A DNA stretch of 64,000 nt, taken from Microbacterium luteum (GTDB taxonomy: Bacteria > Actinomycetota > Actinomycetes > Actinomycetales > Microbacteriaceae). The notes beneath the pieces were generated by a model. The model saw nothing but the letters and a program-made list of their open reading frames with translations. It did no database searches and was not told where the DNA came from. Numbering within the stretch: the stretch's first letter is position 1; the number at the start of each line of letters is the position of its first letter. A program made the translations under genes and the position numbers. Shown in pieces: positions 1-64,000 of this stretch. The DNA lies in contig NZ_CP063814.1 of assembly GCF_015277875.1 (NCBI RefSeq), forward strand, positions 310,001-374,000, written 5' to 3'.

Positions 1-519
1 CGTTCCCTGCACGTGAGCGACGACCGGCACGCCGCGGTCATGGGCGTGCGCCACGATCGCCTCGAGGACCGGGGGCTCCGGAGTCGGACCCGCCTCGGCG
101 TTCAGGGCCACCTTGATCACGCACGCACCGCACTCGATCTGCTCGTCGACCGCCGTCGCCGCGCCCCCGGCGACACCGGGATGCCGCGACGGGTCCGTGA
201 CGTGGCGCACGATGGCGTCGGGTGCCCAGGGGCGTCCGGTCGGATAACCCCCCGGGGTGGTGAGGAAGGCGCCCGCGTATGCGGGTCGCGGCACGGCGTG
301 CGGATCGCGGCGAGCGAGGGCGTAGGGGTCGCCGCCGAGGTCGACGACGCCGGCGATCCCCCGCGCGGCGAGGGCGTGCTCGGCGAAGAGGGCGAGATGC
401 ACGTGGTGGTCGGTGAACGCGGGGAGCACGACGCCGTGTTCCCCCGTGAGGGCGAGATGGCCGACGTCGGCTCGCGGACCGAAGCGGGCGGCGATCACCG
501 CGGGGTCGAGGTTCGTCAT
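1..519 (-). CDS. Amidohydrolase-family protein, partial (C-terminus outside window)
   Basis: Reads leftwards from an ATG at 519 and runs off the window edge; 173 residues are visible. Near residue 37 is an H-x-H pair in FTDHHVHLALF, the metal-binding signature at the end of the first strand of amidohydrolase TIM barrels, followed by GIAGVVDLGGDP. The last visible residues (IVAHAHDRGVPVVAHVQG) look like the barrel strand that carries the next histidine. A metal-dependent hydrolase acting on C-N bonds of a small molecule is likely; the substrate cannot be read. A second, full-length amidohydrolase lies at 52873. The start is preceded by a GGAG-like ribosome site. Confidence 0.75.
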   Translation of the reverse strand, partial: MTNLDPAVIAARFGPRADVGHLALTGEHGVVLPAFTDHHVHLALFAEHALAARGIAGVVDLGGDPYALARRDPHAVPRPAYAGAFLTTPGGYPTGRPWAPDAIVRHVTDPSRHPGVAGGAATAVDEQIECGACVIKVALNAEAGPTPEPPVLEAIVAHAHDRGVPVVAHVQGT

Positions 520-674
520 GGCCGTCTCCTTCGGCTTCAGGCTACGCTCCACGCTCGCCGGCGCGCATCCGCCCACCGCCCATCACGAGAAACGCCGAAC
601 GCCGCGAGAAACACCGCAATGCGTGGTGTCCCGCGGCGTTCCGCGTTTGTCGGCGGAGATCGCGACGCCCGCGC

Positions 675-941
675 TCAGATGAGGGAGAGCTCGCGGAGCT
701 TGGCCTCGACGTCGGCGTTGGTCGGCTCGACGTGGTGGGACGCGTCGGGGTAGACCACGACGGGGATGTTGGTGCGACCCGAGATGTCGCGAGCGACCTC
801 CGCGGCGTCGGGCGTCGCGACGAGGTCGACGTAGGTGTACTCGACGCCGAGGCCGTCGAGCTGCGCCTTCGTGCGGATGCAGTCGCGGCACCAGTCGGCG
901 CCGAACATCGTGATCGTGGCGGAATCGAGGGGAGAAGTCAT
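675..941 (-). CDS. Glutaredoxin/mycoredoxin-like thiol oxidoreductase
   Basis: An 88-residue protein with a thioredoxin-fold pattern: an N-terminal strand TITMFG, then the redox motif DWCRDC (Cys at residues 18 and 21), and later the cis-proline segment TNIPVVV. Glutaredoxin-like proteins of actinobacteria (mycoredoxin family) reduce mixed disulfides with mycothiol; the size and CxxC-then-TxxP arrangement fit. The CRDC spacer differs from the CPYC/CGYC of classical members, so partner specificity is open. Single gene, reading away from the glycosyltransferase at 1002, with a short shared upstream region. Confidence 0.8.
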   Translation of the reverse strand: MTSPLDSATITMFGADWCRDCIRTKAQLDGLGVEYTYVDLVATPDAAEVARDISGRTNIPVVVYPDASHHVEPTNADVEAKLRELSLI

Positions 942-1001
942 GGCATCCAGCGTAATCGCGCGGCACCGCCGCGGCGCCGGTCGTGGGACGATGGACGTCG
1001 G

Positions 1002-2144
1002 ATGCAGCTCTCGATCATCGTGCCGACCTTCAACGAGGCCCCCAACATGGCGGAACTCGTGGGGCGCATCGAGCATGCCGTCCAGGGAATCGACGCGGAG
1101 ATCATCGTCGTCGACGACAGCACGGACGACACCCCCGAGGTGGTGCGCGCGCTCGCCGGGACGACCAGCGTGCCGCTGCGCATCATCCACCGTGACGAGC
1201 GAACCGGCGGACTCGGCGGTGCCGTCGTCGAGGGATTCGCCGCGGCCCGGTCGGATGCGTGTCTCGTGATGGACGCCGACCTGCAGCATCCGCCCGAGGA
1301 CATCCCGGCGCTGTGGGAGAGGTTCTCGGCGGGGGATGCCGATGTCGTCGTCGCCTCGCGATACCACGCGGGTCAGGCCGATGCCGGCTTCGCCGACAAG
1401 ACCCGCGTGCTGGTGTCGAAGGTGTCGACAGCGGTGACGAAATCGATGTTCCCGGTGCGGCTGCGGGATGTCTCCGACCCGATGACGGGGTTCTTCGTGC
1501 TGGATCGGCGCGCGATCGAGGCGGACACGCTGCGTCCGCGCGGGTTCAAGATCCTGCTGGAGATCCTCGCCCGCAAGCCCCTGCGCGTGGCGGAGGTGCC
1601 CTTCACCTTCGCCGACCGGCACGCGGGCGACTCCAAAGCGTCGGTGCGTCAGGGCATCCACTTCCTCTCGCAGCTGACGGCGCTGCGCTTCGGCAAGATG
1701 TCGCTGTTCGCCGTCATCGGCGGACTCGGCGCGATCGCGAACCTCGCGATCGTCTGGGCGCTGACGGCGCTCGGCGTCGACTACCTCATCGCCGCGATCG
1801 TCGCCGCGGAGGCGACGATCATCGGCAACTTCCTGCTCATGGAGCGCTTCGTCTTCCAGGACATGAAGGGCGCCGCATCGGGCGGATGGGTGCGCTTCGC
1901 GAAGTCGTTCGGCTTCAACAACGCCGAGGCGATCGTGCGCATCCCCCTCGTCGCCCTGCTGGTGGAGACCGGGCACGTCTCCGCGGTGCTGGCCACGGCG
2001 ATCACCCTCGTGCTGGCCTTCTTCGTGCGCTTCGTCTTCCACTCTCTCGTCGTCTACGCACCGCGCAAGGCCGGCGAGCCGTCCAAGGCGCGACGCGTCG
2101 TCGAGGAGATCGACGACCTCGCGTCCGCTCCCGGCGAGCTGTGA
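1002..2144 (+). CDS. GT2 glycosyltransferase fused to a GtrA-like membrane domain (dolichol-phosphate mannosyltransferase type)
   Basis: A 380-residue protein. Residues 1-230 are a GT-A fold family 2 glycosyltransferase: IVPTFNEAPNM at the start, VVDDSTDDTPE, and the metal/nucleotide motif DADLQHPPEDIP. From about residue 235 follow four hydrophobic helices typical of GtrA (MSLFAVIGGLGAIANLAIVWAL; LIAAIVAAEATIIGNFLL; VRIPLVALLVETG; LATAITLVLAFFVRFVFH). Such proteins load a sugar from a nucleotide donor onto a polyprenyl phosphate at the cytoplasmic membrane for lipoglycan or protein glycosylation. Start at ATG 1002, because the protein begins directly with the first strand. Monocistronic here. 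Confidence 0.9.
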   Translation: MQLSIIVPTFNEAPNMAELVGRIEHAVQGIDAEIIVVDDSTDDTPEVVRALAGTTSVPLRIIHRDERTGGLGGAVVEGFAAARSDACLVMDADLQHPPEDIPALWERFSAGDADVVVASRYHAGQADAGFADKTRVLVSKVSTAVTKSMFPVRLRDVSDPMTGFFVLDRRAIEADTLRPRGFKILLEILARKPLRVAEVPFTFADRHAGDSKASVRQGIHFLSQLTALRFGKMSLFAVIGGLGAIANLAIVWALTALGVDYLIAAIVAAEATIIGNFLLMERFVFQDMKGAASGGWVRFAKSFGFNNAEAIVRIPLVALLVETGHVSAVLATAITLVLAFFVRFVFHSLVVYAPRKAGEPSKARRVVEEIDDLASAPGEL

Positions 2145-2256
2145 GGACGCACCTCACCCGCAGTTCGGCGGTGTCGGGTCACCGGTCGGGGGAACTCCCT
2201 GGATCTCGCCCCCTGCGTACCCGCTGACCTGCTCGCCGTCGAGGATGCCCTCGTGG

Positions 2257-2336
2257 CGAGCCACCCCTCTTTCGCCGAGCGGGCCCTTTCGCGTTCGCAA
2301 CAGAGGGGTGGCTCGACGCGAAAGGGGTCGCTCGGC
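2257..2336. repeat. Interleaved inverted repeats (pseudoknot-like order A-B-A'-B')
   Basis: Arm A (2257-2270, CGAGCCACCCCTCT) is perfectly complementary to A' (2302-2315). Arm B (2274-2294) is complementary to B' (2316-2336) over 19 of 21 positions. The arms interleave, so both stems could form together only as a pseudoknot, or alternatively as competing hairpins. It lies between the 3' ends of the genes at 1002 and 2375 and may end transcription from both, but no T-run follows. The rest of 2145-2374 shows no gene. Confidence 0.7.
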
Positions 2337-2374
2337 GGACCGGCGGAGACGCGGAAACGGACGCTTGAGGCGGC

Positions 2375-3979
2375 CTACTCCACGGTCACGAGCACGCGCT
2401 GCCACCCGGATGAGCCGTCCGGGGCGATGGGGGCGCGCTCCTCGATCTGCAGATCACCGTCGGCGTTGACCGCGCGCACGGCGACGTAGTGCGTGCCCGG
2501 CTCCGCCTCCCACTCGAGGTACCACTGCACCCAGGTGTCGTCATTGATCGGGGTCGACAGCGTCGCCTGCTGCCACTCGCCGTCGTCGATGCTCACCTCG
2601 ACGCGCTCGATCCCCACCGTCTGCGCCCACGCCATGCCCGCGATCGGCACCGTTCCCGCCGGAACCGGCGTGCCGGTGCGCGGGGTGTCCACGCGCGAGG
2701 AGAACTTGATCGGCGCCTTGGCGCTGTACCCGCGCGGTGTCCAATAGGCCTCGTCCTCGGCGAAGGTCGTCACCTTCAGCTCGGTGACCCACTTCGTCGC
2801 CGACACGTAGCCGTACAGCCCGGGCACGACCATCCGCACGGGGAAGCCGTGCTCGACCGGGAGAGGCTCGCCGTTCATGCCCACGGCGAAGATCGCGTCG
2901 AGACCGTCGTCGGTGAGCGAGGCGAGCGGGGTGGATGCGGTGTAGCCGTCGACGCTGCGCGAGAGCACCATGTCGGCACCGTCCTGCACGCCCGCCCGTG
3001 CGAGCACGTCACGGATCGGCACGCCCAGCCACACGGCGTTGCCGACCAGGCCGCCGCCGACCTCGTTGGAGACGCACGTGAGGGTGACGGCGTACTCGTC
3101 GACACCCATCGCCAGCAGGTCGTCGAAGCTCATCTCGATTCGCTCGTCGACCATGCCGTCGATGACCAGCCGCCACGTCGCCGGGTCGACCGTCGGCACC
3201 GTCAGGGCCGTGTCGACGCGGTAGAAGTCCTCGTTCGGCGTGATCAGCGGTGACAGGCCGTCGATGTCGAACTCGGCCCCTTCCGGGATCGTCACCGTGC
3301 TTCCCGGCTCGGGGAGGGCGAGCTCCTCGCGGATCGCCCCGAGCGAGGAGCTCGCCGCGCTGATCGCGCGAGCCCCCACGCCGACGATGACCGCGGAGAC
3401 TCCCGCGATCGCGCCGAAGCGGAAGAACCCGCGACGGTCGACGCCTCGCGCATCCGCGGATGCGGGTTCGTCCGTCGCCGAAGACGAGGTGTCGGTGGGG
3501 GATGCCTGCAGCGCCCGGTCGGGATTCAGCCAGCGCCGGAGCCGGTTCACGAGGAGCATCAGCACGACGGCGCCGGCGATCGTGCCGACCACGGGCGGCA
3601 GGGCGCTCAGCACCGTGGCGCCGGCGCGGGTGACGGTCGCGGCCGTCGCCAGGATGCCCGCGAGCACGAAGGCGGCGACGCCGAGCGGCGCGCGCACGTA
3701 CTGCAGCACGCCGGCCAGGGCGGCGGCGATGGCGACGGCGAGCCCGATGCCGATCAGCAGTACGAGCTTGTCGGCCTCGCCGAAGGTGGCGATCGCGAAC
3801 GCCTTCAGCGGCTGCGGCACCACGTCGACGATGAACGAGCCGACCGCGAGCACGGGGCTCGCTCCGCGGGCGACGAGAAGCGCGACGAGTTCCGCCGCGG
3901 CGAGAAAGGCCGCCCCGCCGATCAGCCCGGACAGTGCGCTCCACAGCCAGGCACGCGCCGACATTCGTGTCGCTGCCAT
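2375..3979 (-). CDS. Membrane-anchored molybdopterin-dependent oxidoreductase (sulfite oxidase/YedY superfamily)
   Basis: 534 residues. The first ~155 contain four or five hydrophobic helices (LWSALSGLIGGAAFLAAAEL, LLIGIGLAVAIAAALAGVLQ, VAAFVLAGILATAATV, VVGTIAGAVVLMLLV). After a short acidic linker comes a GVDRRGFFRFGA stretch resembling a twin-arginine-like anchor, then the molybdopterin domain with the probable Mo-ligating cysteine in TLTCVSNEVGG and VPIRDVLARAGV. The C-terminal ~110 residues resemble the immunoglobulin-like Mo-co dimerisation domain. The catalytic part is expected outside the membrane; substrates in this family include sulfite and oxidised methionine. Start at ATG 3979, facing the ACT gene across a 147-bp promoter region. 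Confidence 0.88.
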   Translation of the reverse strand: MAATRMSARAWLWSALSGLIGGAAFLAAAELVALLVARGASPVLAVGSFIVDVVPQPLKAFAIATFGEADKLVLLIGIGLAVAIAAALAGVLQYVRAPLGVAAFVLAGILATAATVTRAGATVLSALPPVVGTIAGAVVLMLLVNRLRRWLNPDRALQASPTDTSSSATDEPASADARGVDRRGFFRFGAIAGVSAVIVGVGARAISAASSSLGAIREELALPEPGSTVTIPEGAEFDIDGLSPLITPNEDFYRVDTALTVPTVDPATWRLVIDGMVDERIEMSFDDLLAMGVDEYAVTLTCVSNEVGGGLVGNAVWLGVPIRDVLARAGVQDGADMVLSRSVDGYTASTPLASLTDDGLDAIFAVGMNGEPLPVEHGFPVRMVVPGLYGYVSATKWVTELKVTTFAEDEAYWTPRGYSAKAPIKFSSRVDTPRTGTPVPAGTVPIAGMAWAQTVGIERVEVSIDDGEWQQATLSTPINDDTWVQWYLEWEAEPGTHYVAVRAVNADGDLQIEERAPIAPDGSSGWQRVLVTVE

Positions 3980-4113
3980 GCTCGTCCCCTCATCCCGGGG
4001 TCGTTCCCCGCTGAAGGTTGTTCGGAGCGACGCTCGTCGTGGATGCATCCGGGGTGCGAGGGGATCGGGCGCGGGCGGCGATGACCTCGGTGTCGCAACG
4101 GGCACCTGCGCAG

Positions 4114-4119
4114 TAGCAT
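4114..4119 (+). promoter_or_regulatory. -10 box (TAGCAT) for a leaderless transcript
   Basis: TAGCAT ends 7 nt before the GTG at 4127, so transcription should begin at or next to the start codon; no Shine-Dalgarno sequence is present. Confidence 0.55.
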
Positions 4120-4126
4120 CGACCCC

Positions 4127-4648
4127 GTGACCCTGCTCGTGCTCACCATCGTCGGCGATGACCGCGCCGGTCTCGTCGCGGCCGTCTCCCGGGTGGTCGC
4201 CGATCACGGCGGCAACTGGGAGCGCAGCGAACTCGCCGAACTCGCGGGAACCTTCGCCGGCGTGGTCGAGGTCGTCGTGCCCGACTCCGCCGCGGACGGG
4301 CTGCGCGAAGCGCTCGCCGCTCTCGAGGGCACCCTCGCGGTCGCGGTGCACGAGAACCCGCGCGCTTCCGAGCGCACCGGCGTCGAGCTCGATCTCACGG
4401 TGCTCGGCAACGACAGCGCCGGCATCGTGCGCGAGCTCGCATCCACCCTCGAGGCGCACGGTCTGAGCATCGATCACCTGTCGACCGAGACCCGGGATGC
4501 CGCCATGTCGGGCGGGCGACTGTTCGAGGCCACGTTCACGGCCCGGATGCCCGGAGGCAGCGATCCCGGCGACGTGCGCATCGCCCTGGAGGAGATCGCC
4601 GCCGAGCTCCAGGTCGACGTGACCGTCGCCCCGGCCGGTCACTCGTAG
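4127..4648 (+). CDS. ACT-domain protein, GcvR-like
   Basis: 173 residues with two ACT-type halves. The first begins LLVLTIVGDDRAGLVAAVSRVVADHGGNW (residues 3-31); the second begins ELDLTVLGNDSAGIVRELASTLEAHGLSIDHL (about 88-120). This tandem layout is that of the glycine-cleavage regulator GcvR family, which binds amino acids or protein partners rather than DNA. No glycine cleavage genes are nearby, so the pathway is unknown. GTG start chosen because it begins the first strand and follows a -10 box. Its last 10 bp overlap the 3' end of the convergent ABC permease gene. Confidence 0.82.
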   Translation: MTLLVLTIVGDDRAGLVAAVSRVVADHGGNWERSELAELAGTFAGVVEVVVPDSAADGLREALAALEGTLAVAVHENPRASERTGVELDLTVLGNDSAGIVRELASTLEAHGLSIDHLSTETRDAAMSGGRLFEATFTARMPGGSDPGDVRIALEEIAAELQVDVTVAPAGHS

Positions 4649-5958
4649 CGCAGGCTCGCCACCGGGTCGGCGGCGGCGGCGCGCGCCGCGGGCAGCGTGC
4701 CGGCGAGGAAGGCGATGAACATCACCACCGCGGTCGTCAGCACGATCGACAGCGGATCGAACGCGAACAGCTCGAGGCCGGGAAGGTCCGCGAGCAGGGT
4801 CGCTGCGAGTTGACGGCTCACCGTGGTGCCGAGGGTGATCGCCGCGGCCGCCCCCAGCGCGCTGCCGAGGAATCCGATGAACATCGCCTCGAAGCTGAAC
4901 AGCGCGAACACCCGCCCCGATCCCATGCCCATCGCCTTCATGAGGCCGATCTCGCGCGTGCGCTCCTGGACCGACATCAGCAGCGTGTTCACGATCCCGA
5001 GCGTCGCGGCCATGAGCGCGATGATCGCGAAGGCGTTGAGGATGAGCACAATGCCGTCGATGACGGCGACGAACGCGCCGAGCTGATCGGCGATCGACTG
5101 GCCGGTGTAGCCGGCATCGTCGAGGCGCTCCTTGAGCGCCTCGACCTCGGCATCCGTTGCCTCGGGGTCGAAGAACACGCTCGCCGTCGCGTATCGGTCG
5201 AGGTCTTCCTCGGGCACGCCGGTGTTCTGCAGGGCGAAGAGCTCGTCGGTGGCGGCGGAGTTGGGGATGGTCGTCGTGCCCGCGCTGAAGGTCTCCTCGA
5301 CGACGCCGGTCACGGTCGCCTCCAGCAGGTGCTGCGTGCGGGAACCGTCGGTCACGGCGATCGTGACGATCTCGCCGATCGCGCTGTCGGGATCGGCGAA
5401 GCCGAGCGGCTCGACGAGGGAGACGGGGATCGCGACCTCGGGCTCGTCGGATGAGCCCGACGGCTCCGATCCGGCGGCCATCTGCAGTTTCTGCCCGGGC
5501 ACGGTGTTCTCGACCGCGGTCACGTACGGGGTGCCGTCTTCGCCGTATCGGATGAAGTCCGCCGAGACACCCTTGGTCGGTTCGACCCGGTCCACGCCCT
5601 CGATCTGCTCGAGCTCGGCGATGTCGTCGGGCGTCATCGCCACGACACCGGTGGTGGCCCCGGGTGCTCCGTCGGGTGCGCCGGGCACGGTGGTGTCGAC
5701 CACATCCGGATCGTATTCCAGCGGCTCGTCACCGAAGCCGGTCGGCGCGGTCTCGCTCGCCTTGGTCGCGGTCAGCACCCCGTCCGCGCCGATCGCCGCG
5801 ACGGTGTCGTCGATGAACCGGCCGACCCCCGTGCCGAGGCCGTTGGTCACGGTGAGGGTGAAGGCGCCGATGAACACGGCGAGCACCGTGAGCAGCGTTC
5901 GGGTCTTGGCGCGGAACGAGTTCTGCACCGCGGACGAGATGAGGCTCGACGTTCTCAC
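4639..5958 (-). CDS. FtsX/MacB-type ABC transporter permease
   Basis: 439 residues with one N-terminal transmembrane helix (LLTVLAVFIGAFTLTVTNGL), a large extracytoplasmic domain (about 45-290), then three helices near the C-terminus (IVLILNAFAIIALMAATLGIV, FIGFLGSALGAAAAITL, SIVLTTAVVMFIAFLAG). The ERTREIGLMKAMGM segment after the second helix is characteristic of FtsX-like permeases. With the ATPase at 5955 it forms an exporter or mechanotransmission complex for a lipid, peptide or drug; the substrate is not evident. GTG start overlaps the ATPase stop by 4 bp, so the two are translationally coupled. Confidence 0.9.
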   Translation of the reverse strand: MRTSSLISSAVQNSFRAKTRTLLTVLAVFIGAFTLTVTNGLGTGVGRFIDDTVAAIGADGVLTATKASETAPTGFGDEPLEYDPDVVDTTVPGAPDGAPGATTGVVAMTPDDIAELEQIEGVDRVEPTKGVSADFIRYGEDGTPYVTAVENTVPGQKLQMAAGSEPSGSSDEPEVAIPVSLVEPLGFADPDSAIGEIVTIAVTDGSRTQHLLEATVTGVVEETFSAGTTTIPNSAATDELFALQNTGVPEEDLDRYATASVFFDPEATDAEVEALKERLDDAGYTGQSIADQLGAFVAVIDGIVLILNAFAIIALMAATLGIVNTLLMSVQERTREIGLMKAMGMGSGRVFALFSFEAMFIGFLGSALGAAAAITLGTTVSRQLAATLLADLPGLELFAFDPLSIVLTTAVVMFIAFLAGTLPAARAAAADPVASLRYE

Positions 5959-6653
5959 GTCATCGCCTCCGCGTCGTCGAAGACCCCGTCGCGGATGTGC
6001 AGGCGCCGGTCGCAGCGGGCGGCGAGATCGTGATCGTGCGTCACGAGGATGAGGGTGATCCCGTGCCGCCGGTTGAGGTCGAAGAGGATGTCGGCCACGA
6101 TCCCGCCGGTCGCCGAGTCGAGGTTGCCGGTGGGTTCGTCGGCGAAGATGATGCGAGGATCGTTGACGAGGGCTCGCGCGATGACGGTCCGTTGCTTCTG
6201 CCCGCCCGACAGATCCGTCGCCCGGTTGCGGGCCTTGTCGTCGAGTTCGAGCTGCGACAGTGCGGCCATGCCCCTGCGCCGCCGCTCGCGTGCGCCCACG
6301 CCGGCGATCTTCAGGGGCAGGGTGACGTTCTCGAGCACGGAGGCGTTCGGTGTCAGGAAGAACTGCTGGAACACGAAGCCGAAGGTGGTGTTGCGGGTGC
6401 GGTTCAGTGCGCGGCCGCGCAGCGCGGCGGTGTCCCGGCCGTCGAGGTGCACGGTTCCCGACGTGGGGGCATCCATGAGGGCGAGCACATGCATGAGGGT
6501 GGACTTGCCCGATCCGCTCTTGCCGACGATCGCGACGCTCTCGCCGGCATCGATGTCGAGGCTGACGCCGCGCAACGCCTCGAAGCGTGCGGTTCCGCGA
6601 CCGTAGGACTTGTGCACGCCGCGGGCCGACACGACGGGCCGACGCTCTGTCAT
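5955..6653 (-). CDS. ABC transporter ATP-binding protein (MacB/LolD type)
   Basis: 232 residues with Walker A GKSGSGKST (about 38-46), a Q-loop at FVFQQFFLTP, the signature LSGGQKQR, Walker B RIIFADEPTGNLDS and the switch histidine in LVTHDHDLAA. Length and the NLDSATG motif match ATPases that pair with FtsX-like permeases. Energises the permease encoded directly downstream with a 4-bp overlap. ATG at 6653. Confidence 0.93.
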   Translation of the reverse strand: MTERRPVVSARGVHKSYGRGTARFEALRGVSLDIDAGESVAIVGKSGSGKSTLMHVLALMDAPTSGTVHLDGRDTAALRGRALNRTRNTTFGFVFQQFFLTPNASVLENVTLPLKIAGVGARERRRRGMAALSQLELDDKARNRATDLSGGQKQRTVIARALVNDPRIIFADEPTGNLDSATGGIVADILFDLNRRHGITLILVTHDHDLAARCDRRLHIRDGVFDDAEAMT

Positions 6654-6748
6654 GCAGCCACTCTGGCCGAGTGTGACCGGGCCTGCATTCCCCTTGTGCG
6701 AATCCTCAGCGCGGCGTATCCGGGCGATGCGCCGGCGCAGAGGCGGTC

Positions 6749-7534
6749 CTACGTCGCGGGGTACTCGTAGACGCGCACGAGGTCGCCCTCGTGCACGAAC
6801 AGCAGGACGCTGTCGGGATAGGCGACGCTGGTCTCGGCGGGAACGGTGGAATCGACGTCCATCGCGACACTCGCCGGGATCGGGCCCGCCGCGCATCCGG
6901 TGCGCCAGCGTCCCGTATAGATGCCGTCGTCGCCGTCGACGACTCCCGTGGCGACGATCATCAGGCAGGAATCCGTTCCGAAGCTGGCGGCCCACCGGTC
7001 GTCGACGGCGATCGGCGTCAGGCCATGGAAGTCCTCGAAGCCTTGGGCGCCGTAGCCTCGGGTGCCGAAGATCTCCGAGGGGTCGAAGCTCGGGTCGGGA
7101 GCCAGCACCGCGACGGGCGTGCCGCCGTCGGGCGCCGCGGTCGGCGGCGAAGATGCGGTCGAGGTGACGATCGCCGCGAAGACGGCCGTGATCGCCAGTG
7201 ACGCCGCCCAGAGGGCTGGCACGAGCCAGCGGGGTCGCCGTCTCGTATCCGGCGACGATGACCAGACGGCAGGATCGCCGTCGGCGACGGGCGCCGCCTC
7301 ATCGACGAGCGACGCGTCGATCATCGACGCGTCCGCGGGGGCCTTGGGGCGTGGGTCCGAGGGGTTGTCGCGATGGGGTTCCGGCGCGGGCGTGTCCGAA
7401 GCATCCCCCGTGCCGGCGGCGGCTTCGAGTTCGGTCAGTCGAGCCATCGCGGCGGGGTCGCGGTCGATGTCGGCGGACGGTCCGTAGGCGCGCAGACGCA
7501 GGCGACGGAGTTCCTCCTGCTCGAGCGGCCCCAT
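6749..7534 (-). CDS. Single-pass membrane protein of unknown function
   Basis: 261 residues. An acidic, Ala/Pro-rich cytoplasmic part (1-115) begins MGPLEQEELRRLRLRAYGP; one transmembrane helix follows (LVPALWAASLAITAVFAAIVT, about 118-138), then an extracytoplasmic domain with two cysteines (SCLMIV, TGCAAG) that may form a disulfide. The layout resembles actinobacterial membrane proteins that accompany anti-sigma or regulatory genes, but no known domain is recognised. Start ATG 7534 has GAGG upstream; a GTG at 7552 abutting the upstream stop codon is possible. Likely cotranscribed with the small gene at 7553. Confidence 0.7.
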   Translation of the reverse strand: MGPLEQEELRRLRLRAYGPSADIDRDPAAMARLTELEAAAGTGDASDTPAPEPHRDNPSDPRPKAPADASMIDASLVDEAAPVADGDPAVWSSSPDTRRRPRWLVPALWAASLAITAVFAAIVTSTASSPPTAAPDGGTPVAVLAPDPSFDPSEIFGTRGYGAQGFEDFHGLTPIAVDDRWAASFGTDSCLMIVATGVVDGDDGIYTGRWRTGCAAGPIPASVAMDVDSTVPAETSVAYPDSVLLFVHEGDLVRVYEYPAT

Positions 7535-7552
7535 GTCCCCAGCCTCACACAC

Positions 7553-7741
7553 TCACGACGTCGTGGCGTCGGGGATGTCCGGGGTTCCATGGCGCTCCGA
7601 TAGCGCGTGCTCGATGCGTTGGAGGCGCACGATCGTCTCCGCTACTTCTCGGTCGTCGAGAATGCCCTCCAGGAGCCGGTTCCACGCGGCGTCCAGGCGT
7701 TCGATGTTGTCGGCCGCCTTGTCCGTGGGGTAGAGGCGCAC
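7553..7741 (-). CDS. Small conserved-looking acidic protein
   Basis: A 62-residue helical, charged protein (MRLYPTDKAADNIERLD ... DREVAETIVRLQRIEHAL) with no recognised domain. GTG start with a weak GAGG element upstream. It ends exactly where the next gene could begin, suggesting an operon with the membrane protein at 6749. Function unknown. Confidence 0.5.
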   Translation of the reverse strand: MRLYPTDKAADNIERLDAAWNRLLEGILDDREVAETIVRLQRIEHALSERHGTPDIPDATTS

Positions 7742-7821
7742 GGTACGCGCTACCTCGCGCGATCAGACCGGCGCAGCCGCGTCACGTCTCAGCCCGCCGA
7801 TAGGCGGTGAAGGTGAAGATG

Positions 7822-7888
7822 ACAGGAGATTCTGCCGCGCAGCGGCGGGGTCGCGAGCTTTCGCGGCTTCCGCCGTCGAATCTCCTGT
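7822..7888. repeat. Hairpin with an 11-bp outer stem
   Basis: ACAGGAGATTC at 7822-7832 pairs perfectly with GAATCTCCTGT at 7878-7888, with smaller GC-rich stems inside (GCCGC/GCGGC, CGCGA/TCGCG). No T-run. It lies between the small gene ending upstream and the island's left boundary and may be a REP-like element or terminator. Confidence 0.5.
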
Positions 7889-7928
7889 GCTGTTCACGGC
7901 CGGCGCGCCCTCTGACCGGGCAAAGCGA

Positions 7929-7960
7929 AACCCCCGCGATGTAGAAGCTACGCGAGGGTT
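7929..7960 (-). terminator. Displaced copy of the tRNA-Phe terminator
   Basis: AACCCCCGCG (7929-7938) pairs with CGCGAGGGTT (7951-7960) apart from one mismatch. The same hairpin, perfect, follows the intact tRNA-Phe at 18675-18706. This copy sits just outside the left 44-bp att repeat and probably is the original chromosomal terminator separated from its tRNA by island insertion. Confidence 0.65.
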
Positions 7961-7987
7961 CCTGGGATGATTGTAACGATCACCCTT

Positions 7988-8031
7988 GTGGCTCCGACCG
8001 GCATCGATCCGGTGACCTTTCGATTTTCAGT
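7988..8031. repeat. Left attachment repeat of the tRNA-Phe island (attL)
   Basis: 44 bp identical, in the same orientation, to 18710-18753, which is the 3' part of tRNA-Phe from the anticodon loop to the discriminator base. This is the classic trace of a site-specific integrase acting on a tRNA gene. The 515-bp gap 7742-8256 otherwise holds only the two hairpins above and a probable promoter (TACGGT near 8227) for the gene at 8257. Confidence 0.88.
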
Positions 8032-8256
8032 TGTATGCGCGGGGTCCATGGGTGCTCACGAGTACTCGCTTGCCGCGTGAATCCACGGAAGTCGTGCTCG
8101 TTGGTGATGGCTGGTCGTGGGTGGTTTGAGCCGGGCTTCCGGCCCGGGACCGGCCCGGGTGGGTAGCAAGTGCCACTGATGGCACAACGGGCCGAGGTGG
8201 GGGTCGGCCCTGCGTCTCGTGATGAGATACGGTTCAGCCAAACCTGAAAGGCAACG

Positions 8257-9153
8257 ATGGCTGAAAAATCAAGGACCCTCGACGTTTATAGCATTCATGG
8301 ACATCTCTCGCCGGGTTCAGCTTCGGAGGCGCTTCTTGACTACGATGCCTATTTTCGGGGACTCGCCATGAGCGGCGAGGGGGTGTCGATTCCGGTAGGC
8401 AATGAGACCGTCGCGCTGGTGGCAGCCACCAGGCGTAATGAGCGCCACGCATTCAGATTCGTGAGCGGAAATGCGGATGACCTTGCGGAAGCATTCGACC
8501 CAAGCTCCGGAACTACGGTGGAGGTCGACCTTGGTCGTGAGCGATTCATCGTGAGCGGCGCTTGGGTCATCGTTGACGCGTCCAAGAGAGTTGCAGTCAT
8601 TGAGCGCAAGAGGCCGGGAGTGCCCGTCTACCAGCTGGAGCGGTTTCTCGCGAGGTTTGGGCGGGATAATGGATTTCCAGGCTTGACCATCTCACTGAAT
8701 CCCGTGCCCAGCGAGTCGTTCGTTCGAGAGATCGAGCGCTTCACCAGAATACGTGAGGCATCTGTAACCATCCGTCGACCGAATCACAGTTTCACTGCGT
8801 CTGCGCGCGAGGCAGTAGCTCAGATTGCTCGGGAGTCCAATGCGGGAAGCGCGACGGTGCAAGTAAATGCGGACCGCAAACAGTCTCTTGCGAAGGACGA
8901 GGGCATCGTCGCCGACATCATCTCGTTTGCGAAGAGCGCGATTACCCCGATCGTCAACGCGACCGTCAAGGGGATGCGTCCGGGCTTTGGAAAAGAGCGC
9001 ACGGTGTCCTTGCAGAAGCATGTGCTCAAGGGGACAGTTGACATCGACACGAATGACACTCCCCTGCGCCAACTGGATTCCATCGATGGTGCAGCGGACA
9101 CCCTGATCGGTGAAGCAAGTGTGCAGGATGACGGGACTGAGTCGCGAACCTGA
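8257..9153 (+). CDS. Unknown island protein, candidate soluble partner of a membrane protein
   Basis: 298 residues, no transmembrane segment, start ATG 8257 with GAAAGG 8 nt upstream. A beta-rich N-terminal half (1-125: YDAYFRGLAM, VALVAATRRN, HAFRFVSGN, WVIVDASKRVAVIERKRPG) is followed by a mixed alpha/beta region ending IREASVTIRRPN (about 165-176) and a C-terminal helix-rich tail. The strand-helix order ending in a short RPN motif is reminiscent of DUF4747-type proteins, but this is a low-confidence impression. It is 8 bp from the four-helix membrane protein at 9162 and next to hsdR in a tRNA-borne island, so a defence role is an inference from context. Confidence 0.65.
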   Translation: MAEKSRTLDVYSIHGHLSPGSASEALLDYDAYFRGLAMSGEGVSIPVGNETVALVAATRRNERHAFRFVSGNADDLAEAFDPSSGTTVEVDLGRERFIVSGAWVIVDASKRVAVIERKRPGVPVYQLERFLARFGRDNGFPGLTISLNPVPSESFVREIERFTRIREASVTIRRPNHSFTASAREAVAQIARESNAGSATVQVNADRKQSLAKDEGIVADIISFAKSAITPIVNATVKGMRPGFGKERTVSLQKHVLKGTVDIDTNDTPLRQLDSIDGAADTLIGEASVQDDGTESRT

Positions 9154-9161
9154 GCAGCAAC

Positions 9162-9770
9162 ATGATCGATGACGAGGAACGCGAACGGGCGCTGCACGAC
9201 TTGAGGATCGTGCGGCACCAGCTGTTGCCGCGCTGGAAGCAGGTGGTCCTGAGCTGGTCTACCGCCTTCGCGGTGATTCTCTCGATCGCGACGACCGTCG
9301 CCGCCGCGATGTTGCCGGTACGGGGTATGCCCATCGCGAGTGTGGCCGGGATCGGCCTTACCTACGCCTCGATTTCGATGGCGGGCTGCATCAGCGGGCT
9401 AGTGCTCGCGTTGGCACTTCCGGGATCATCTCGCCTGCGGAAGTGGACAAGGATGGCCGGCACCACACCGAACAAGAGCATGCTCAGCGACCTGATCTTT
9501 TCGTTCTTCTGGGCCGCGTGCTGCCAACTTTCGGTCCTGTTCGTGAGCGTTCTCGCTACCGCCATCGGGGGCCCGCTGCTCGTTGGCGCGCCCAGCCCGT
9601 TGCCCATCCTTCACGTCGTCGCGCTCATCGCATCGCTGTTCGTCTTCTACTACGCGCTGGCGCAGCTCTACGTGGTTCTTCAGACTCTCGTCCAGGTTGG
9701 GGTTCTGGTGATCCTCGAGGAGCGAGATGGCGAGCACATTGAGAGCGGTGTCGCGCGAGAAACGAGGTAG
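9162..9770 (+). CDS. Four-helix membrane protein, partner of the upstream gene
   Basis: 202 residues with four predicted transmembrane segments: about 29-52 (LSWSTAFAVILSIATTVAAA), 62-87 (AGIGLTYASISMAGCISGLV), 107-134 (DLIFSFFWAACCQLSVLFVS) and 145-183 (HVVALIASLFVFYYALAQLY). A charged N-terminus (MIDDEERERALHDLR) and C-terminus probably face the cytoplasm. It begins 8 bp after the stop of the gene at 8257, implying one transcript. No family recognised; small membrane proteins of this type often act as membrane-disrupting effectors in phage-defence pairs, which is inference only. Confidence 0.65.
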   Translation: MIDDEERERALHDLRIVRHQLLPRWKQVVLSWSTAFAVILSIATTVAAAMLPVRGMPIASVAGIGLTYASISMAGCISGLVLALALPGSSRLRKWTRMAGTTPNKSMLSDLIFSFFWAACCQLSVLFVSVLATAIGGPLLVGAPSPLPILHVVALIASLFVFYYALAQLYVVLQTLVQVGVLVILEERDGEHIESGVARETR

Positions 9771-9934
9771 TCGAGCGAGACCACAGGTTCCGCCCGCGGA
9801 CCATTCTGCGGGGACGGCATCACCGGACGCTCTCGATTAGGCGCAGCTAGTCCCGATGGGTCACAGTGTGTTGTGAGAATCTCGAGAGCTCGTCTGCGGC
9901 GACGGACTCGCTCACACTCGAAAGGTTGGCGCAG

Positions 9935-12238
9935 ATGACTAGCAACCTGACGGAACAGGAGACACGCTCGAGGCTCATAACTCCTGCACTCACCGCGGCT
10001 GGCTGGGACCTCAACACACAGATCCGCGAGGACTTTGCTCTCACGGCGGGCCGGATCGTCGTCGGGCGCTCGAGGGACACGCGGCAGCGGCCAAAGCGCG
10101 TCGACTACGTCCTCGAGATGCAACCGAACGTACCGCTGGCGGTCATTGAAGCCAAAGACTCGTCTCACGCCCCTGGTGCCGGGATGCAGCAGGCGCTCGA
10201 ATACGCACGCATGCTCGGCGTCCCATTCGCCTTATCGACGAATGGCATCGAATTCCTGATGCACGACGAGAGCGCTCAAGACGGTGCGGTCGAGCGTCTT
10301 CTGGCTCCTCATGAGGTACCCAGTCCTGCTGACTTATGGGCGCGTTACCTAGCGTGGCGGGGAATCGACATGCCGGCTAGAGCGCTGGTGGAAGAGGAGT
10401 ATTTCACCGGCGCCAGCGCGAAGGGGCTTCGGTATTACCAGTCCGCCGCCGTGAACAGGGCGATGGAAGCGATCGCCGCCGGGCAGCGGAGGCTCATGCT
10501 CGTCATGGCGACCGGAACTGGTAAGACGCTCACGGCGTTTCATCTCATGTGGCGCCTCCGGGCGGCTGGGCGGGCCGGCAGAATATTGTTTCTTGTCGAT
10601 AGGAATGTGCTAGCCGACCAGGCGCTAGTGAATGATTTCCAGGCTTTCGGCCCCATCATGACGAAGGTATCTGGAGGGCAGGTCGACAAGTCGTACGAGG
10701 TATATCTCGCTCTTTACCAGGCGCTAACGACCCCGGGTGACGGGCCAGATCTCTACAGTCAATTCAGCCCTGACTTCTTTGATTTGGTCGTCGTTGATGA
10801 GTGCCACCGTGGGTCAGCCTCTGAAGACTCGACATGGCGCGCCGTGCTGGAGTACTTCCAGAGCGCCGTCCAGGTTGGTTTAACTGCGACACCGAAGGAG
10901 ACCGCCGAGATCTCGAACCGTGGTTATTTCGGTGACCCGGTCTACACATACAGTCTTCGAGACGGTATCGAGGACGGCTTCCTGGCACCGTTCACGGTCC
11001 GTCGCATCGATCTCGATAAGGATCTCGGAGGGTGGCGGCCCTCTGTGGGCCAGCTAGATCGATTCGGACAAGAAGTGCCCGATCGCACATATACGTCGAG
11101 AGACTATGACCGCACTGTCGTACTTGATCGCCGAAGCCCTGTGGTCGCCGCGGCGATAACCGAGTTTCTCGAGAGCCGCGACAGGTTTGCCAAGACGATC
11201 GTCTTCTGTGAGGACGTCGATCACGCAGAGCGCATGCGCCAAGAACTTGTGAACGCAAACGCCGATCTCGCAGTTGGCCACAGTAAGTATGTTTCGCGGA
11301 TCACGGGGGATTCCGAGTACGGCGCAATCGACCTCGAGGCGTTCATGGACCCGTCGAGCGCGTTTCCCGTGATTGCGACGACCTCTAAGCTCTTGACCAC
11401 CGGGGTCGATGTTCCGACGTGCAAAGTCATCGTGCTCGACCAGACGATCAACTCGATGACCGAGTTCAAGCAGATCATCGGGCGGGGCACGAGAGTGCGC
11501 GAAGACCTCGGTAAGACGTCGTTCACCATCCTCGATTTTCGTGGCGCTACGACCCTGTTCGCCGATCCTGCGTTCGACGGGGAGCCCGCTGAATTCGATG
11601 TCGAGGACGACGAAGACGATGACGATGCAGGTACCGGGCCTGCAATCGACCCTGCGGAGGACGCTGAGCCTCGCGGCGGCCGATCGCGGTACTTCGTTGA
11701 CGGCGTCGAGGTCTCGATCCTTCAGGAGCGTGTGCAATACCTTGACGCAGCAGGGAGGCTGATCACAGAGAGCCTTCCTGAGTACGTCGGTGAGCAGATT
11801 CGGCAGAGGTTCCCGCTGGTTGAGGATTTCCGACGTTACTGGCTCGGCACGCGAAAGAAGAGCGCACTCGACGAGCTGACGGAGCAGGGGATTCTACTTC
11901 CGGCTCTGATCAACGAATCTGGGTCAGAGTACGACGCATACGACCTCGTGCTCTGGGCGGCCTACGGAAACGCAAAGCAGACGCGTGCGGAACGAGCCGA
12001 GAGAGTGCGAGCAACCATTCGAATGTCGGAGACCCCCTCGATAGTGGAGTCAGTGCTCAGGGCGCTTCTCAAGGTCTACGAGAATGAGGGGCCGGCCGAG
12101 ATGGAGGACGTTCAGATCCTCAAACTGCGGCCGATCGCGGAGATCGGAACCGCGGTAGAGGTCATCGGCGCGTTCGGAGGCAGGCGAGGGTACGACGCCG
12201 CGGTGACCTCCCTCACCGATGAAATCTATGCAAGCTAG
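9935..12238 (+). CDS. hsdR: Type I restriction enzyme, restriction/translocase subunit HsdR
   Basis: 767 residues. The N-terminal nuclease domain has the PD-(D/E)xK pattern (RVDYVLEM then AVIEAKDS, about residues 49-75). The SF2 helicase part has Walker A MATGTGKT (about 193-200), the DEAD-type box VVDECHRGS, GLTATPKET, and the second RecA domain with TTGVDVPTCK and QIIGRGTRVRED. An acidic stretch EDDEDDDDAG separates this from a helical C-terminus. HsdR cuts DNA after ATP-driven translocation only in complex with HsdM and HsdS. ATG at 9935 has AAAGG upstream. Here the partner hsdM is truncated and hsdS is absent, so the complex cannot be complete from this locus. Confidence 0.93.
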   Translation: MTSNLTEQETRSRLITPALTAAGWDLNTQIREDFALTAGRIVVGRSRDTRQRPKRVDYVLEMQPNVPLAVIEAKDSSHAPGAGMQQALEYARMLGVPFALSTNGIEFLMHDESAQDGAVERLLAPHEVPSPADLWARYLAWRGIDMPARALVEEEYFTGASAKGLRYYQSAAVNRAMEAIAAGQRRLMLVMATGTGKTLTAFHLMWRLRAAGRAGRILFLVDRNVLADQALVNDFQAFGPIMTKVSGGQVDKSYEVYLALYQALTTPGDGPDLYSQFSPDFFDLVVVDECHRGSASEDSTWRAVLEYFQSAVQVGLTATPKETAEISNRGYFGDPVYTYSLRDGIEDGFLAPFTVRRIDLDKDLGGWRPSVGQLDRFGQEVPDRTYTSRDYDRTVVLDRRSPVVAAAITEFLESRDRFAKTIVFCEDVDHAERMRQELVNANADLAVGHSKYVSRITGDSEYGAIDLEAFMDPSSAFPVIATTSKLLTTGVDVPTCKVIVLDQTINSMTEFKQIIGRGTRVREDLGKTSFTILDFRGATTLFADPAFDGEPAEFDVEDDEDDDDAGTGPAIDPAEDAEPRGGRSRYFVDGVEVSILQERVQYLDAAGRLITESLPEYVGEQIRQRFPLVEDFRRYWLGTRKKSALDELTEQGILLPALINESGSEYDAYDLVLWAAYGNAKQTRAERAERVRATIRMSETPSIVESVLRALLKVYENEGPAEMEDVQILKLRPIAEIGTAVEVIGAFGGRRGYDAAVTSLTDEIYAS

Positions 12239-12250
12239 GAGAAGTCTCAG

Positions 12251-12616
12251 TTGATCACGCAGGCGACTATCAAGTCGATTCAGGACGTCATGCGGAAGGA
12301 CGTCGGTATCGATGGCGACGCGCAGCGTCTTGGTCAGATGGTCTGGATGTTCTTCTTGAAAGTCTTGGACGACCGCGAGACGGAGTGGGAGCTCTTCGAG
12401 GAAGATTTTGCCTCAGCGATCCCGGACGAGTTGCGGTGGCGCGCGTGGGCCGCGCCGGACGAGGGCTTGACTGGTGATGCACTCCTCAAGTTCGTAAACA
12501 ACGAGCTGTTCGACGGGCTCAAGCGGCTGAAGCTTCGCCAGGGCGCAAACCCTGAGATGACGAAAGTGATCCGCGGGTCTGCCCCGAGTCTTGTTGACAG
12601 TCGGGGGTTGGGGTGA
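12251..12616 (+). pseudogene. hsdM: HsdM, N-terminal fragment cut off by IS3 insertion
   Basis: Begins at TTG 12251 with AGGAGA just upstream, 12 bp after hsdR. About 110 residues match the HsdM N-terminal helical domain (DAQRLGQMVWMFFLKVLDDRE, FVNNELFDGLKRL). At about 12577 the sequence enters the IS3 left end, and 13 foreign codons follow before a stop at 12616. The SAM-binding and catalytic NPPF region is missing, and no continuation of hsdM or any hsdS is found right of the IS, so insertion was accompanied or followed by deletion. Confidence 0.88.
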
Positions 12617-13498
12617 TCAGGCCGCTTCTGCGTCCTTGTAGATCATCTCAAACTCGACGGGGGTGAGTTTGCCGAGGCCGCGTTGGCGGCGCCTGCGGTT
12701 GTATTTCGTCTCGATCCAGGTGACCATCGCGAGGCGAAGATCGGCGCGGGTGTCCCAGCGCCTCGTGTCGAGCACGTTCTTTTGGAGGAGGCTGAAAAAG
12801 CTCTCCATGCTCGCGTTGTCACCGGCCCCGTAAGACCGGCCCATGGAGCCGACGAGGCCGTTGTTGCGGAGCAGGTTCTGGGTGCGTTTCGCGCGGAACT
12901 GGCCGCCTCTGTCGGAGTGGCAGATCGTGCCGCCAGGTGAGCGCAGCGCGATCGCGTTGCGCATCGCCGCCCGCGCGAGAGATGACTTCATGCGGGTGTC
13001 GATGGAGTAGCCGACGATCTTGTTCGACCAGACGTCCTTGATCGCGCAGATGTAGAGCTTGCCTTCTCTGGTCGGGTGTTCCGAGATGTCCCACAGCCAG
13101 ACCCTGTTCGGCCCGTCGGCGACGAACTCGTGCCGGATGACACCGTGCTCGTCGACCACGGCGAGCAGGTCGTCGTGCGGCGCGGGTCCGGTGCTGCCGG
13201 GCTTGCTGCGCTTCTTGTGGTGCGATGCGTGGATCCCCGCGATCCGGCAGAGTCGGTGCACCCGGTTCTCGCTCGCGGTGACCCCGTGCTCGGACTCGAG
13301 CTCGTCGGTGAGGAACCGGTACCCGAGGGTGTCGTCGTCCGCATGGAGGTCGTAGAGCACGTCGATCACGTGCGCATCGTCCCAGTCCCTGTCGGAGACC
13401 GGGGCTTTGAGCCACTGGTAGTACCCCTGCCTGGACAGGCCGAGGACCCGCAACGCCACCGCGACCGGCACCCTCACGGGAGCGCCGGCCGCAGCCAT
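12617..13498 (-). CDS. IS3 transposase OrfB (catalytic, DDE)
   Basis: 293 residues counted from an internal ATG. HTH_21-like N-terminus (LGLSRQGYYQWLKAPVSDRD, LGYRFLTDEL), then the retroviral-type integrase core: first D in WLWDISEH, second D in CHSDRGGQF, E in NASMESFFSLLQKNVL. The functional transposase is expected as an OrfAB fusion made by -1 frameshifting near 13525; the OrfB frame is open through that site. All three acidic residues are present, so it may be active. Confidence 0.9.
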   Translation of the reverse strand: MAAAGAPVRVPVAVALRVLGLSRQGYYQWLKAPVSDRDWDDAHVIDVLYDLHADDDTLGYRFLTDELESEHGVTASENRVHRLCRIAGIHASHHKKRSKPGSTGPAPHDDLLAVVDEHGVIRHEFVADGPNRVWLWDISEHPTREGKLYICAIKDVWSNKIVGYSIDTRMKSSLARAAMRNAIALRSPGGTICHSDRGGQFRAKRTQNLLRNNGLVGSMGRSYGAGDNASMESFFSLLQKNVLDTRRWDTRADLRLAMVTWIETKYNRRRRQRGLGKLTPVEFEMIYKDAEAA

Positions 13499-13518
13499 CT
13501 CGTGGACGAGCGGGAAGA

Positions 13519-13806
13519 CTATTTTCCCGGCAGGTTCGCCTGCGACAGATACGCCGCAGCCCGCCGCAGCACCTCGTTCTCCTGCTCCAACAGCCGGATC
13601 CGCTTGTTCGCCTCACGCAGCTGCTTGCGCTCGTCGTCGGTCAGGCCGGCACGCTTGCCGTCCTCGACGTCGGCCTGCTTCATCCAGTTGCTCAGCGATC
13701 CTTCGGAGATACCGAAGTCCTTCGCGATCTGCGCCAACGGCGCTTGACCCTTCCGGGCCACGGCCACGACATCATCGCGGAACTCTCGGGGATAGGGCTT
13801 TGCCAC
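13519..13806 (-). CDS. IS3 transposase OrfA (helix-turn-helix)
   Basis: 95 residues from GTG 13806, which has GGAAGG 8 nt upstream. HTH_Tnp_1 domain (YPREFRDDVVAVARKG, LAQIAKDFGISEGSLSNWMKQ) followed by a leucine-zipper-like segment (RKQLREANKRIRLLEQENEVL) that oligomerises the transposase. Binds the element's ends. An ATG at 13839 is an alternative start with a poorer ribosome site. Confidence 0.88.
   Translation of the reverse strand: MAKPYPREFRDDVVAVARKGQAPLAQIAKDFGISEGSLSNWMKQADVEDGKRAGLTDDERKQLREANKRIRLLEQENEVLRRAAAYLSQANLPGK
13522..13528 (-). promoter_or_regulatory. Programmed -1 frameshift heptamer GGGAAAA
   Basis: On the minus strand the end of orfA reads CCG GGA AAA TAG. G GGA AAA is a canonical X XXY YYZ slippery heptamer; slipping back one base gives GGG AAA ATA GTC TTC and continues into OrfB. 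Confidence 0.75.
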
Positions 13807-13870
13807 AAGAACATCCTTCCAGCGAGAACGAATCCTCACAGATCAGATGTCAACCAAACTCGGGGCAGAC

Positions 13871-14097
13871 CCCTGTTCGCTGTTCTGGCGAATGCGCTTG
13901 ATGACTACCGCGCGACGCTCCTCGACCATCGCGACACGTTCACGGACGGCCCGGAGGCGGCCCACTTCGCCCGGTCGGTTGCCCAAGTCGACGATCTCCG
14001 AGCTGCGCTCTGGGATGAGTTCGATTCGCCATGTCCGCGAAGTGCGTTCCCGGCGGCCTATACCTACAGAGGGCAGCATCACGCCCTCGAAGATTGA
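13871..14097 (+). pseudogene. C-terminal remnant of an unknown gene after the IS3 element
   Basis: From the IS right end an open frame reads PLFAVLANALDDYRATLLDH ... QVDDLRAALWDEFDSPCP and ends at TGA 14097. The composition is protein-like, but the beginning has been lost to the IS-linked deletion. It is not recognisable HsdM or HsdS. It ends just before the ribosome site of the gene at 14108. Confidence 0.45.
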
Positions 14098-14107
14098 GAG
14101 GAAGATG

Positions 14108-14860
14108 ATGTCATCGACAACGGATGTGTCGCTATCGCGGCTCGAGCAGGTATACAGCCCGCTGGGGGACTACCTGCGGTCGGTCAGTTCGAACGAAGAT
14201 GCCGTTCTGTCGTTCGCGGAGGTGGAATCGCTTATTGGACGATCGCTACCACAACAGGCGCGGTCGAAGCTCATGTGGTGGCAGTCGGTCCCACGGCAGC
14301 CGCAAAGCCGGGCCTGGCTCCGGGCTGATCGACGAGCCGATGCGGACTTGACGGCGGAGACCGTCACCTTCGTCTTCGAGGTGTTCGTCCGGAACAACCC
14401 GCTCGAGCGGATTCAGAGGATCCGTGCGAACTGGCTCGGGTATGCGCGGACCAGTTTGTCGATCCCGCCGAGAGACGCTCACGATCCCCATGTAGAACTT
14501 GGCTGGTGGGAGCCCCACGAGGTCTACTTGTTACATCTTCCCGCGTCCTCGCAGTTCAAAGTCGGCCTCACGCGGATTGGCAGCAAGCGTCTCGCCGCCG
14601 TGGGTGGCGCGAGGGCACACGTTGTCGACCGCATAACGATGGCGAACCGCTGGGCTGCGCTCGTCGTCGAGCATCACGTGCTCGAGCTCGCTTGGGACGC
14701 ATGGGAGCAGCCGGACCGCTTCGCTACAGGTGACAAGGGTGAAACGGAGCGCTGGAACGACTGGCTGGTGCCGCCGCCACTGTCGGTGGTCCGTGATTCG
14801 CTTGTCGATCATCGGGCGCTACCGGGATGGGACGTCACCGTGATCAGGAGTGGCTCATGA
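14108..14860 (+). CDS. Two-domain unknown protein: DUF7662-like N-terminus plus GIY-YIG-like region
   Basis: 250 residues. Residues 8-60 (YSPLGDYLRSV, LSFAEVESLIGRSLPQQA, KLMWWQS) have the Y-PL-YL / F-E-IE-LG-LP / WW pattern I associate with DUF7662. Residues ~135-215 (EVYLLHLPASSQFKVGLTR, KRLAAVGG, ANRWAALVVEHHVLEL) resemble a GIY-YIG/T5orf172-like nuclease layout (hydrophobic strand, KVG-T, R-L, late E). Both assignments are by eye. AGAGG lies 6 nt before ATG 14108; an in-frame ATG at 14105 is possible. Overlaps the next gene by 4 bp. Confidence 0.6.
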   Translation: MSSTTDVSLSRLEQVYSPLGDYLRSVSSNEDAVLSFAEVESLIGRSLPQQARSKLMWWQSVPRQPQSRAWLRADRRADADLTAETVTFVFEVFVRNNPLERIQRIRANWLGYARTSLSIPPRDAHDPHVELGWWEPHEVYLLHLPASSQFKVGLTRIGSKRLAAVGGARAHVVDRITMANRWAALVVEHHVLELAWDAWEQPDRFATGDKGETERWNDWLVPPPLSVVRDSLVDHRALPGWDVTVIRSGS

Positions 14861-15219
14861 TGCGGGTCGAGTACGACAGGGTCGTTTTCGTCAAGCACCT
14901 CCTCAGGCCGATAAGCACCCCGCGACTCGAGCGAGCCGACGGATGGGCTGTGCGCCTCGAGGATCAGTGGTTCTGGTTCTCGACCCTCGAGCCGGCATCC
15001 ACTTTCGGACGTTCGGGAAGGAAGTCGATCCAGGTGAGGAATTGGGATCTCGTCCGAGCGGTCACCGAAGCACGATTCGATGATGAGCTTCATCGTGAGG
15101 TCTTCACGCTTTACGTTCTCGACGAGCGCGGCGCGGCCCGCAGAGCTCTCGAGGACCGCGAACTTATGAGACGCGAGAGAGACGAGCCGGACATCCGGAG
15201 CTCGCACTGGAATCCTTGA
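14857..15219 (+). CDS. Unknown small protein coupled to upstream gene
   Basis: 120 residues, no recognised domain. Starts at ATG 14857 inside the stop region of the preceding gene (ATGA overlap), so the two are translationally coupled. Beta-rich beginning (VEYDRVVFVKHLL, WAVRLEDQWFWFSTLE) and a highly charged helical end (RRALEDRELMRRERDEPD). No signal peptide or membrane helix. Confidence 0.55.
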   Translation: MMRVEYDRVVFVKHLLRPISTPRLERADGWAVRLEDQWFWFSTLEPASTFGRSGRKSIQVRNWDLVRAVTEARFDDELHREVFTLYVLDERGAARRALEDRELMRRERDEPDIRSSHWNP

Positions 15220-15317
15220 TCGTGAAGCCAGAAATCGTTGAGTTGCGGTCGGCGGAAGTGAAGTCTGATCGAGCTTTCCAACGGTACATGCGAGCCTGAT
15301 CAATGAAGGGAGGCGCC

Positions 15318-15566
15318 GTGGAGACCGCGATGGACGTCGTGCGACGCGCTCAACGGGGCGAGATCGGGCACGACGAGCTCGTTCGTGTTCTTTTGACTTG
15401 GCCGTACGAGCCGCAGTACAGGACGACAGGCCTAGCTGACGACTGGGAGTTCGTGGACAACAGCTTCGATGCGGTAAAGCACGCGTACATCGCTTTGGAT
15501 CTCTTGACCGATGCGGACTACGCCGCGATCGCGTCGGCCGCGTCCTCGGCGGCGGATCGCCCGTGA
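15318..15566 (+). CDS. Unknown small protein upstream of the DUF1643 gene
   Basis: 82 residues (VRRAQRGEIGHDELVRVLLTWPYEPQY ... WEFVDNSFDAVKHAYIALDLLTDADY). Helical, acidic, no known family. GTG 15318 is preferred because GGGAGG stands 4 nt before it; an ATG at 15303 is in frame. Overlaps the DUF1643 gene by 4 bp (GTGA). Confidence 0.5.
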   Translation: METAMDVVRRAQRGEIGHDELVRVLLTWPYEPQYRTTGLADDWEFVDNSFDAVKHAYIALDLLTDADYAAIASAASSAADRP

Positions 15567-16081
15567 CTCAAGAGGGCTGGATCTACGAGCGATCGTCGGA
15601 CGGCGCGGCGCGGTTCGTGCTCGGCACAGGGGGCGAGAATCCCCTCGTCTGCTTCGGGATCAATCCCAGCACCGCGAAGCCCGGCGCCCTCGACCCGACG
15701 GCGAAGCGGGTTGCGCGATTTGCCCAGGACAACGGCTTCGACAGCTGGGCGATGCTGAACGTCTACCCTCAGATCGCGACCGATCCCAAGCGGATGGATC
15801 GCGAGTATCGCTTGGAGCTCAAGACCGAGAACGAGCGTCAAATTGAGCGCGCGATCGACGGGCGGTCGCTGACTCTGCTCGCCGCGTGGGGCGGGTTGAT
15901 TGTCTCACGACCATACTTGAGGCGGCTCTTGAGCGACATCGTCACGGTGACCGCGAGTGCCGGCTGTGACTGGGTGTCTCTCGGCGAGCCGACGAAGGAT
16001 GGACACCCCAGGCATCCGCTTTACGTGAGGTCAGAGGTCAAGCTCGCGCACTTTGCTATCGATCGCTACCTTCGCAACTAA
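15563..16081 (+). CDS. DUF1643 domain protein
   Basis: 172 residues from GTG 15563. The DUF1643 hallmark CFGINPSTAKPGALDPTAKR (about 31-50) is followed by DSWAMLNVYPQIATDP and the C-terminal pattern LGEPTKDGHPRHPLYV. DUF1643 proteins are common in phages and mobile islands; their biochemical role is not established to my knowledge. The TAA stop lies within the 5-bp target duplication of the IS1380 element, so the insertion left the gene intact. Confidence 0.85.
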   Translation: MTQEGWIYERSSDGAARFVLGTGGENPLVCFGINPSTAKPGALDPTAKRVARFAQDNGFDSWAMLNVYPQIATDPKRMDREYRLELKTENERQIERAIDGRSLTLLAAWGGLIVSRPYLRRLLSDIVTVTASAGCDWVSLGEPTKDGHPRHPLYVRSEVKLAHFAIDRYLRN

Positions 16082-16082
16082 G

Positions 16083-17762
16083 CCTCGATCCACCGATGAG
16101 CGTGGGTGCTGAGCGAGCGTCGCGACGTAGAAATGCCTCTCTGATCAGGAAGAATAGAGCTTGTCTAGGGCAACTGTTCAACTGATCCGAGAGGCATCTC
16201 GTAGATGCAATTCAAGCACGCTCCGACCGCGGTATCTGCGGCATTCGATGATCCGAGTCTCGTGTCGACGGCAGGGCTGGTGCCGATGCTCAGGCTCGCG
16301 CAGCGGGCCGGTCTGGCGGAGCTGGCTCACGACCGGTTGAGTGTCCCGACGGACAAGGGCGCGAACGCGGGTGCGAAGGTGATGTCGCTGGTCGCGGGGA
16401 TGCTCGCCGGGGCGGACTCGATCGACGACATGAACCTTCTCCGCCACGGCGGCATGGTGGGCCGCCTGTTCGCCCGGACGTATGCGCCGTCGACGCTGGG
16501 ATCGTTCCTGCGTGGGTTTCGGTTCGGCCATGTCCGCCAGCTCGACGCCGTCGCCTCCCGCGTCCTTCAGAACCTCACCGCCGACACGCCACTGCTGCAG
16601 GTGCGAGACGGTGAGCGGGTGATGGTCGATCTGGACGACACGATCATCGAGGTCCACGGGTATCAGAAGCAGGGCGCCTCGTTCGGGTACTCCGGCGTCC
16701 GCGGCCTGAACGCGCTGATCGCGACGGCATCAACCTCATCGTCGGCGCCGGTGATCCTCGGGCAGCGGTTGCGGCAGGGGAAGACCGGGTCCCCGAAAGG
16801 CGCGGCACGGATCGTCGGTGACACGCTCGCGACCCTGCGCCGCACTGGCGCCGCGGCCGGGACTCGGCCGTTGCTGCGGGCGGATTCCGCGTTCTACGGG
16901 CACGCCGCCATCGGCACCGCGATCAACGCCGGCGCCGACGTGTCGGTGACGGTCAGGATGGACCCTGCGGTGAAGGCCGCGATCGCGACCATCCCGGATG
17001 ATGCGTGGGAGATGATCGAGTACACCGACTCGATCCGTGACGAGACCACCGGACAGTTGATCTCCAAAGCCGAGGTCGCCGAGATCCCGTTCACCGCGTT
17101 CCGCTCACGGAAGAAGGCGGAACAGGTCGCTGGGCGGCTGGTGGTGCGGCGGATCCCCGACCTGAACCCGAACAAGGTGGAGCAGCCGACGCTGTTCGAC
17201 GTCTACCGGCACCATGCGTTCTTCACCACCACCGACAAGAGGTGATGGACACGGTGGTCGCGGACAAGACGCACCGCGCTCACGCGATCATCGAGCAAGT
17301 CCACGCCGACCTCAAGAACGGGCCGCTCGCGCACCTGCCCTCTGGTGTGTTCACGGCGAACAGCGCCTGGCTCGTGCTCGCCGTGATCGCGTTCAACCTC
17401 ACCCGCACCGCTGGAGTCATCGCCGACAAGGCCGGTCGGCTCGCGAGAGCCACGACCGCGACGATCCGCCGCACCCTCATCCACGTCCCGGCACGGCTGG
17501 CTCGCTCCGCCCGCCGCATCATCCTGCACCTCCCGGAGGCGTGGCCCTGGCAGAACGCCCTCCACCGGCTGTTCACCGCCACACACGCACCGCCACCAGT
17601 CACGACCACCTGACCATCGCCGCAACCGCGGCACGACCAAGGAGCCAGTGGACGACCGGGATGCGACGCCCGGAACCCAGCCCTGCCCTCGACACGTCAC
17701 CGCGCGCCGATCACGCCAATCACGCCGGCCCGACCAACCCACGGCTCATCGGTGGATCGAGG
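16083..17762. mobile_element. IS1380-family insertion sequence with intact ends
   Basis: 1680 bp. Perfect 19-bp terminal inverted repeats (CCTCGATCCACCGATGAGC at 16083, its complement ending at 17762) and a 5-bp direct target duplication CTAAG at 16078-16082 and 17763-17767. The transposase inside is frameshifted, so the copy is probably immobile unless helped in trans. Confidence 0.92.
16205..17613 (+). pseudogene. IS1380-family transposase, single frameshift
   Basis: First frame 16205-17245 encodes 346 residues with the IS1380/DDE pattern (VMVDLDDTIIEVHGYQKQGA, LLRADSAFYGHAAI). The frame ends at AAG AGG TGA; the protein resumes in another frame from 17242 (MMDTVVADKTHRAHAIIEQV then FTANSAWLVLAVIAFNLTRT) to TGA 17613. 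A single-base deletion near 17238 explains the break. The late glutamate of the active site (IEQVHADLKNG) lies in the second piece, so the shift inactivates the enzyme. Confidence 0.9.
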
Positions 17763-17811
17763 CTAAGTAGACGTCACGGGGACGATCGGGGAATCGGGCT
17801 ACCTTCCGACA

Positions 17812-18525
17812 TCACCGGACTTGCTCGATGAGCTCCTGCCAAGCGCGTCGGAACTGGTCCGTGAGGTCACTTCCGCGCGCGGCCGGCGACTTGATCTGAC
17901 CGACTCGCACAACGACGCCGTTAGTGTGTGCGCGGTGCTTCCCGAACTCTTGGACTTCCTGAGCCGTCCATTCCCTAGCGGCAAGCACACCGCCGTGGTC
18001 ACCGTCTACGAGGAGGAAGATGCAGACGTCGAACCCGAACGACCGAATCGGAGAAAACACCGCTGACGGGCTCGTGCCCGGTCGGATCATCCGAACCTTG
18101 ACTTGCACTTTGCGGCCGTCGTCCGCGACCAGATCGTAGGACTTCTCGGAGTTCGGCGCGAGTAGGCCGTCGTACACGATGGCAGCGCAGTACTCGGCGA
18201 GGTCACCGATCGGCGCATTGTTTGTGCGAACGAGTCCACGATGTCGCAGCTCGTCGAGGATGTTCGCATAACGCACGAGCAGCTGGCCGACCGTGACCTC
18301 GGCGAGTTCGTCATTGTCTGCCGGGGCTGCGAGCGGAGGCATCGCGTGATCGGCGCGCGAGAAGTGGGCGCGGACAAGGTCTACCTGCTCAGCGGTCAAC
18401 GACCAGGCGCTGCCGGCTTCGACGGGATGGCGCCAATTCTGCCGCCTCATCCACGCACGGATGGCCTTCGGATCGACGTTCAGCTCATCGGCGAGCTCTC
18501 TCACGCTGGGTGAAGAATCAGCCAT
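17812..18525 (-). CDS. Predicted nuclease-fold protein with N-terminal HTH
   Basis: 237 residues. The N-terminus (VRELADELNVDPKAIRAWMRRQNW, residues 7-30) is a winged/HTH-like DNA-binding segment. The central part has a PD-(D/E)xK-like pattern: GDLAEYCAAIVYDG, then KSYDLVADDGRKVQVKVRMI, with D and the Q-V-K lysine. Such domains (for example DUF6998-type proteins) are thought to be restriction-like nucleases or DNA-binding relics. It is the last gene of the island, on the opposite strand, 1 kb from tRNA-Phe. Family assignment is by motif only. Confidence 0.65.
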   Translation of the reverse strand: MADSSPSVRELADELNVDPKAIRAWMRRQNWRHPVEAGSAWSLTAEQVDLVRAHFSRADHAMPPLAAPADNDELAEVTVGQLLVRYANILDELRHRGLVRTNNAPIGDLAEYCAAIVYDGLLAPNSEKSYDLVADDGRKVQVKVRMIRPGTSPSAVFSPIRSFGFDVCIFLLVDGDHGGVLAAREWTAQEVQEFGKHRAHTNGVVVRVGQIKSPAARGSDLTDQFRRAWQELIEQVR

Positions 18526-18674
18526 CCTCGAACCGTATCGGAGCCTCGACCGGCCCCAGACCGGCCCGCACCATCCAACGACTGCGCTTGCAGCGTCCAG
18601 GTCAGGCCGTCTGGGGGATGCGCGGGCGACTCAAGGTCAAGTCGGAAAACGACTCATAACCAGGGAAAAGAAGA

Positions 18675-18706
18675 AACCCCCGCGATGTAGAAGCTACGCG
18701 GGGGTT
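18675..18706 (-). terminator. Terminator of the tRNA cluster
   Basis: AACCCCCGCG and CGCGGGGGTT form a perfect 10-bp stem; on the minus strand the stem is followed by a pyrimidine/T-rich stretch (TTCTTCTTTTCCC). It lies a few bases after the end of tRNA-Phe. A slightly decayed copy is at 7929-7960. The remainder of 18526-18674 shows no gene. Confidence 0.75.
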
Positions 18707-18709
18707 TCC

Positions 18710-18753
18710 GTGGCTCCGACCGGCATCGATCCGGTGACCTTTCGATTTTCAGT
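18710..18753. repeat. Right attachment repeat of the island (attR, inside tRNA-Phe)
   Basis: 44 bp identical to 7988-8031. It covers the 3' part of the functional tRNA-Phe, so the element restored the tRNA when it integrated. Confidence 0.88.
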
Positions 18754-18783
18754 CGAACGCTCTACCAACTGAGCTACAGAGCC
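18711..18783 (-). tRNA. tRNA-Phe (anticodon GAA)
   Basis: 73 nt. Acceptor GGCTCTG/CGGAGCC, D-arm GCTCAGTTGGTAGAGC, anticodon loop CTGAAAA, T-loop GATCGATGC (the TTCGATNC position). CCA is not encoded. Host site of the genomic island. Confidence 0.96.
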
Positions 18784-18846
18784 GCGCGACATGTCTGCCG
18801 CGTCCTAGACGAAAGGCCTCCTCGAAAGAAGGCCCGTCGCTCGGAG

Positions 18847-18920
18847 CGACCCTGACGGGACTTGAACCCGCGACCTCCGCCGTGACAGGGCGGCACGCTA
18901 ACCAACTGCGCTACAGGGCC
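18847..18920 (-). tRNA. tRNA-Asp (anticodon GTC)
   Basis: 74 nt. Acceptor GGCCCTG/CAGGGTC, D-arm GCGCAGTTGGTTAGCG, anticodon loop CTGTCAC, T-loop GGTTCAAGTCC, discriminator G. CCA not encoded. Confidence 0.96.
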
Positions 18921-18947
18921 ATGATTGTTGAGTTGTGTCGGAAAGAG

Positions 18948-19020
18948 TGACCCCAACGGGATTCGAACCCGTGCTACCGCCGTGAAAGGGCGGCGTCCTA
19001 GGCCGCTAAACGATGGGGCC
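18948..19020 (-). tRNA. tRNA-Glu (anticodon TTC)
   Basis: 73 nt. Acceptor GGCCCCA/TGGGGTC, D-arm CGTTTAGCGGCCTAGG, anticodon loop CTTTCAC, T-loop GGTTCGAATCC. First gene of the minus-strand cluster Glu-Asp-Phe. Confidence 0.96.
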
Positions 19021-19253
19021 GAATGAACCCCTGATCTTGCGACCCGGTGCTCACGCTTACCGACGCTCAAGCATAAGAGAGATTCCGTGGAAACGCCAAT
19101 CGGCCCCCGTATGACCGTTCTCGCGGCGCGCCGACGGCGAACAGCCCATCGGGGAGGGGATCGTTCATCGTGCGGAAATCGGTCCGCACCTGTTGCGGTT
19201 GTGACTCGTGTTGCTACTGTGATCAACGTTGACTGCCCCTGCGAGGAGGATCC

Positions 19254-20672
19254 GTGGACGCCCAGCACAGCGACCTCGATTGCGGTTGCGCGCCCACCGA
19301 AGCGGAGAAGAAACGGCTCTGGCCGTCGGTGAACCGCCGCTCGGCGATCGGCATCGGCGCACTCGGCGCCCTGGGATTCCTGACCTTCTCGTCGCTCGCC
19401 TACTCTCCGGGTGCGATCGCCATCGAGGGCTACCCCTCGTGGGATGAGGTCGAAGCCGCCAAGGCGAACGAGGCGGCGAAGGCCGCCGAGGTCTCCAAGA
19501 TCCGCAACCTCATCTCGAGCCTCCAGGCCGAGGTCGCGCGCACGCAGGCAGAAGCCGAGGCCGCATCGAACGAGTTCTACGAGGCGCAGCAGGCGTTCTT
19601 CGAGGCGTCGTTCAAGGCCGATGAGCTTCAGGCTCAGGCCGACGAGCAGGCCGAGGCCGCCAACGAGGCCGCGAACAAGGCCGGGCGAGTGGCGGCGCAG
19701 CTGTATCGCAACGGCGGCGACGACACCTCGCTGGAACTGTTCTTCTCGGGCTCGGCCGCGACCGCCGACGACCTGCTGTCGCGCCTGGGAACGATGGACA
19801 AGCTGCTCGAGCGGAACCAGACCGTCTACAGCGAGGCCGTCACGGCGCGCGACGCCGCTCAGAGCCTCTCCGACCAGGCCGAGGTGGCTCGCCAGGAGCG
19901 GGATCGCCTGCAGAAGGTCGCCGAGGAGAAGATGGTCGAGGCGCAGGAGAAGGCAGAGGCCGCTCAGGCCGCCCTCGCTGCGCAGGAGTCCAATCTCTCC
20001 ACCCTTCAGGCCCAGCTCGCGGCCCTTGAAGACGAGACCGCCCAGACGATCGCCGACTACAAGGCGGGCGTCGAAGAGGAGAAGCGGCGCAAGGCCGAAG
20101 CCGCCGCCCGGGCCAAAGCGGAGGCCGAGCGCCTCGCCCGCGAGGCGGCCGAACGCGCGAAACAGGAGCAGCAGAACTCCGGTGGCGGATCCTCCGGCTC
20201 CAGCAGTGGCGGGTCGTCCGGTTCCAGTGGCGGCAACGGCGGTGCCGTCGTCGGATCCGGGTGGGCGCGGCCCGGTTCCGGGTACCGATCCTCGGGATAC
20301 GGATGGCGCACGAGCCAGTGCGGTCCGAGCTACTGCTCCTCCAGCTTCCACGCGGGCGTCGACCTCGCGGCCGGCTGCGGTTCTGCGATCTACGCCGCGT
20401 CAGCCGGAACAGTCGTCTACGCCGGATACAACGGCGGCTACGGCAACTACATCAAGATCGACCACGGCGGCGGCATCGGCACCGGGTACGCCCACATCCA
20501 GAACGGTGGGATCTGGGTGGGCTACGGCCAGCGCGTCAGCGCGGGGCAGGCCATCGCCGCCGAGGGCAACACCGGCAACTCCTTCGGCTGTCACCTGCAC
20601 TTCGAGACGTACATCAACGGCTCTCCCGTGAACCCGATCAACTTCATGGCGGCGCGCGGCGTCAGCGTCTGA
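19254..20672 (+). CDS. M23 peptidase with long coiled coil (EnvC/RipC-like murein hydrolase)
   Basis: 472 residues from GTG 19254 with GAGGAGGA 5 nt upstream. An N-terminal membrane anchor or signal (IGIGALGALGFLTFSSLAYS, about 29-48), then a long Ala/Glu-rich coiled coil (about 60-290), a Ser/Gly linker, and a C-terminal LytM domain (about 340-460) with the zinc motifs FHAGVDLA and HLHFE. The catalytic H-x3-D and HxH are intact, so it may cleave peptidoglycan itself. Expected at the cell surface in division or wall remodelling. Possible disulfide at CGPSYC. Confidence 0.92.
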   Translation: MDAQHSDLDCGCAPTEAEKKRLWPSVNRRSAIGIGALGALGFLTFSSLAYSPGAIAIEGYPSWDEVEAAKANEAAKAAEVSKIRNLISSLQAEVARTQAEAEAASNEFYEAQQAFFEASFKADELQAQADEQAEAANEAANKAGRVAAQLYRNGGDDTSLELFFSGSAATADDLLSRLGTMDKLLERNQTVYSEAVTARDAAQSLSDQAEVARQERDRLQKVAEEKMVEAQEKAEAAQAALAAQESNLSTLQAQLAALEDETAQTIADYKAGVEEEKRRKAEAAARAKAEAERLAREAAERAKQEQQNSGGGSSGSSSGGSSGSSGGNGGAVVGSGWARPGSGYRSSGYGWRTSQCGPSYCSSSFHAGVDLAAGCGSAIYAASAGTVVYAGYNGGYGNYIKIDHGGGIGTGYAHIQNGGIWVGYGQRVSAGQAIAAEGNTGNSFGCHLHFETYINGSPVNPINFMAARGVSV

Positions 20673-20679
20673 GCACCGA

Positions 20680-22032
20680 TCAGGCCGACGACGCGCGTTC
20701 GAGCGTGGCCCTGGCCTGCTGAGCGGCCGCGGCCAACCGGTCGCGTTCGACCGCATCGAGATCGGATGCCTCGAGCGACGCCTCGATTCGTCCCAGCTGC
20801 TGCGACAGGGCATCGCGCTGCGCGGCGTGCTGCACGTGCCACGCGACGTCATCGATCGTCCAGAGCAGCCGCTCCAGCACATCCGGTGCGCCGGCGCCGT
20901 AGCGACGAATAGGTGAGATCGCGACATCGAGGAGTTCGGCGAAGTCGTCGCCGCATGGGAGCAGGCGCGTGACGCCGTCCTGCGATGCGTACGCCTCCGG
21001 GCGCGGAGGCTGGGCCGCCAGGTCGCACAGGAGCGCGGAGATGTGGCTGAGCGCGTGGACCGCTGTCGTCGGATCGTTGACGCCCGGGGACAGGGCGCGA
21101 CTGGCGACGTCGACGAGCTGCCGCAGCCCGAACCCGACATCCTGCGCGGGCGTGCGTTCGTAGTCGGCGCTGAAACACGCGGCGATCTCATCCGCGATGC
21201 GCTCGTCGGTGCGCCCCGGCCCGTCGATCTGGGCGGGATGCCACCATCGTGCGAGCGGCGTGCCCGCGATGATGCTGCCGCCCACGGGGCGCAGCTCGCG
21301 CACCACGATGTCGTGAGCGACGGCGAGATCGATCAGCTCGCCGCGGTCGACGCCGGAGACGAAACCCGACGTGCGCGCGAACACGGTGTGCCCGCGGTCG
21401 GGCTCGATCGGTGCCGGGGCGGGGGTTCCGGGTGGCGCATCCGCCAGCAGCGCGATGGTGTGCGCCGCCTCACGATGCACATCGCGCATCATCGTCTCCA
21501 CCCGGAGCTGCCGGGCGAGATGAGCGAGGAAGAAGGTGAGCACCACGACGCTCACCAGGGTGAGTACCGAGGCGACGGTCACCGCGATGCGCGGCACGAA
21601 GGCGTCTGCCTCGTCGGTGGCGTTCTCGACCGTGCGCAGCACCGTGAGCGCGTACGCGAACGTGCCGAGGAAGACCGCGAGCGTGCCCTGGACCATCGGG
21701 TCCGAGGCGAACATGCGCAGGAGCCGCGGAGACGCCTGGCTGCTCGCCAGCTGCAGGGCGACCACCGTCAGTGAGAACGTCAGCGACGTGGCCGTGATGA
21801 GGGATCCGGCGATCGCGGAGAGGACGGCGCGCGCGGCATCCGTCCCGCCGGAGAAGATGAATGCCGTCACCGTGTCGGCGAGGGACGCGTCGACGGAGCG
21901 GTCGAGCTCCGGCAGCGCCAGGCCGATGAGCACGGCCCCGATCACCGCGATGAGCGGCACGGGCCACAGGCGCGACGCGACCGCATCGCTGATCACGGCG
22001 ATGCGCCGTCGCACCGCCCCGCGTCGCGCCAT
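20680..22032 (-). CDS. DUF2254 membrane protein
   Basis: 450 residues. Four hydrophobic helices in the first ~180 residues (VPLIAVIGAVLIGLALPELD, GTLAVFLGTFAYALTVLRTV, VTVASVLTLVSVVVLTFFLA and one near 75) and the family-typical stretch LTFSLTVVALQLASSQASPRLLRMF. The cytoplasmic remainder includes PALSPGVNDPTTAVHALSH-like DUF2254 features. Function not established; sometimes proposed to be channel-like. Convergent with the M23 gene, only 7 bp apart. Confidence 0.9.
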   Translation of the reverse strand: MARRGAVRRRIAVISDAVASRLWPVPLIAVIGAVLIGLALPELDRSVDASLADTVTAFIFSGGTDAARAVLSAIAGSLITATSLTFSLTVVALQLASSQASPRLLRMFASDPMVQGTLAVFLGTFAYALTVLRTVENATDEADAFVPRIAVTVASVLTLVSVVVLTFFLAHLARQLRVETMMRDVHREAAHTIALLADAPPGTPAPAPIEPDRGHTVFARTSGFVSGVDRGELIDLAVAHDIVVRELRPVGGSIIAGTPLARWWHPAQIDGPGRTDERIADEIAACFSADYERTPAQDVGFGLRQLVDVASRALSPGVNDPTTAVHALSHISALLCDLAAQPPRPEAYASQDGVTRLLPCGDDFAELLDVAISPIRRYGAGAPDVLERLLWTIDDVAWHVQHAAQRDALSQQLGRIEASLEASDLDAVERDRLAAAAQQARATLERASSA

Positions 22033-22049
22033 GTGGTCTCCCGTCCGGA

Positions 22050-22583
22050 TCAGCGGGTGCTGGGGGCTTCGCCCTCACCCTGCGTGCGGGTCTCGCCCTC
22101 GTGCTCCTCGAACCGCGCGAAGGCCTCGTCGACGAGGCGTTCGGCTTCGGCGGCATCCGCCCACTCGTCGACCTTGACCCACTTGCCGGGCTCGAGGTCC
22201 TTGTAGTGCTCGAAGAAGTGGTTGATCTCGTTGCGTGTCCACTCATCGATGTCGGAGACGTCCTGGATGTGGTTCCAGCGGGGGTCCTTCGCGAGAACCG
22301 CGACGACCTTGTCGTCGCCGCCGGCCTCGTCCGACATCTTCAGCACGCCCACGGGCCGCACCTTCACGAGCACGCCCGGCATGATGTCGCGGTCCAGCAG
22401 CACGAGCACGTCGAGCGGGTCGCCGTCTTCGCCCAGGGTGTTCTCGAAGAACCCGTAGTTGGAGGGGTATCCCATCGGGGTGTACAGGATGCGGTCGAGG
22501 TAGACCCGGCCGGTGCCGTGGTCGACCTCGTACTTGATGCTGCTGTTGCGAGGGATCTCGATGACGGCGTCGTACGCGCCCAT
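22050..22583 (-). CDS. ppa: Inorganic pyrophosphatase (family I)
   Basis: 177 residues; hydrolyses pyrophosphate to two phosphates in the cytosol, pulling biosynthetic reactions forward. Family signature [11 protein letters not shown] (about 51-61), with [12 protein letters not shown] at the start and the late active-site stretch [13 protein letters not shown]. The extra acidic tail after residue 160 is typical of actinobacteria. Start ATG 22583; 17 bp downstream of it is the DUF2254 gene start on the same strand. Confidence 0.97.
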
Positions 22584-22668
22584 GCTTGCTGCTCCTTCGG
22601 AAGACGTGCGGATGCGCGACCAGCCTAGTTGCACGCCGGCTCCCCGTGAGGCGCGCCGATGCGCGCGG

Positions 22669-22674
22669 TACCGT
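22669..22674 (+). promoter_or_regulatory. -10 box (TACCGT) for leaderless tilS
   Basis: Ends 6 nt before ATG 22681; no ribosome site precedes the start. Confidence 0.5.
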
Positions 22675-22680
22675 GGCCGC

Positions 22681-23676
22681 ATGCCGCACCGTCCGAGTCT
22701 GGATCCCGCCGTCGCCGACGTGCGTCGCGCGGTGCGCGGCGCCCTGGCCCGCCTCGCCGCCGACGCTCCGCTCGTGGTGGGCCTGTCCGGTGGCGCCGAC
22801 TCCCTCGCCCTCACCGCGGCGGTCGCCTTCGAGACCGGGGGTGCGGATGCATCCGCGACCGCCGTCGTGGTCGACCACGGGCTGCAGGAGACCTCCGCCG
22901 AGGTCGCACGCGGCGCGGCCGCAGCCGCGTCATCGCTGGGACTGGCCGCCCGCGTGGTCGAGGTGGATGTGGACGGCGGCGGCGGACTCGAAGCGGCGGC
23001 CCGCGACGCGCGATACCGGGCGCTGCGTGCCGTCGCGCGCGAGACCGGCGCGGCGGCCGTGCTCGTGGGGCACACCCTCGACGACCAGGCCGAGACGGTC
23101 CTGCTCGGCCTGGCGCGCGGATCCGGTGCGGCGAGCCTGCAGGGCATGTCGCCGGTGTCCGACCTCGACGGTGTCGCGCTCGTGCGGCCGCTGCTGGCGC
23201 TGCGGCGTTCCACCACGCGTGCGGCGTGCGCGGCCGAGGGACTCGAGCCGTGGGACGACCCGCACAACGACGATCCCCGCTTCGCGCGGGTGCGCACCCG
23301 CAACACCGTGCTCCCGATGCTCGAGCGCGAGCTCGGACCGGGCGTGGCGGAGGCGCTCGCGCGCACGGCCGAGCAGATGCGGGAAGACGCCGAGGCGTTC
23401 GACGAGATGATCGAGGAGACGATCGAAGACATCGTCGAGCACGCCGAAGCCGGCATCTCCGTCTCGGTGCCGGCCCTCGCCGCGAATCCCGCGGCGGTGC
23501 GGCACCGCATCATCCGACTCGTCGTGGCGAGCGAGTTCGGCGCGAGCCTCACGCGCGTGCAGACCCTCGAGGTCGCGCGACTCGTGACCGACTGGTCGGG
23601 TCAGGGGTCGATCGATCTGCCCGGATGCCGCGCCCGCCGGGTCGGCGCGCGCGTGGAGTTCACCGCCACGTCGTGA
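22681..23676 (+). CDS. tilS: tRNA(Ile)-lysidine synthetase
   Basis: 331 residues. PP-loop SGGADSLAL (about 35-43) and the DHGLQ and [19 protein letters not shown] motifs identify TilS, which attaches lysine to C34 of tRNA-Ile(CAU) so that it reads AUA. The C-terminal domain is the short actinobacterial form. Precedes parA-like, hpt and ftsH, the usual actinobacterial tilS-hpt-ftsH order. Confidence 0.95.
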
Positions 23677-23720
23677 GTCTGCGCACGACCGAACCCGTGA
23701 CGGGAGGGGGCCCCGCTCGT

Positions 23721-23726
23721 TAGGGT
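23721..23726 (+). promoter_or_regulatory. -10 box (TAGGGT) for leaderless parA-like gene
   Basis: Ends 7 nt before GTG 23734. It overlaps the alternative upstream GTG at 23725, which argues against that start. Confidence 0.5.
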
Positions 23727-23733
23727 GGCGCAC

Positions 23734-24483
23734 GTGAAGGTCATCGCGGTGTACAGCGTCAAGGGTGGAGTGGGCAAGTCCACGACGGCGGTGAACCTGG
23801 CCTACGAGGCGGCGAAGGACCAGCGCGTTCTGCTGTGGGACCTCGACCCGCAGGCGGCCGCGACCCACATGCTCGAGGTCAAGCCCAAGCTCAAGGGCGG
23901 CGCCGAATCGATCATCGGCGGGAAGGGCAAGATCGGCCGGGCTGTGCGGGAGACGGCCTATCAGGACCTCGACGTGCTGCCCGGAGACGACAGCTATCGG
24001 GATCTCGAGCTCGCCCTGGATGCCGCCAAGCACTCCACGCGGCGCATCCAGCGCGCCCTCGGGCCGCTCTCCGACAACTACGACGTCGTGATCCTCGACT
24101 GCCCTCCCGGTGCGTCCCTTCTCGCGCAGAACGTCATCCGGGCCGCCGATCTCGTCGTGCTCCCCGTGGTCCCGACGCCGCTCGCGCTGCGATCGCTGCA
24201 GCAGGTGCGCGATGTCATCGCGGCGGAGTCGAAGCCGGCGAAGATCGTGTCGTTCCTGTCGATGGTCGATCGCCGCAAGAAGACCCATCGCACCGCGGTC
24301 GAGGAGCTTCCGGCCGACGAGCCCGACATGTGCAAGGTCGTCATCCCGGCGACGGTCGTCGTGGAGCGCATGGGATCCGAGCGCAAGCCCGTCGCGGCAT
24401 ATGCGCCGTCGTCCGAGGCGGCGCAGTCCTTCGCGACGCTGTGGAGCATCGCATGGGTGGCGGCGCGGGACCGCAAGAAGTGA
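23734..24483 (+). CDS. ParA/MinD-family ATPase, orphan
   Basis: 249 residues. Deviant Walker A VKGGVGKSTTAVNLA near the N-terminus, WDLDPQAAATHML, and Walker B VVILDCPPGASLLA. No parB or partition sites are near it, so it is probably not the chromosome segregation ParA but an orphan that positions a cargo or acts in an unknown pathway. It splits the tilS-hpt pair that is contiguous in many actinobacteria. GTG 23734 chosen by the -10 box distance. Confidence 0.88.
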   Translation: MKVIAVYSVKGGVGKSTTAVNLAYEAAKDQRVLLWDLDPQAAATHMLEVKPKLKGGAESIIGGKGKIGRAVRETAYQDLDVLPGDDSYRDLELALDAAKHSTRRIQRALGPLSDNYDVVILDCPPGASLLAQNVIRAADLVVLPVVPTPLALRSLQQVRDVIAAESKPAKIVSFLSMVDRRKKTHRTAVEELPADEPDMCKVVIPATVVVERMGSERKPVAAYAPSSEAAQSFATLWSIAWVAARDRKK

Positions 24484-24500
24484 TTCGACGCCGACGCTCC

Positions 24501-24506
24501 TAGACT
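24501..24506 (+). promoter_or_regulatory. -10 box (TAGACT) for leaderless hpt
   Basis: Ends 6 nt before ATG 24513. Confidence 0.55.
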
Positions 24507-24512
24507 TCCCCC

Positions 24513-25064
24513 ATGCGCGCCGCCGACATCAGAGACGACCTGACCGACATCCTCGTCACCGAGGAGCAGATCCAGGAGAAGCTGCAGGAGGTGGCCGCGC
24601 AGGTCGCGACCGACTACGAGGGCAAGGACCTGCTGCTGGTCGGGGTGCTCAAGGGCGCCGTCATGGTCATGGCCGACTTCGCGCGCGCACTGCCGATGCA
24701 CGCCGCGATGGACTGGATGGCGGTGTCGTCCTACGGTGCGTCGACGAAATCGAGCGGTGTCGTGCAGATCCGCAAGGACCTCGACACCGACCTCCACGAC
24801 AAGCACGTGCTGATCGTCGAGGACATCATCGACTCGGGCCTGACCCTGCACTGGCTGCTGGCGAACTTCGCCTCTCGCGGCGCCGCGTCGATCGAGATCT
24901 TCTCGCTGCTGCGCAAGCCGGATGCGGCCAAGGTCGAGGTGCCCTGCAAGTACGTCGGCTTCGACATCCCGAGCGACTTCGTCGTCGGTTACGGCCTGGA
25001 CTACGCCGAGCGCTATCGCAACCTGCGCGACGTGGCGGTGCTCGCGCCGCACGTGTACGCCTGA
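24513..25064 (+). CDS. hpt: Hypoxanthine-guanine phosphoribosyltransferase
   Basis: 183 residues. PRPP-binding motif VLIVEDIIDSGLTL (about 94-107), VGVLKGAVMVMADFARAL, and the C-terminal KYVGFDIPSDFVVGYGLDY are diagnostic. Salvages hypoxanthine and guanine to IMP and GMP with PRPP, which links to the adenine and adenosine deaminase-like genes at 48-51 kb that could supply hypoxanthine or inosine. Confidence 0.95.
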   Translation: MRAADIRDDLTDILVTEEQIQEKLQEVAAQVATDYEGKDLLLVGVLKGAVMVMADFARALPMHAAMDWMAVSSYGASTKSSGVVQIRKDLDTDLHDKHVLIVEDIIDSGLTLHWLLANFASRGAASIEIFSLLRKPDAAKVEVPCKYVGFDIPSDFVVGYGLDYAERYRNLRDVAVLAPHVYA

Positions 25065-25205
25065 GCGCGCGCGTCGGCGTGCATTCCGCCGTGGGCGAAT
25101 GCACAGTCGGGGCATAGCCGGCCCGCGATACCCTGTTCGGACCGCCTTGGCGGCGCTGCGCCGCCCGGTGGCCGCTGACGAAAGGGATCGGGCCGCGCCC
25201 GCACC

Positions 25206-27215
25206 ATGAACATCAAGAAGATCACTCGGAACCCGCTCTTCTACATCGTGCTGATCGGCGTGATGCTGATCGTCGGGTTCTCGTTGATCTCGAGTCTCGG
25301 CGGCGCGAAGCAGGTCTCGACCCAGGAGGGTCTCGAGCTCCTCGACGGCGGCACGGTCACCGAGGTGACGAACACCGACGGCGACCAGCGCGTCGACCTC
25401 ACGCTGTCGGAGGCGTACGAGGGCGCGACCGACGTGCAGTTCTACTACGTCGACGCGCGCGCGGAAGAGGTCGTGCAGGCCATCGACGCGGCGAACCCCG
25501 CCGACGGGTTCAACGACGTGGTGCCGCAGCCGTCGTGGTTCGACGGGTTCCTCTCGCTGATGATCCCGCTGCTGCTGTTGGGCCTGCTGTTCTGGTTCCT
25601 GCTCTCCTCGGCGCAGGGCGGCGGCAGCAAGGTCATGCAGTTCGGCAAGTCGCGGGCGAAGATGGTCACCAAGGAGACCCCCACGGTCACCTTCCAAGAC
25701 GTCGCCGGCTCCGATGAGGCCATCGAAGAGCTGGACGAGATCAAGGAATTCCTGAAAGACGCCGCCAAGTTCCAGGCGGTCGGCGCCCGCATCCCGAAGG
25801 GCGTGCTGCTGTACGGCCCTCCCGGCACGGGAAAGACGTTGCTCGCACGCGCGGTGGCCGGCGAAGCGGGCGTGCCGTTCTACTCGATCTCGGGATCCGA
25901 CTTCGTCGAGATGTTCGTGGGCGTCGGCGCGAGCCGCGTGCGCGACCTGTTCAACCAGGCCAAGGAGAGCTCGCCCGCCATCATCTTCATCGACGAGATC
26001 GACGCGGTCGGCCGCCATCGCGGCGCCGGCATGGGCGGCGGGCACGACGAGCGGGAACAGACGCTGAACCAGATGCTCGTCGAGATGGACGGCTTCGACC
26101 CGAAGGTGAACGTCATCGTCATCGCGGCGACCAACCGACCCGACATCCTCGACCCTGCGCTGCTGCGCCCCGGCCGCTTCGACCGTCAGATCGGCGTGGA
26201 CGCGCCCGACCTGCAGGGCCGCAAGCGCATCCTCGAGGTGCACGGCCGCGGCAAGCCCCTGGCCGACGGCGTCGACCTCGAGGTCGTCGCCCGCAAGACC
26301 CCGGGCTTCACCGGCGCAGACCTCGCCAACGTGCTGAACGAGGCGGCCCTGCTCACCGCTCGCTCGAACGCGCAGCTGATCGACAACCGCGCGCTCGACG
26401 AGGCCATCGACCGCGTGCTGGCCGGTCCCCAGCGTCGCACGCGCGTGATGAAGGACAAGGAGAAGCTCATCACGGCCTACCACGAGGGCGGTCACGCCCT
26501 CGCCGCGGCGGCGATGAACCACACCGACCCCGTCACGAAGGTCACGATCCTCCCGCGCGGCAAGGCCCTCGGCTACACGATGGTGCTGCCGCTCGACGAC
26601 AAGTACTCCGTCACCCGCAACGAGCTGCAGGATCAGCTGACGTACGCGATGGGCGGCCGCGTCGCCGAGGAGATCGTCTTCCACGACCCCACCACCGGTG
26701 CCTCCAACGACATCGAGAAGGCCACCGACATCGCCCGCAAGATGGTCACCGAGTACGGCATGACCACCGATGTCGGCCCCGTCAAGCTCGGTCAGTCCTC
26801 CGGCGAGGTGTTCATGGGTCGCGACATGGGTCACGGCCGCGACTTCAGCGAACGGGTGGCGGAACGCGTCGACCAGCAGGTGCGCGGCCTCATCGAACAG
26901 GCGCACAACGAGGCGTACCAGGTCATCAACGACAACCGCGACGTGCTGGACAAGCTCGCCCTCGCCCTTCTCGAGAAGGAGACCCTCGACCACCTCGAGC
27001 TCGCCGAGATCTTCACCGACGTCAAGAAGCTCCCGCCGCGCCCGCAGTGGCTCTCCAGTGAAGAGCGCCCGGTCTCGCAGCTGCCTCCGGTCGACGTGCC
27101 GGTGCGTCAGCCCGCCGTCGGCGTGGCGGCGGCCACCGCCGCCGACGCGGAGACGGTGACCGAGTCGGCGCCCGAGCGGCGCCCCTCCGGGCGCGCGCGG
27201 CCCGCAACCGCGTAG
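25206..27215 (+). CDS. ftsH: ATP-dependent zinc metalloprotease FtsH
   Basis: 669 residues. Two N-terminal membrane helices ([20 protein letters not shown] and [18 protein letters not shown]) enclose an extracytoplasmic segment. AAA+ domain with Walker [14 protein letters not shown], Walker [16 protein letters not shown] and the second region of homology [20 protein letters not shown]. Zinc site HEGGH with a later aspartate. Degrades misfolded membrane proteins. Ala-rich C-terminal tail as in other actinobacteria. Its TAG stop codon is part of the -10 box of folE. Confidence 0.97.
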
Positions 27216-27218
27216 GCT
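27213..27218 (+). promoter_or_regulatory. -10 box (TAGGCT) for leaderless folE, overlapping the ftsH stop codon
   Basis: TAGGCT ends 7 nt before GTG 27226; its first three bases are the ftsH stop. Confidence 0.5.
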
Positions 27219-27225
27219 CTCGTCC

Positions 27226-27813
27226 GTGGCCGTCGACCGTGATCGTGTCGCCGCGCTCGTGCGACAGCTGCTCGAGGCGATCGGCGAGGACCCCGAGCGT
27301 CCGGGATTGAAGCTCACCCCGGACCGGGTCGCCGACGCGTATGTCGACTTCTTCGCGGGGGTCGGCGAAGACGCCTCGGCGCCGCTCGCCCACACGATCA
27401 GCGTCTCGCAGGGTCCGGCGCCCGAGACGCTGCCGTCGGGCGCCGTGATGCTGCGCGACATCCGCTTCCGCTCGATGTGCGAGCATCACCTGCTGCCGTT
27501 CCGCGGACATGCGCACATCGCCTATCTGCCGGGCGAGCAGGTCGTCGGTCTCGGTGCGCTGCCGAAGGTCGTCGACGTGCTCGCGGCACGACCGCAGGTT
27601 CAGGAGCGGCTCGGGGAGCAGATCGCGGACGCCATCGACGACGCGCTCGATGCACGCGGTGTCCTGGTGGTGCTCGACGCGGTGCACGAGTGCGTCACGA
27701 TGCGCGGGGGCCGGCAGCCCGATGCGGCCACCCTGACCGTCGCCGCGCGTGGCGCCTTCACCGACCCAGCGCAGCGAGCGGAACTGTTCGCGCTCCTCGG
27801 AGGACCGCGATGA
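27226..27813 (+). CDS. folE: GTP cyclohydrolase I
   Basis: 195 residues; converts GTP to dihydroneopterin triphosphate, the first step to folate. Zinc ligands in FRSMCEHHLLPF and HECVTMRG, plus GLGALPKVVDV and the QERLGEQIAD helix, are typical of FolE1. First gene of a folate operon; its TGA overlaps the folP ATG. Confidence 0.97.
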   Translation: MAVDRDRVAALVRQLLEAIGEDPERPGLKLTPDRVADAYVDFFAGVGEDASAPLAHTISVSQGPAPETLPSGAVMLRDIRFRSMCEHHLLPFRGHAHIAYLPGEQVVGLGALPKVVDVLAARPQVQERLGEQIADAIDDALDARGVLVVLDAVHECVTMRGGRQPDAATLTVAARGAFTDPAQRAELFALLGGPR

Positions 27814-28604
27814 CGGCCGTCATGGGCATCGTCAACGTCACGCCCGACTCGTTCAGCGACGGCGGCAGATACATCGACCCGGATGCCGCGATCGCGCATG
27901 CGCGATCGCTCCGCGCCGCCGGCGCCGACCTGCTCGACGTCGGGGGCGAATCCACGCGACCCGGTGCCGAGCGCATCGATCCCGACGAGGAGCGCCGCCG
28001 GGTCATCCCCGTCGTCACGGCGCTCGCGGCGGAGGGACTCGCCGTCAGCATCGACACGATGAACGCCGCCACGGCCACCGCCGCCGTCGCGGCCGGCGCG
28101 GTGCTCGTCAACGACGTCTCCGGTGGACTGGCCGACCCCGACATGCTGGCGGCCGTCGCCGCATCCGGAGCCGACATCGCCCTCGGCCACTGGCGCGGCC
28201 CCTCGTCCGACATGTACGCCCGAGCGCACTACGGCGACACCGTGCGCGAGGTCGTCCGCGAGCTGGCGGACCGCGTGAGCGCGGCGAAGGCCGCCGGCAT
28301 CGCCCCCGCGCGCATCATCGTGGACCCCGGCTTCGGATTCGGCAAGCAGGGTGCGCAGAACTGGGCGCTGCTGCGCGGCCTGTCGCACGTCGTCGACCTC
28401 GGGCCTCGAGTGCTGGTCGGCACCAGTCGCAAGCGATTCCTCGCCGAGGCCCTCGGCGAGGGCGGTGCGGATCCGGCACGACGCGACCTCGCGACGGCCG
28501 TGACGAGTGTGCTGGCGGCGCAGGCGGGCGCCTGGGCGGTACGCGTGCACGACGTCGCCACGACCAGCGATGCCCTCCGCATCGCCACCTACCAAGGAGA
28601 GTGA
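27810..28604 (+). CDS. folP: Dihydropteroate synthase
   Basis: 264 residues; joins p-aminobenzoate to hydroxymethyl-dihydropterin diphosphate, the sulfonamide target. MGIVNVTPDSFSDGG at the N-terminus, GGESTRPGAE, the NDVSGGLADP loop and DPGFGFGKQGAQN are the standard motifs. Starts inside the folE stop (ATGA). Confidence 0.97.
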   Translation: MTAVMGIVNVTPDSFSDGGRYIDPDAAIAHARSLRAAGADLLDVGGESTRPGAERIDPDEERRRVIPVVTALAAEGLAVSIDTMNAATATAAVAAGAVLVNDVSGGLADPDMLAAVAASGADIALGHWRGPSSDMYARAHYGDTVREVVRELADRVSAAKAAGIAPARIIVDPGFGFGKQGAQNWALLRGLSHVVDLGPRVLVGTSRKRFLAEALGEGGADPARRDLATAVTSVLAAQAGAWAVRVHDVATTSDALRIATYQGE

Positions 28605-28609
28605 CCGGC

Positions 28610-29005
28610 ATGGATGCCCCCACCGACCTCAGCGGCACCGACGAGCTGACGCTCACCGGGCTGCGCGTCTTCGGTCACCACGGCGTGCTCTCTCACGAGC
28701 GGCGCGACGGCCAGGAGTTCATCATCGACGTCGTCATGCACCTCGACGTGCGCGAGGCGGCCGGGGCCGACGACGTCGACAAGACCGTGCACTACGGCGA
28801 GGTGGCCGAGCATGTCGCCGGCCTCGTCGCGCACGATCCGGTGGATCTCATCGAGACGGTGGCGGCGCGGATCGCCCGCGATCTTCTGGCCCGGTACTCC
28901 CGTCTGCGCCGCGTGACGGTCACGGTCCACAAGCCGAACGCCCCGATCCCCGTGCCCTTCTCGGATGTCTCGGTGCGCGTGACCCGTGCGCGGTCGGGAC
29001 GATGA
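28610..29005 (+). CDS. folB: Dihydroneopterin aldolase
   Basis: 131 residues. LTGLRVFGHHGVLSHERRDGQEFIIDV and the late VTVHKPNAPIP motif fit FolB, which splits glycolaldehyde from dihydroneopterin. ATG 28610 lies about 10 nt after AAGGAGA; a GTG at 28601 overlapping the folP stop is possible. Ends in an ATGA overlap with folK. Confidence 0.95.
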   Translation: MDAPTDLSGTDELTLTGLRVFGHHGVLSHERRDGQEFIIDVVMHLDVREAAGADDVDKTVHYGEVAEHVAGLVAHDPVDLIETVAARIARDLLARYSRLRRVTVTVHKPNAPIPVPFSDVSVRVTRARSGR

Positions 29006-29535
29006 GCCGACGACTGGCGCAGGGGATCGGCGATCCGCCGTCGCGCGAATCGCGCGCGACGGTCGAGGCCGTCGTGGCGCTCGGGGCGAACCTCGGCGAC
29101 CGGGAGGAGACGCTGCGGGAGGCCGTGCACGATCTTGCGCGCCTGCCGCTGGTCGACGAGGTCCGCGCCGCCGAGCCGATCGAGTCGGTGGCCGTGAAGC
29201 CGACCGGACCCGACGAAGACGCCCCGGCCTACCTCAACTCCGTCGCTGTGCTCACTACGCGCCTCTCGCCGGCCATCCTCCTGTCCTACCTCCACGCCAT
29301 CGAGGCGCGGCACGGTCGGGAGCGCCACGAGCGCTGGGGTGACCGCACCCTCGATCTGGACCTCGTCTCGTACGGCGACATGGTCTCGCGCGAGCCGGCC
29401 CTCACCCTGCCGCATCCCCGCGCGGCGGAGCGCGAGTTCGTGCTGGTGCCGTGGCTGGTGATCGATCCCGACGCCGAGCTGGCCGGGCACGGCCGGGTGG
29501 CCGACCTGCTCGGCCGGCTGCGGGGCTCCTCGTGA
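29002..29535 (+). CDS. folK: 6-hydroxymethyl-7,8-dihydropterin pyrophosphokinase
   Basis: 177 residues. VALGANLGDREETL, GRERHERWGDRTLDLDLVSYG and LPHPRAAEREFVLVPW are diagnostic of HPPK, which transfers diphosphate from ATP to the pterin used by FolP. About 25 extra N-terminal residues precede the usual start of the fold. Coupled to folB and to the DUF3180 gene by 4-bp overlaps. Confidence 0.96.
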   Translation: MSRRLAQGIGDPPSRESRATVEAVVALGANLGDREETLREAVHDLARLPLVDEVRAAEPIESVAVKPTGPDEDAPAYLNSVAVLTTRLSPAILLSYLHAIEARHGRERHERWGDRTLDLDLVSYGDMVSREPALTLPHPRAAEREFVLVPWLVIDPDAELAGHGRVADLLGRLRGSS

Positions 29536-30020
29536 GTCGTACCGGCGCGGGCGTGCTTCTCGTGTGCGCCGTGCTCGGCGTCGGCGCGGGGTTCCTCGTC
29601 GACCAGGTGCTGACCGCGTCGGGGCGGCCGACCTTCACCCCCGCGGTGATGCTGCCGATCCTCCTCGTGCTGCTGGGCGGCGCGGTCGTGGCCCTCGCCG
29701 TTCCGGTGCGCCGCGCCACACGCGGCACCGGGGCCTCGCCGAACCCGTTCCAGGCCCTGCGGATCGCGATGCTCGCCAAGGCCTCCTCGATCGTGGGTGC
29801 TCTCACCGCCGGATTCGCCGTCGGACTCGCACTGTTCCTCCTCACCCGGCCGGTCTTCCCCTCGGTAGGCTCGTTGGGGGTCGTGCTGGCGACCGTCGGC
29901 GGTGGGGCGGCACTCGTCGCCGCGGGCCTGGTCGCCGAGCACCTGTGCACGATCCGGAAGGACGACGATGACGAACACCCCGGAGGTCCCGACACCGGAA
30001 TCGGAGCCGGCGGCGTCTGA
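29532..30020 (+). CDS. DUF3180 membrane protein
   Basis: 162 residues with four hydrophobic helices (AGVLLVCAVLGVGAGFLVD, AVMLPILLVLLGGAVVALA, ASSIVGALTAGFAVGLALFL, SLGVVLATVGGGAALVAAGL). DUF3180 proteins follow folK in many actinobacteria, including Mycobacterium, but have no proven role. GTG start overlaps the folK stop. Its last 53 bp are shared in another frame with the next gene. Confidence 0.88.
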   Translation: MSRTGAGVLLVCAVLGVGAGFLVDQVLTASGRPTFTPAVMLPILLVLLGGAVVALAVPVRRATRGTGASPNPFQALRIAMLAKASSIVGALTAGFAVGLALFLLTRPVFPSVGSLGVVLATVGGGAALVAAGLVAEHLCTIRKDDDDEHPGGPDTGIGAGGV

Positions 30021-30606
30021 CCCGACGCTCCCGACGATCGGCGACCACGCGGCTGCCGCGAGCCCGTACCGCGACGCCGCGCTCGACGACGGCACGTTCG
30101 AGCACATCCGCGAGCCGAAGGGCGAGGCGCGTCTTCCTCTCGGCGACGGCACGTGGCACCAGCTCGCACGGCCGTACGTGTGGGTCCAGCTCATCTCCGG
30201 CGGCTTCTTCTTCGCCCTCGTGCTCGCGGTCGCCGTCGTGATGACCGTCGTGCTGGGACAGTGGTGGATCTGGATCCCGGCCGGGGTGGTCCTGGTGGTC
30301 ACCGGGATCGGCCTGATCATCACGCCGCGTCAGGCGCGCGCCGTCGGGTACCAGCTGCGACGCGATGACCTCGTCTTCCGCAAGGGCATCCTGTGGCAGC
30401 GCGTGGTGGCCGTGCCCTACGGGCGCATGCAGCTCGTGGACATCACCCACGGTCCGCTCGACCGGGGCTTCGGCATCGCGCAGCTGAAGCTCGTCACCGC
30501 CGCGGCCTCGACGGGCGTCGTCATCCCCGGGCTCACGCAGGAGGCCGCCGAGGTGCTGCGCGACACCCTGATCGACGTCGCCGAGACCCGTCGGACGGGA
30601 CTGTGA
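29968..30606 (+). CDS. PH (bPH2)-domain membrane protein, YdbS-like
   Basis: 212 residues. An acidic N-terminus, two transmembrane helices (VWVQLISGGFFFALVLAVAV, WWIWIPAGVVLVVTGIGLII), then a bacterial PH domain with the hallmark YQLRRDDLVFRKGILWQRVVAVPYGRMQLVDI. Pairs with the three-repeat protein encoded next. Starts within the DUF3180 gene, so translation is coupled. Function of the pair is unknown. Confidence 0.88.
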   Translation: MTNTPEVPTPESEPAASDPTLPTIGDHAAAASPYRDAALDDGTFEHIREPKGEARLPLGDGTWHQLARPYVWVQLISGGFFFALVLAVAVVMTVVLGQWWIWIPAGVVLVVTGIGLIITPRQARAVGYQLRRDDLVFRKGILWQRVVAVPYGRMQLVDITHGPLDRGFGIAQLKLVTAAASTGVVIPGLTQEAAEVLRDTLIDVAETRRTGL

Positions 30607-32309
30607 CAGAGATCCCTCCCACCTCCCCCGTGCCCGGGGGACCGCATCCGGCGACCGGAGTCACGCGATCGCCGCTCAGCGACGGCGACTGGCACCGGAT
30701 GCATCCGCTGACCCCCGTGTTCCGGGGCGGCCTCGTGCTCGTGGTCGTGGTGGGCATCATCGTCGCGAACCTGCGCGACCGGGTGATCGCGTTCTTCTTC
30801 GACGGCGTGATCCCAGGTGGCTACAACGCCGGCCAGGACCCCGTGGACTACGTGCTCGGCCACGGGCTGGTGCTGGTCGTGCTGCTCGGTGTGCTCGGCG
30901 TGCTCCTGGTCGTGCTCGGGATCTTCTACATCACGTGGCGGTTCCACACGTTCCGCATCACCGGCGACGACGTCGAGGTGCGCTCGGGCGTGCTCTTCCG
31001 CACCCACCGCCGTGCACCGCTGGACCGCGTGCAGGGGGTCAACCTCACACGGCCGATGATCGCGCGGCTGGCGGGCATGGCCAAGCTCGAGGTGGTCGGG
31101 GCCGGTCTCGATGCGAACGTCAAGCTCGAATACCTCTCGACGACCAACGCCGAGGAGGTGCGCGCCGACATCCTGCGCCTCGCGTCCGGGCGCCAGCTCG
31201 CCGAGGCGAGCGTGCGGGCCGAGCGCATGCACGGCCGCGCGGCGGGTGATCTGGCCGCCACGGCGGCGTCGACGGTCTCATCCGGCATCGACGGACTCGT
31301 GCACGGGGCGGAGGATCCCGCCGACGAACCGGAGTCGGTCGTGCGCATCCCGCCCGGCCGGCTGATCCTCTCGCAGCTGCTCAGCGGATCGACGATCGCG
31401 CTCGTGCTCGGCATCGTCGCGGTCGTGCTGGGCGGTGTCTACGGCACACCCTGGGTGCTCTTCGCGATGCTCCCCGTGCTGCTCGGCTTCGGCACCTACG
31501 CCTTCCGGCGGATCACCCGTTCGCTGCGATACTCGATCGCGCCGACCCGCAGCGGCGTGCGCATCACCTTCGGGCTGTTCACCACCGTGACCGAGATCGT
31601 GCCGCCGGGCCGCGTGCACGCCGTCGAGGTGTCGCAGTCCATCTTCTGGCGACCGCTCGGCTGGTGGTCCGTGACGCTCAACCGCCTGTCGGGCCGAGGG
31701 GCGACCGACACCGGCACGGATCAGTTCGCCACCGTGCTTCCCGTCGGCGACCGCGACGACGTCGCGCGCGTGCTCGGCCTCGTGCTGCCGCACCTGACGC
31801 CGGATCAGTGGCGCGCGATCTTCGAGGACGGTGTGCTCGGGCCGCAGCCCGAGGATCCGTACACGACCACGCCGCGTCGCGCGCGTCTGTTCCGCCTGCT
31901 CTCGTGGAAGCGCAACGGCTTCCAGCTCAGCGACGACACGCTCTTCCTGCGACGCGGTGTCATCTGGCGCACCCTCGGGGTCTTCCCCCTCGCCCGGCTG
32001 CAGAGCGTGGATGTGACCCAGGGTCCCGTGGATCGGCGCCTGCGCGTCGCGAACGTGCGGGCTCACACGATCGCGGGTCGGGTGTCGGGTGCCCTCGGCA
32101 TCGTGGATCGGGATGCCGCCGTCGATCTCTTCGAGGCCGTCGCGGCCGGTGCCGTGCGCGCAGCGGCCTCCGACCACTCGCATCGCTGGGACGGCGAACC
32201 GGACGGTGCCGGCGAAACGGACGGTGCCGGCGAAACGGACGGTGCCGGCGCAACGGACGGTGCCGATGAACCCGTCTCGCCCGCCGGACCGGCGGAGGCG
32301 GACCGATGA
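30603..32309 (+). CDS. PH (bPH2)-domain membrane protein, YdbT-like, with repeat tail
   Basis: 568 residues with three bPH2 modules: FRITGDDVEVRSGVLFRTHR (about 120), YSIAPTRSGVRITFGLFTT (about 310) and FQLSDDTLFLRRGVIWRTLG (about 440), each preceded by transmembrane helices such as LVLVVVVGIIVANL and IALVLGIVAVVLGGVYG. GTG start overlaps the preceding gene by 4 bp. The C-terminus carries a Gly/Asp/Thr tail made of an 18-bp tandem repeat (32203-32270) giving DGAGET copies. Confidence 0.88.
   Translation: MTEIPPTSPVPGGPHPATGVTRSPLSDGDWHRMHPLTPVFRGGLVLVVVVGIIVANLRDRVIAFFFDGVIPGGYNAGQDPVDYVLGHGLVLVVLLGVLGVLLVVLGIFYITWRFHTFRITGDDVEVRSGVLFRTHRRAPLDRVQGVNLTRPMIARLAGMAKLEVVGAGLDANVKLEYLSTTNAEEVRADILRLASGRQLAEASVRAERMHGRAAGDLAATAASTVSSGIDGLVHGAEDPADEPESVVRIPPGRLILSQLLSGSTIALVLGIVAVVLGGVYGTPWVLFAMLPVLLGFGTYAFRRITRSLRYSIAPTRSGVRITFGLFTTVTEIVPPGRVHAVEVSQSIFWRPLGWWSVTLNRLSGRGATDTGTDQFATVLPVGDRDDVARVLGLVLPHLTPDQWRAIFEDGVLGPQPEDPYTTTPRRARLFRLLSWKRNGFQLSDDTLFLRRGVIWRTLGVFPLARLQSVDVTQGPVDRRLRVANVRAHTIAGRVSGALGIVDRDAAVDLFEAVAAGAVRAAASDHSHRWDGEPDGAGETDGAGETDGAGATDGADEPVSPAGPAEADR
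32203..32270 (+). repeat. 18-bp in-frame tandem repeat in the PH-protein tail
   Basis: Three copies of ACGGTGCCGGCGAAACGG (third with one change) plus a degenerate fourth; each adds six residues (DGAGET). Confidence 0.85.
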
Positions 32310-32986
32310 CGCGCGAAGGGCGCCTCGGCGTCGGGATCGTCGGCGCCGGACGCGTCGGACCGGTCATCGGCGCCGCGCTCGCCGGCGTCGGCCACGCGCT
32401 CATCGGGATCACGCACGGCTCCGACGAGGAGCGCGTCGAGGCGGTGCTTCCCGGTGTGCCGTTCCTCGACGCCCCCGAGGTCGTGCGCCGCAGCGAACTG
32501 GTGGTGCTCGCCGTGCCGCACGACGAGCTCCCCGGCCTCGTGGCGGGCCTGGCCGAGACCGGCGACTGGCAGGCGGGTCAGCTCGCGATGCATCTGGACC
32601 CGGCCTGGGGGACCGACGTGCTCGCTCCGGCGGTGGCCAGGGGCGTCATCCCGCTGGCGATCCACCCCGCGATGACCTTCGCGGGCACATCCATGGACCT
32701 GCGCCTGCTCGCCCAGTCCTATGCGGCCGTCACGGCCCCCGCCGCGGTGCTGCCGATCGCGCAGGCGCTCGCCGTGGAGCTCGGCTGCGAGCCGGTCGTG
32801 GTGTCCGAAGCGGCTCGCCCCGCCTATGCCGAGGCGATCGCGACGGCGACCACCTTCTCGCGATCGATCGTCGCGCAGGCGGCGGCCCTGCTGGCCGAGG
32901 CGGGGGTCGCCGATCCGGGGCGCTATCTGTCGGGTCTCGTGCACACGACGGTCGACCAGGCCCTCGTCGACCACACCGCGGTCTGA
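32306..32986 (+). CDS. Rossmann-fold plus DUF2520 protein, Rv3603c-like
   Basis: 226 residues. NAD(P)-binding motif VGIVGAGRVGPVIGAALAG at the N-terminus, VLAVPHDELPGLVAGLA, then the DUF2520 region with HPAMTFAG and an all-helical end. The same family stands next to panC in Mycobacterium, which suggests a reductase supporting pantothenate synthesis (ketopantoate reductase-like), but this is inference from position. ATGA overlap with the PH gene. Confidence 0.87.
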   Translation: MTREGRLGVGIVGAGRVGPVIGAALAGVGHALIGITHGSDEERVEAVLPGVPFLDAPEVVRRSELVVLAVPHDELPGLVAGLAETGDWQAGQLAMHLDPAWGTDVLAPAVARGVIPLAIHPAMTFAGTSMDLRLLAQSYAAVTAPAAVLPIAQALAVELGCEPVVVSEAARPAYAEAIATATTFSRSIVAQAAALLAEAGVADPGRYLSGLVHTTVDQALVDHTAV

Positions 32987-33015
32987 CGCGGTCGGGTCCG
33001 GCCCGCGAGGGTCGA

Positions 33016-33021
33016 TACGAT
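33016..33021 (+). promoter_or_regulatory. -10 box (TACGAT) for leaderless panC
   Basis: Ends 6 nt before ATG 33028. Confidence 0.45.
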
Positions 33022-33027
33022 CATCGG

Positions 33028-33873
33028 ATGATCAGCACCACCGCGGGGCTCCGCACCCGGCTCGCCGAGCTGCGAGCAGAGGCCCCCGCGTCGACGGTCG
33101 CCCTCCTCTCGACGATCGGCGCACTGCACGACGGCCACCGCGACCTCATCCGCGCCGCACGAGAGGCGGCCGACATCGTCGTCGTCTCGATGTTCCTGAA
33201 CCCGCTGCGGTTCCGCACGGCCGCCGATGCGCAGGCGTACCCGCGCACCCCGGAGGCGGACCGGGCGATGCTCGACGAGCTCGACGTCGACATCGCGTTC
33301 GCTCCGACGACCGTCGAGCTGTTCGCCGACCTCTCCTCGACGACGAAGGTCTCCGCCGGCGACCTGGGGCTGCGCTACGAGGGGCGCTCTCGTCCGTACT
33401 ACTTCGACGGGCTGCTCACCGTCGAGGCGAAGCTGTTCTCCCTCGTGCGACCGGATGTGGCCGTCTACGGGCGCCGCGACCGGCAGCGGGTGTTCCTCGT
33501 CGAGCGGATGATCCGCGACTTCTTCCTCGACATCGACGTCGTCACGGTCGACATCGTGCGCGACGGCGGCGGGCTGCCCGTGTCCTCGCGCGTGGCGCTG
33601 CTCGATGACGCCGACCTCGCGGCGGCGGCGAAGCTCCCCCTCGCGCTGGAGGCGGCGGCCGCCAACGCGGACCGCGGCGTCGACGCGTGCATCGCGGCGG
33701 CGCAGGGCGCCCTCATGGGCGAACCGCGCATCGCCCTCGAGTACCTCAACGTCGTCGACCCGGCCACGTTCCTGCCCGTCGACGAGGGGCACGCGGGGCC
33801 GGCGCTCGCGCTGATCGCGGCCACGGTGGCCGGCCACCGCTTCATCGACAACGTCGAGATCTACATCGGCTGA
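33028..33873 (+). CDS. panC: Pantoate-beta-alanine ligase, divergent
   Basis: 281 residues; joins pantoate and beta-alanine using ATP. The fold is clear (STIGALHDGHRDLIRAARE, VVSMFLNPLRF, LLTVEAKLFSLVRPDVAVYG, GGLPVSSR), but several hallmark positions differ from the usual PanC: P-T-M-G is S-T-I-G, F-G-x-K-D is Y-G-R-R-D, and S-S-R-N-x-Y-L is SSRVALL. It may be slower, altered in specificity, or replaced elsewhere. No panD is adjacent. Confidence 0.88.
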   Translation: MISTTAGLRTRLAELRAEAPASTVALLSTIGALHDGHRDLIRAAREAADIVVVSMFLNPLRFRTAADAQAYPRTPEADRAMLDELDVDIAFAPTTVELFADLSSTTKVSAGDLGLRYEGRSRPYYFDGLLTVEAKLFSLVRPDVAVYGRRDRQRVFLVERMIRDFFLDIDVVTVDIVRDGGGLPVSSRVALLDDADLAAAAKLPLALEAAAANADRGVDACIAAAQGALMGEPRIALEYLNVVDPATFLPVDEGHAGPALALIAATVAGHRFIDNVEIYIG

Positions 33874-33902
33874 GCCCATCCGGCTCGTCCTGCCGCCGCG
33901 GC

Positions 33903-33908
33903 TAGACT
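33903..33908 (+). promoter_or_regulatory. -10 box (TAGACT) upstream of lysS
   Basis: Located 31 nt before the lysS ATG; unlike the leaderless genes it leaves room for a short leader with a GAGGAG ribosome site. Confidence 0.45.
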
Positions 33909-33939
33909 GGGCGGCGACTTTCGCGAGGAGCCCCCCGAC

Positions 33940-35482
<1,543 letters not shown>

Positions 35483-35490
<8 letters not shown>

Positions 35491-36634
35491 GGTCCGGACC
35501 CCGGTCTCCCGCCGACTCGCCCGGACGCGGCCGGTGGAACGCCCACTCCGGAAGGTGTCCGGCGTTCACCATCGTCAGGACGATGCCCGCGAGGCCGTGG
35601 TCCGGTTCGATCGCGAACGCCATCTCAGCGAAGGCCGCCGCGTGCGTGGAGCGCCCCAACGCCCACGACAGCCACGCGCAGGTCGCGAGGGCCCCGGCGC
35701 GGCGCGCTTGCGGAGCCGCCGCGGCTGCCGCGCGCGCCGCATCCAGTGCTCGGGTCAGACGTTCGACATCGGGCATGGGGCCTTCTCCCCACATTCGCCG
35801 GGCGATGTCGGGCGGATACGCCTCGCCGTTCTCCCACCGCGCCTGCGCATCGAGCGCGTCATCACCGTCGAGGAGCGTTCCGCACCACTGAACGAGGGCC
35901 ACGTCGCGCAGCGCGGGGCGCGACAGGCACCACGTCAGCAGTGCGAGGTCGAATTCCGCGGCGGTGTCGGCCTCCGCCTCGACGACCTCCTCGAACAGGG
36001 AGGGGACGTCGTCGAGCGCGTCGATGGCGGCCACCGCCTGCGGATCGATGCGCTCCTTCGTCGGGGTGCCGAGAACGGCGCGGATCGCCGCGTCCAGCTG
36101 CGTCAGGGCGCGCGCCACGCGCTCCTTGGTGGCGAGATCGGGTGCGGGGAGTGTCGCGCCGGATGCCTGATCTCCGGTCGGCGCGGGAAGCTCGGGCATC
36201 GCCTCCGCGCCCCGCTCGATCTCATCCAGATCCCAGCCGCCGTCGGGAGACTCCGGGTCCAGCGTGGAGCCCCATCCGTCCGCGGCGACGCACAGGGCGT
36301 CGCTCACCCGGAGCCCGGCCGCGTCGGCCCGCACGGCGAGCGCCTCGAGCAGCGCGCGGTGCGGCATCCCATCGCGATAGCTCGCGGCGGTGTAGACGAT
36401 CGCCGCGAACCCGTCGACCTCGGGCAGGCGGCAGATCATCCCGAGGAACGTCGCCGCGCAGCGGTCGACCTCGTCGGCATCAGCGCCGACGGGGAGGTCC
36501 ACGCGCATGACGCCGGTGGTGCGGGTGCCCACGAACGGCACGAGGACGAGGCTCTCGGTGGGCTGATATCCGGCCAGCCGAGGGACGAGGGCGAGGAACT
36601 GCGCCGCGTTGGCGGCCTTCACGATCGAGGTCAT
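35483..36634 (-). CDS. DUF4192 protein
   Basis: 383 residues, soluble. The start (TSIVKAANAAQFLALVPRLAGYQPTESLVLVPF) is the DUF4192 signature; C-terminal TPR-like stretch (LATCAWLSWALGRSTHAAAFAEMAFAIEPDH). The family is widespread in actinobacteria without a known role. Single gene, ATG 36634. Confidence 0.9.
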
Positions 36635-36760
36635 GGATCCACCGTCATCGCGCGATCGCGGCCGTGGGGACGAGATCGGCGCGATGGGGGAACTCGACGT
36701 TGTCCACAGGCTCGTCGGGGGCAGGACGCCGGCTCCCAGCGAACCCCGCGACAGGGCGCG

Positions 36761-36766
36761 TATCCT
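36761..36766 (+). promoter_or_regulatory. -10 box (TATCCT) for a leaderless small membrane protein
   Basis: Ends 6 nt before GTG 36773. Confidence 0.5.
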
Positions 36767-36772
36767 GGAGGG

Positions 36773-36967
36773 GTGGATGACTTCTGGCTCGCGGCCGCAT
36801 GGGCGATCCTGCCCACCCTCGTCGTCAGCCTCCTGTTCTTCTGGGTCATCCGCAGCATGATCCGCGCCGACCGCAACGAGCGCCGCGCCTACGCGCGACT
36901 CGAGGCGAAGGAGCGTGCCCGTCGCGGGCTGCCGCCGGCACCCGAGGCTCCCGCGTCCGGGAACTGA
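36773..36967 (+). CDS. Small single-pass membrane protein
   Basis: 64 residues: one helix (AAAWAILPTLVVSLLFFWVI, about 7-26), then a basic helix RADRNERRAYARLEAKERARR and a Pro-rich end. GTG start set by the -10 box. Similar short proteins are common in actinobacteria; no function assigned. Confidence 0.7.
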   Translation: MDDFWLAAAWAILPTLVVSLLFFWVIRSMIRADRNERRAYARLEAKERARRGLPPAPEAPASGN

Positions 36968-37038
36968 CACCGCGTCCCGATAGCCTGGACGCAACGCGCC
37001 CGTCGATCGCGATGCGGGCCAGTCAGGGGGACACCACC

Positions 37039-38520
37039 GTGGCCGAGGATGCCGTCACCTTCGTGTTCACCCCGCCCAGCTGGTGGGTCGTGACGCTCTT
37101 CGTCGTGGACCTCATCATCCGCATCACCGCGATCATCGTCATTCCGCGCAATCGGCGTCCGACCTCGGCCCTCGCCTGGTTGCTGGCGATCTACTTCATC
37201 CCGTTCGTCGGGGTGCTGCTCTTCCTCGTGATCGGCAATCCCCGCCTCCCCCGCAAGCGACGCAAGATGCAGGACGACATCAACGCGTACATCCGGGAAT
37301 CCAGCGAGGCGCTCGACTTCGGGAGTCTGCGTCCGAATGCGCCGGACTGGTTCACCTCGCTGGTCACCCTCAACCGCAACCTCGGGGCGATGCCGCTGTC
37401 GGGGGACAACGACGCGCACCTGATCTCGGACTATCAGGCCAGCCTGGATGCGATGGCCGACGCCGTTCGCGGGGCGCAGCGCTACGTGCACGTCGAGTTC
37501 TACATCCTGCAGTCCGACGACGCGACGGACAACCTGTTCCGCGCGCTCGAAGAGGCGTGCGCGCGCGGCATCACCGTGCGCGTGCTCCTGGACCACTGGG
37601 CCAACCGCGGCAAGCCGTTCTACAAGAAGACGCTGAAGCGTCTGCGCGACATGGGCGCCGACTGGCAGCTGATGCTCCCGGTCCAGCCGCTGAAGGGCAA
37701 GTATCAGCGACCCGATCTGCGGAACCACCGCAAGCTCCTGGTCGTCGACGGTCTCGTGGCGTTCATGGGTTCGCAGAACGTGACCGATTCGACCTACAAC
37801 CTGAAGAAGAACATCCGACGCGGCCTGCACTGGGTCGACCTGATGGTGCGCCTGGAAGGTCCCGTCGTCGCGTCGATCAACGCGGTGTTCCTCAGCGACT
37901 GGTACGCCGAGACGCAGGAGGTGCTCTACACCGAGACCGACCTCGACGAGCTGAAGGCCGGTCCCGGCGACCTCGACTGCCAGATCGTGCCCTCCGGTCC
38001 CGGCTTCCGTTTCGAGAACAACCTGCGCCTGTTCGCCGCCCTCATGTACGCCGCCCAGCGCAAGCTCATCATCGTGAGCCCCTACTTCGTTCCCGACGAG
38101 GCGATGCTCCTGGCCATCACGAGCGCGTGCCACCGCGGCGTCGAGGTGCAGCTGTTCGTCTCCGAGGAGGGCGACCAGGCGATGGTCTACCACGCGCAGC
38201 GCAGCTACTACGAAGTGCTGCTGAAGGCGGGGGTGAAGATCTGGATGTACCGCAAGCCGTTCATCCTGCACTCGAAGTCGATGACGGTCGACGACGAGGT
38301 CGCCGTGATCGGGTCGAGCAACATGGACATGCGCTCGTTCGGTCTGAACATGGAGATCTCGATGCTGGTGCGCGGTGAGGAGTTCATCACCGAGATGCGC
38401 GAGGTCGAGGCCGAGTACCGTTCGCTCAGCCGGGAGCTCACCCGCGACGAGTGGGAGAAGCAGCCGCTGCGCTCCACCGTCCTGGACAACCTCGCGCGCC
38501 TCACCTCGGCGCTGCAGTGA
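37039..38520 (+). CDS. cls: Cardiolipin synthase (phospholipase D family)
   Basis: 493 residues. Two N-terminal helices (WWVVTLFVVDLIIRITAIIV, ALAWLLAIYFIPFVGVLLFL) and two HKD motifs: NHRKLLVVDGLVAFMGSQN and LHSKSMTVDDEVAVIGSSN. Makes cardiolipin at the membrane from phosphatidylglycerol, or phosphatidylglycerol plus CDP-diacylglycerol. GTG 37039 follows GGGGG by 8 nt; an in-frame ATG at 37012 is possible. A TAGCCT box at 36981 is a likely promoter. Confidence 0.93.
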   Translation: MAEDAVTFVFTPPSWWVVTLFVVDLIIRITAIIVIPRNRRPTSALAWLLAIYFIPFVGVLLFLVIGNPRLPRKRRKMQDDINAYIRESSEALDFGSLRPNAPDWFTSLVTLNRNLGAMPLSGDNDAHLISDYQASLDAMADAVRGAQRYVHVEFYILQSDDATDNLFRALEEACARGITVRVLLDHWANRGKPFYKKTLKRLRDMGADWQLMLPVQPLKGKYQRPDLRNHRKLLVVDGLVAFMGSQNVTDSTYNLKKNIRRGLHWVDLMVRLEGPVVASINAVFLSDWYAETQEVLYTETDLDELKAGPGDLDCQIVPSGPGFRFENNLRLFAALMYAAQRKLIIVSPYFVPDEAMLLAITSACHRGVEVQLFVSEEGDQAMVYHAQRSYYEVLLKAGVKIWMYRKPFILHSKSMTVDDEVAVIGSSNMDMRSFGLNMEISMLVRGEEFITEMREVEAEYRSLSRELTRDEWEKQPLRSTVLDNLARLTSALQ

Positions 38521-38597
38521 CGCCACGGGCAGATTTCGTTATTCCGCTGTGACCAGACGTGTCGCGATCGTTCGGGGACACGGAGCAAGATGACCTC

Positions 38598-39329
38598 ATG
38601 CTCCGTGCTCGCCTTGCCGTCGCCGGCATCGCGCTGACCGTCTCGTCGGTCCTCATCGCCGGGTGCGGCGGCGCAGCGGCGCCGGCGGTGACCCCGGTGC
38701 CCGTGCCCTCGACCGACGACGCGGAGAGCCTCGACGCCGAGATCGACGCCGCGTGGCTCGACGACGGCAGCGCCGTCGGCATCCTCACCTTCGGCAGCTC
38801 CACGTGCCTTCCCACGGCGGGCGACCCGTCGTACGACGACGGAGTGGTGACCGTCGAGCTCACCGATCCCCACGGGGTCGTCTGCACGCGGGACCTCGTG
38901 GCGCGCGCCACCTACGTGTCGCTCCCGGAGGGGGTCGACCCGGCCGATGACCTCGAGGTGGTCGTGACCGGTTCGTACCGCGGGCAGACCGAGATCGCCG
39001 GCGATGCCACACTCGACGGCAAGGGCGGCGGGCTCGACGAGGCCGCTCCCAGCGCCGGCTGGGCCACCGCGGAGATCTTCCTGCTGCTGACGTGGGGTTC
39101 ATCCACCTGCCCGCCGCTCATCTCGGGAGCCGTCGCGACGACCCCCACCGAGGTGACCGTCACGATCGATCCGCTCCCCGCCGACCAGGTCTGCACGGCC
39201 GACTTCGGTCCGCGGGTTTCGGTGATCGCCGTGGAGGGTCTGGATGACGACGCCGACGAGCGCGTCGAGGCAGTGCTCGCCGGCGACGAGTACGACGCGG
39301 TGCGCATCCCCATCGCCGGCTCCCGCTGA
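38598..39329 (+). CDS. Lipoprotein with duplicated domain
   Basis: 243 residues. Signal peptide and lipobox VLIAGC (lipidated Cys at residue 23). The mature part has two similar halves: VGILTFGSSTCLPTAG...GVVCTRDLVARATYV (about 60-110) and IFLLLTWGSSTCPPLISG...QVCTADFGPRVSVI (about 157-205), each with a GSSTC-x-P motif and a second Cys, so two disulfides are likely. Unknown function, anchored on the outer face of the membrane. Confidence 0.78.
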   Translation: MLRARLAVAGIALTVSSVLIAGCGGAAAPAVTPVPVPSTDDAESLDAEIDAAWLDDGSAVGILTFGSSTCLPTAGDPSYDDGVVTVELTDPHGVVCTRDLVARATYVSLPEGVDPADDLEVVVTGSYRGQTEIAGDATLDGKGGGLDEAAPSAGWATAEIFLLLTWGSSTCPPLISGAVATTPTEVTVTIDPLPADQVCTADFGPRVSVIAVEGLDDDADERVEAVLAGDEYDAVRIPIAGSR

Positions 39330-39336
39330 CCCCGGT

Positions 39337-39400
39337 CCGCGGCCGTCCCCACCGGCGGTGACCCGCATCCGCGGCCGTCCCCACCGGCGGTGACCCGCAT
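39337..39400. repeat. 32-bp direct tandem repeat (two copies)
   Basis: CCGCGGCCGTCCCCACCGGC followed by GGTGACCCGCAT, repeated exactly at 39337-39368 and 39369-39400, right after the lipoprotein stop. Confidence 0.85.
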
Positions 39401-39440
39401 CCGCCTCGCCCCGGCCCGCTCCGGCGGTCGCCCCGTGCCC

Positions 39441-39501
39441 GCTCCGCAGTCACCTTCTGCGAATTACTCGCGGTCACACCCGCACTTTGTGACTGCTGAG
39501 C
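39441..39501. repeat. Palindromic element, copy 1
   Basis: About 61 bp: begins GCTCCGCAGTCAC, ends GTGACTGCTGAGC; the ends are inverted copies. The 410-bp gap 39330-39739 contains the tandem repeat, copies 1 and 2, and no gene. Confidence 0.75.
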
Positions 39502-39513
39502 GGGGGAGCCCCT

Positions 39514-39574
39514 GCTCCGCAGTCGTAACCTGTGGGTCTTCGGGATTGGCACCCGCAGGAAGTGACTGCGGAGC
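39514..39574. repeat. Palindromic element, copy 2
   Basis: 61 bp: GCTCCGCAGTC at one end and GACTGCGGAGC at the other, with inner CTGTGGGT and ACCCGCAG segments also complementary. Confidence 0.8.
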
Positions 39575-39739
39575 TGTGAAGCCGGCCGAGCGGTGAGACC
39601 AGCGGGACGGCCGGCCGGGGCGGCGAGTGGCCGAATCGGCGCCGACCACCCATCGTTCACAGGGCGGTTCGTGGATGCTGCTTCCACAGCTCAGGTGGAT
39701 GCTGACGCTGGCCGCGACGCGAAGTGCCACGCTCGTGGC

Positions 39740-40738
39740 ATGCACCGCTCGCCGCTTCCCGCCGGGCTCGGATCGACCTTCACCGTGGCGCACGCGCGCG
39801 ACATCGGTGTGTCCCCGTCGCGACTGCGTGCCGCCGACCTTCATCGCCCGTACCGCGGACTGCGCACCTCGGTGTCGGTCGGCGCGAAGGACCCCGACGT
39901 CCGCGGGACAGACCTGAGCCCGACCGCGGCCGCCGCTGTTGACGAAATGCAGGCTCGCGCCCTCCTGCTTGCGCGGACGATGCCCGACACCCAGTTCTTC
40001 AGCCACGTCACGGCGGCGGTGCTGTGGGGGTTACCCCTGCCGGGATCCGCGCTGATCGACCCCGAACTGCACCTCCGTGCGCTGGATGTCGGCGTCTTCG
40101 CGCCGCTCCGGCATCCGAGGCATGCGGGTGTCGCCGGGCACCAGGTGAGGGCGTCGTTGGCCCATGTCGTCGTGCATCCGATGTTGAACGTTCGGCTCGC
40201 GTCGCCGGCGAGCACGTGGGCGATGCTCGGGAGTGTGCTGTTCGATGGACATGATCTGGTCGCCGCGGGAGACGCGACCGTGCGGGAGCCGATGTTCGAC
40301 GGCGACCCGCCACCCCTCGCCACTCTCGAACACCTGCGCGCGGCGGTGCAGGCGGGACGCCGCGTCGGAGGACCCGCGCTGCGAGAAGCCCTGGAGCGGG
40401 TGCGCACGCGGTCGGCGTCGCGGATGGAGACGCGGTGCCGCCTGCTCTTGATCGACGCGCACCTTCCCGAGCCGGGGCTGAACGTGGACGTCTTCGATCC
40501 TCTGGGACTCTTCGTGGCCTGCGTCGACCTGGCGTACCCGACGCTCAAGATCGCCATCGAGTACGAGGGGGAGCATCATCTGCGCGACCCGGAGCAGTGG
40601 GCGCGCGACATCCGGCGGCACGAGCGTCTGGCCGAGCTCGGGTGGGTCGTCATCCGGGTCACGAAGCGCGACGTCTTCGCGGAGCCGCGTGCGTTCGTCG
40701 AGCGCGTGCGGCGCGCCATCCGTTCGCGCACCATCTGA
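39740..40738 (+). CDS. DUF559/Vsr-like nuclease-fold protein with AbiEi-like N-terminus
   Basis: 332 residues. The N-terminus (FTVAHARDIGVSPSRLRAADLHRPYRGLRT) resembles the winged-helix start of AbiEi-type antitoxin-like proteins. The C-terminus (VDLAYPTLKIAIEYEGEHHLRDPEQWARDIRRHERLAELGWVVIRV) has the D...E-x-G/E...H pattern of DUF559, a Vsr-like endonuclease fold. Such proteins are numerous in actinobacterial genomes, usually without a proven partner. No toxin gene is next to it. It is bracketed by two palindromic elements on each side. Confidence 0.78.
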   Translation: MHRSPLPAGLGSTFTVAHARDIGVSPSRLRAADLHRPYRGLRTSVSVGAKDPDVRGTDLSPTAAAAVDEMQARALLLARTMPDTQFFSHVTAAVLWGLPLPGSALIDPELHLRALDVGVFAPLRHPRHAGVAGHQVRASLAHVVVHPMLNVRLASPASTWAMLGSVLFDGHDLVAAGDATVREPMFDGDPPPLATLEHLRAAVQAGRRVGGPALREALERVRTRSASRMETRCRLLLIDAHLPEPGLNVDVFDPLGLFVACVDLAYPTLKIAIEYEGEHHLRDPEQWARDIRRHERLAELGWVVIRVTKRDVFAEPRAFVERVRRAIRSRTI

Positions 40739-40745
40739 CCCGTCC

Positions 40746-40806
40746 GCTCCGCAGTCACAATCTGCGGGTCCTGACGCCGCAGACCCGCACTTCGCGACTG
40801 CGGAGC
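40746..40806. repeat. Palindromic element, copy 3
   Basis: 61 bp: GCTCCGCAGTCACAATCTGC at the left, CGACTGCGGAGC at the right; inner GCGGGT and ACCCGC pair. Confidence 0.8.
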
Positions 40807-40819
40807 GAATCCGGGCGCT

Positions 40820-40880
40820 GCTCGGCAGTCAGGAGTTGCGGGTCGCGCGGCGGCAGGCCCGCAGATTGTGACTGCGGAGC
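40820..40880. repeat. Palindromic element, copy 4
   Basis: 61 bp: GCTCGGCAGTCAGG at the left, TGTGACTGCGGAGC at the right; inner TTGCGGGT pairs imperfectly with GCCCGCAG. The 320-bp gap 40739-41058 holds copies 3 and 4, a 29-bp tandem repeat and the clpC leader. Confidence 0.75.
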
Positions 40881-40883
40881 GAT

Positions 40884-40941
40884 GGAGTGCGGAGGGGCGA
40901 GGCGTCGCGCGCGGAGTGCGGAGGGGCGAGGCGTGGCGCGC
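40884..40941. repeat. 29-bp tandem repeat (two copies)
   Basis: GGAGTGCGGAGGGGCGAGGC plus nine bases, at 40884 and 40913, with one mismatch, just downstream of palindromic copy 4. Confidence 0.75.
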
Positions 40942-41058
40942 GGGACGGGCACCGGATATGCCCCTGGCGAACAGCGGCCCGTGGCATCCCCCCGCTGGCT
41001 AACCTCGATGTATCGCGCAGCAGTGCGACCTGCACCCCAAGCGCCGAGGGAGTGAACG

Positions 41059-43584
41059 ATGTTCGAGAGATTCACCGACCGTGCCCGTCGCGTGGTTGTG
41101 CTCGCCCAAGAAGAGGCGAAGATGCTCAACCACAACTACATCGGCACCGAGCACATCCTGCTCGGTCTGATCCACGAGGGGGAGGGCGTCGCCGCGAAGG
41201 CGCTCGAGTCCCTGGGCATCTCGCTCGACGCCGTGCGCGAGCAGGTGCAGGACATCATCGGCCAGGGGCAGCAGCAGCCCACCGGCCACATCCCCTTCAC
41301 GCCGCGCGCGAAGAAGGTGCTCGAGCTGAGCCTGCGCGAGGCGCTCCAGCTCGGCCACAACTACATCGGCACCGAGCACATCCTGCTCGGACTCATCCGC
41401 GAGGGCGAGGGCGTCGCCGCACAGGTGCTCGTCAAGCTCGGCGCCGACCTGAACAAGGTGCGCCAGCAGGTCATCCAGCTCCTCAGCGGATACCAGGGCA
41501 AGGAGCCCGCCGGCGTCGCCGCCGGCAGCGGCGAGCAGGCGCAGTCCGGTGCTCAAGGCGGCTCGCAGGTGCTCGACCAGTTCGGTCGCAACCTCACGCA
41601 GGCCGCGCGCGACAACAAGCTCGACCCGGTGATCGGGCGCGAGAAGGAGATCGAGCGGGTCATGCAGATCCTCTCGCGCCGCTCGAAGAACAACCCCGTC
41701 CTCATCGGCGAGCCCGGTGTGGGAAAGACCGCCGTCGTCGAGGGCCTCGCCCAGGCGATCGTGAAGGGGGATGTGCCCGAGACGCTGAAGGACAAGCAGG
41801 TCTACTCGCTCGACCTCGGCTCGCTCATCGCCGGATCGCGGTACCGCGGTGACTTCGAGGAGCGCCTGAAGAAGGTCACGAAGGAGATCCGCACCCGCGG
41901 CGACATCATCGTCTTCATCGACGAGATCCACACCCTCGTCGGTGCCGGAGCCGCCGAGGGTGCGATCGACGCCGCGAGCATCCTGAAGCCGCTCCTCGCC
42001 CGTGGCGAGCTGCAGACGATCGGTGCGACCACGCTCGACGAGTACCGCAAGCACTTCGAGAAGGATGCCGCCCTCGAGCGTCGCTTCCAGCCCATCCAGG
42101 TGAACGAGCCGGCTCTGCCGCACGCCATCAACATCCTGAAGGGGCTGCGCGACCGCTACGAGGCCCACCACAAGGTGCAGATCACGGACGGCGCGATCGT
42201 CGCCGCCGCGAACCTCGCCGACCGGTACATCGCCGACCGCTTCCTGCCCGACAAGGCCATCGACCTGATCGACGAGGCGGGAGCACGCCTGCGCCTGTCG
42301 ATCCTGTCGAGCCCGCCGGAGCTGCGCGAGTTCGACGAGAAGATCGCGAAGGTCCGCGAAGACAAGGAGACCGCCAGCGAGGAGCAGGACTTCGAGAAGG
42401 CCGCGTCGCTGCGCGACGAGGAGAAGTCCCTGCTGGCCGAGCGCCTGCGCCTGGAGAAGCAGTGGCGCTCCGGCGATGTCGCGAGCCACGCGGTCGTCGA
42501 CGAGGGTCTGATCGCCGAGGTGCTCGCGCAGGCGACCGGCATCCCGGTGTTCAAGCTCACCGAGGAGGAGTCCAGCCGCCTGGTCTTCATGGAGAAGGCG
42601 TTGCACCAGCGCGTCATCGGCCAGGAAGAGGCCATCGCCGCGCTGTCGAAGACCATCCGTCGTCAGCGCGCAGGGCTGAAGGACCCGAAGCGGCCCTCGG
42701 GCTCGTTCATCTTCGCCGGTCCCACCGGTGTCGGAAAGACCGAGCTCGCCAAGGCGCTCGCCGAGTTCCTCTTCGACGACGAGGGTGCGCTGATCTCCCT
42801 CGACATGTCGGAGTTCGGTGAGAAGCACACCGTCTCGCGGCTGTTCGGCGCCCCTCCCGGGTTCGTCGGCTTCGAAGAGGGCGGGCAGCTCACCGAGAAG
42901 GTGCGCCGCAAGCCGTTCTCGGTCGTGCTCTTCGATGAGATCGAGAAGGCCCACCCCGACATCTTCAACTCGCTGCTGCAGATTCTCGAAGAAGGTCGCC
43001 TGACCGATGGTCAGGGTCGCATCGTCGACTTCAAGAACACCGTCATCATCATGACCACGAACCTCGGTTCGCAGGCGATCGCCGGCGGCCCGGTCGGCTT
43101 CCAGGTCGAGGGTGACACGTCGACGTCGTACGACCGCATGAAGGGGAAGGTCAACGAGGAGCTGAAGCGCCACTTCAAGCCCGAGTTCCTGAACCGCGTC
43201 GACGACATCATCGTGTTCCCGCAGCTGAACCGCGACGAGCTCATCCAGATCGTCGACCTGTTCACGAAGCGTCTCAGCGAGCGCCTGCTCGACCGCGACA
43301 TGACGATCGAGCTGTCGATGCCGGCGAAGGAGCGTCTCATCGAGGTGGGGTTCGACCCCGCACTCGGTGCCCGCCCGCTGCGCCGTGCGATGCAGCACGA
43401 GATCGAGGATCGCCTGTCGGAGAAGATCCTGCACGGCGAGCTCAACCCCGGTGACCACGTGAAGGTCGATGCCGAGAACGGCGTCTTCCAGTTCGAGCAC
43501 GGTCCGCGCGGTGAGAAGGTCGCCGTCGGTGTCGGCACCGCCGGTGAGATCACCGCGACGCCGGACATCGCCGCCTCCAACTGA
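41059..43584 (+). CDS. clpC: ATP-dependent Clp protease ATP-binding subunit ClpC
   Basis: 841 residues. Two Clp_N repeats ([25 protein letters not shown] and its copy near 85), AAA1 with [15 protein letters not shown], the UVR middle domain ([18 protein letters not shown], about 438) and AAA2 with [15 protein letters not shown]. Unfolds substrates for the ClpP1P2 peptidase and is essential in many actinobacteria. ATG 41059 has GAGGGAG upstream. Strong codon bias is in line with high expression. In Mycobacterium lsr2 lies between lysS and clpC; it is absent here. Confidence 0.97.
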
Positions 43585-43592
43585 CGACGAAC

Positions 43593-43649
43593 GAGGGCGG
43601 ATGCTCCGCCTCGACCAGAATGTGCGGTCGAGGCGAAGCATCCGCCCTT
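43593..43649 (+). terminator. Long hairpin after clpC
   Basis: 43593-43616 pairs with 43626-43649 almost perfectly over 24 bp (GGGCGGATGCT...CGCCTCGACC). The flanking ACGACGA and TCGTCGT can extend the stem. No T-run, so it may act as a terminator or an mRNA 3' protector. Confidence 0.65.
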
Positions 43650-43672
43650 CGTCGTATGCGGATCGCGCGAAG

Positions 43673-43678
43673 TAAGGT
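43673..43678 (+). promoter_or_regulatory. -10 box (TAAGGT) for leaderless argA-like gene
   Basis: Ends 6 nt before ATG 43685, with only G residues between. Confidence 0.5.
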
Positions 43679-43684
43679 GGGGGG

Positions 43685-44188
43685 ATGGCCGATTACGTCG
43701 TGCGTCCCGCCCGAACCCGTGACGTGCGGCCGATCCAGACCATGCTCGAGCCGTACGTCCAGAAGCGGATTCTGCTCGGGAAAGACCTCGTGGTGCTCTA
43801 CGAGGCGGTGCAGCAGTTCTTCGTGGCAGAGGACGCGCACGGCAACCTGATCGGATGCGGTGCCCTCCACGTCATGTGGGAGGAGCTCGGCGAGGTGCGC
43901 ACCCTCATCGTCTCGGATGAGTGGCTGCACAAGGGGGTCGGCACGGCGATCGTCGACGCTCTCGAGACGCAGGCGCGTGAGCTCGGTCTCACCCGCCTGT
44001 TCTGCCTCACGTTCGAGGTGGAGTTCTTCTCCCGTCGAGGGTTCGACGTGATCGGCGAACAGGTAGTCGACCCCGATGTCTACTCGCAGCTGATCCGGAG
44101 CCCCGACGAGGGAGTCGCCGAGTTCCTCGATCTCGCCCACGTGAAGCCCAATACGCTCGGCAACACCCGGATGCTCAAGCACCTCTGA
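43685..44188 (+). CDS. argA: Amino-acid N-acetyltransferase (ArgA-like GNAT)
   Basis: 167 residues. GNAT fold with VVRPARTRDVRPIQTMLEPYV, the acetyl-CoA loop DEWLHKGVGTAIVDALE (about 78-94) and FFSRRGFDVIGEQVVDPDVY. This is the short actinobacterial N-acetylglutamate synthase type that starts arginine synthesis, lacking the kinase-like domain of classical ArgA. Other arginine genes are not nearby. Confidence 0.85.
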   Translation: MADYVVRPARTRDVRPIQTMLEPYVQKRILLGKDLVVLYEAVQQFFVAEDAHGNLIGCGALHVMWEELGEVRTLIVSDEWLHKGVGTAIVDALETQARELGLTRLFCLTFEVEFFSRRGFDVIGEQVVDPDVYSQLIRSPDEGVAEFLDLAHVKPNTLGNTRMLKHL

Positions 44189-44236
44189 CGGCAAACCCCT
44201 TGGGCGCGCCCACAGGGCTCGCACGGCGTGCGTGCG

Positions 44237-44242
44237 TACCCT
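44237..44242 (+). promoter_or_regulatory. -10 box (TACCCT) for a leaderless gene
   Basis: Ends 7 nt before ATG 44250. Confidence 0.5.
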
Positions 44243-44249
44243 GGAGAGC

Positions 44250-44930
44250 ATGAGCGGCGACACCCCGCGCAGGCGGCGACACTCACCGGCGGTCTATCGT
44301 CGCCGGCGGCTGGCCGTGCTGCTGCTCGCGCTGCTCATCGTCGCCGGCCTGGTGTGGCTGTTCGTGGCACAGCCGTGGCAGGCGTGGGCGGCATCCGAGG
44401 AGGCGCCGGCGCCGACACCGGCCGCTTCGTCCGCGACGCCGACGTCGACACCTGATCCGACGACGACCGTGACCACGCCGGCCGCGGAGACCCCGGAGCC
44501 GGAGGAGTCCGAGACGCCGACCGCCACGCCGTGCGTCGCGCGCGACCTGACCGTCGAGGCCGTCACCGACAAGTCCGAGTACGCTGCGGGGGAGAATCCG
44601 CTGCTGTCGATCCGGCTGACGAACAACGGCGCCGACTGCACGCTCAACGTCGGGACCGCTGCGCAGGCCTTCACCGTCACGAGCGGATCCGACACGTGGT
44701 GGCGGTCGACCGACTGCCAGAGCGAGCCGAGCGACATGCTGGTGCTGCTGGAGGCGGGGCAGACGGTGGAGAGCTCCACCCCGGTGGAGTGGGACCGCAC
44801 GCGGTCGTCGGTGGACACCTGCTCGGATGCCGGACGACCCGGTGCGCCCGGCGGCGGCGCGTCGTACTACCTCGACGTCGAGATCGGCGGCATCGGCTCG
44901 ACGGAACCCGCGTACTTCCTCCTGTACTGA
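44250..44930 (+). CDS. Single-pass exported/anchored protein of unknown function
   Basis: 226 residues. A short basic cytoplasmic tail, one membrane helix (LAVLLLALLIVAGLVWLFVA, about 22-41), a Thr/Pro/Glu-rich linker (about 52-95), then a domain of ~125 residues with four cysteines (TPCVARDL, ADCTLNV, TDCQSEP, DTCSDAG), probably immunoglobulin-like and disulfide bonded. No enzymatic motif. Confidence 0.72.
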   Translation: MSGDTPRRRRHSPAVYRRRRLAVLLLALLIVAGLVWLFVAQPWQAWAASEEAPAPTPAASSATPTSTPDPTTTVTTPAAETPEPEESETPTATPCVARDLTVEAVTDKSEYAAGENPLLSIRLTNNGADCTLNVGTAAQAFTVTSGSDTWWRSTDCQSEPSDMLVLLEAGQTVESSTPVEWDRTRSSVDTCSDAGRPGAPGGGASYYLDVEIGGIGSTEPAYFLLY

Positions 44931-45000
44931 GGAAGAAACTGGCGGCCGATATATCAGCGTGTCCCCCGAAAAGGGGACAGATACACTACCGCGCGCGGGC

Positions 45001-45006
45001 TAGACT
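45001..45006 (+). promoter_or_regulatory. -10 box (TAGACT) for the candidate RNA
   Basis: Would place the transcription start at about 45012-45013, the foot of the first stem. The -35 region is unclear (GGGACAGATAC about 18-22 bp upstream). Confidence 0.45.
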
Positions 45007-45012
45007 GAACAG

Positions 45013-45164
45013 GCTTCGGTGTACGTCTGGAACTGTCCCCAGCAGCTGATCCTTCCCAGTGGATCACCCAGCGGGCCCGAAGCCTGCTCCGGCCTCGGTC
45101 GTGAGCATGACGTGGGGCCGAGTCGATCCCCCAGTTCGCCTCGTCCCCACGTCCCCCCTTTTTT
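45013..45164 (+). ncRNA. Candidate structured RNA with intrinsic terminator
   Basis: No protein fits 44931-45197. A 10-bp stem CAGGCTTCGG (45010-45019)/CCGAAGCCTG (45077-45086) encloses two hairpins: CTGG/CCAG (45027-45042) and TGATCC/GGATCA (45047-45066). Then GACGTGGGG (45109-45117) pairs with CCCCACGTC (45145-45153), followed at once by six C and six T (T-run 45159-45164), a proper intrinsic terminator. A TAGACT box lies just upstream. It could be a free sRNA or a leader attenuator for the SseB-like gene, but that gene has its own -10 box beyond the terminator. Not matched to a known RNA family by eye. Confidence 0.6.
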
Positions 45165-45185
45165 CCGGCTGCTGCCGGCGCCGAT

Positions 45186-45191
45186 TACGCT
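45186..45191 (+). promoter_or_regulatory. -10 box (TACGCT) for leaderless SseB-like gene
   Basis: Ends 6 nt before ATG 45198, downstream of the T-run. Confidence 0.5.
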
Positions 45192-45197
45192 GGAGCG

Positions 45198-45608
45198 ATG
45201 GCGTCACGCAAGAAGCGCGCGAAGGCATCCGAGCCGGTGGACTTCCGCAACACCCAGCTGACGGATGCGCTGCAGACCCAGGACATGGCGGCCGTCGCCT
45301 TCGCCCTCCGGCACGGCCCCACGGTCGTGCCGCTCATGACGGTCGGCGATCGTGATGATCCGCTCGATGTCGGCGAGGTCTGGACCTACCGCGACCCCAA
45401 CACGGCAGACGTCGCGCTTCTGCTGTTCAGCGACGCCGCCCACAAGCCCGAGACGCTGCCGCCCGGTGTGGCGCTGCAGTCGCCGCAGTGGCTGCGCGCC
45501 TTCCTCGCCGCGCACGAGAAGGAGATCACGACGGTCTTCCTCGACATCGCGGGCCCGCATCCGATGCAGGCCTCGCCGTCCGATCTGATCGCCGCCCTCG
45601 ACGCCTGA
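45198..45608 (+). CDS. SseB-like N-terminal domain protein
   Basis: 136 residues. NTQLTDALQTQDMAAVAFALRHGPTVVPLM, LLLFSDAAHKPETLP and ALQSPQWLRAFLAAHEKEITTVFLDIAGP have the spacing of SseB_N-domain proteins, a small alpha/beta family of unclear role. Converges on radA with 9 bp between stops. Confidence 0.7.
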   Translation: MASRKKRAKASEPVDFRNTQLTDALQTQDMAAVAFALRHGPTVVPLMTVGDRDDPLDVGEVWTYRDPNTADVALLLFSDAAHKPETLPPGVALQSPQWLRAFLAAHEKEITTVFLDIAGPHPMQASPSDLIAALDA

Positions 45609-45617
45609 CGCACGCGG

Positions 45618-46985
45618 TCAGAACCGCGGCGGCGGCTCTGCCGGCGCGGGCGCTGCGTGCCGTTCCATCGTGCGGAGAGCCGCTGCGACCGTGCGCTGCT
45701 CGGCATCCACGACGGTGGTGTAGCCCAGACGTGTGGCCTCCGTGCGGCGCTGGGCCGCTTGGGCGACCGGCCGGATCTCGCCCGACAGGGTGAGTTCTCC
45801 GATCGCGGCGGTGCCGCGGGCGAGGGCACGGTCTTTCAACGAGTTGGCGATCGCCACGGCGATGGCGAGGTCTGCCGCGGGCTCGACGAGGCGCACCCCG
45901 CCCACCGTCGAGACGTAGACGTCGTGCTGCGAGAGCGGAAGCCGGGCGCGCTTCTCGAGAACGGCCAGGATCATCGCCACGCGCGCGCCGTCGACGCCGT
46001 TGACCACGCGGCGCGGGTTCGGTGCGGCCGTGCCGATGGTGAGCGCCTGCACCTCGACCGGCAGCGCGCGGCGGCCCTCGAGGGCGATCGTCACACACGT
46101 GCCGGGCACGGGATCGCCGTGTCCGAGGAACAGTGCGCTGGGGTCGGGAACCTCTTCGATGCCCTCCCCGGTCATGTCGAAGCATCCCACCTCGTCGGTG
46201 GGACCGAAACGGTTCTTCAGGGCGCGCACGAATCGCAGCGACGTCTGCCGGTCGCCCTCGAAGTGGCAGACGACGTCGACGAGGTGCTCGAGCAGTCGGG
46301 GGCCGGCGATCGATCCGTCTTTGGTGACGTGACCGACGACGATCACCGGCAGGTGCCGCTCCTTGGCGACCCGGATCAGGGTCGACGCGACCTCGCGCAC
46401 CTGCGACGGATGACCGGCCATCCCGTCGCTCAGCGACGACGCGACGGTCTGCACGGAGTCGACGATGAGCAGATCGGGGGAGACCTCGTCGATGTGTCCG
46501 AGGATCGTCGCGAGGTCGGTCTCGCTCGCGAGGTAGAGCTGGTCGTGGAGGGCGCCGGTCCGCTCGGCGCGCAGGCGCACCTGCGCCGTGGACTCCTCGC
46601 CGCTCGCGTAGAGCACGCGTCGGCCGGCCCGGGCCGACTGCGCCGCCACCTCGAGGAGCAGCGTCGATTTGCCGACGCCCGGCTCGCCCGAGAGCAGAAT
46701 GGCGGCACCGGGAACGACTCCGCCGCCGAGAACGCGATCGAACTCCGCCACGCCGGACGTGCGCCGGGGTGTGTCGCGGGTGTCGACGTCGGTGATCGGA
46801 CGCGCAGCTCGCTGCGGCGGCGGGGCGACGGCGGTGACCGAGCGGACGATGCCGGTCTGCTCGGCGGCCTCGACGACGGTGCCCCACTGCTGGCACTCGC
46901 CGCACCGCCCGACCCACTTGATCGTCGTCCACCCGCACTCGGTGCACCGGTACGGGGCGGTCTGGGTGGTGCGTCTGGTGGCCAT
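45618..46985 (-). CDS. radA: DNA repair protein RadA
   Basis: 455 residues. N-terminal zinc finger CTECGW...CGECQQWG, RecA-like core with GEPGVGKSTLLLE (about 95), the RadA-specific ALKNRFGPTDEVGCF motif and a Lon-protease-like C-terminal domain (GVDGARVAMILAVLEKRA). A branch-migration helicase in recombination repair. ATG 46985 chosen over 46988 because a TAGCCT box ends 7 nt before it. Confidence 0.96.
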   Translation of the reverse strand: MATRRTTQTAPYRCTECGWTTIKWVGRCGECQQWGTVVEAAEQTGIVRSVTAVAPPPQRAARPITDVDTRDTPRRTSGVAEFDRVLGGGVVPGAAILLSGEPGVGKSTLLLEVAAQSARAGRRVLYASGEESTAQVRLRAERTGALHDQLYLASETDLATILGHIDEVSPDLLIVDSVQTVASSLSDGMAGHPSQVREVASTLIRVAKERHLPVIVVGHVTKDGSIAGPRLLEHLVDVVCHFEGDRQTSLRFVRALKNRFGPTDEVGCFDMTGEGIEEVPDPSALFLGHGDPVPGTCVTIALEGRRALPVEVQALTIGTAAPNPRRVVNGVDGARVAMILAVLEKRARLPLSQHDVYVSTVGGVRLVEPAADLAIAVAIANSLKDRALARGTAAIGELTLSGEIRPVAQAAQRRTEATRLGYTTVVDAEQRTVAAALRTMERHAAPAPAEPPPRF

Positions 46986-47037
46986 CATCGCAAGGCTACG
47001 CGGACCCTCCGACATCGGCCCTCCGCGGTGCCCGGCG

Positions 47038-48156
47038 TCACGCTCCGGATGCGAGCGCCGCCGCGCCGACGACCTCCTGGCTGAACGGCACCGAGTAGGC
47101 CATGAGCGCGCCGGCCTGCGCGTCGCGCACGATCCGCTGGATGGGCGAGCGCACGAGATAGGCGCCGCCACCACCGATGCGCAAGGCGAGCGCCGCCGTG
47201 GACTTGGCCACCTCGTTGGCGAGCATCTTCGTCTCGGTCGCCGCGGCCATCGCCTCCGGGTTCTTCTCGTCTGCGAGCCACGCGGTGCGCTCTGCCATGA
47301 GGAGCGCGGCGGTCACCTGCGCCCATGCCATGCCGGTCTCGTGCTTGACCCACTGCTGGTCGGCGAGCACCGCGCCGCCCTTTGCCCGGCGGGCGGCTGC
47401 GGCCAGCTCGTCGAGCGCGGACTCGGCGATCCCGAGCGAGGTGAAGGCGAACCCGACGGTGATGAGGTTGGCGTACTCGGGCGAGGGCGGACCGCATCGG
47501 CGGGCGGCCGGCAGCGGCGTGCCGTCGAAGACGATCGTGCGGCTGCGGGTCGCGCGCATGCCCATGGTCTCGTCGATCGGCGGGAAGGAAACCGTGTCGT
47601 CGATCGTCACCCCGAAGAAGGCGGGGCCTCCGTCGACGCGCGCGTTGAGGAACAGGTGGTCGGCGGCCTCCGAGCCGGAGACGAACAGCTTGCGGCCGGT
47701 GAGGCTCCATCCGCCGTCGGTCGCCGTCGCATCCTGCTGCGAGGTCAGGAAGTGGTTGCCGCCGGCGGGCTCGCTGAGCGCGTTGGCGAAGCGCCTGCCG
47801 GCGCGCAGCTCGTCGGCGAAGTATGCCGCGGCCTTGTCGGGCGAGGCCGTCACCAGGGCATGCGCGGCACCGATGTGCATGAGCCAGACCGTGGCGACGG
47901 CCGGATGGGACCGGGCGAGGATCTGCACGATGCGCCCCAGCGTGGCGTAGGAGAGCCCCTGACCGCCGTGGCTGACGGGAAGGAAGGCGGCATCGAGGCC
48001 GCTGTCAGCGAGTGCGCGCAGGTGCTCGATCGGAAGGCGTGCTGCGGTGTCGTCTTCGGCGACGGTCTCGGCGAAGTCGGCCGCCAGTGTCGTGACGGTG
48101 TCGATCCAGTGCTGCTCGTCGGCGGGGACGGCGACGGGGGAGGGGCGGGTGAGCAT
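47038..48156 (-). CDS. Acyl-CoA dehydrogenase-like flavoprotein
   Basis: 372 residues. Acyl-CoA dehydrogenase fold: PVSHGGQGLSYATLGRIVQIL, FANALSEPAGGNHFLTSQQ, the beta domain SLTGRKLFVSGSEAADHLF and the C-terminal helices with LALRIGGGGAYLVRSPIQRIVRDAQAG. The usual catalytic glutamate position near the C-terminus is not obvious, so it may belong to the flavin monooxygenase branch (DszC/DibenzT-like). Cotranscribed ahead of nothing obvious; 15 bp downstream of the adenine deaminase-like gene. Confidence 0.8.
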   Translation of the reverse strand: MLTRPSPVAVPADEQHWIDTVTTLAADFAETVAEDDTAARLPIEHLRALADSGLDAAFLPVSHGGQGLSYATLGRIVQILARSHPAVATVWLMHIGAAHALVTASPDKAAAYFADELRAGRRFANALSEPAGGNHFLTSQQDATATDGGWSLTGRKLFVSGSEAADHLFLNARVDGGPAFFGVTIDDTVSFPPIDETMGMRATRSRTIVFDGTPLPAARRCGPPSPEYANLITVGFAFTSLGIAESALDELAAAARRAKGGAVLADQQWVKHETGMAWAQVTAALLMAERTAWLADEKNPEAMAAATETKMLANEVAKSTAALALRIGGGGAYLVRSPIQRIVRDAQAGALMAYSVPFSQEVVGAAALASGA

Positions 48157-48171
48157 CGGGATCCTTCCGGG

Positions 48172-49974
48172 TCAGGGATGTGCGGGGTCGACGTGGCCGC
48201 ACGCGTCGACGGGACCGGGAAGCAGCACGTCGACGAACTGCTGTGTGCGGGTGTCGACGAGTCCGCGTTCGGTGACGCCGAGATCGGGCACGACGTAGAG
48301 GCCGACGAAGGACAGGATGATGTACGGCGAAGGGATCGGGCATCCGAGCTCCGCGGTCACGGCGTGCGCGTGCGCGAGGGCGGCGGCGGTGTCTTCGAAC
48401 GGGGCGTCGCTCATCATGCCGCCGACCGGCAGCTCCACGCGGGCGAGAACCTCGTCGCCGTCGACCGTGACGAATCCGCCGCCCATGGCGCGAATCTCCT
48501 CGACGGCGCGCAGCATCGAGGCGTCGTCGGCACCGACGACGGCGATGTTCATGTTCGGGCAGTTCATCGAGATGGCGATCGCCCCTCGGCGCAGTCCGAA
48601 CCCGCGCACGAACCCGACTCCGGCGAGCGGCTCGGCGTGGTGCCGGTCGATCACGGCGATCTTCAGCACGTCGGTGCCGGTGTCGCACTGCACGCTGCCG
48701 CCCTCGACGGCGAGCTCCGTGTCGAACGCGCGCTTGAAGTATCCGTTGTACATCTCCATCGCGCGAACATGCGCGCGGGGTCCGTCGGCGCTCACGCGCA
48801 GCAGATCGGCGTCGAGCGTCTCCGGCAGACGGATGCTGTCGCGCGTCCATTCCGGAACGTCGTCGTCGACCTCGAAGCTCGCGGTCCCGTTCCGAGCGAC
48901 GACGGATCCGGCGACCATCACCGTCGACGGGCGCACGTCGGCGAGGTCGGGGATGATCTGCAGGTCGGCCAGGCGCGACGGTGCGAGGAGTCCGACCACC
49001 TGGTCGAGCCGGTAGTAATGCGCCGGCTGAGCGGTGGCCATGCGGTAGGCGAGCACGGGATCGACGCCGAAGCGGATCGCCTGGCGCACGTGGTGGTCGA
49101 TGTGACCCTCGGTGCTGAGATCGAGCGCGTGCTTGTCGTCGGCGCAGAAGCACATGTGTCGCAGCGCCGGCGCGATCGCGTCGAGGTCGGCGAACAGCGG
49201 CACGGTGTTGTCGGCGAGAGACGAGCCCATGACGGTGATCATCGCGCCGAGGCGGGTGCGCTCGAGGGCTTCGTCGACGGTGGCGGAGTTGTGATCGTCG
49301 CCGACCCCCGCGGCCAGGTAGCTCCAGAGTGACTCGTGGGTCTGCGCCGCGGTGTGGCCGGTGATGCGGCGCCCGGCGATCAGCGCCTCGCGGTAGCGGG
49401 CGGTGGACACCTCGCCCAGGTCGAACGGGTTGCCCTCACCCAGAGTCGCGGTGACGTCGTCGTGCAGGCGGTCGAGCACGGTCTGTTCCGGGATGACGAC
49501 GCCGCCGCGCTCGAGCGTCGTCGAGGCCGGCGTGGTGGGGGAGACCTGCTGGAAGATGTTGAACGGTGCGCGCGTGGTGAGCAGATAGTCCATGCCCTCC
49601 GGGCCCCAGACGTTCGCTGCGGCGTTGGGGTCGGTGAGCACGGTGGTCGTCCCACGCGGAACGCTCACGCGGGCGAGCTGACCGGGGGTGAGGTTGGTGT
49701 ATTCGACGTGCAGGTGCGCGTCGATGAAGCCGGGCGCGACCCAGGCGCCTCGCGCGTCGACCTCGCTCGTGCCGGATGCGACGTGGTCCCACGGCGTGAG
49801 CGCCGCGATGTGCCGCCCCACGATGAGGATGTCGCGTTCGAGCCACTCCTCGGTGCCCGGGGAGAGCACGAGACCTCCGCGCACGATGACATCGGGATCC
49901 TCGAGGCCGGCAGCGACCTCGCGCAGTCGCTGGAGTTCGGCGGTCGTCGGAAGAAGCTCCGCCTTGTCGGTCAT
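48172..49974 (-). CDS. Adenine deaminase-like amidohydrolase, divergent
   Basis: 600 residues, the usual Ade length. Metal site PGFIDAHLHVEYTNLTPGQLA (about 77-97), GTTTVLTDPNAAANVWG, and the C-terminal Ade domain with FVTVDGDEVLARVELPVGGMMSD. Compared with typical Ade, GHAPG is GHTAA and the S-D-H-E-S motif is D-D-H-N-S, so deamination of adenine to hypoxanthine is plausible but another purine or ring substrate is possible. Placed between an acyl-CoA dehydrogenase-like gene and adenosine deaminase. Confidence 0.82.
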   Translation of the reverse strand: MTDKAELLPTTAELQRLREVAAGLEDPDVIVRGGLVLSPGTEEWLERDILIVGRHIAALTPWDHVASGTSEVDARGAWVAPGFIDAHLHVEYTNLTPGQLARVSVPRGTTTVLTDPNAAANVWGPEGMDYLLTTRAPFNIFQQVSPTTPASTTLERGGVVIPEQTVLDRLHDDVTATLGEGNPFDLGEVSTARYREALIAGRRITGHTAAQTHESLWSYLAAGVGDDHNSATVDEALERTRLGAMITVMGSSLADNTVPLFADLDAIAPALRHMCFCADDKHALDLSTEGHIDHHVRQAIRFGVDPVLAYRMATAQPAHYYRLDQVVGLLAPSRLADLQIIPDLADVRPSTVMVAGSVVARNGTASFEVDDDVPEWTRDSIRLPETLDADLLRVSADGPRAHVRAMEMYNGYFKRAFDTELAVEGGSVQCDTGTDVLKIAVIDRHHAEPLAGVGFVRGFGLRRGAIAISMNCPNMNIAVVGADDASMLRAVEEIRAMGGGFVTVDGDEVLARVELPVGGMMSDAPFEDTAAALAHAHAVTAELGCPIPSPYIILSFVGLYVVPDLGVTERGLVDTRTQQFVDVLLPGPVDACGHVDPAHP

Positions 49975-50046
49975 CTCTCCTCCGCTCTCGTGCCGGGGGC
50001 TTTCGTCTCGGGGCTCATCCTGATCCAGTCTGAGGGGAAGACTGCC

Positions 50047-50078
50047 GCCATCGTGTCGCGGGGGGTCGACACGATGGC
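50047..50078. terminator. Perfect 12-bp stem-loop between add and the Ade-like gene
   Basis: GCCATCGTGTCG (50047-50058) pairs with CGACACGATGGC (50067-50078), loop CGGGGGGT. It lies 17 bp past the adenosine deaminase stop on the minus strand and about 73 bp before the next start, so it could end add transcription or partly uncouple the two genes. No T-run. Confidence 0.55.
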
Positions 50079-50094
50079 GACAGCCGGCTCGGGG

Positions 50095-51195
50095 TCACCG
50101 GAGTGCGGCGCTCACGGTCAGCAGCTCGGTGGTGAGATCACGCTTGAGATCGACGTCGGCGAAGGACGCGTCGATCGAGCGCTGGGCGAAGCCGACCATG
50201 TCGGCGAGGTCGAATCCGAAGCGGTCGGCGGTCACGGCCCAATCGACGTCGAGGGTCGTGCCGAGCGGGGCGGGGTCGTCGGTGTTCAGGGTGACGAGCA
50301 CGCCGGCATCGACGAGACGCCGGATGGGATGCGACGCCCAGTCGGGGTAGATGCCGAGCGTCACGTTCGATCGGGGGCAGACGCCGAGGCTGATGCGGTC
50401 ATCGATCAGTCGTGCGAGGAGGGCGTCGTCCTCGATGGCGCGCACGCCGTGGTCGATGCGCTCGGCCTGCAGGAGATCGAGCGCGTCCCACACGCCGTCG
50501 GGGCCGCTCGACTCCCCCGCGTGAACGGTGCGGTGGAGCCCTGCGCGCGCGGCGATCCCGAACGCGCCGCGGAACTTCTCGCCCGTGCGACCGGCGACCT
50601 TCTCATCCCCGTCGACGGACAGCGCGACCAGCCGGTGTGGGCGGATGGTCGTCAGATCCGTCACGATCGCCTCGGCCTCCGTCGCGCTCTGGGAGCGCAG
50701 GAGCGAGTACGCGATCCCCACGCGGCAGAGACCGTCTTGCTCAGCCTCGTCGAATCCGGCCGCGAGTGCGGCCAGGAGGGCCCCTTCGCGGCCCCGCCAC
50801 GCATTCCAATGCGTCGGGTTCACGATCACGTCGCTGTAGCGCACGCCGGCTGCCGTCTGCCGGGCGGCGAAGGCGTAGGCGACGCGAGCGGCCTGCTGCG
50901 GCGTGCGCACGAGGCCGCACTGCCAGTCGAGGAAGCGGAGGAAGCCCGTGAGGCCCGCCGCTCCGGCGCCGGATCCGCCTCCCGAGGTCTCGTCGGGAGC
51001 GGTGTATCCGTCGTGCGTCGAGATGTCGAAGATGGTCGCTGCCGGACCCGGGAGAGGGATGCCGTTCTCCTTCGCGAGCGCGAGCAGGTCGATCAGCGAG
51101 AAGGTGCCCTCCAGGTGCACGTGGACTTCCGCCTTGGGCAGCGCTCGGATCTGCTGTTCGTCGATCCGGGGGGCGGTGGAGAGCGGATGCAGCAT
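50095..51195 (-). CDS. add: Adenosine deaminase-like protein
   Basis: 366 residues. Metal-dependent deaminase motifs in order: KAEVHVHLEGTFS (about 22-34), TVHAGESSGPDGVWDAL with the catalytic Glu, RIDHGVRAIED, and LNTDDPAPLG with the paired aspartates. Deaminates adenosine, or a related aminated purine, to the hydroxy form. ATG 51195 has GAAAGG 9 nt upstream. Two CTTGT-N2-ACAAG dyads lie upstream, suggesting GntR control. Confidence 0.88.
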   Translation of the reverse strand: MLHPLSTAPRIDEQQIRALPKAEVHVHLEGTFSLIDLLALAKENGIPLPGPAATIFDISTHDGYTAPDETSGGGSGAGAAGLTGFLRFLDWQCGLVRTPQQAARVAYAFAARQTAAGVRYSDVIVNPTHWNAWRGREGALLAALAAGFDEAEQDGLCRVGIAYSLLRSQSATEAEAIVTDLTTIRPHRLVALSVDGDEKVAGRTGEKFRGAFGIAARAGLHRTVHAGESSGPDGVWDALDLLQAERIDHGVRAIEDDALLARLIDDRISLGVCPRSNVTLGIYPDWASHPIRRLVDAGVLVTLNTDDPAPLGTTLDVDWAVTADRFGFDLADMVGFAQRSIDASFADVDLKRDLTTELLTVSAALR

Positions 51196-51239
51196 GACGA
51201 CCTTTCGGGGGAACGCTGACGACCCTAGCCGAGAAGAAG

Positions 51240-51255
51240 CACTTGTTGACAAGTG
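51240..51255. promoter_or_regulatory. GntR-type operator, perfect dyad
   Basis: CACTTGTTGACAAGTG: 7-bp half-sites around a 2-bp centre, 45 bp before the add start. Matches the TTGT-N2-ACAA pattern of GntR-family operators. Confidence 0.7.
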
Positions 51256-51347
51256 AGAGCCCACGGCGAGAGAACATGTAACACGACGGAAATGCTTGCC
51301 TGACTTTCCGGCCGGTGGCGTGCACAGTCGACGAGCAGGTGGCCCGA

Positions 51348-51359
51348 CTTGTCTACAAG
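51348..51359. promoter_or_regulatory. GntR-type operator, second dyad
   Basis: CTTGTCTACAAG: perfect 5-bp half-sites with a 2-bp centre, about 153 bp upstream of add. Confidence 0.65.
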
Positions 51360-51386
51360 AGGACACGTCGTGTGCGCGTCTGGTCG

Positions 51387-51443
51387 GGCGCCGCGTCGTT
51401 GATCAGGCGCCGCGTCGTAGATCAGGCGCCGCGTCGTAGATCA
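51387..51443. repeat. 19-bp tandem repeat, three copies, at the regulator's 3' end
   Basis: GGCGCCGCGTCGTAGATCA units at 51387 (one change), 51406 and 51425. The GntR gene's stop codon (51441-51443) is the end of the last unit. Confidence 0.85.
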
Positions 51444-52193
51444 GGCACCGTGCCACGGTGGACGCACGGTGCGAACGATGGAGTACGACGCGATCGCGGG
51501 GTTGTGGTACTCGAGGCTGTACATCAGGCGGCGTCCGCTCGCGCCGACGCCGACGAGCTCGAAGGTCATGACCGGCGTGCCCGGCGGCAGCGCGAAGATC
51601 GACGCCATCTCGACATCGAGCAGGGCGACGCCCGGCGTGCTGACCTCCCAGATCACCGGCTCGCCCCACACGCGCCGGGCGAGGTCGAAGATCGACTCGC
51701 CCTCGCGCGTCTCTGTGTCATCCTTCAGCGGCACGACGTCGTCGGCGACCATCGCGATGGCATCGTCGGCGTGCCACCGCTTGCGCGCGCACATCGCCGG
51801 CATCGCTGCGGGGTACTCCATGAGGGCCGCGGCCTGCGGGGGCAGGGTGGATGCTCCGGAGCTCAGCACCTCGACGCGGGCGCGGTAACCGAGGCGGTCG
51901 AGCAGATCGGTGTGCTCGAACTGCTCCTCGAGGCGCACGCTGAGGCGCAGGGCCACGGGATCGACGGTCGTGACGGTCCCCTGGCGGCGCCTGACGATGC
52001 CCTGCGCCTCGAGGGACGACATCGCGTTGCGCAGCTGCTGGCGCGTGCAGCCGAGGCGCGCGGTCAGCTCGAGCTCTCCGGGCAGCGGGGCGCCGCTGTC
52101 GGCGGCCTCGCGCACGAAGCGCAGCAGCTCGTGCTGCACGCGTAGCGCGGCACGGTCGCCATGGGACGAGGGCAGAGGGAGCGAGGTGGTCAT
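51441..52193 (-). CDS. GntR-family transcriptional regulator (HutC/UTRA type)
   Basis: 250 residues. Winged helix-turn-helix (LPGELELTARLGCTRQQLRNAMSSLEAQGIVRRRQGTVTTV, about 39-80) followed by a UTRA effector domain (about 100-245, with MMTF-like PVMTFELVGVGASGRRLMYSLEYH). The effector is probably a metabolite of the neighbouring deaminase/transport genes. Overlaps the upstream PPC-domain gene by 4 bp; likely represses its own operon through the dyad at 52687 and add through those at 51240 and 51348. Confidence 0.85.
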   Translation of the reverse strand: MTTSLPLPSSHGDRAALRVQHELLRFVREAADSGAPLPGELELTARLGCTRQQLRNAMSSLEAQGIVRRRQGTVTTVDPVALRLSVRLEEQFEHTDLLDRLGYRARVEVLSSGASTLPPQAAALMEYPAAMPAMCARKRWHADDAIAMVADDVVPLKDDTETREGESIFDLARRVWGEPVIWEVSTPGVALLDVEMASIFALPPGTPVMTFELVGVGASGRRLMYSLEYHNPAIASYSIVRTVRPPWHGA

Positions 52194-52663
52194 CGTGATC
52201 CCTCCGTCTCTGCAGCGAAGCCGAGGGTCGCGAGGCCGAAGGCGGCCGGGGTCGCGGTGCGCGTCATGCGGGGGTGCAGGATCTCGTCGATGACGATCTC
52301 GACGACGTAGTGCGCTTCGGCTGCGAGCACGTGTCCGGCGAAGCCGCGTGCTCCGGAGTCCTTGCGGCCGACGGCGAGGTGCACGTGCACGGCTGGTCCG
52401 TCGTCGTCGGAGGTGATCGTTCCGGAGCCGATGCCCTCGGTGTAGGGGATGCGAACGCTCGACGGCAGGGGCGGCTCGGGGTCGGCCGACGGCGTCTGCG
52501 CGGCGATGAGCTCGACGTCGCGGAAGGCTCCGCTGAGGGTGACGATGACGCCCTGTGCGATCCTGTACTGCGAGCACGCGTCCGCGATCGACCCCAGGAC
52601 ATCGTCCCCCGGCTCGAGCGAGACCGCGATCCGCCGCCCTGTTTCCAGCGCTGCCGTGCGCAT
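52190..52663 (-). CDS. PPC (DUF296)-domain protein
   Basis: 157 residues: VSLEPGDDVLGSIADACSQYRIAQGVIVTLSGAFRDVELIA, then AVHVHLAVGRKDSGARGFAGHVLAAEAHYVVEIVI. This is the PPC fold with its metal-binding histidines, known from AT-hook plant proteins and from small bacterial proteins of unclear role. First gene of the regulator operon, ATG 52663 with GAGAGGGGA upstream. Confidence 0.8.
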   Translation of the reverse strand: MRTAALETGRRIAVSLEPGDDVLGSIADACSQYRIAQGVIVTLSGAFRDVELIAAQTPSADPEPPLPSSVRIPYTEGIGSGTITSDDDGPAVHVHLAVGRKDSGARGFAGHVLAAEAHYVVEIVIDEILHPRMTRTATPAAFGLATLGFAAETEGSR

Positions 52664-52686
52664 CGTGTTCCCCTCTCGACTCCCGA

Positions 52687-52698
52687 CTTATCGACAAG
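52687..52698. promoter_or_regulatory. GntR-type operator, imperfect dyad
   Basis: CTTATCGACAAG: one mismatch between half-sites, 24 bp before the PPC-domain gene start, in the divergent control region 52664-52872. A half-site ACTTGTTG at 52792 may serve the rightward operon. Confidence 0.55.
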
Positions 52699-52872
52699 AT
52701 CGTCGGTCGGGATGCCCCCAGCTTTCCTCATCGGCCGCAAAATCAGCGTTCTTTGTTTGTTTCCGACCTGTAAAACCTGTCTCGGGACGTAACTTGTTGA
52801 TCTTTCCGTGATCTTCAGTGGGTAGTGTGACCACTCGTGTGCCGAAGGACGGCAGCAGGAGAGGGGCCCCGC

Positions 52873-54078
52873 GTGGCGCAGACGGAGAAGCGGATCGCAG
52901 CGATCTCACTGTGGGACGGCGACGCCGACCGCGGTGCGCGCTCTCTGTCGTGGCAGGGCGGCGTGATCTCCGACGTGGGCGAGCCCGACTCCGGGGCTGA
53001 CGCCTCCTACAGCGTGATCCCCGGCCTCGTCGACACGCACGTGCACTTCGACGCCTACGCCGGTTCCGGATCGGTCGACTGGATGACCTGGCCGCTGATC
53101 ACTCCTGCCGAGGAGCGGTCGCTCCACGTCGTCGCCCACGCCCGTCGCGCGGCTGCTGCGGGCGTGACCACGCTGCGCGACCTCGGCGGGTCGCCGGTGC
53201 AGCTGGCCGCCGCGCGCGCTCTCGAGGCCGGGCTCATCCCGGGTCCGCGCATCCGCGTGCACTGCCCGGTGGGGATGACCGCCGGACACGGCGACCTCTT
53301 CACGCCGCCCCTCTATCCGCATCGTCCGCCGACCGCGGACTCGCCCGACGAATGCCGCAAACTCGTGCGCCAGTGGGCCCGTTCGGGCACCGACGGAATC
53401 AAGATCTACACCAGCGGCGGCGTGCTCTCCGTCGGCGACAAGGTCGGGTGGCGCAACCAGACCGAGGCCGAGATCGCGGCCACCGTCGACGAGGCGCACG
53501 CGCTCGGCATGCTCGTCGCCGCGCACGCGCACAACGCGGAGGGCATCGACCTCGCGCTGAAATTCGAGGTCGATTCCATCGAGCACGGCACCGGCATCGA
53601 GGAGCGGCACTGGGACACCCTCATCGAGCGGAGCATCCCGGTCGCCCCCACCCTGCTCATCAACGATGCGATCGCCGAACGTCGCTTCCCCGTGAGCGAC
53701 GAGGCGTGCGAGAAGGCGCAGGCGGTCGTCGCCGAGCGCGACGCGAACTTCGTCGGGGCGGCCGCCGCGGGTGTGCGCTTCGTGCTGGGAACCGACGCCA
53801 ACGGCGTCATGATCGCCTTCGGCGACCAGCTCGAAGAGATGCGTCTCATGGCGCGCAGCTTCGCCTGGAGCGCCGAGCGCACGCTGCGTGCCGGAACCTC
53901 CGACGCCGCGGACGCGATCCGCATGGGCAAGACCACCGGGCGCCTGCTCCCGGGTCTCGGCGCCGACTTCGTCGTCGTCCGCGGTCGCCCGTGGGAGGAC
54001 ATCGACACCCTGACCACCGAGAACATCGTGGCCGTCGTCGCCCGTGGTGAGCTCGTGGCCGGCTCCCTGCCGGACTGA
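52873..54078 (+). CDS. Amidohydrolase (imidazolonepropionase/prolidase-like)
   Basis: 401 residues from GTG 52873, which has AGGAGAGGGG upstream. Metal motif IPGLVDTHVHFDAYAG (about 48-63), GVTTLRDLGGSP, GMTAGHGDLF, carboxylated lysine candidate in GTDGIKIYTSGG, histidines in LVAAHAHN and DSIEHG, and the catalytic Asp in VLGTDANG. The layout matches the Sgx9260-like amidohydrolase group, which includes dipeptidases and drug hydrolases. As the first gene of an operon with a peptide-type ABC importer it probably hydrolyses the imported compound. A TAGTGT box lies at about 52823. Confidence 0.87.
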   Translation: MAQTEKRIAAISLWDGDADRGARSLSWQGGVISDVGEPDSGADASYSVIPGLVDTHVHFDAYAGSGSVDWMTWPLITPAEERSLHVVAHARRAAAAGVTTLRDLGGSPVQLAAARALEAGLIPGPRIRVHCPVGMTAGHGDLFTPPLYPHRPPTADSPDECRKLVRQWARSGTDGIKIYTSGGVLSVGDKVGWRNQTEAEIAATVDEAHALGMLVAAHAHNAEGIDLALKFEVDSIEHGTGIEERHWDTLIERSIPVAPTLLINDAIAERRFPVSDEACEKAQAVVAERDANFVGAAAAGVRFVLGTDANGVMIAFGDQLEEMRLMARSFAWSAERTLRAGTSDAADAIRMGKTTGRLLPGLGADFVVVRGRPWEDIDTLTTENIVAVVARGELVAGSLPD

Positions 54079-54118
54079 CGCACCACCTCCGTAGCCCCCC
54101 ACTCCGAAGGAGAACCCT

Positions 54119-55723
54119 GTGATCACCCGAACCCGAACGGCCCGCTGGGTCGTCGCGCCGGCCGGCATCGCCGTCGCGGCGGTCGCCCTGTCGGCCTGCG
54201 CCGGCGACGCGGACAGCTCGCCCACCCCCGCCGCCGACGTCGCGCAGGAGGTCGTCTTCGCCATCAAGGAAGACGCCGGCTGCATCGACCCGCAGCAGAC
54301 CTCGGTCACCACCGCGCTGAACGTCGGCCGCCAGCTCACCGACTCGCTCCTGGACCAGGACCCCGAGACCGGCGAGATCGTGCCGTGGCTCGCCGAGAGC
54401 TGGGAGGTGAGCGACGACCTCACGTCGTACACCTTCACCCTCCGCGACGATGTGACCTTCAGCGACGACACCGCGCTCACCAGCGACGTCGTCGCCGCCA
54501 ACTTCGACGCCATCATCGAACTCGGCGGATCGGCGTCGCTCGCCGGTGCCTACCTCGAGGGCTACACCGGGACCGAGGTCGTCAGCGACACCGAGTTCAT
54601 CGTCTCGTTCGACACCCCGAACGTCGCGTTCCTGCAGGGTGCGACGACCATGTCGCTCGGCATCCTGTCGGAGGCCTCGGCCACCGCCACCGCCGAAGAG
54701 CGGTGCGCCGCCCCGATCGGCTCCGGACCGTTCGTGCTGGACTCCTACGTCGTGAACGACTCGATCGTCATCGACCGCCGCGAGGGCTACGACTGGCCGT
54801 CGGAGCTGCGCGGCCACGAGGGCGAGGCCTACCTCGAGACCGTCACGTTCCCGATCATCACCGAGGCGAGCGTGCGCACCGGCGGGCTCTCCTCGGGGGA
54901 GTACGACGTCATCCAGGACCTCCCCTACATCGACGAGGCCCGCTTCACCACCGACGAGTACAACCTGTACGCCAAGGCGAACCCTGGCGTGCCCAACGGC
55001 TTCGTGGTCAACACCACGCAGGGTCTCATGTCGGACGAGATCGTGCGTCAGGCGATGACCAAGGGTCTCGACCGCGAGCAGATCAACGTCATCGCCGGCT
55101 CGGTCAGCGGATCCGCCCCCACGAGCGTGCTGACCTCGTCGACCCCCGGCTTCACCGACCTCGGCGACACCCTCGCCTACGACCCCGAGGGTGCGACCGA
55201 GCTCCTCGAGGCCGACGGCTGGGAGCTGGGATCCGACGGGATCTACGAGCGCGACGGCGAGACGCTGACCGTCACGGTCACCGCCTTCTACGCCCAGGAC
55301 GTGCTCGAAGCCGCCCAGCAGCAGCTGCGCGAGGTCGGCATCGACCTGCAGCTGAACATGGTCACCGCGGGTGACTTCTTCGGCGCCATCGCCACCGGCG
55401 ACTACGAGATGCTCGGTGCCGGGCTGACCCGCACCGACCCGGACGTGCTCCGCGTGCTGCTGTCGGTCGACTCGCCCTCGCGGTGGGGCATCGTCGAGGA
55501 CGCCGAGCTCGAGGCGCTGCTCCAGGAGCAGCGCGAGACCGCCGACGTCGACGCACGCCAGGAGATCGTCGACGAGATCCAGCAGATCGTCGCCGAGCGC
55601 GCGTACGTCATGCCGACGCTCGAGACCGTGCAGCTGCACGCCTCGCGTGCGGGTGTCGAGGGCATCACCTTCGACTCGGCTTCGCGTCTGAACCTCTACG
55701 ACGCCGTCGTCACCTCCGACTGA
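54119..55723 (+). CDS. ABC transporter substrate-binding lipoprotein (SBP family 5)
   Basis: 534 residues from GTG 54119 with AAGGAGA upstream. Signal peptide and lipobox AVALSAC (lipidated Cys ~27). Family 5 signature LLDQDPETGEIVPWLAESWEVSDDLTSYTFTLRDDVTFSDD and a C-terminal IVAERAYVMPTLETVQL stretch. Binds peptides or other small solutes outside the membrane for the permeases encoded next. Its stop shares a base with the permease ATG. Confidence 0.94.
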   Translation: MITRTRTARWVVAPAGIAVAAVALSACAGDADSSPTPAADVAQEVVFAIKEDAGCIDPQQTSVTTALNVGRQLTDSLLDQDPETGEIVPWLAESWEVSDDLTSYTFTLRDDVTFSDDTALTSDVVAANFDAIIELGGSASLAGAYLEGYTGTEVVSDTEFIVSFDTPNVAFLQGATTMSLGILSEASATATAEERCAAPIGSGPFVLDSYVVNDSIVIDRREGYDWPSELRGHEGEAYLETVTFPIITEASVRTGGLSSGEYDVIQDLPYIDEARFTTDEYNLYAKANPGVPNGFVVNTTQGLMSDEIVRQAMTKGLDREQINVIAGSVSGSAPTSVLTSSTPGFTDLGDTLAYDPEGATELLEADGWELGSDGIYERDGETLTVTVTAFYAQDVLEAAQQQLREVGIDLQLNMVTAGDFFGAIATGDYEMLGAGLTRTDPDVLRVLLSVDSPSRWGIVEDAELEALLQEQRETADVDARQEIVDEIQQIVAERAYVMPTLETVQLHASRAGVEGITFDSASRLNLYDAVVTSD

Positions 55724-56865
55724 TGGCATCGCCGGTGCAGCGCGTGGACGCGAAGGGCAGGAGAGCGAAGGCGGGGACCGCCGCACGGTTCCTGCTTCCC
55801 AAGATCGCTCAGGCTCTGTTCGTGGTGTGGGCTTCCTACACCGTGGCATTCCTGCTCATCCACGCGCTGCCCGGCGACCCTGTCCTGGCCGCCCTCGCCG
55901 TCCGTGGCGGGGACGCGACCACCACCGATCCCGAGGCGCTCGCCGAGCTGCGTGCCCGCTACGGCCTCGACGGGCCGCTGTGGCAGCAGTACCTCGTCGG
56001 GTTCTTCGGAATCTTCCGCGGCGACCTCGGCGTCTCCATCGCGACCGGCCTCCCGGTCACCGACACGATCCTCCGTGTCGCCGGTCCTACGGCGGCACTC
56101 GCCGGCTTCGCGCTCGTCGTCGGTTTCCTCATCGCCCTCGGCTTCACCGTCTGGGCCTACGTTGCACGCCCGGCTTGGGTGCGCAACGTCATCGTGCAGA
56201 TCCCCCCGCTCGGAATCGCCATCCCGGCCTTCCTCACCGGCCTCGTGCTCATCACGGTCTTCTCGTTCGGACTGGGGTGGTTCCCCGCCTCCGGCGCGAC
56301 CGGATTCGCCAGCGTGGTCCTGCCCGGCATCACCCTGGCCCTGCCGACGGCGGCCATCTTCTTCCAGGTCTTCTCCGCCGCGGTGTTCGACGCGGGGGCG
56401 AGCCCCTTCGTCTTCACCGCCAACGCCAAGGGGCTGTCGCAGTCCACGGTCGTCTTCCGGCACGTGCTCCGCAACGCGATGCTCCCCGCCATCACGATCA
56501 TCGGCCTGCAGGTCGGGTACCTCGCCGGAGGCACCGCGGTGGTCGAGACCGTCTTCTCGCGCGACGGCATCGGTCGACTCACCGTCGATGCCGTCCTCGC
56601 CCGAGACATCAACGTGCTGATGGGCGTCGTGGTCGTGGTCGCGAGCGTCTACGCGGTGGTCACCCTCGTCGTCGACGCGCTCTACGGCGTGATCGATCCG
56701 CGCACGCGCACGCAGGTGGTCGGCGCGCGCCCGGCTGCCGAAGCGCCCGTCGACGGTGATCCTGTCGCCTCGACGTTCGGCGGCTCGGCCCCCGTCCCCG
56801 CGGCATTCGGTGGGCCCGCCGGTGATCCGGCGAGGTCGGAGGATGAGACGGGGGCGCGCTCATGA
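55723..56865 (+). CDS. ABC permease (DppB/OppB type)
   Basis: 380 residues, six predicted helices, first at ALFVVWASYTVAFLLIHALPGDP (the family hallmark). The EAA loop is AKGLSQSTVVFRHVLRNAMLPAITIIG. A Pro/Ala-rich C-terminal tail of ~50 residues after the last helix is unusual for the family. Coupled to the binding protein and, by ATGA, to the second permease. Confidence 0.94.
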   Translation: MASPVQRVDAKGRRAKAGTAARFLLPKIAQALFVVWASYTVAFLLIHALPGDPVLAALAVRGGDATTTDPEALAELRARYGLDGPLWQQYLVGFFGIFRGDLGVSIATGLPVTDTILRVAGPTAALAGFALVVGFLIALGFTVWAYVARPAWVRNVIVQIPPLGIAIPAFLTGLVLITVFSFGLGWFPASGATGFASVVLPGITLALPTAAIFFQVFSAAVFDAGASPFVFTANAKGLSQSTVVFRHVLRNAMLPAITIIGLQVGYLAGGTAVVETVFSRDGIGRLTVDAVLARDINVLMGVVVVVASVYAVVTLVVDALYGVIDPRTRTQVVGARPAAEAPVDGDPVASTFGGSAPVPAAFGGPAGDPARSEDETGARS

Positions 56866-57659
56866 GGATCCTCCGCTACCCCGGCATGGTCGTCTCGATC
56901 CTGCTCCTCGCCCTGACCGCGCTGGCCGTGGCAGCACCTGCACTCCTCGCCCCCTACGACCCGTACGAGTCGGTGGGTGCGATGCGGCTCGCACCGCCCA
57001 GCTGGGAGCACCTGTTCGGCACGGATCATCTCGCCCGCGATGTCTTCTCCCGCGTCGTCTACGGCGCCCGGCTGTCGCTGTCGGCCGCGGGGCTGGCGGT
57101 CGTCGCCGGCGTGACGCTCGGTGCGATCATCGGCCTGATCACCGGTTACCTGCGCGGTGTCGTCGATGCGGTCGTCATGCGCTTCGTCGACGTCGTGATC
57201 GCGATCCCCGGCATCCTCCTGGCCCTCATCGTGGTCGCCTCGCTCGGCTTCGGACCCGTTGCGGTGGGACTGGGCGTCGGCCTGGGGACCTCCGGGGCCT
57301 TCGCCCGCGTCATGCGCGCTCAGGTGATCCGGGTACGTGCAGAGGAGTACATCGAAGCGGCGCGCACCCTGGGGGTGCGGGGGCCGACGATCCTCGTACG
57401 CCACGTGCTGCCGAATGCCGCCCGTCCGATCATCTCGATGGCCGCGCTCGAGCTCGCCGTCGCGATCCTCGCCGTTTCGGCGCTGAGCTTCCTCGGCTTC
57501 GGCGCGCAGCCGCCCGCACCGGAGTGGGGAGCGCTCGTCTCGGCGGGTCGTGACTTCGTGGCGATCGCGCCGTGGCTGAGCATCCTCCCGGGTGTGGTCA
57601 TCTTGGTGGTCGTGCTCGCCGTGAACCGCATCGCCCGCTACATCGGAGGAGAGCGATGA
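56862..57659 (+). CDS. ABC permease (DppC/OppC type)
   Basis: 265 residues. First helix VVSILLLALTALAVAAPALLAPYDP, the DppC hallmark HLFGTDHLARDVFSRVVYGARLSLSAA, and EAA loop ARTLGVRGPTILVRHVLPNAARPII. Forms the membrane channel with the upstream permease. Both ends overlap neighbours by 4 bp. Confidence 0.94.
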   Translation: MRILRYPGMVVSILLLALTALAVAAPALLAPYDPYESVGAMRLAPPSWEHLFGTDHLARDVFSRVVYGARLSLSAAGLAVVAGVTLGAIIGLITGYLRGVVDAVVMRFVDVVIAIPGILLALIVVASLGFGPVAVGLGVGLGTSGAFARVMRAQVIRVRAEEYIEAARTLGVRGPTILVRHVLPNAARPIISMAALELAVAILAVSALSFLGFGAQPPAPEWGALVSAGRDFVAIAPWLSILPGVVILVVVLAVNRIARYIGGER

Positions 57660-59275
57660 GCCCCGAACCTCTGCTCTCTGTCCGAGGCCTGCGCGTCGAC
57701 TACGCGACACCCACCGGTGTGAATCCCGCTCTGCGGGGCGTCGATCTGGACATCGCCCGCGGCGAAGTCGTCGCGGTGGTCGGTGAATCCGGATCGGGCA
57801 AGAGCACCATCGCGCATGCGCTGGTGCGGCTTCTTCCGCAGGAGGCGACGATCGTCGGCGGCGACATCCGCTTCGACGACGTCGACATCATGTCGCTGTC
57901 CCAGCGGGCTCTCCGTCGCGTCCGCGGCGCTCGGATCGGGTTCGTCCCGCAGGATCCTTCGCACAGCCTGAATCCCGTGCTGCGCATCGGCGAGCAGATC
58001 GCCGAGGTCATTCGTCGTCACGGGGGTCTCACGCCGCCCGCCGCCGCGGCACGGGCGATCGAGATCCTCGATGAGGTCGGCGTGCCCGAACCCGCCCAGC
58101 GTGCCCGGCAGTACCCGCACGAGCTCTCCGGCGGTCTTCGGCAGCGGGTGCTCATCGGCATCGCGTGGGCGTGCAACCCCGAGCTCGTCATCGCCGACGA
58201 ACCCACCAGCGCCCTGGATGCCACCGTGCAGCGGCACGTGCTGGACCGCATGCAGAAGATGCGCGAGGCGCACGGCACGTCGGTGCTGCTGGTCACCCAT
58301 GACCTCGGGGTCGCCGCCGACCGTGCGGACCGGATCGTCGTGGTCAACAAGGGGGAGATCGTCGAGCGCGGCACCTCCGCCGAGGTCCTCGCCGACCCGA
58401 CCCACGAGTACACCCGTCGCCTCGTCGCCGCCGCTCCCGGCCTGCGCAGTCACCGGCTCGAGCCGACATCGGGCGCCCGACGGGCGGCCGATGCGGTGGA
58501 GCCGTTCCTGCGCGTGGCGGGACTGTCGAAGACGTACGGATCGTCGGCCGCTCCGATCGTCGCCGCCGACGCTCTGGACTTCTCCATCGCGCGGGGAACG
58601 ACCTTCGCGATCGTCGGCGAGTCCGGGTCGGGGAAGAGCACGACGGCGCGCATGGTCGCGAGGATCGTGGATGCGGATGCCGGGACGGTGCTCTTCGACG
58701 GGGCCGACATCACCCGGCTGCGGGGCGCGGCGCTTCGACAGCTGCGCCGTCGTCTGCAGGTCGTCTACCAGAACCCCTTCGGCTCCCTCGATCCGCGCAT
58801 GAAGATCGGGGCGATCATCGACGAGCCGCTCCGTGCGTTCGGGATGGGATCGCGTGCCCAGCGCGCAACCGCCGTGCGTGATCTCATGGCCGACGTGCGA
58901 CTCGACCCCGCCCTCGCCGACCGGCGGCCCGCCCAGCTCTCGGGCGGTCAGCGTCAGCGGGTCGCGATCGCGCGGGCCCTCGCCCTGCGGCCCGAGATGA
59001 TCATCCTCGACGAGCCGGTCTCGGCGCTCGATGTCTCGGTGCAGGAGCAGGTGCTGCAGTTGCTGGTGGATCTGCAAGCCGAGCACGGTCTGACGTACCT
59101 GTTCATCTCGCACGACCTCGGCGTCATCCGGCAGATCTCCGACGAGGTCGCGGTGATGCGTCGCGGGGTCATCCTCGAGCAGGGCACGGCGGAGCACATC
59201 TTCGCCGATCCCCGGCACGACTACACCCGTGAGCTGCTGAGCGCGATCCCCGGCGGCGGGGTCTCCGCGGGCTGA
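57656..59275 (+). CDS. Two-domain ABC ATPase (DppD-DppF fusion)
   Basis: 539 residues with two complete nucleotide-binding domains. First: Walker A GESGSGKSTIAHALV (about 41), signature ELSGGLRQRV, Walker B LVIADEPTSALD, switch LVTHDLGV. Second (from about 283): GESGSGKSTTARMVA, QLSGGQRQRV, MIILDEPVSALDV, FISHDLGVI. One chain thus replaces the usual DppD/DppF pair. Last gene of the operon; a GC hairpin follows at 59301. Confidence 0.95.
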   Translation: MSPEPLLSVRGLRVDYATPTGVNPALRGVDLDIARGEVVAVVGESGSGKSTIAHALVRLLPQEATIVGGDIRFDDVDIMSLSQRALRRVRGARIGFVPQDPSHSLNPVLRIGEQIAEVIRRHGGLTPPAAAARAIEILDEVGVPEPAQRARQYPHELSGGLRQRVLIGIAWACNPELVIADEPTSALDATVQRHVLDRMQKMREAHGTSVLLVTHDLGVAADRADRIVVVNKGEIVERGTSAEVLADPTHEYTRRLVAAAPGLRSHRLEPTSGARRAADAVEPFLRVAGLSKTYGSSAAPIVAADALDFSIARGTTFAIVGESGSGKSTTARMVARIVDADAGTVLFDGADITRLRGAALRQLRRRLQVVYQNPFGSLDPRMKIGAIIDEPLRAFGMGSRAQRATAVRDLMADVRLDPALADRRPAQLSGGQRQRVAIARALALRPEMIILDEPVSALDVSVQEQVLQLLVDLQAEHGLTYLFISHDLGVIRQISDEVAVMRRGVILEQGTAEHIFADPRHDYTRELLSAIPGGGVSAG

Positions 59276-59300
59276 GGGCGGTCAGCGGCACACGGAGCAC

Positions 59301-59352
59301 CGGATGCCGCACCGCCGGCGGGAGTGCAGACCTCGTCGCGGCACGGCATCCG
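59301..59352. terminator. Hairpin between convergent operon end and ldh
   Basis: CGGATGCCG (59301-59309) pairs with CGGCATCCG (59344-59352) around a GC-rich interior. It lies between the stop codons of two convergent genes and could serve both directions. Confidence 0.55.
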
Positions 59353-59361
59353 GGAGTGTGA

Positions 59362-60312
59362 TCAGCGCAGCGACGACGCCACGTCGCGAAGCGCTTCGGC
59401 GGAACGGTGGAACAGCTCGAGTTCGTTCGGCGCGAACGTCGTCTCGCGGATGGGGCGCGCACCGGATGCGCTCACGACGGACGGAACCGACAGGGCGACC
59501 CCGTCGACGCCGTGGAAGTCGTGCAGGACGGGGGAGACGGGCATGACGGCGTGCTCGTCGTTGAGGATCGCCTCGACGATGCGGGCGCTGGACAGGCCGA
59601 TGGCGTAGTTGGTGGCGCCCTTGCCCTGGATCACCTTATAGGCGGCGTTTCGCACGTCGTCGGCGATCTGGTCGAGTTCGTCGACGGTCATCTTGTCGCC
59701 ACGAGGGGTGACCCAGTCGAGGATCGGCACCGTGCCGATGGTGGCCTTCGACCACAGCGGGAACTCGGTGTCACCGTGCTCGCCGACGATATAGGCGTGG
59801 ACGCTCGACCGCGAGACCCCCGCGCGCTCGGCGAGCTTCCAGCGCAGGCGCGAGGTGTCGAGAACGGTGCCGGAGGCGAACAATCGCTCGGACGGGAGCC
59901 CCGTGGACTCCTGCGCGAGCACCGTGAGCACGTCGCACGGGTTGGTGACGACGACATAGACGGCGTCGGGGGCGACCTCGAGCAGCTGCGGCATCATCTT
60001 CTGCATGATCCCGGCGTTCACGCCGGCGAGCTCGATGCGCGTCTGGCCGGGGTTCTGCTTGGCGCCCGCGGTGATCACGACGACCTGGGAGCCCTCGACC
60101 ACGGAGACGTCGTCGGAGCCGACGATGTCGCTCGAGCCGGTGAACTGCGTGCCGTGGGCGAGGTCGAGCACTTCCGCTTCGACCTTGGCGGCGTTGATGT
60201 CGTAGAGGGCGACGTGTCGGGCGGACCCTCGGATGAGGGCCGCGTAGGCCGTGCTCGCACCGACACTGCCCGCGCCGACGACGGTGAGTTTCGAGTTCTC
60301 GATCACGCTCAT
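59362..60312 (-). CDS. ldh: L-lactate dehydrogenase
   Basis: 316 residues. NAD-binding LTVVGAGSVGASTAYAALIRG, specificity loop GAKQNPGQTRIEL (Gln before the arginine favours lactate/pyruvate), NPCDVLTVLAQ, and the active-site IVGEHGDTEFPLWS with catalytic His. Interconverts pyruvate and lactate with NADH. ATG 60312. Confidence 0.95.
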   Translation of the reverse strand: MSVIENSKLTVVGAGSVGASTAYAALIRGSARHVALYDINAAKVEAEVLDLAHGTQFTGSSDIVGSDDVSVVEGSQVVVITAGAKQNPGQTRIELAGVNAGIMQKMMPQLLEVAPDAVYVVVTNPCDVLTVLAQESTGLPSERLFASGTVLDTSRLRWKLAERAGVSRSSVHAYIVGEHGDTEFPLWSKATIGTVPILDWVTPRGDKMTVDELDQIADDVRNAAYKVIQGKGATNYAIGLSSARIVEAILNDEHAVMPVSPVLHDFHGVDGVALSVPSVVSASGARPIRETTFAPNELELFHRSAEALRDVASSLR

Positions 60313-60448
60313 GAGGCCAGTATGGCGGGGCTCGGTGAGCGGTGGGGAGGGGGTCTCTCGACATCGAAGCAAGCCGTCGTTGCCCGCGGGACCGGTCGCT
60401 CGCCGGCTCGATTGGCCAGTGAGGTGAACCTGTCGTAAACTGGTCGGC

Positions 60449-60538
60449 GGTGACGTGTCCGAGCGGCCGAAGGTGCAACACTCGAAATGTTGTGTAGGTT
60501 CACCCCTACCGTGGGTTCAAATCCCACCGTCACCGCCA
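60449..60538 (+). tRNA. tRNA-Ser (anticodon CGA)
   Basis: 90 nt with encoded CCA: acceptor GGTGACG/CGTCACC, anticodon loop CTCGAAA, long variable arm (TGTAGGTTCACCCCTACC), T-loop GGTTCAAATCC. Adjacent integrase remains suggest it served as an attachment site. Confidence 0.96.
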
Positions 60539-60541
60539 GCT

Positions 60542-60593
60542 GAGACCCCCGCAGATCCCTTGAAAACACCGGGATGGCGGGGGTCTCGTTTTC
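60542..60593 (+). terminator. Intrinsic terminator of tRNA-Ser
   Basis: GAGACCCCCGC (60542-60552) pairs with GCGGGGGTCTC (60577-60587), an inner ATCCC/GGGAT stem adds stability, and GTTTTCGTT follows. Confidence 0.85.
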
Positions 60594-60626
60594 GTTGACG
60601 ACGCCATGTGGGTAAGGAATGAGTAA

Positions 60627-60668
60627 AACCGTTCCCGTGACGTGGTTTCGTCGTCGTCGGGAACGGTT
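60627..60668. repeat. 11-bp stem-loop downstream of tRNA-Ser
   Basis: AACCGTTCCCG (60627-60637) pairs perfectly with CGGGAACGGTT (60658-60668), 20-nt loop. Possibly part of the integrated element's end or a second terminator. The rest of 60594-60736 shows no gene. Confidence 0.5.
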
Positions 60669-60736
60669 AGCTCACCTGTTGTGGCGCCCTGCGTGAACCG
60701 ATCTGAGTGCTCGGCGATGCGTGCGCCGACCGGAGT

Positions 60737-61711
60737 CTAGATGTACTGACCTCGACCGTTGTTGATTCGGTCGATGGGGGACTTGCCTCCGATGCCGAGG
60801 TGTCGCCTTTCTAGGTTGTAGTGGTCGATCCAGGCCGTCAAGGCGGCGGCTCGGTCATCGTTGGAGGTCCAAGGGCGGGCGTATGCCCACTCGGCCGCGA
60901 GGGTGCGGTTCAGACGCTCGACCTTCCCGTTTGTCCATGGGCAGTGCGGGCGGATGAACTTCTGTGTGATCCCGTGTGCGTTGATGACCGCGCGGAACGC
61001 GGTCGAGTGCCGGTAGGCGAATGCGTTGTCGCTGATCACTCGTTCGACTCTGACCCCGAGATCGGCGTAGAAGCCGATGGCGCGGTCGAGCACACCGGCG
61101 GCGGTGGCGCCTTTCTCGTCGCTGTGGATCTCGGCGTAAGCGACTCTGGAGTGGTCGTCGATGACGGTGTGGACGTAGTCGTAGCCCAGGCCCCGCTTGT
61201 GCTTCGGACGTTCGCTGCGACCGTGCAAACGCCAGCCGCCGCCGTCCGGGATGCGGCCGAGCTTCTTCACGTCAACGTGGATGAGGGCGCCGGGATGGTC
61301 GTGCTCGTAACGCTGCGCAGACCGCCGCGTCGCTCGGATCACCGTCCCGGTGACCGGGTCCAGCTCTCGCAGCAGCGGGGCCCGGTGGCGGCGCAGCACC
61401 CGCCCCACCGTCGAGGCCTGTAATCCGAGCTCGTCGGCGATGAACACCGGGCCGCGGCGGGTGAGGTGACGCATGATTCGCACGCGCGCCTCGACGCACG
61501 CCGCCGTCCGGTGAGGGTGGGAATGGGCGACGCTGGACCGGTCAACGAGACCGGCAGAGCCGTGCTCTCTGAACCTGCGCCACCACCGCCACGCGGTCGT
61601 GCGTGAGATTCCCATCTCAGCGGCGACGTGCGCGACCGCACGCCCGGACTGGATGCGCTGAACGAGGATCAACCTGCCGGCCGGAGCAAGCCGGGCATTA
61701 CCGTGGGACAT
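60737..61711 (-). CDS. IS481-family transposase
   Basis: 324 residues. Two HTH modules (AVAHVAAEMGISRTTAWRWWRRF; ELGLQASTVGRVLRRH) and an intact DDE core: D in ALIHVDVKKLG and HTVIDDHSRVAYAE, D in RVISDNAFAY, E in NGKVERLNRTL. The stop codon TAG (60737-60739) lies outside the IS, in the duplicated target. No frameshift, so it is possibly functional and the most recent arrival in this cluster. Confidence 0.93.
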   Translation of the reverse strand: MSHGNARLAPAGRLILVQRIQSGRAVAHVAAEMGISRTTAWRWWRRFREHGSAGLVDRSSVAHSHPHRTAACVEARVRIMRHLTRRGPVFIADELGLQASTVGRVLRRHRAPLLRELDPVTGTVIRATRRSAQRYEHDHPGALIHVDVKKLGRIPDGGGWRLHGRSERPKHKRGLGYDYVHTVIDDHSRVAYAEIHSDEKGATAAGVLDRAIGFYADLGVRVERVISDNAFAYRHSTAFRAVINAHGITQKFIRPHCPWTNGKVERLNRTLAAEWAYARPWTSNDDRAAALTAWIDHYNLERRHLGIGGKSPIDRINNGRGQYI

Positions 61712-61805
61712 GAGAGGCCTCCGTGGGAAAGAGCCGGGGAACTAGACAGCTCCAACTCGACCCCGGAGGCCTCTCCTACGTCAACAACGATCCGGGTCAG
61801 TACAC
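60742..61805. mobile_element. IS481-family insertion sequence
   Basis: About 1.06 kb. Terminal inverted repeats begin TGTACTGAC on both sides (left 60742, right ending 61804) and continue imperfectly (CTCGACCGTTGTTGA against CCGGATCGTTGTTGA). CTAGA occurs directly on both flanks (60737-60741 and 61806-61810), in line with the CTAG-centred target of IS481 elements. Confidence 0.88.
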
Positions 61806-62630
61806 CTAGAGCCGCCGCGACTGCTGCTGGCCGCGGGCGCGGCTGAGTGCTTCAGCGACGTAGTCGAGATCATCGTCGAATAGGTCGGCGTAGGTGTCGA
61901 GGGTCATCGCAGCACTCGCGTGCCCGAGCATTCGTTGAACTGCCTTGACGTTTGGCTCCGGCGCTGATGGCCAGGCTCGCAGCCGTGTGACGGAGATCGT
62001 GCGGAGAGATCTGGGGGAAGTCTGGGTCCGCTTTCCGGCACCTTCGTACGGCAGCCGCGAACCAGCCATCTTGTGAGCTGGGGAGCTTCATGTGCTCATC
62101 GCCACCTCCAAAAAGGAGTTGATCTGAGCTCTTGCCTCGAGCGTTGAGTCGGATCGGCGAGTCGAGGAAGTCTGGGTAGGGGACCGAACGGCTCGCGTGT
62201 GACTTTGGTGTTCCTGTCCGAACCGTGCCATTGACCATGACGGCGTTCTCCTGAACGTGCACCCGCCGTCGAAGGAAATCCACGTCACCGACCCGCAGCC
62301 CGGTCGCCTCGCCCCACCGGAGCCCGGTATACCCGAGGAACGTGACGATTTCGGGATGGCGGGACTCACTTGCCAGGAGTTCTACTTGTCGATGACTCAG
62401 GTACACGCGTCGCTTCGGCTGTTTCCGTGGCAGTTTGATGCCGCGGACGGGATTCTCTCCGAGTCGGCGATCGCGAACGGCGACGGGGAGATCGTCGATC
62501 AGAAGGAGCTTGCGGAGCGTTTGCCCGCGCAGGCGAAGGAACAGAGCGTGAGTCCGACGGGGCCGGGTGGGCTGCTCAGCCAGTTCACGAAGAACGTCCC
62601 GGGAAACCACGCAGGCGAGCCCTGACATCT
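61806..62630 (-). pseudogene. Tyrosine integrase, frameshifted and N-terminally eroded
   Basis: Frame one (about 62600-61950) gives RDRRLGENPVRGIKLPRKQPKRRVYLS, GYTGLRWGEATGL with the first catalytic Arg, and SPHDLRHTAASLAISAGA with the H-x2-R box. A frameshift near 61950 moves the rest to another frame: KAVQRMLGHASAAMTLDTYADLF, with the late His and the nucleophilic Tyr. The N-terminal SAM-like domain is unrecognisable. Its stop codon lies in the CTAGA beside the IS481 right end. Probably the integrase of an element once inserted at tRNA-Ser. Confidence 0.88.
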
Positions 62631-62905
62631 CCGGCAATGAGCACAGCGGGACAGCGCTGGGTGAGAAGATTCGCAACGGCAACCGGACGAAGACCGTGCT
62701 CACCGCGATCGGGCTGTTTGAGATCGAGGTCCCGAGGGATCGCGGTGGGTCGTCCGAACCGGTGATCGTCCCCAAGCGCAAGCGGCGACGGAGTCGACCA
62801 GATCGTGGTTGTCGCTGACTGCGCGAGGATTGACAATGGGAGAGATCGCCGCGCACTTCGACGAGGTCTATGGGGCGATGGTCTCCGAAGACCGCATCAG
62901 TTGAA
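62625..62905 (+). pseudogene. IS256-family transposase fragment
   Basis: A piece of the N-terminal part: SGNEHSGTALGEKIRNGNRT, KTVLTAIGLFEIEVPRDRGG, SSEPVIVPKRKRR, then after two frameshifts (about 62787 and 62813) LTARGLTMGEIAAHFDEVYG up to about 62903. The catalytic part is missing; the next sequence is unrelated. Confidence 0.85.
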
Positions 62906-63301
62906 TCACGGGGAAGGAGGGCCGGCCTTCTTCCCCTTCCCGCGCCGCCGGCGTTGCGCGGACGAGAGGATCCCGGCCTGCGAGCACAGCCTCCACGCCG
63001 TGCGCCTGCTCATCCGCCAGCCCGCCCGGCGGGCTTCGTCGGCGAGGTAGCGGTATCCGAACGTCGGGTCGTCGTGGAGCGCGTTGATCCGATACGCGCG
63101 GAGCACGTCCGCGTCGCGGACCCGGTCGCCTCTCCACCGGTAGTAGGACTGTCTCGTGAGCTTGAGGACCCGGCCGACACCGTCACGGGAATCTCCACTT
63201 GTGGCGGGCGGTGGACCGTGCCACTTGCGATGCGGCCGTCGGTTGCCGGCATCGCCGCGGGCGACGGCCATCCGGGATGCTTGCGCCCACCGGGCCTGCA
63301 T
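62906..63301 (-). pseudogene. IS3-family OrfB N-terminal fragment
   Basis: LKLTRQSYYRWRGDRVRDAD, NALHDDPTFGYRYLADEARR and RMSRRTAWRLCSQAGILS match the HTH_21 region of IS3 OrfB, ending at KGKKAGPPSP where the catalytic core should begin. Upstream, IPVTVS is in a different frame from VLKLTRQ, so there is also an indel. A different IS3 member from the one at 12577. Confidence 0.82.
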
Positions 63302-63304
63302 GAC

Positions 63305-64000
63305 CGCGCCGGGCCGTTAGGTTCGCGGTGATGCCAGGCTGCTTCGACCAGCAGTCGGCGGGCGTGGGTGTTGCCGGTCTTCGTAATCAATCCCTGCACC
63401 CGAGACTGACCGGATGAGTACTCCGGCGGCATGAGGCCGGTGAACGCGCCGATGCTTGACCCGGTGAATCTCTCCCAGTCGCCGATCTCGACCGCCAATG
63501 CAAACGCGGTCAACGTCGATATGCCTCGTATACATCCCAGACGCGTGACGGTATTCGCATATTCGCTGGTCGCGGCCGTCTGTTCGATGAGCGTGTCGAG
63601 CCGGTCCTTGCGGGCGCCGACCTGCTGGACGGCCTCGTAGTCGGCGTGGGACGCGGGCTGCTCGAATCGGTGACGTCGCAGCCAAGCGTCGTGGGCACCC
63701 GTCCAGGCCCGCTTGCCGTCGTACATGATCCCGTGCCGCAGCAGCAGCTTCGACAGCCGGTGCCGTGCCGCCATCAGTTCGCCCCGATTGTCTTCCCACG
63801 CACGAACCAGATCTCGAGCGGTCTCCTGCGCCAGCGACGGCACACGCACCGCTACGATCTCGTCCAGCCGCAGCAGGCGAGCCAAGTGCGACGCGTCCCG
63901 AGCATTGCCTTTACCCGATCACCGGTCGTACGCTGCAGCTTCGACGGAGCCGCGACCAGGAACGTGATGCCCGCCGCAGCGAATAGCCTCGCCAACGCGA
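63305..64000 (-). pseudogene. IS110-family transposase, frameshifted, continues past the window
   Basis: Visible part: ITFLVAAPSKLQRTTGDRVK (from the window edge), a one-base deletion near 63912, then ARDASHLARLLRLDEIVAVR through GCIRGISTLTAFALAVEIGD and SRVQGLITKTGNTHARRLLVEAAWHHREP, the transposase_20 (C-terminal) domain. Homology stops near 63310, where the IS3 fragment begins. Confidence 0.85.

Follow-up and report, generated by a model that had tools for sequence, protein, structure and literature searches.

Described systems that pair a soluble and a membrane protein

By the 2026 count given in PMC12894663, five RexAB-like systems have been described, and the DefenseFinder survey, as set out in PMC9090908, places RexAB mostly on prophages and in Proteobacteria only. 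RexABpp, from prophage P1 of P. putida, is described as recognized via HHpred and structure, its RexB having had no HHpred match (PMC12894663). Published accounts also report phage exclusion for the actinophage pairs Sbash gp30/gp31, CarolAnn gp44/gp43, and Butters gp30/gp31, and describe RexA, Sbash gp30, CarolAnn gp44, and Butters gp30 as having a weak DUF4747 motif in common and four-transmembrane (TM) partners. In Kiwa, KwaA has four TM helices. It is described as a membrane sensor and KwaB as a DNA binder, with KwaA tetramers and KwaB dimers building a membrane lattice (PMC12904381). Finally, a study of capKS regulators reports DUF4747/CarolAnn operons downstream of restriction-modification (R-M) loci (PMC13373217).

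A gene pair at the start of a tRNA-Phe island

The window analyzed here is a stretch of 64,000 nucleotides from the 3.52-Mb, single-contig genome of Microbacterium luteum. It contains a tRNA-Phe island of about 10.7 kb, whose first genes, A and B, form the pair under study:

8257..9153, forward strand: gene A, ATG start, 298 aa, a soluble, RexA-like protein and putative sensor (open reading frame)
9162..9770, forward strand: gene B, ATG start, 202 aa, a four-TM membrane protein and putative RexB-like effector (open reading frame)
9414..9491, forward strand: basic central loop of B (residues 85-110), linking TM2 to TM3 (charge pattern, invariant columns)

The first-pass annotation had described two genes 8 bp apart, encoding a soluble and a four-helix protein, and both points hold. 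The ORF coordinates leave 8 bp between the stop of A and the start of B; a hydropathy scan of four A homologues other than the window A found no membrane helix, and B has four family-averaged hydrophobic segments (residues 35-53, 66-84, 111-129, and 155-173). The four-TM call is that of the average over a six-member alignment, since single members vary between three and six segments; the window B taken by itself gives five, the last of them weak (170-188, mean 1.3). The central loop of B is predicted to be cytoplasmic by the positive-inside rule; it includes the invariant S109, and the invariant L111, F113, and W117 lie just past it. In all six genomes that carry the pair (see below), 29 positions of A, R174-P175-N176 among them, and 14 of B are invariant. 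Both ORFs are more than chance frames, since five other genomes conserve the two together, at 23-52% identity. The GC content of A is 0.579, a value as low as which is reached by none of 296 A-length segments of the right flank, and that of B is 0.629, with 6 of 298 B-length segments at or below it.

The island and the immediate neighbors of the pair are delimited as follows:

7927..8038: attL-like copy of the tRNA-Phe 3' end with its 3' flank, left boundary (direct repeats)
9866..12238, forward strand: hsdR, type I restriction subunit of the EcoAI/FtnUII family (NF046051, E 9e-294), a neighbor outside the pair
12251..12616, forward strand: 5' fragment of hsdM (HsdM_N and MTase_I matches), interrupted by an IS3-type element
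18673..18783, reverse strand: intact tRNA-Phe gene with its 3' flank, attR-like right boundary (ARAGORN, repeat)

The tRNA-Phe gene proper is intact at 18710-18783 (ARAGORN). Positions 7927-7960 repeat 18673-18706 over 34 nt at 97% identity, and 7988-8038 repeat 18710-18760 as a 51-nt direct repeat at 94% identity. This repeat of the tRNA-Phe 3' end bears out the earlier placement of the pair just inside an island boundary, A starting 218 bp inside, and its position directly before hsdR is likewise as first reported, the hsdR ORF starting 95 bp past the end of B. The GC content is 0.626 in the island versus about 0.70 outside. Downstream of B the island holds hsdR, the piece of hsdM, small genes of unknown function, a DUF1643 gene, and an IS1380-type transposase match. 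The IS3-type element, placed at 12575-13872 by its inverted repeats, breaks hsdM after about 108 codons (12251-13872), and no hsdS was identified among the ORFs scanned; the type I R-M system beside the pair is therefore probably inactive, with A and B intact.

A 337-aa ORF with a DUF7662 match (13847-14860; E 1.8e-8) begins at the right inverted repeat of the IS3-type element. The IS1380-type element is delimited by its inverted repeats at 16077-17768; its transposase match (16205-17245) spans positions 2-320 of the 419 in the profile and is overlapped at its end by another frame (17214-17831), so that this gene may be split. Second copies of the tRNA-Phe 3' end lie on the same strand about 10 kb from the tRNA cluster in genome G1487 (contig 18) and about 14 kb from it in G1491 (contig 1), and tRNA-Phe seems to be used repeatedly by islands as a site in this genus.

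Recurrence of the pair

We sought A in four overlapping samples drawn at the level of the family (398 genomes), order (396), class (394), and phylum (396), the first searched with a single sequence and the other three with profiles. Each sample yielded one or two full-length matches besides the window; two weak partial matches in the first sample were left out. Full-length A was found in six genomes of five families, namely the window genome and G087, G425, G641, G840, and G1208. The first-pass annotation had allowed that homologues of the two genes might rarely occur together; instead, B lies directly 3' of A on the same strand in all six, the genes overlapping by 38 bp at one extreme and lying about 100 bp apart at the other (ORFs as listed). 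A profile search with B in 198 genomes of the order gave two matches, both adjoining A, so B was seen only with A. The identities to the window proteins run in parallel in the five other genomes (A/B: G425, 52/46%; G641, 48/44%; G840, 40/33%; G087, 34/34%; G1208, 23/24%), from which A and B are seen to diverge in step.

Family assignments and weak matches

In Pfam and NCBIfam, A and B both stay below every curated cut-off, in agreement with the initial statement that they belong to no recognized family, and no housekeeping family, the alternative that statement had left room for, is matched at that level in either collection. PADLOC and PHROGs likewise gave no convincing match for either protein. 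The label "undescribed" thus stands for the protein families, and probably falls for the kind of system, given the RexAB parallel drawn below.

Two weak Pfam matches of A stand out. One is to DUF4747 (PF15931; E 0.0032), where residues 151-222 align with profile positions 151-222; the other is to DUF6731 (E 0.028), where residues 84-224 align with profile positions 87-227. Both recur in the G425 homologue (151-223 to 151-223 and 63-172 to 68-172, respectively), and phrog_10865 is weakly matched in register by the window A and the G425 A (90-225 to 93-231; 85-262 to 88-267). The DUF4747 scores, 17.4 and 17.0 bits, stay below the gathering cut-off of 27 bits and come from two of the six A proteins, the Pfam scan giving no such match in the other four. 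We treat these matches as leads only, if better than usual ones, since the offsets are near zero in proteins of similar length.

Comparison with RexAB

In RexAB of lambda, as in all six A-B loci, a gene for a soluble protein is followed on one strand by a gene for a four-TM protein, and the soluble proteins are similar in size (A, 298 aa; RexA, 279 aa). In the six-member alignment, B has the hydropathy and charge pattern of RexB, i.e., four TM segments, both ends cytoplasmic, and a basic central loop; the counts of K+R from the N- to the C-terminus are 6, 1, 5, 0, 3 in B, 2, 2, 5, 0, 1 in lambda RexB, and 3, 0, 3, 0, 4 in Sbash gp31. The systems differ in that B is longer than RexB (202 versus 144 aa) and the window pair resides on a tRNA-Phe island beside hsdR rather than in a prophage. 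No CI-like repressor was found among the window island genes scanned; the Sbash pair, too, is described as displaced from its repressor.

With a weak model of A (pLDDT 41), Foldseek ranked lambda RexA (8twq) first of 350,542 PDB chains, though a control model had chance matches close by in E-value to this one. The aligned region is:

8716..9021, forward strand: A residues 154-255, aligned with the RexA dimerization domain (chain 141-236)

A RexA-like fold of A is thereby suggested; RexA itself combines a split globular domain with a four-stranded dimerization domain, and the lambda system is marked by a DNA-binding RexA dimer and by phage exclusion that depolarizes the membrane. Three uncharacterized phage proteins of 292-314 aa in BFVD (A0A8S5S8L2, A0A8S5QGP5, and A0A8S5PCY0) match the A model above lambda RexA by E-value and may be phage-borne relatives of A.

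At the sequence level, none of the six A and six B proteins matched RexA (PF15969) or RexB (PF15968) in Pfam at E up to 1, the RexA family of PHROGs (phrog_12654) was not matched by any of the five A proteins scanned, and direct comparison by hhalign gave probabilities of 0.1-0.7%; lambda RexA and RexB themselves do match. These failures are uninformative by themselves, since actinophage RexA and lambda RexA do not match each other here either and the P. putida RexB lacked an HHpred match. Given these negative sequence comparisons and the weakness of the structural model, we do not file A-B as a member of RexAB. A matches DUF4747 better in Pfam than lambda RexA or the actinophage proteins do, and the match was not reproduced in the lambda RexA, Sbash, CarolAnn, Toast, or Butters proteins at E up to 1; the DUF4747 bridge between A and RexA therefore rests on the HHpred results of the published studies.

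The actinophage pairs, including Toast gp42 (with its neighbor gp41 taken as partner by assumption), have the same gene order, a four-TM partner, and actinobacterial hosts, but they cannot be aligned with A or B and their soluble partners are longer (337-403 aa versus 298 aa). Sbash gp30 and CarolAnn gp44 match phrog_36224 at about E 1e-228, whereas no such match was obtained with any of the five A proteins scanned (hhalign, 0.1%). RexABpp (PP_5643/PP_5644), compared by its description, is alike in coupling a RexA-like soluble protein to a four-TM effector and unlike in being prophage-borne, downstream of a CI-like repressor (PMC12894663). The DUF4747/CarolAnn operons of the capKS study, as described, share the R-M neighborhood with the window pair, which differs in preceding hsdR. 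Taking these comparisons together, we favor, with somewhat better than even confidence, the view that A-B is a RexAB-type abortive-infection (phage exclusion) module carried on a tRNA-Phe island and not in a prophage. It is probably a new, non-prophage variant of RexAB-type exclusion, its function being read from the described systems.

Genomic settings and alternative readings

The initial annotation had likened the pair to Kiwa, which also comprises two genes, for one membrane and one soluble protein. The order of the Kiwa genes is opposite to that of A and B, and PADLOC includes Kiwa models. A matched no PADLOC family at E up to 1 and B gave only weak matches to RTasSLATT (E 0.046 and 0.081), hence no match to KwaA or KwaB. 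RexAB is the closer parallel on account of the soluble-then-four-TM gene order, the RexB-like topology, the in-register weak DUF4747 matches, and the top rank of RexA for the weak model. The best-surviving alternative, which we nevertheless consider unlikely, is that A-B is a defense pair of another, unnamed kind, resting as a Kiwa-like membrane-bound complex in which B would sense at the membrane and A would be a DNA-acting effector. The soluble-plus-membrane layout fits Kiwa too (PMC12904381), and Butters, where the soluble RexA-like protein is described as the effector and the membrane partner as its restraint, offers a precedent (PMC7542560, PMC12894663); against this stand the PADLOC results and a structure search topped by RexA, not by another fold.

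Mobile genes lie around or close to four of the six copies: the window copy, on its tRNA-Phe island; the G425 copy, flanked by DDE transposases (about 5 kb downstream there is a match to PD-Lambda-3_B); the G840 copy, which has an excisionase-like HTH_17 gene and a TrwC relaxase-helicase about 2 kb away; and the G1208 copy, which has an integrative element cluster of the pSAM2 type about 4 kb away, its genes including FtsK, RepSA (E 3.6e-138), HTH_17, and phage integrase. Such settings would suit a role in mobile-element maintenance or superinfection/entry exclusion, guarding the island or integrative element against related elements and not phages, but we hold this to be improbable, as the pair is carried by elements of unrelated types, the window copy sits right next to the hsdR of a broken type I R-M system, and in G641 (Zhihengliuella salsuginis, Micrococcales, an order-mate of the window genome) A starts about 0.6 kb past a run of restriction and nuclease-helicase genes. 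This run comprises an Eco29kI-type R-M system, whose C5 methylase and endonuclease genes end 6.8 kb upstream, together with genes for a HATPase protein, an Mrr-type nuclease-helicase, and a small protein. In locus L011 (3894-8549), the HATPase protein, the nuclease-helicase, and a third small protein form one run between the R-M genes and A-B, possibly another defense operon.

That A and B are an ordinary cellular pair, e.g., a small transporter with a soluble partner, found in islands by accident, would suit the G087 copy, an isolated one with proC (P5CR_dimer, E 2.6e-33) on one side, trk-type genes (trk named by eye) on the other, and no mobile gene recognized by eye in the 20 kb read around it, but is rendered highly improbable by the very sparse distribution (per sample of 394-398 genomes, one or two further full-length matches), the foreign composition in the window, and the lack of a housekeeping family match. 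Mobile or defense settings are thus found for five of the six copies, a descriptive count and not a measured enrichment over the background density of defense genes, and together with the recurrence in six of six genomes they support the original concept of a two-gene module of a sensor-like and a membrane protein.

Proposed mechanism

To the observed pairing, conservation, hydropathy pattern, and mobile or defense settings, the RexAB-type reading adds sensing, activation, and depolarization steps modeled on the published work on RexAB, Sbash/CarolAnn, and P. putida RexAB. A, as a soluble, RexA-like dimeric sensor, would recognize an intermediate or product of phage infection, either DNA or protein. 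By the same analogy, we infer that activated A would contact B at its cytoplasmic face via the basic central loop, and that B, with four TM segments and both ends cytoplasmic, would open or oligomerize into an ion-conducting pore. The membrane would then depolarize, ATP would fall, and the infection would abort.

Implications

In the literature searched, a scope that excludes subscription papers and bioRxiv, we found no description of the A-B family, and neither Rex nor DUF4747 occurs in PMC10482375. More speculatively, and with less confidence than in the RexAB-type reading itself, A-B could represent a hidden RexAB-type branch, widespread but rare in Actinomycetota, residing on tRNA islands as well as on integrative or conjugative elements and in the vicinity of restriction genes, and missed by current detectors. 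It might serve as a backup to restriction, triggered once the latter has failed; A would detect phage DNA ends or intermediates, and the membrane would be collapsed by B. The authors of DefenseFinder name limited model sensitivity as one possible reason for the distribution of RexAB (PMC9090908), and an actinobacterial, non-prophage branch that keeps only the gene order, the topology of the membrane protein, and probably the fold would speak for this explanation. The six dispersed natural variants would help to locate the contact between sensor and effector, and A-B would make the question of what activates RexA-type sensors testable outside lambda.
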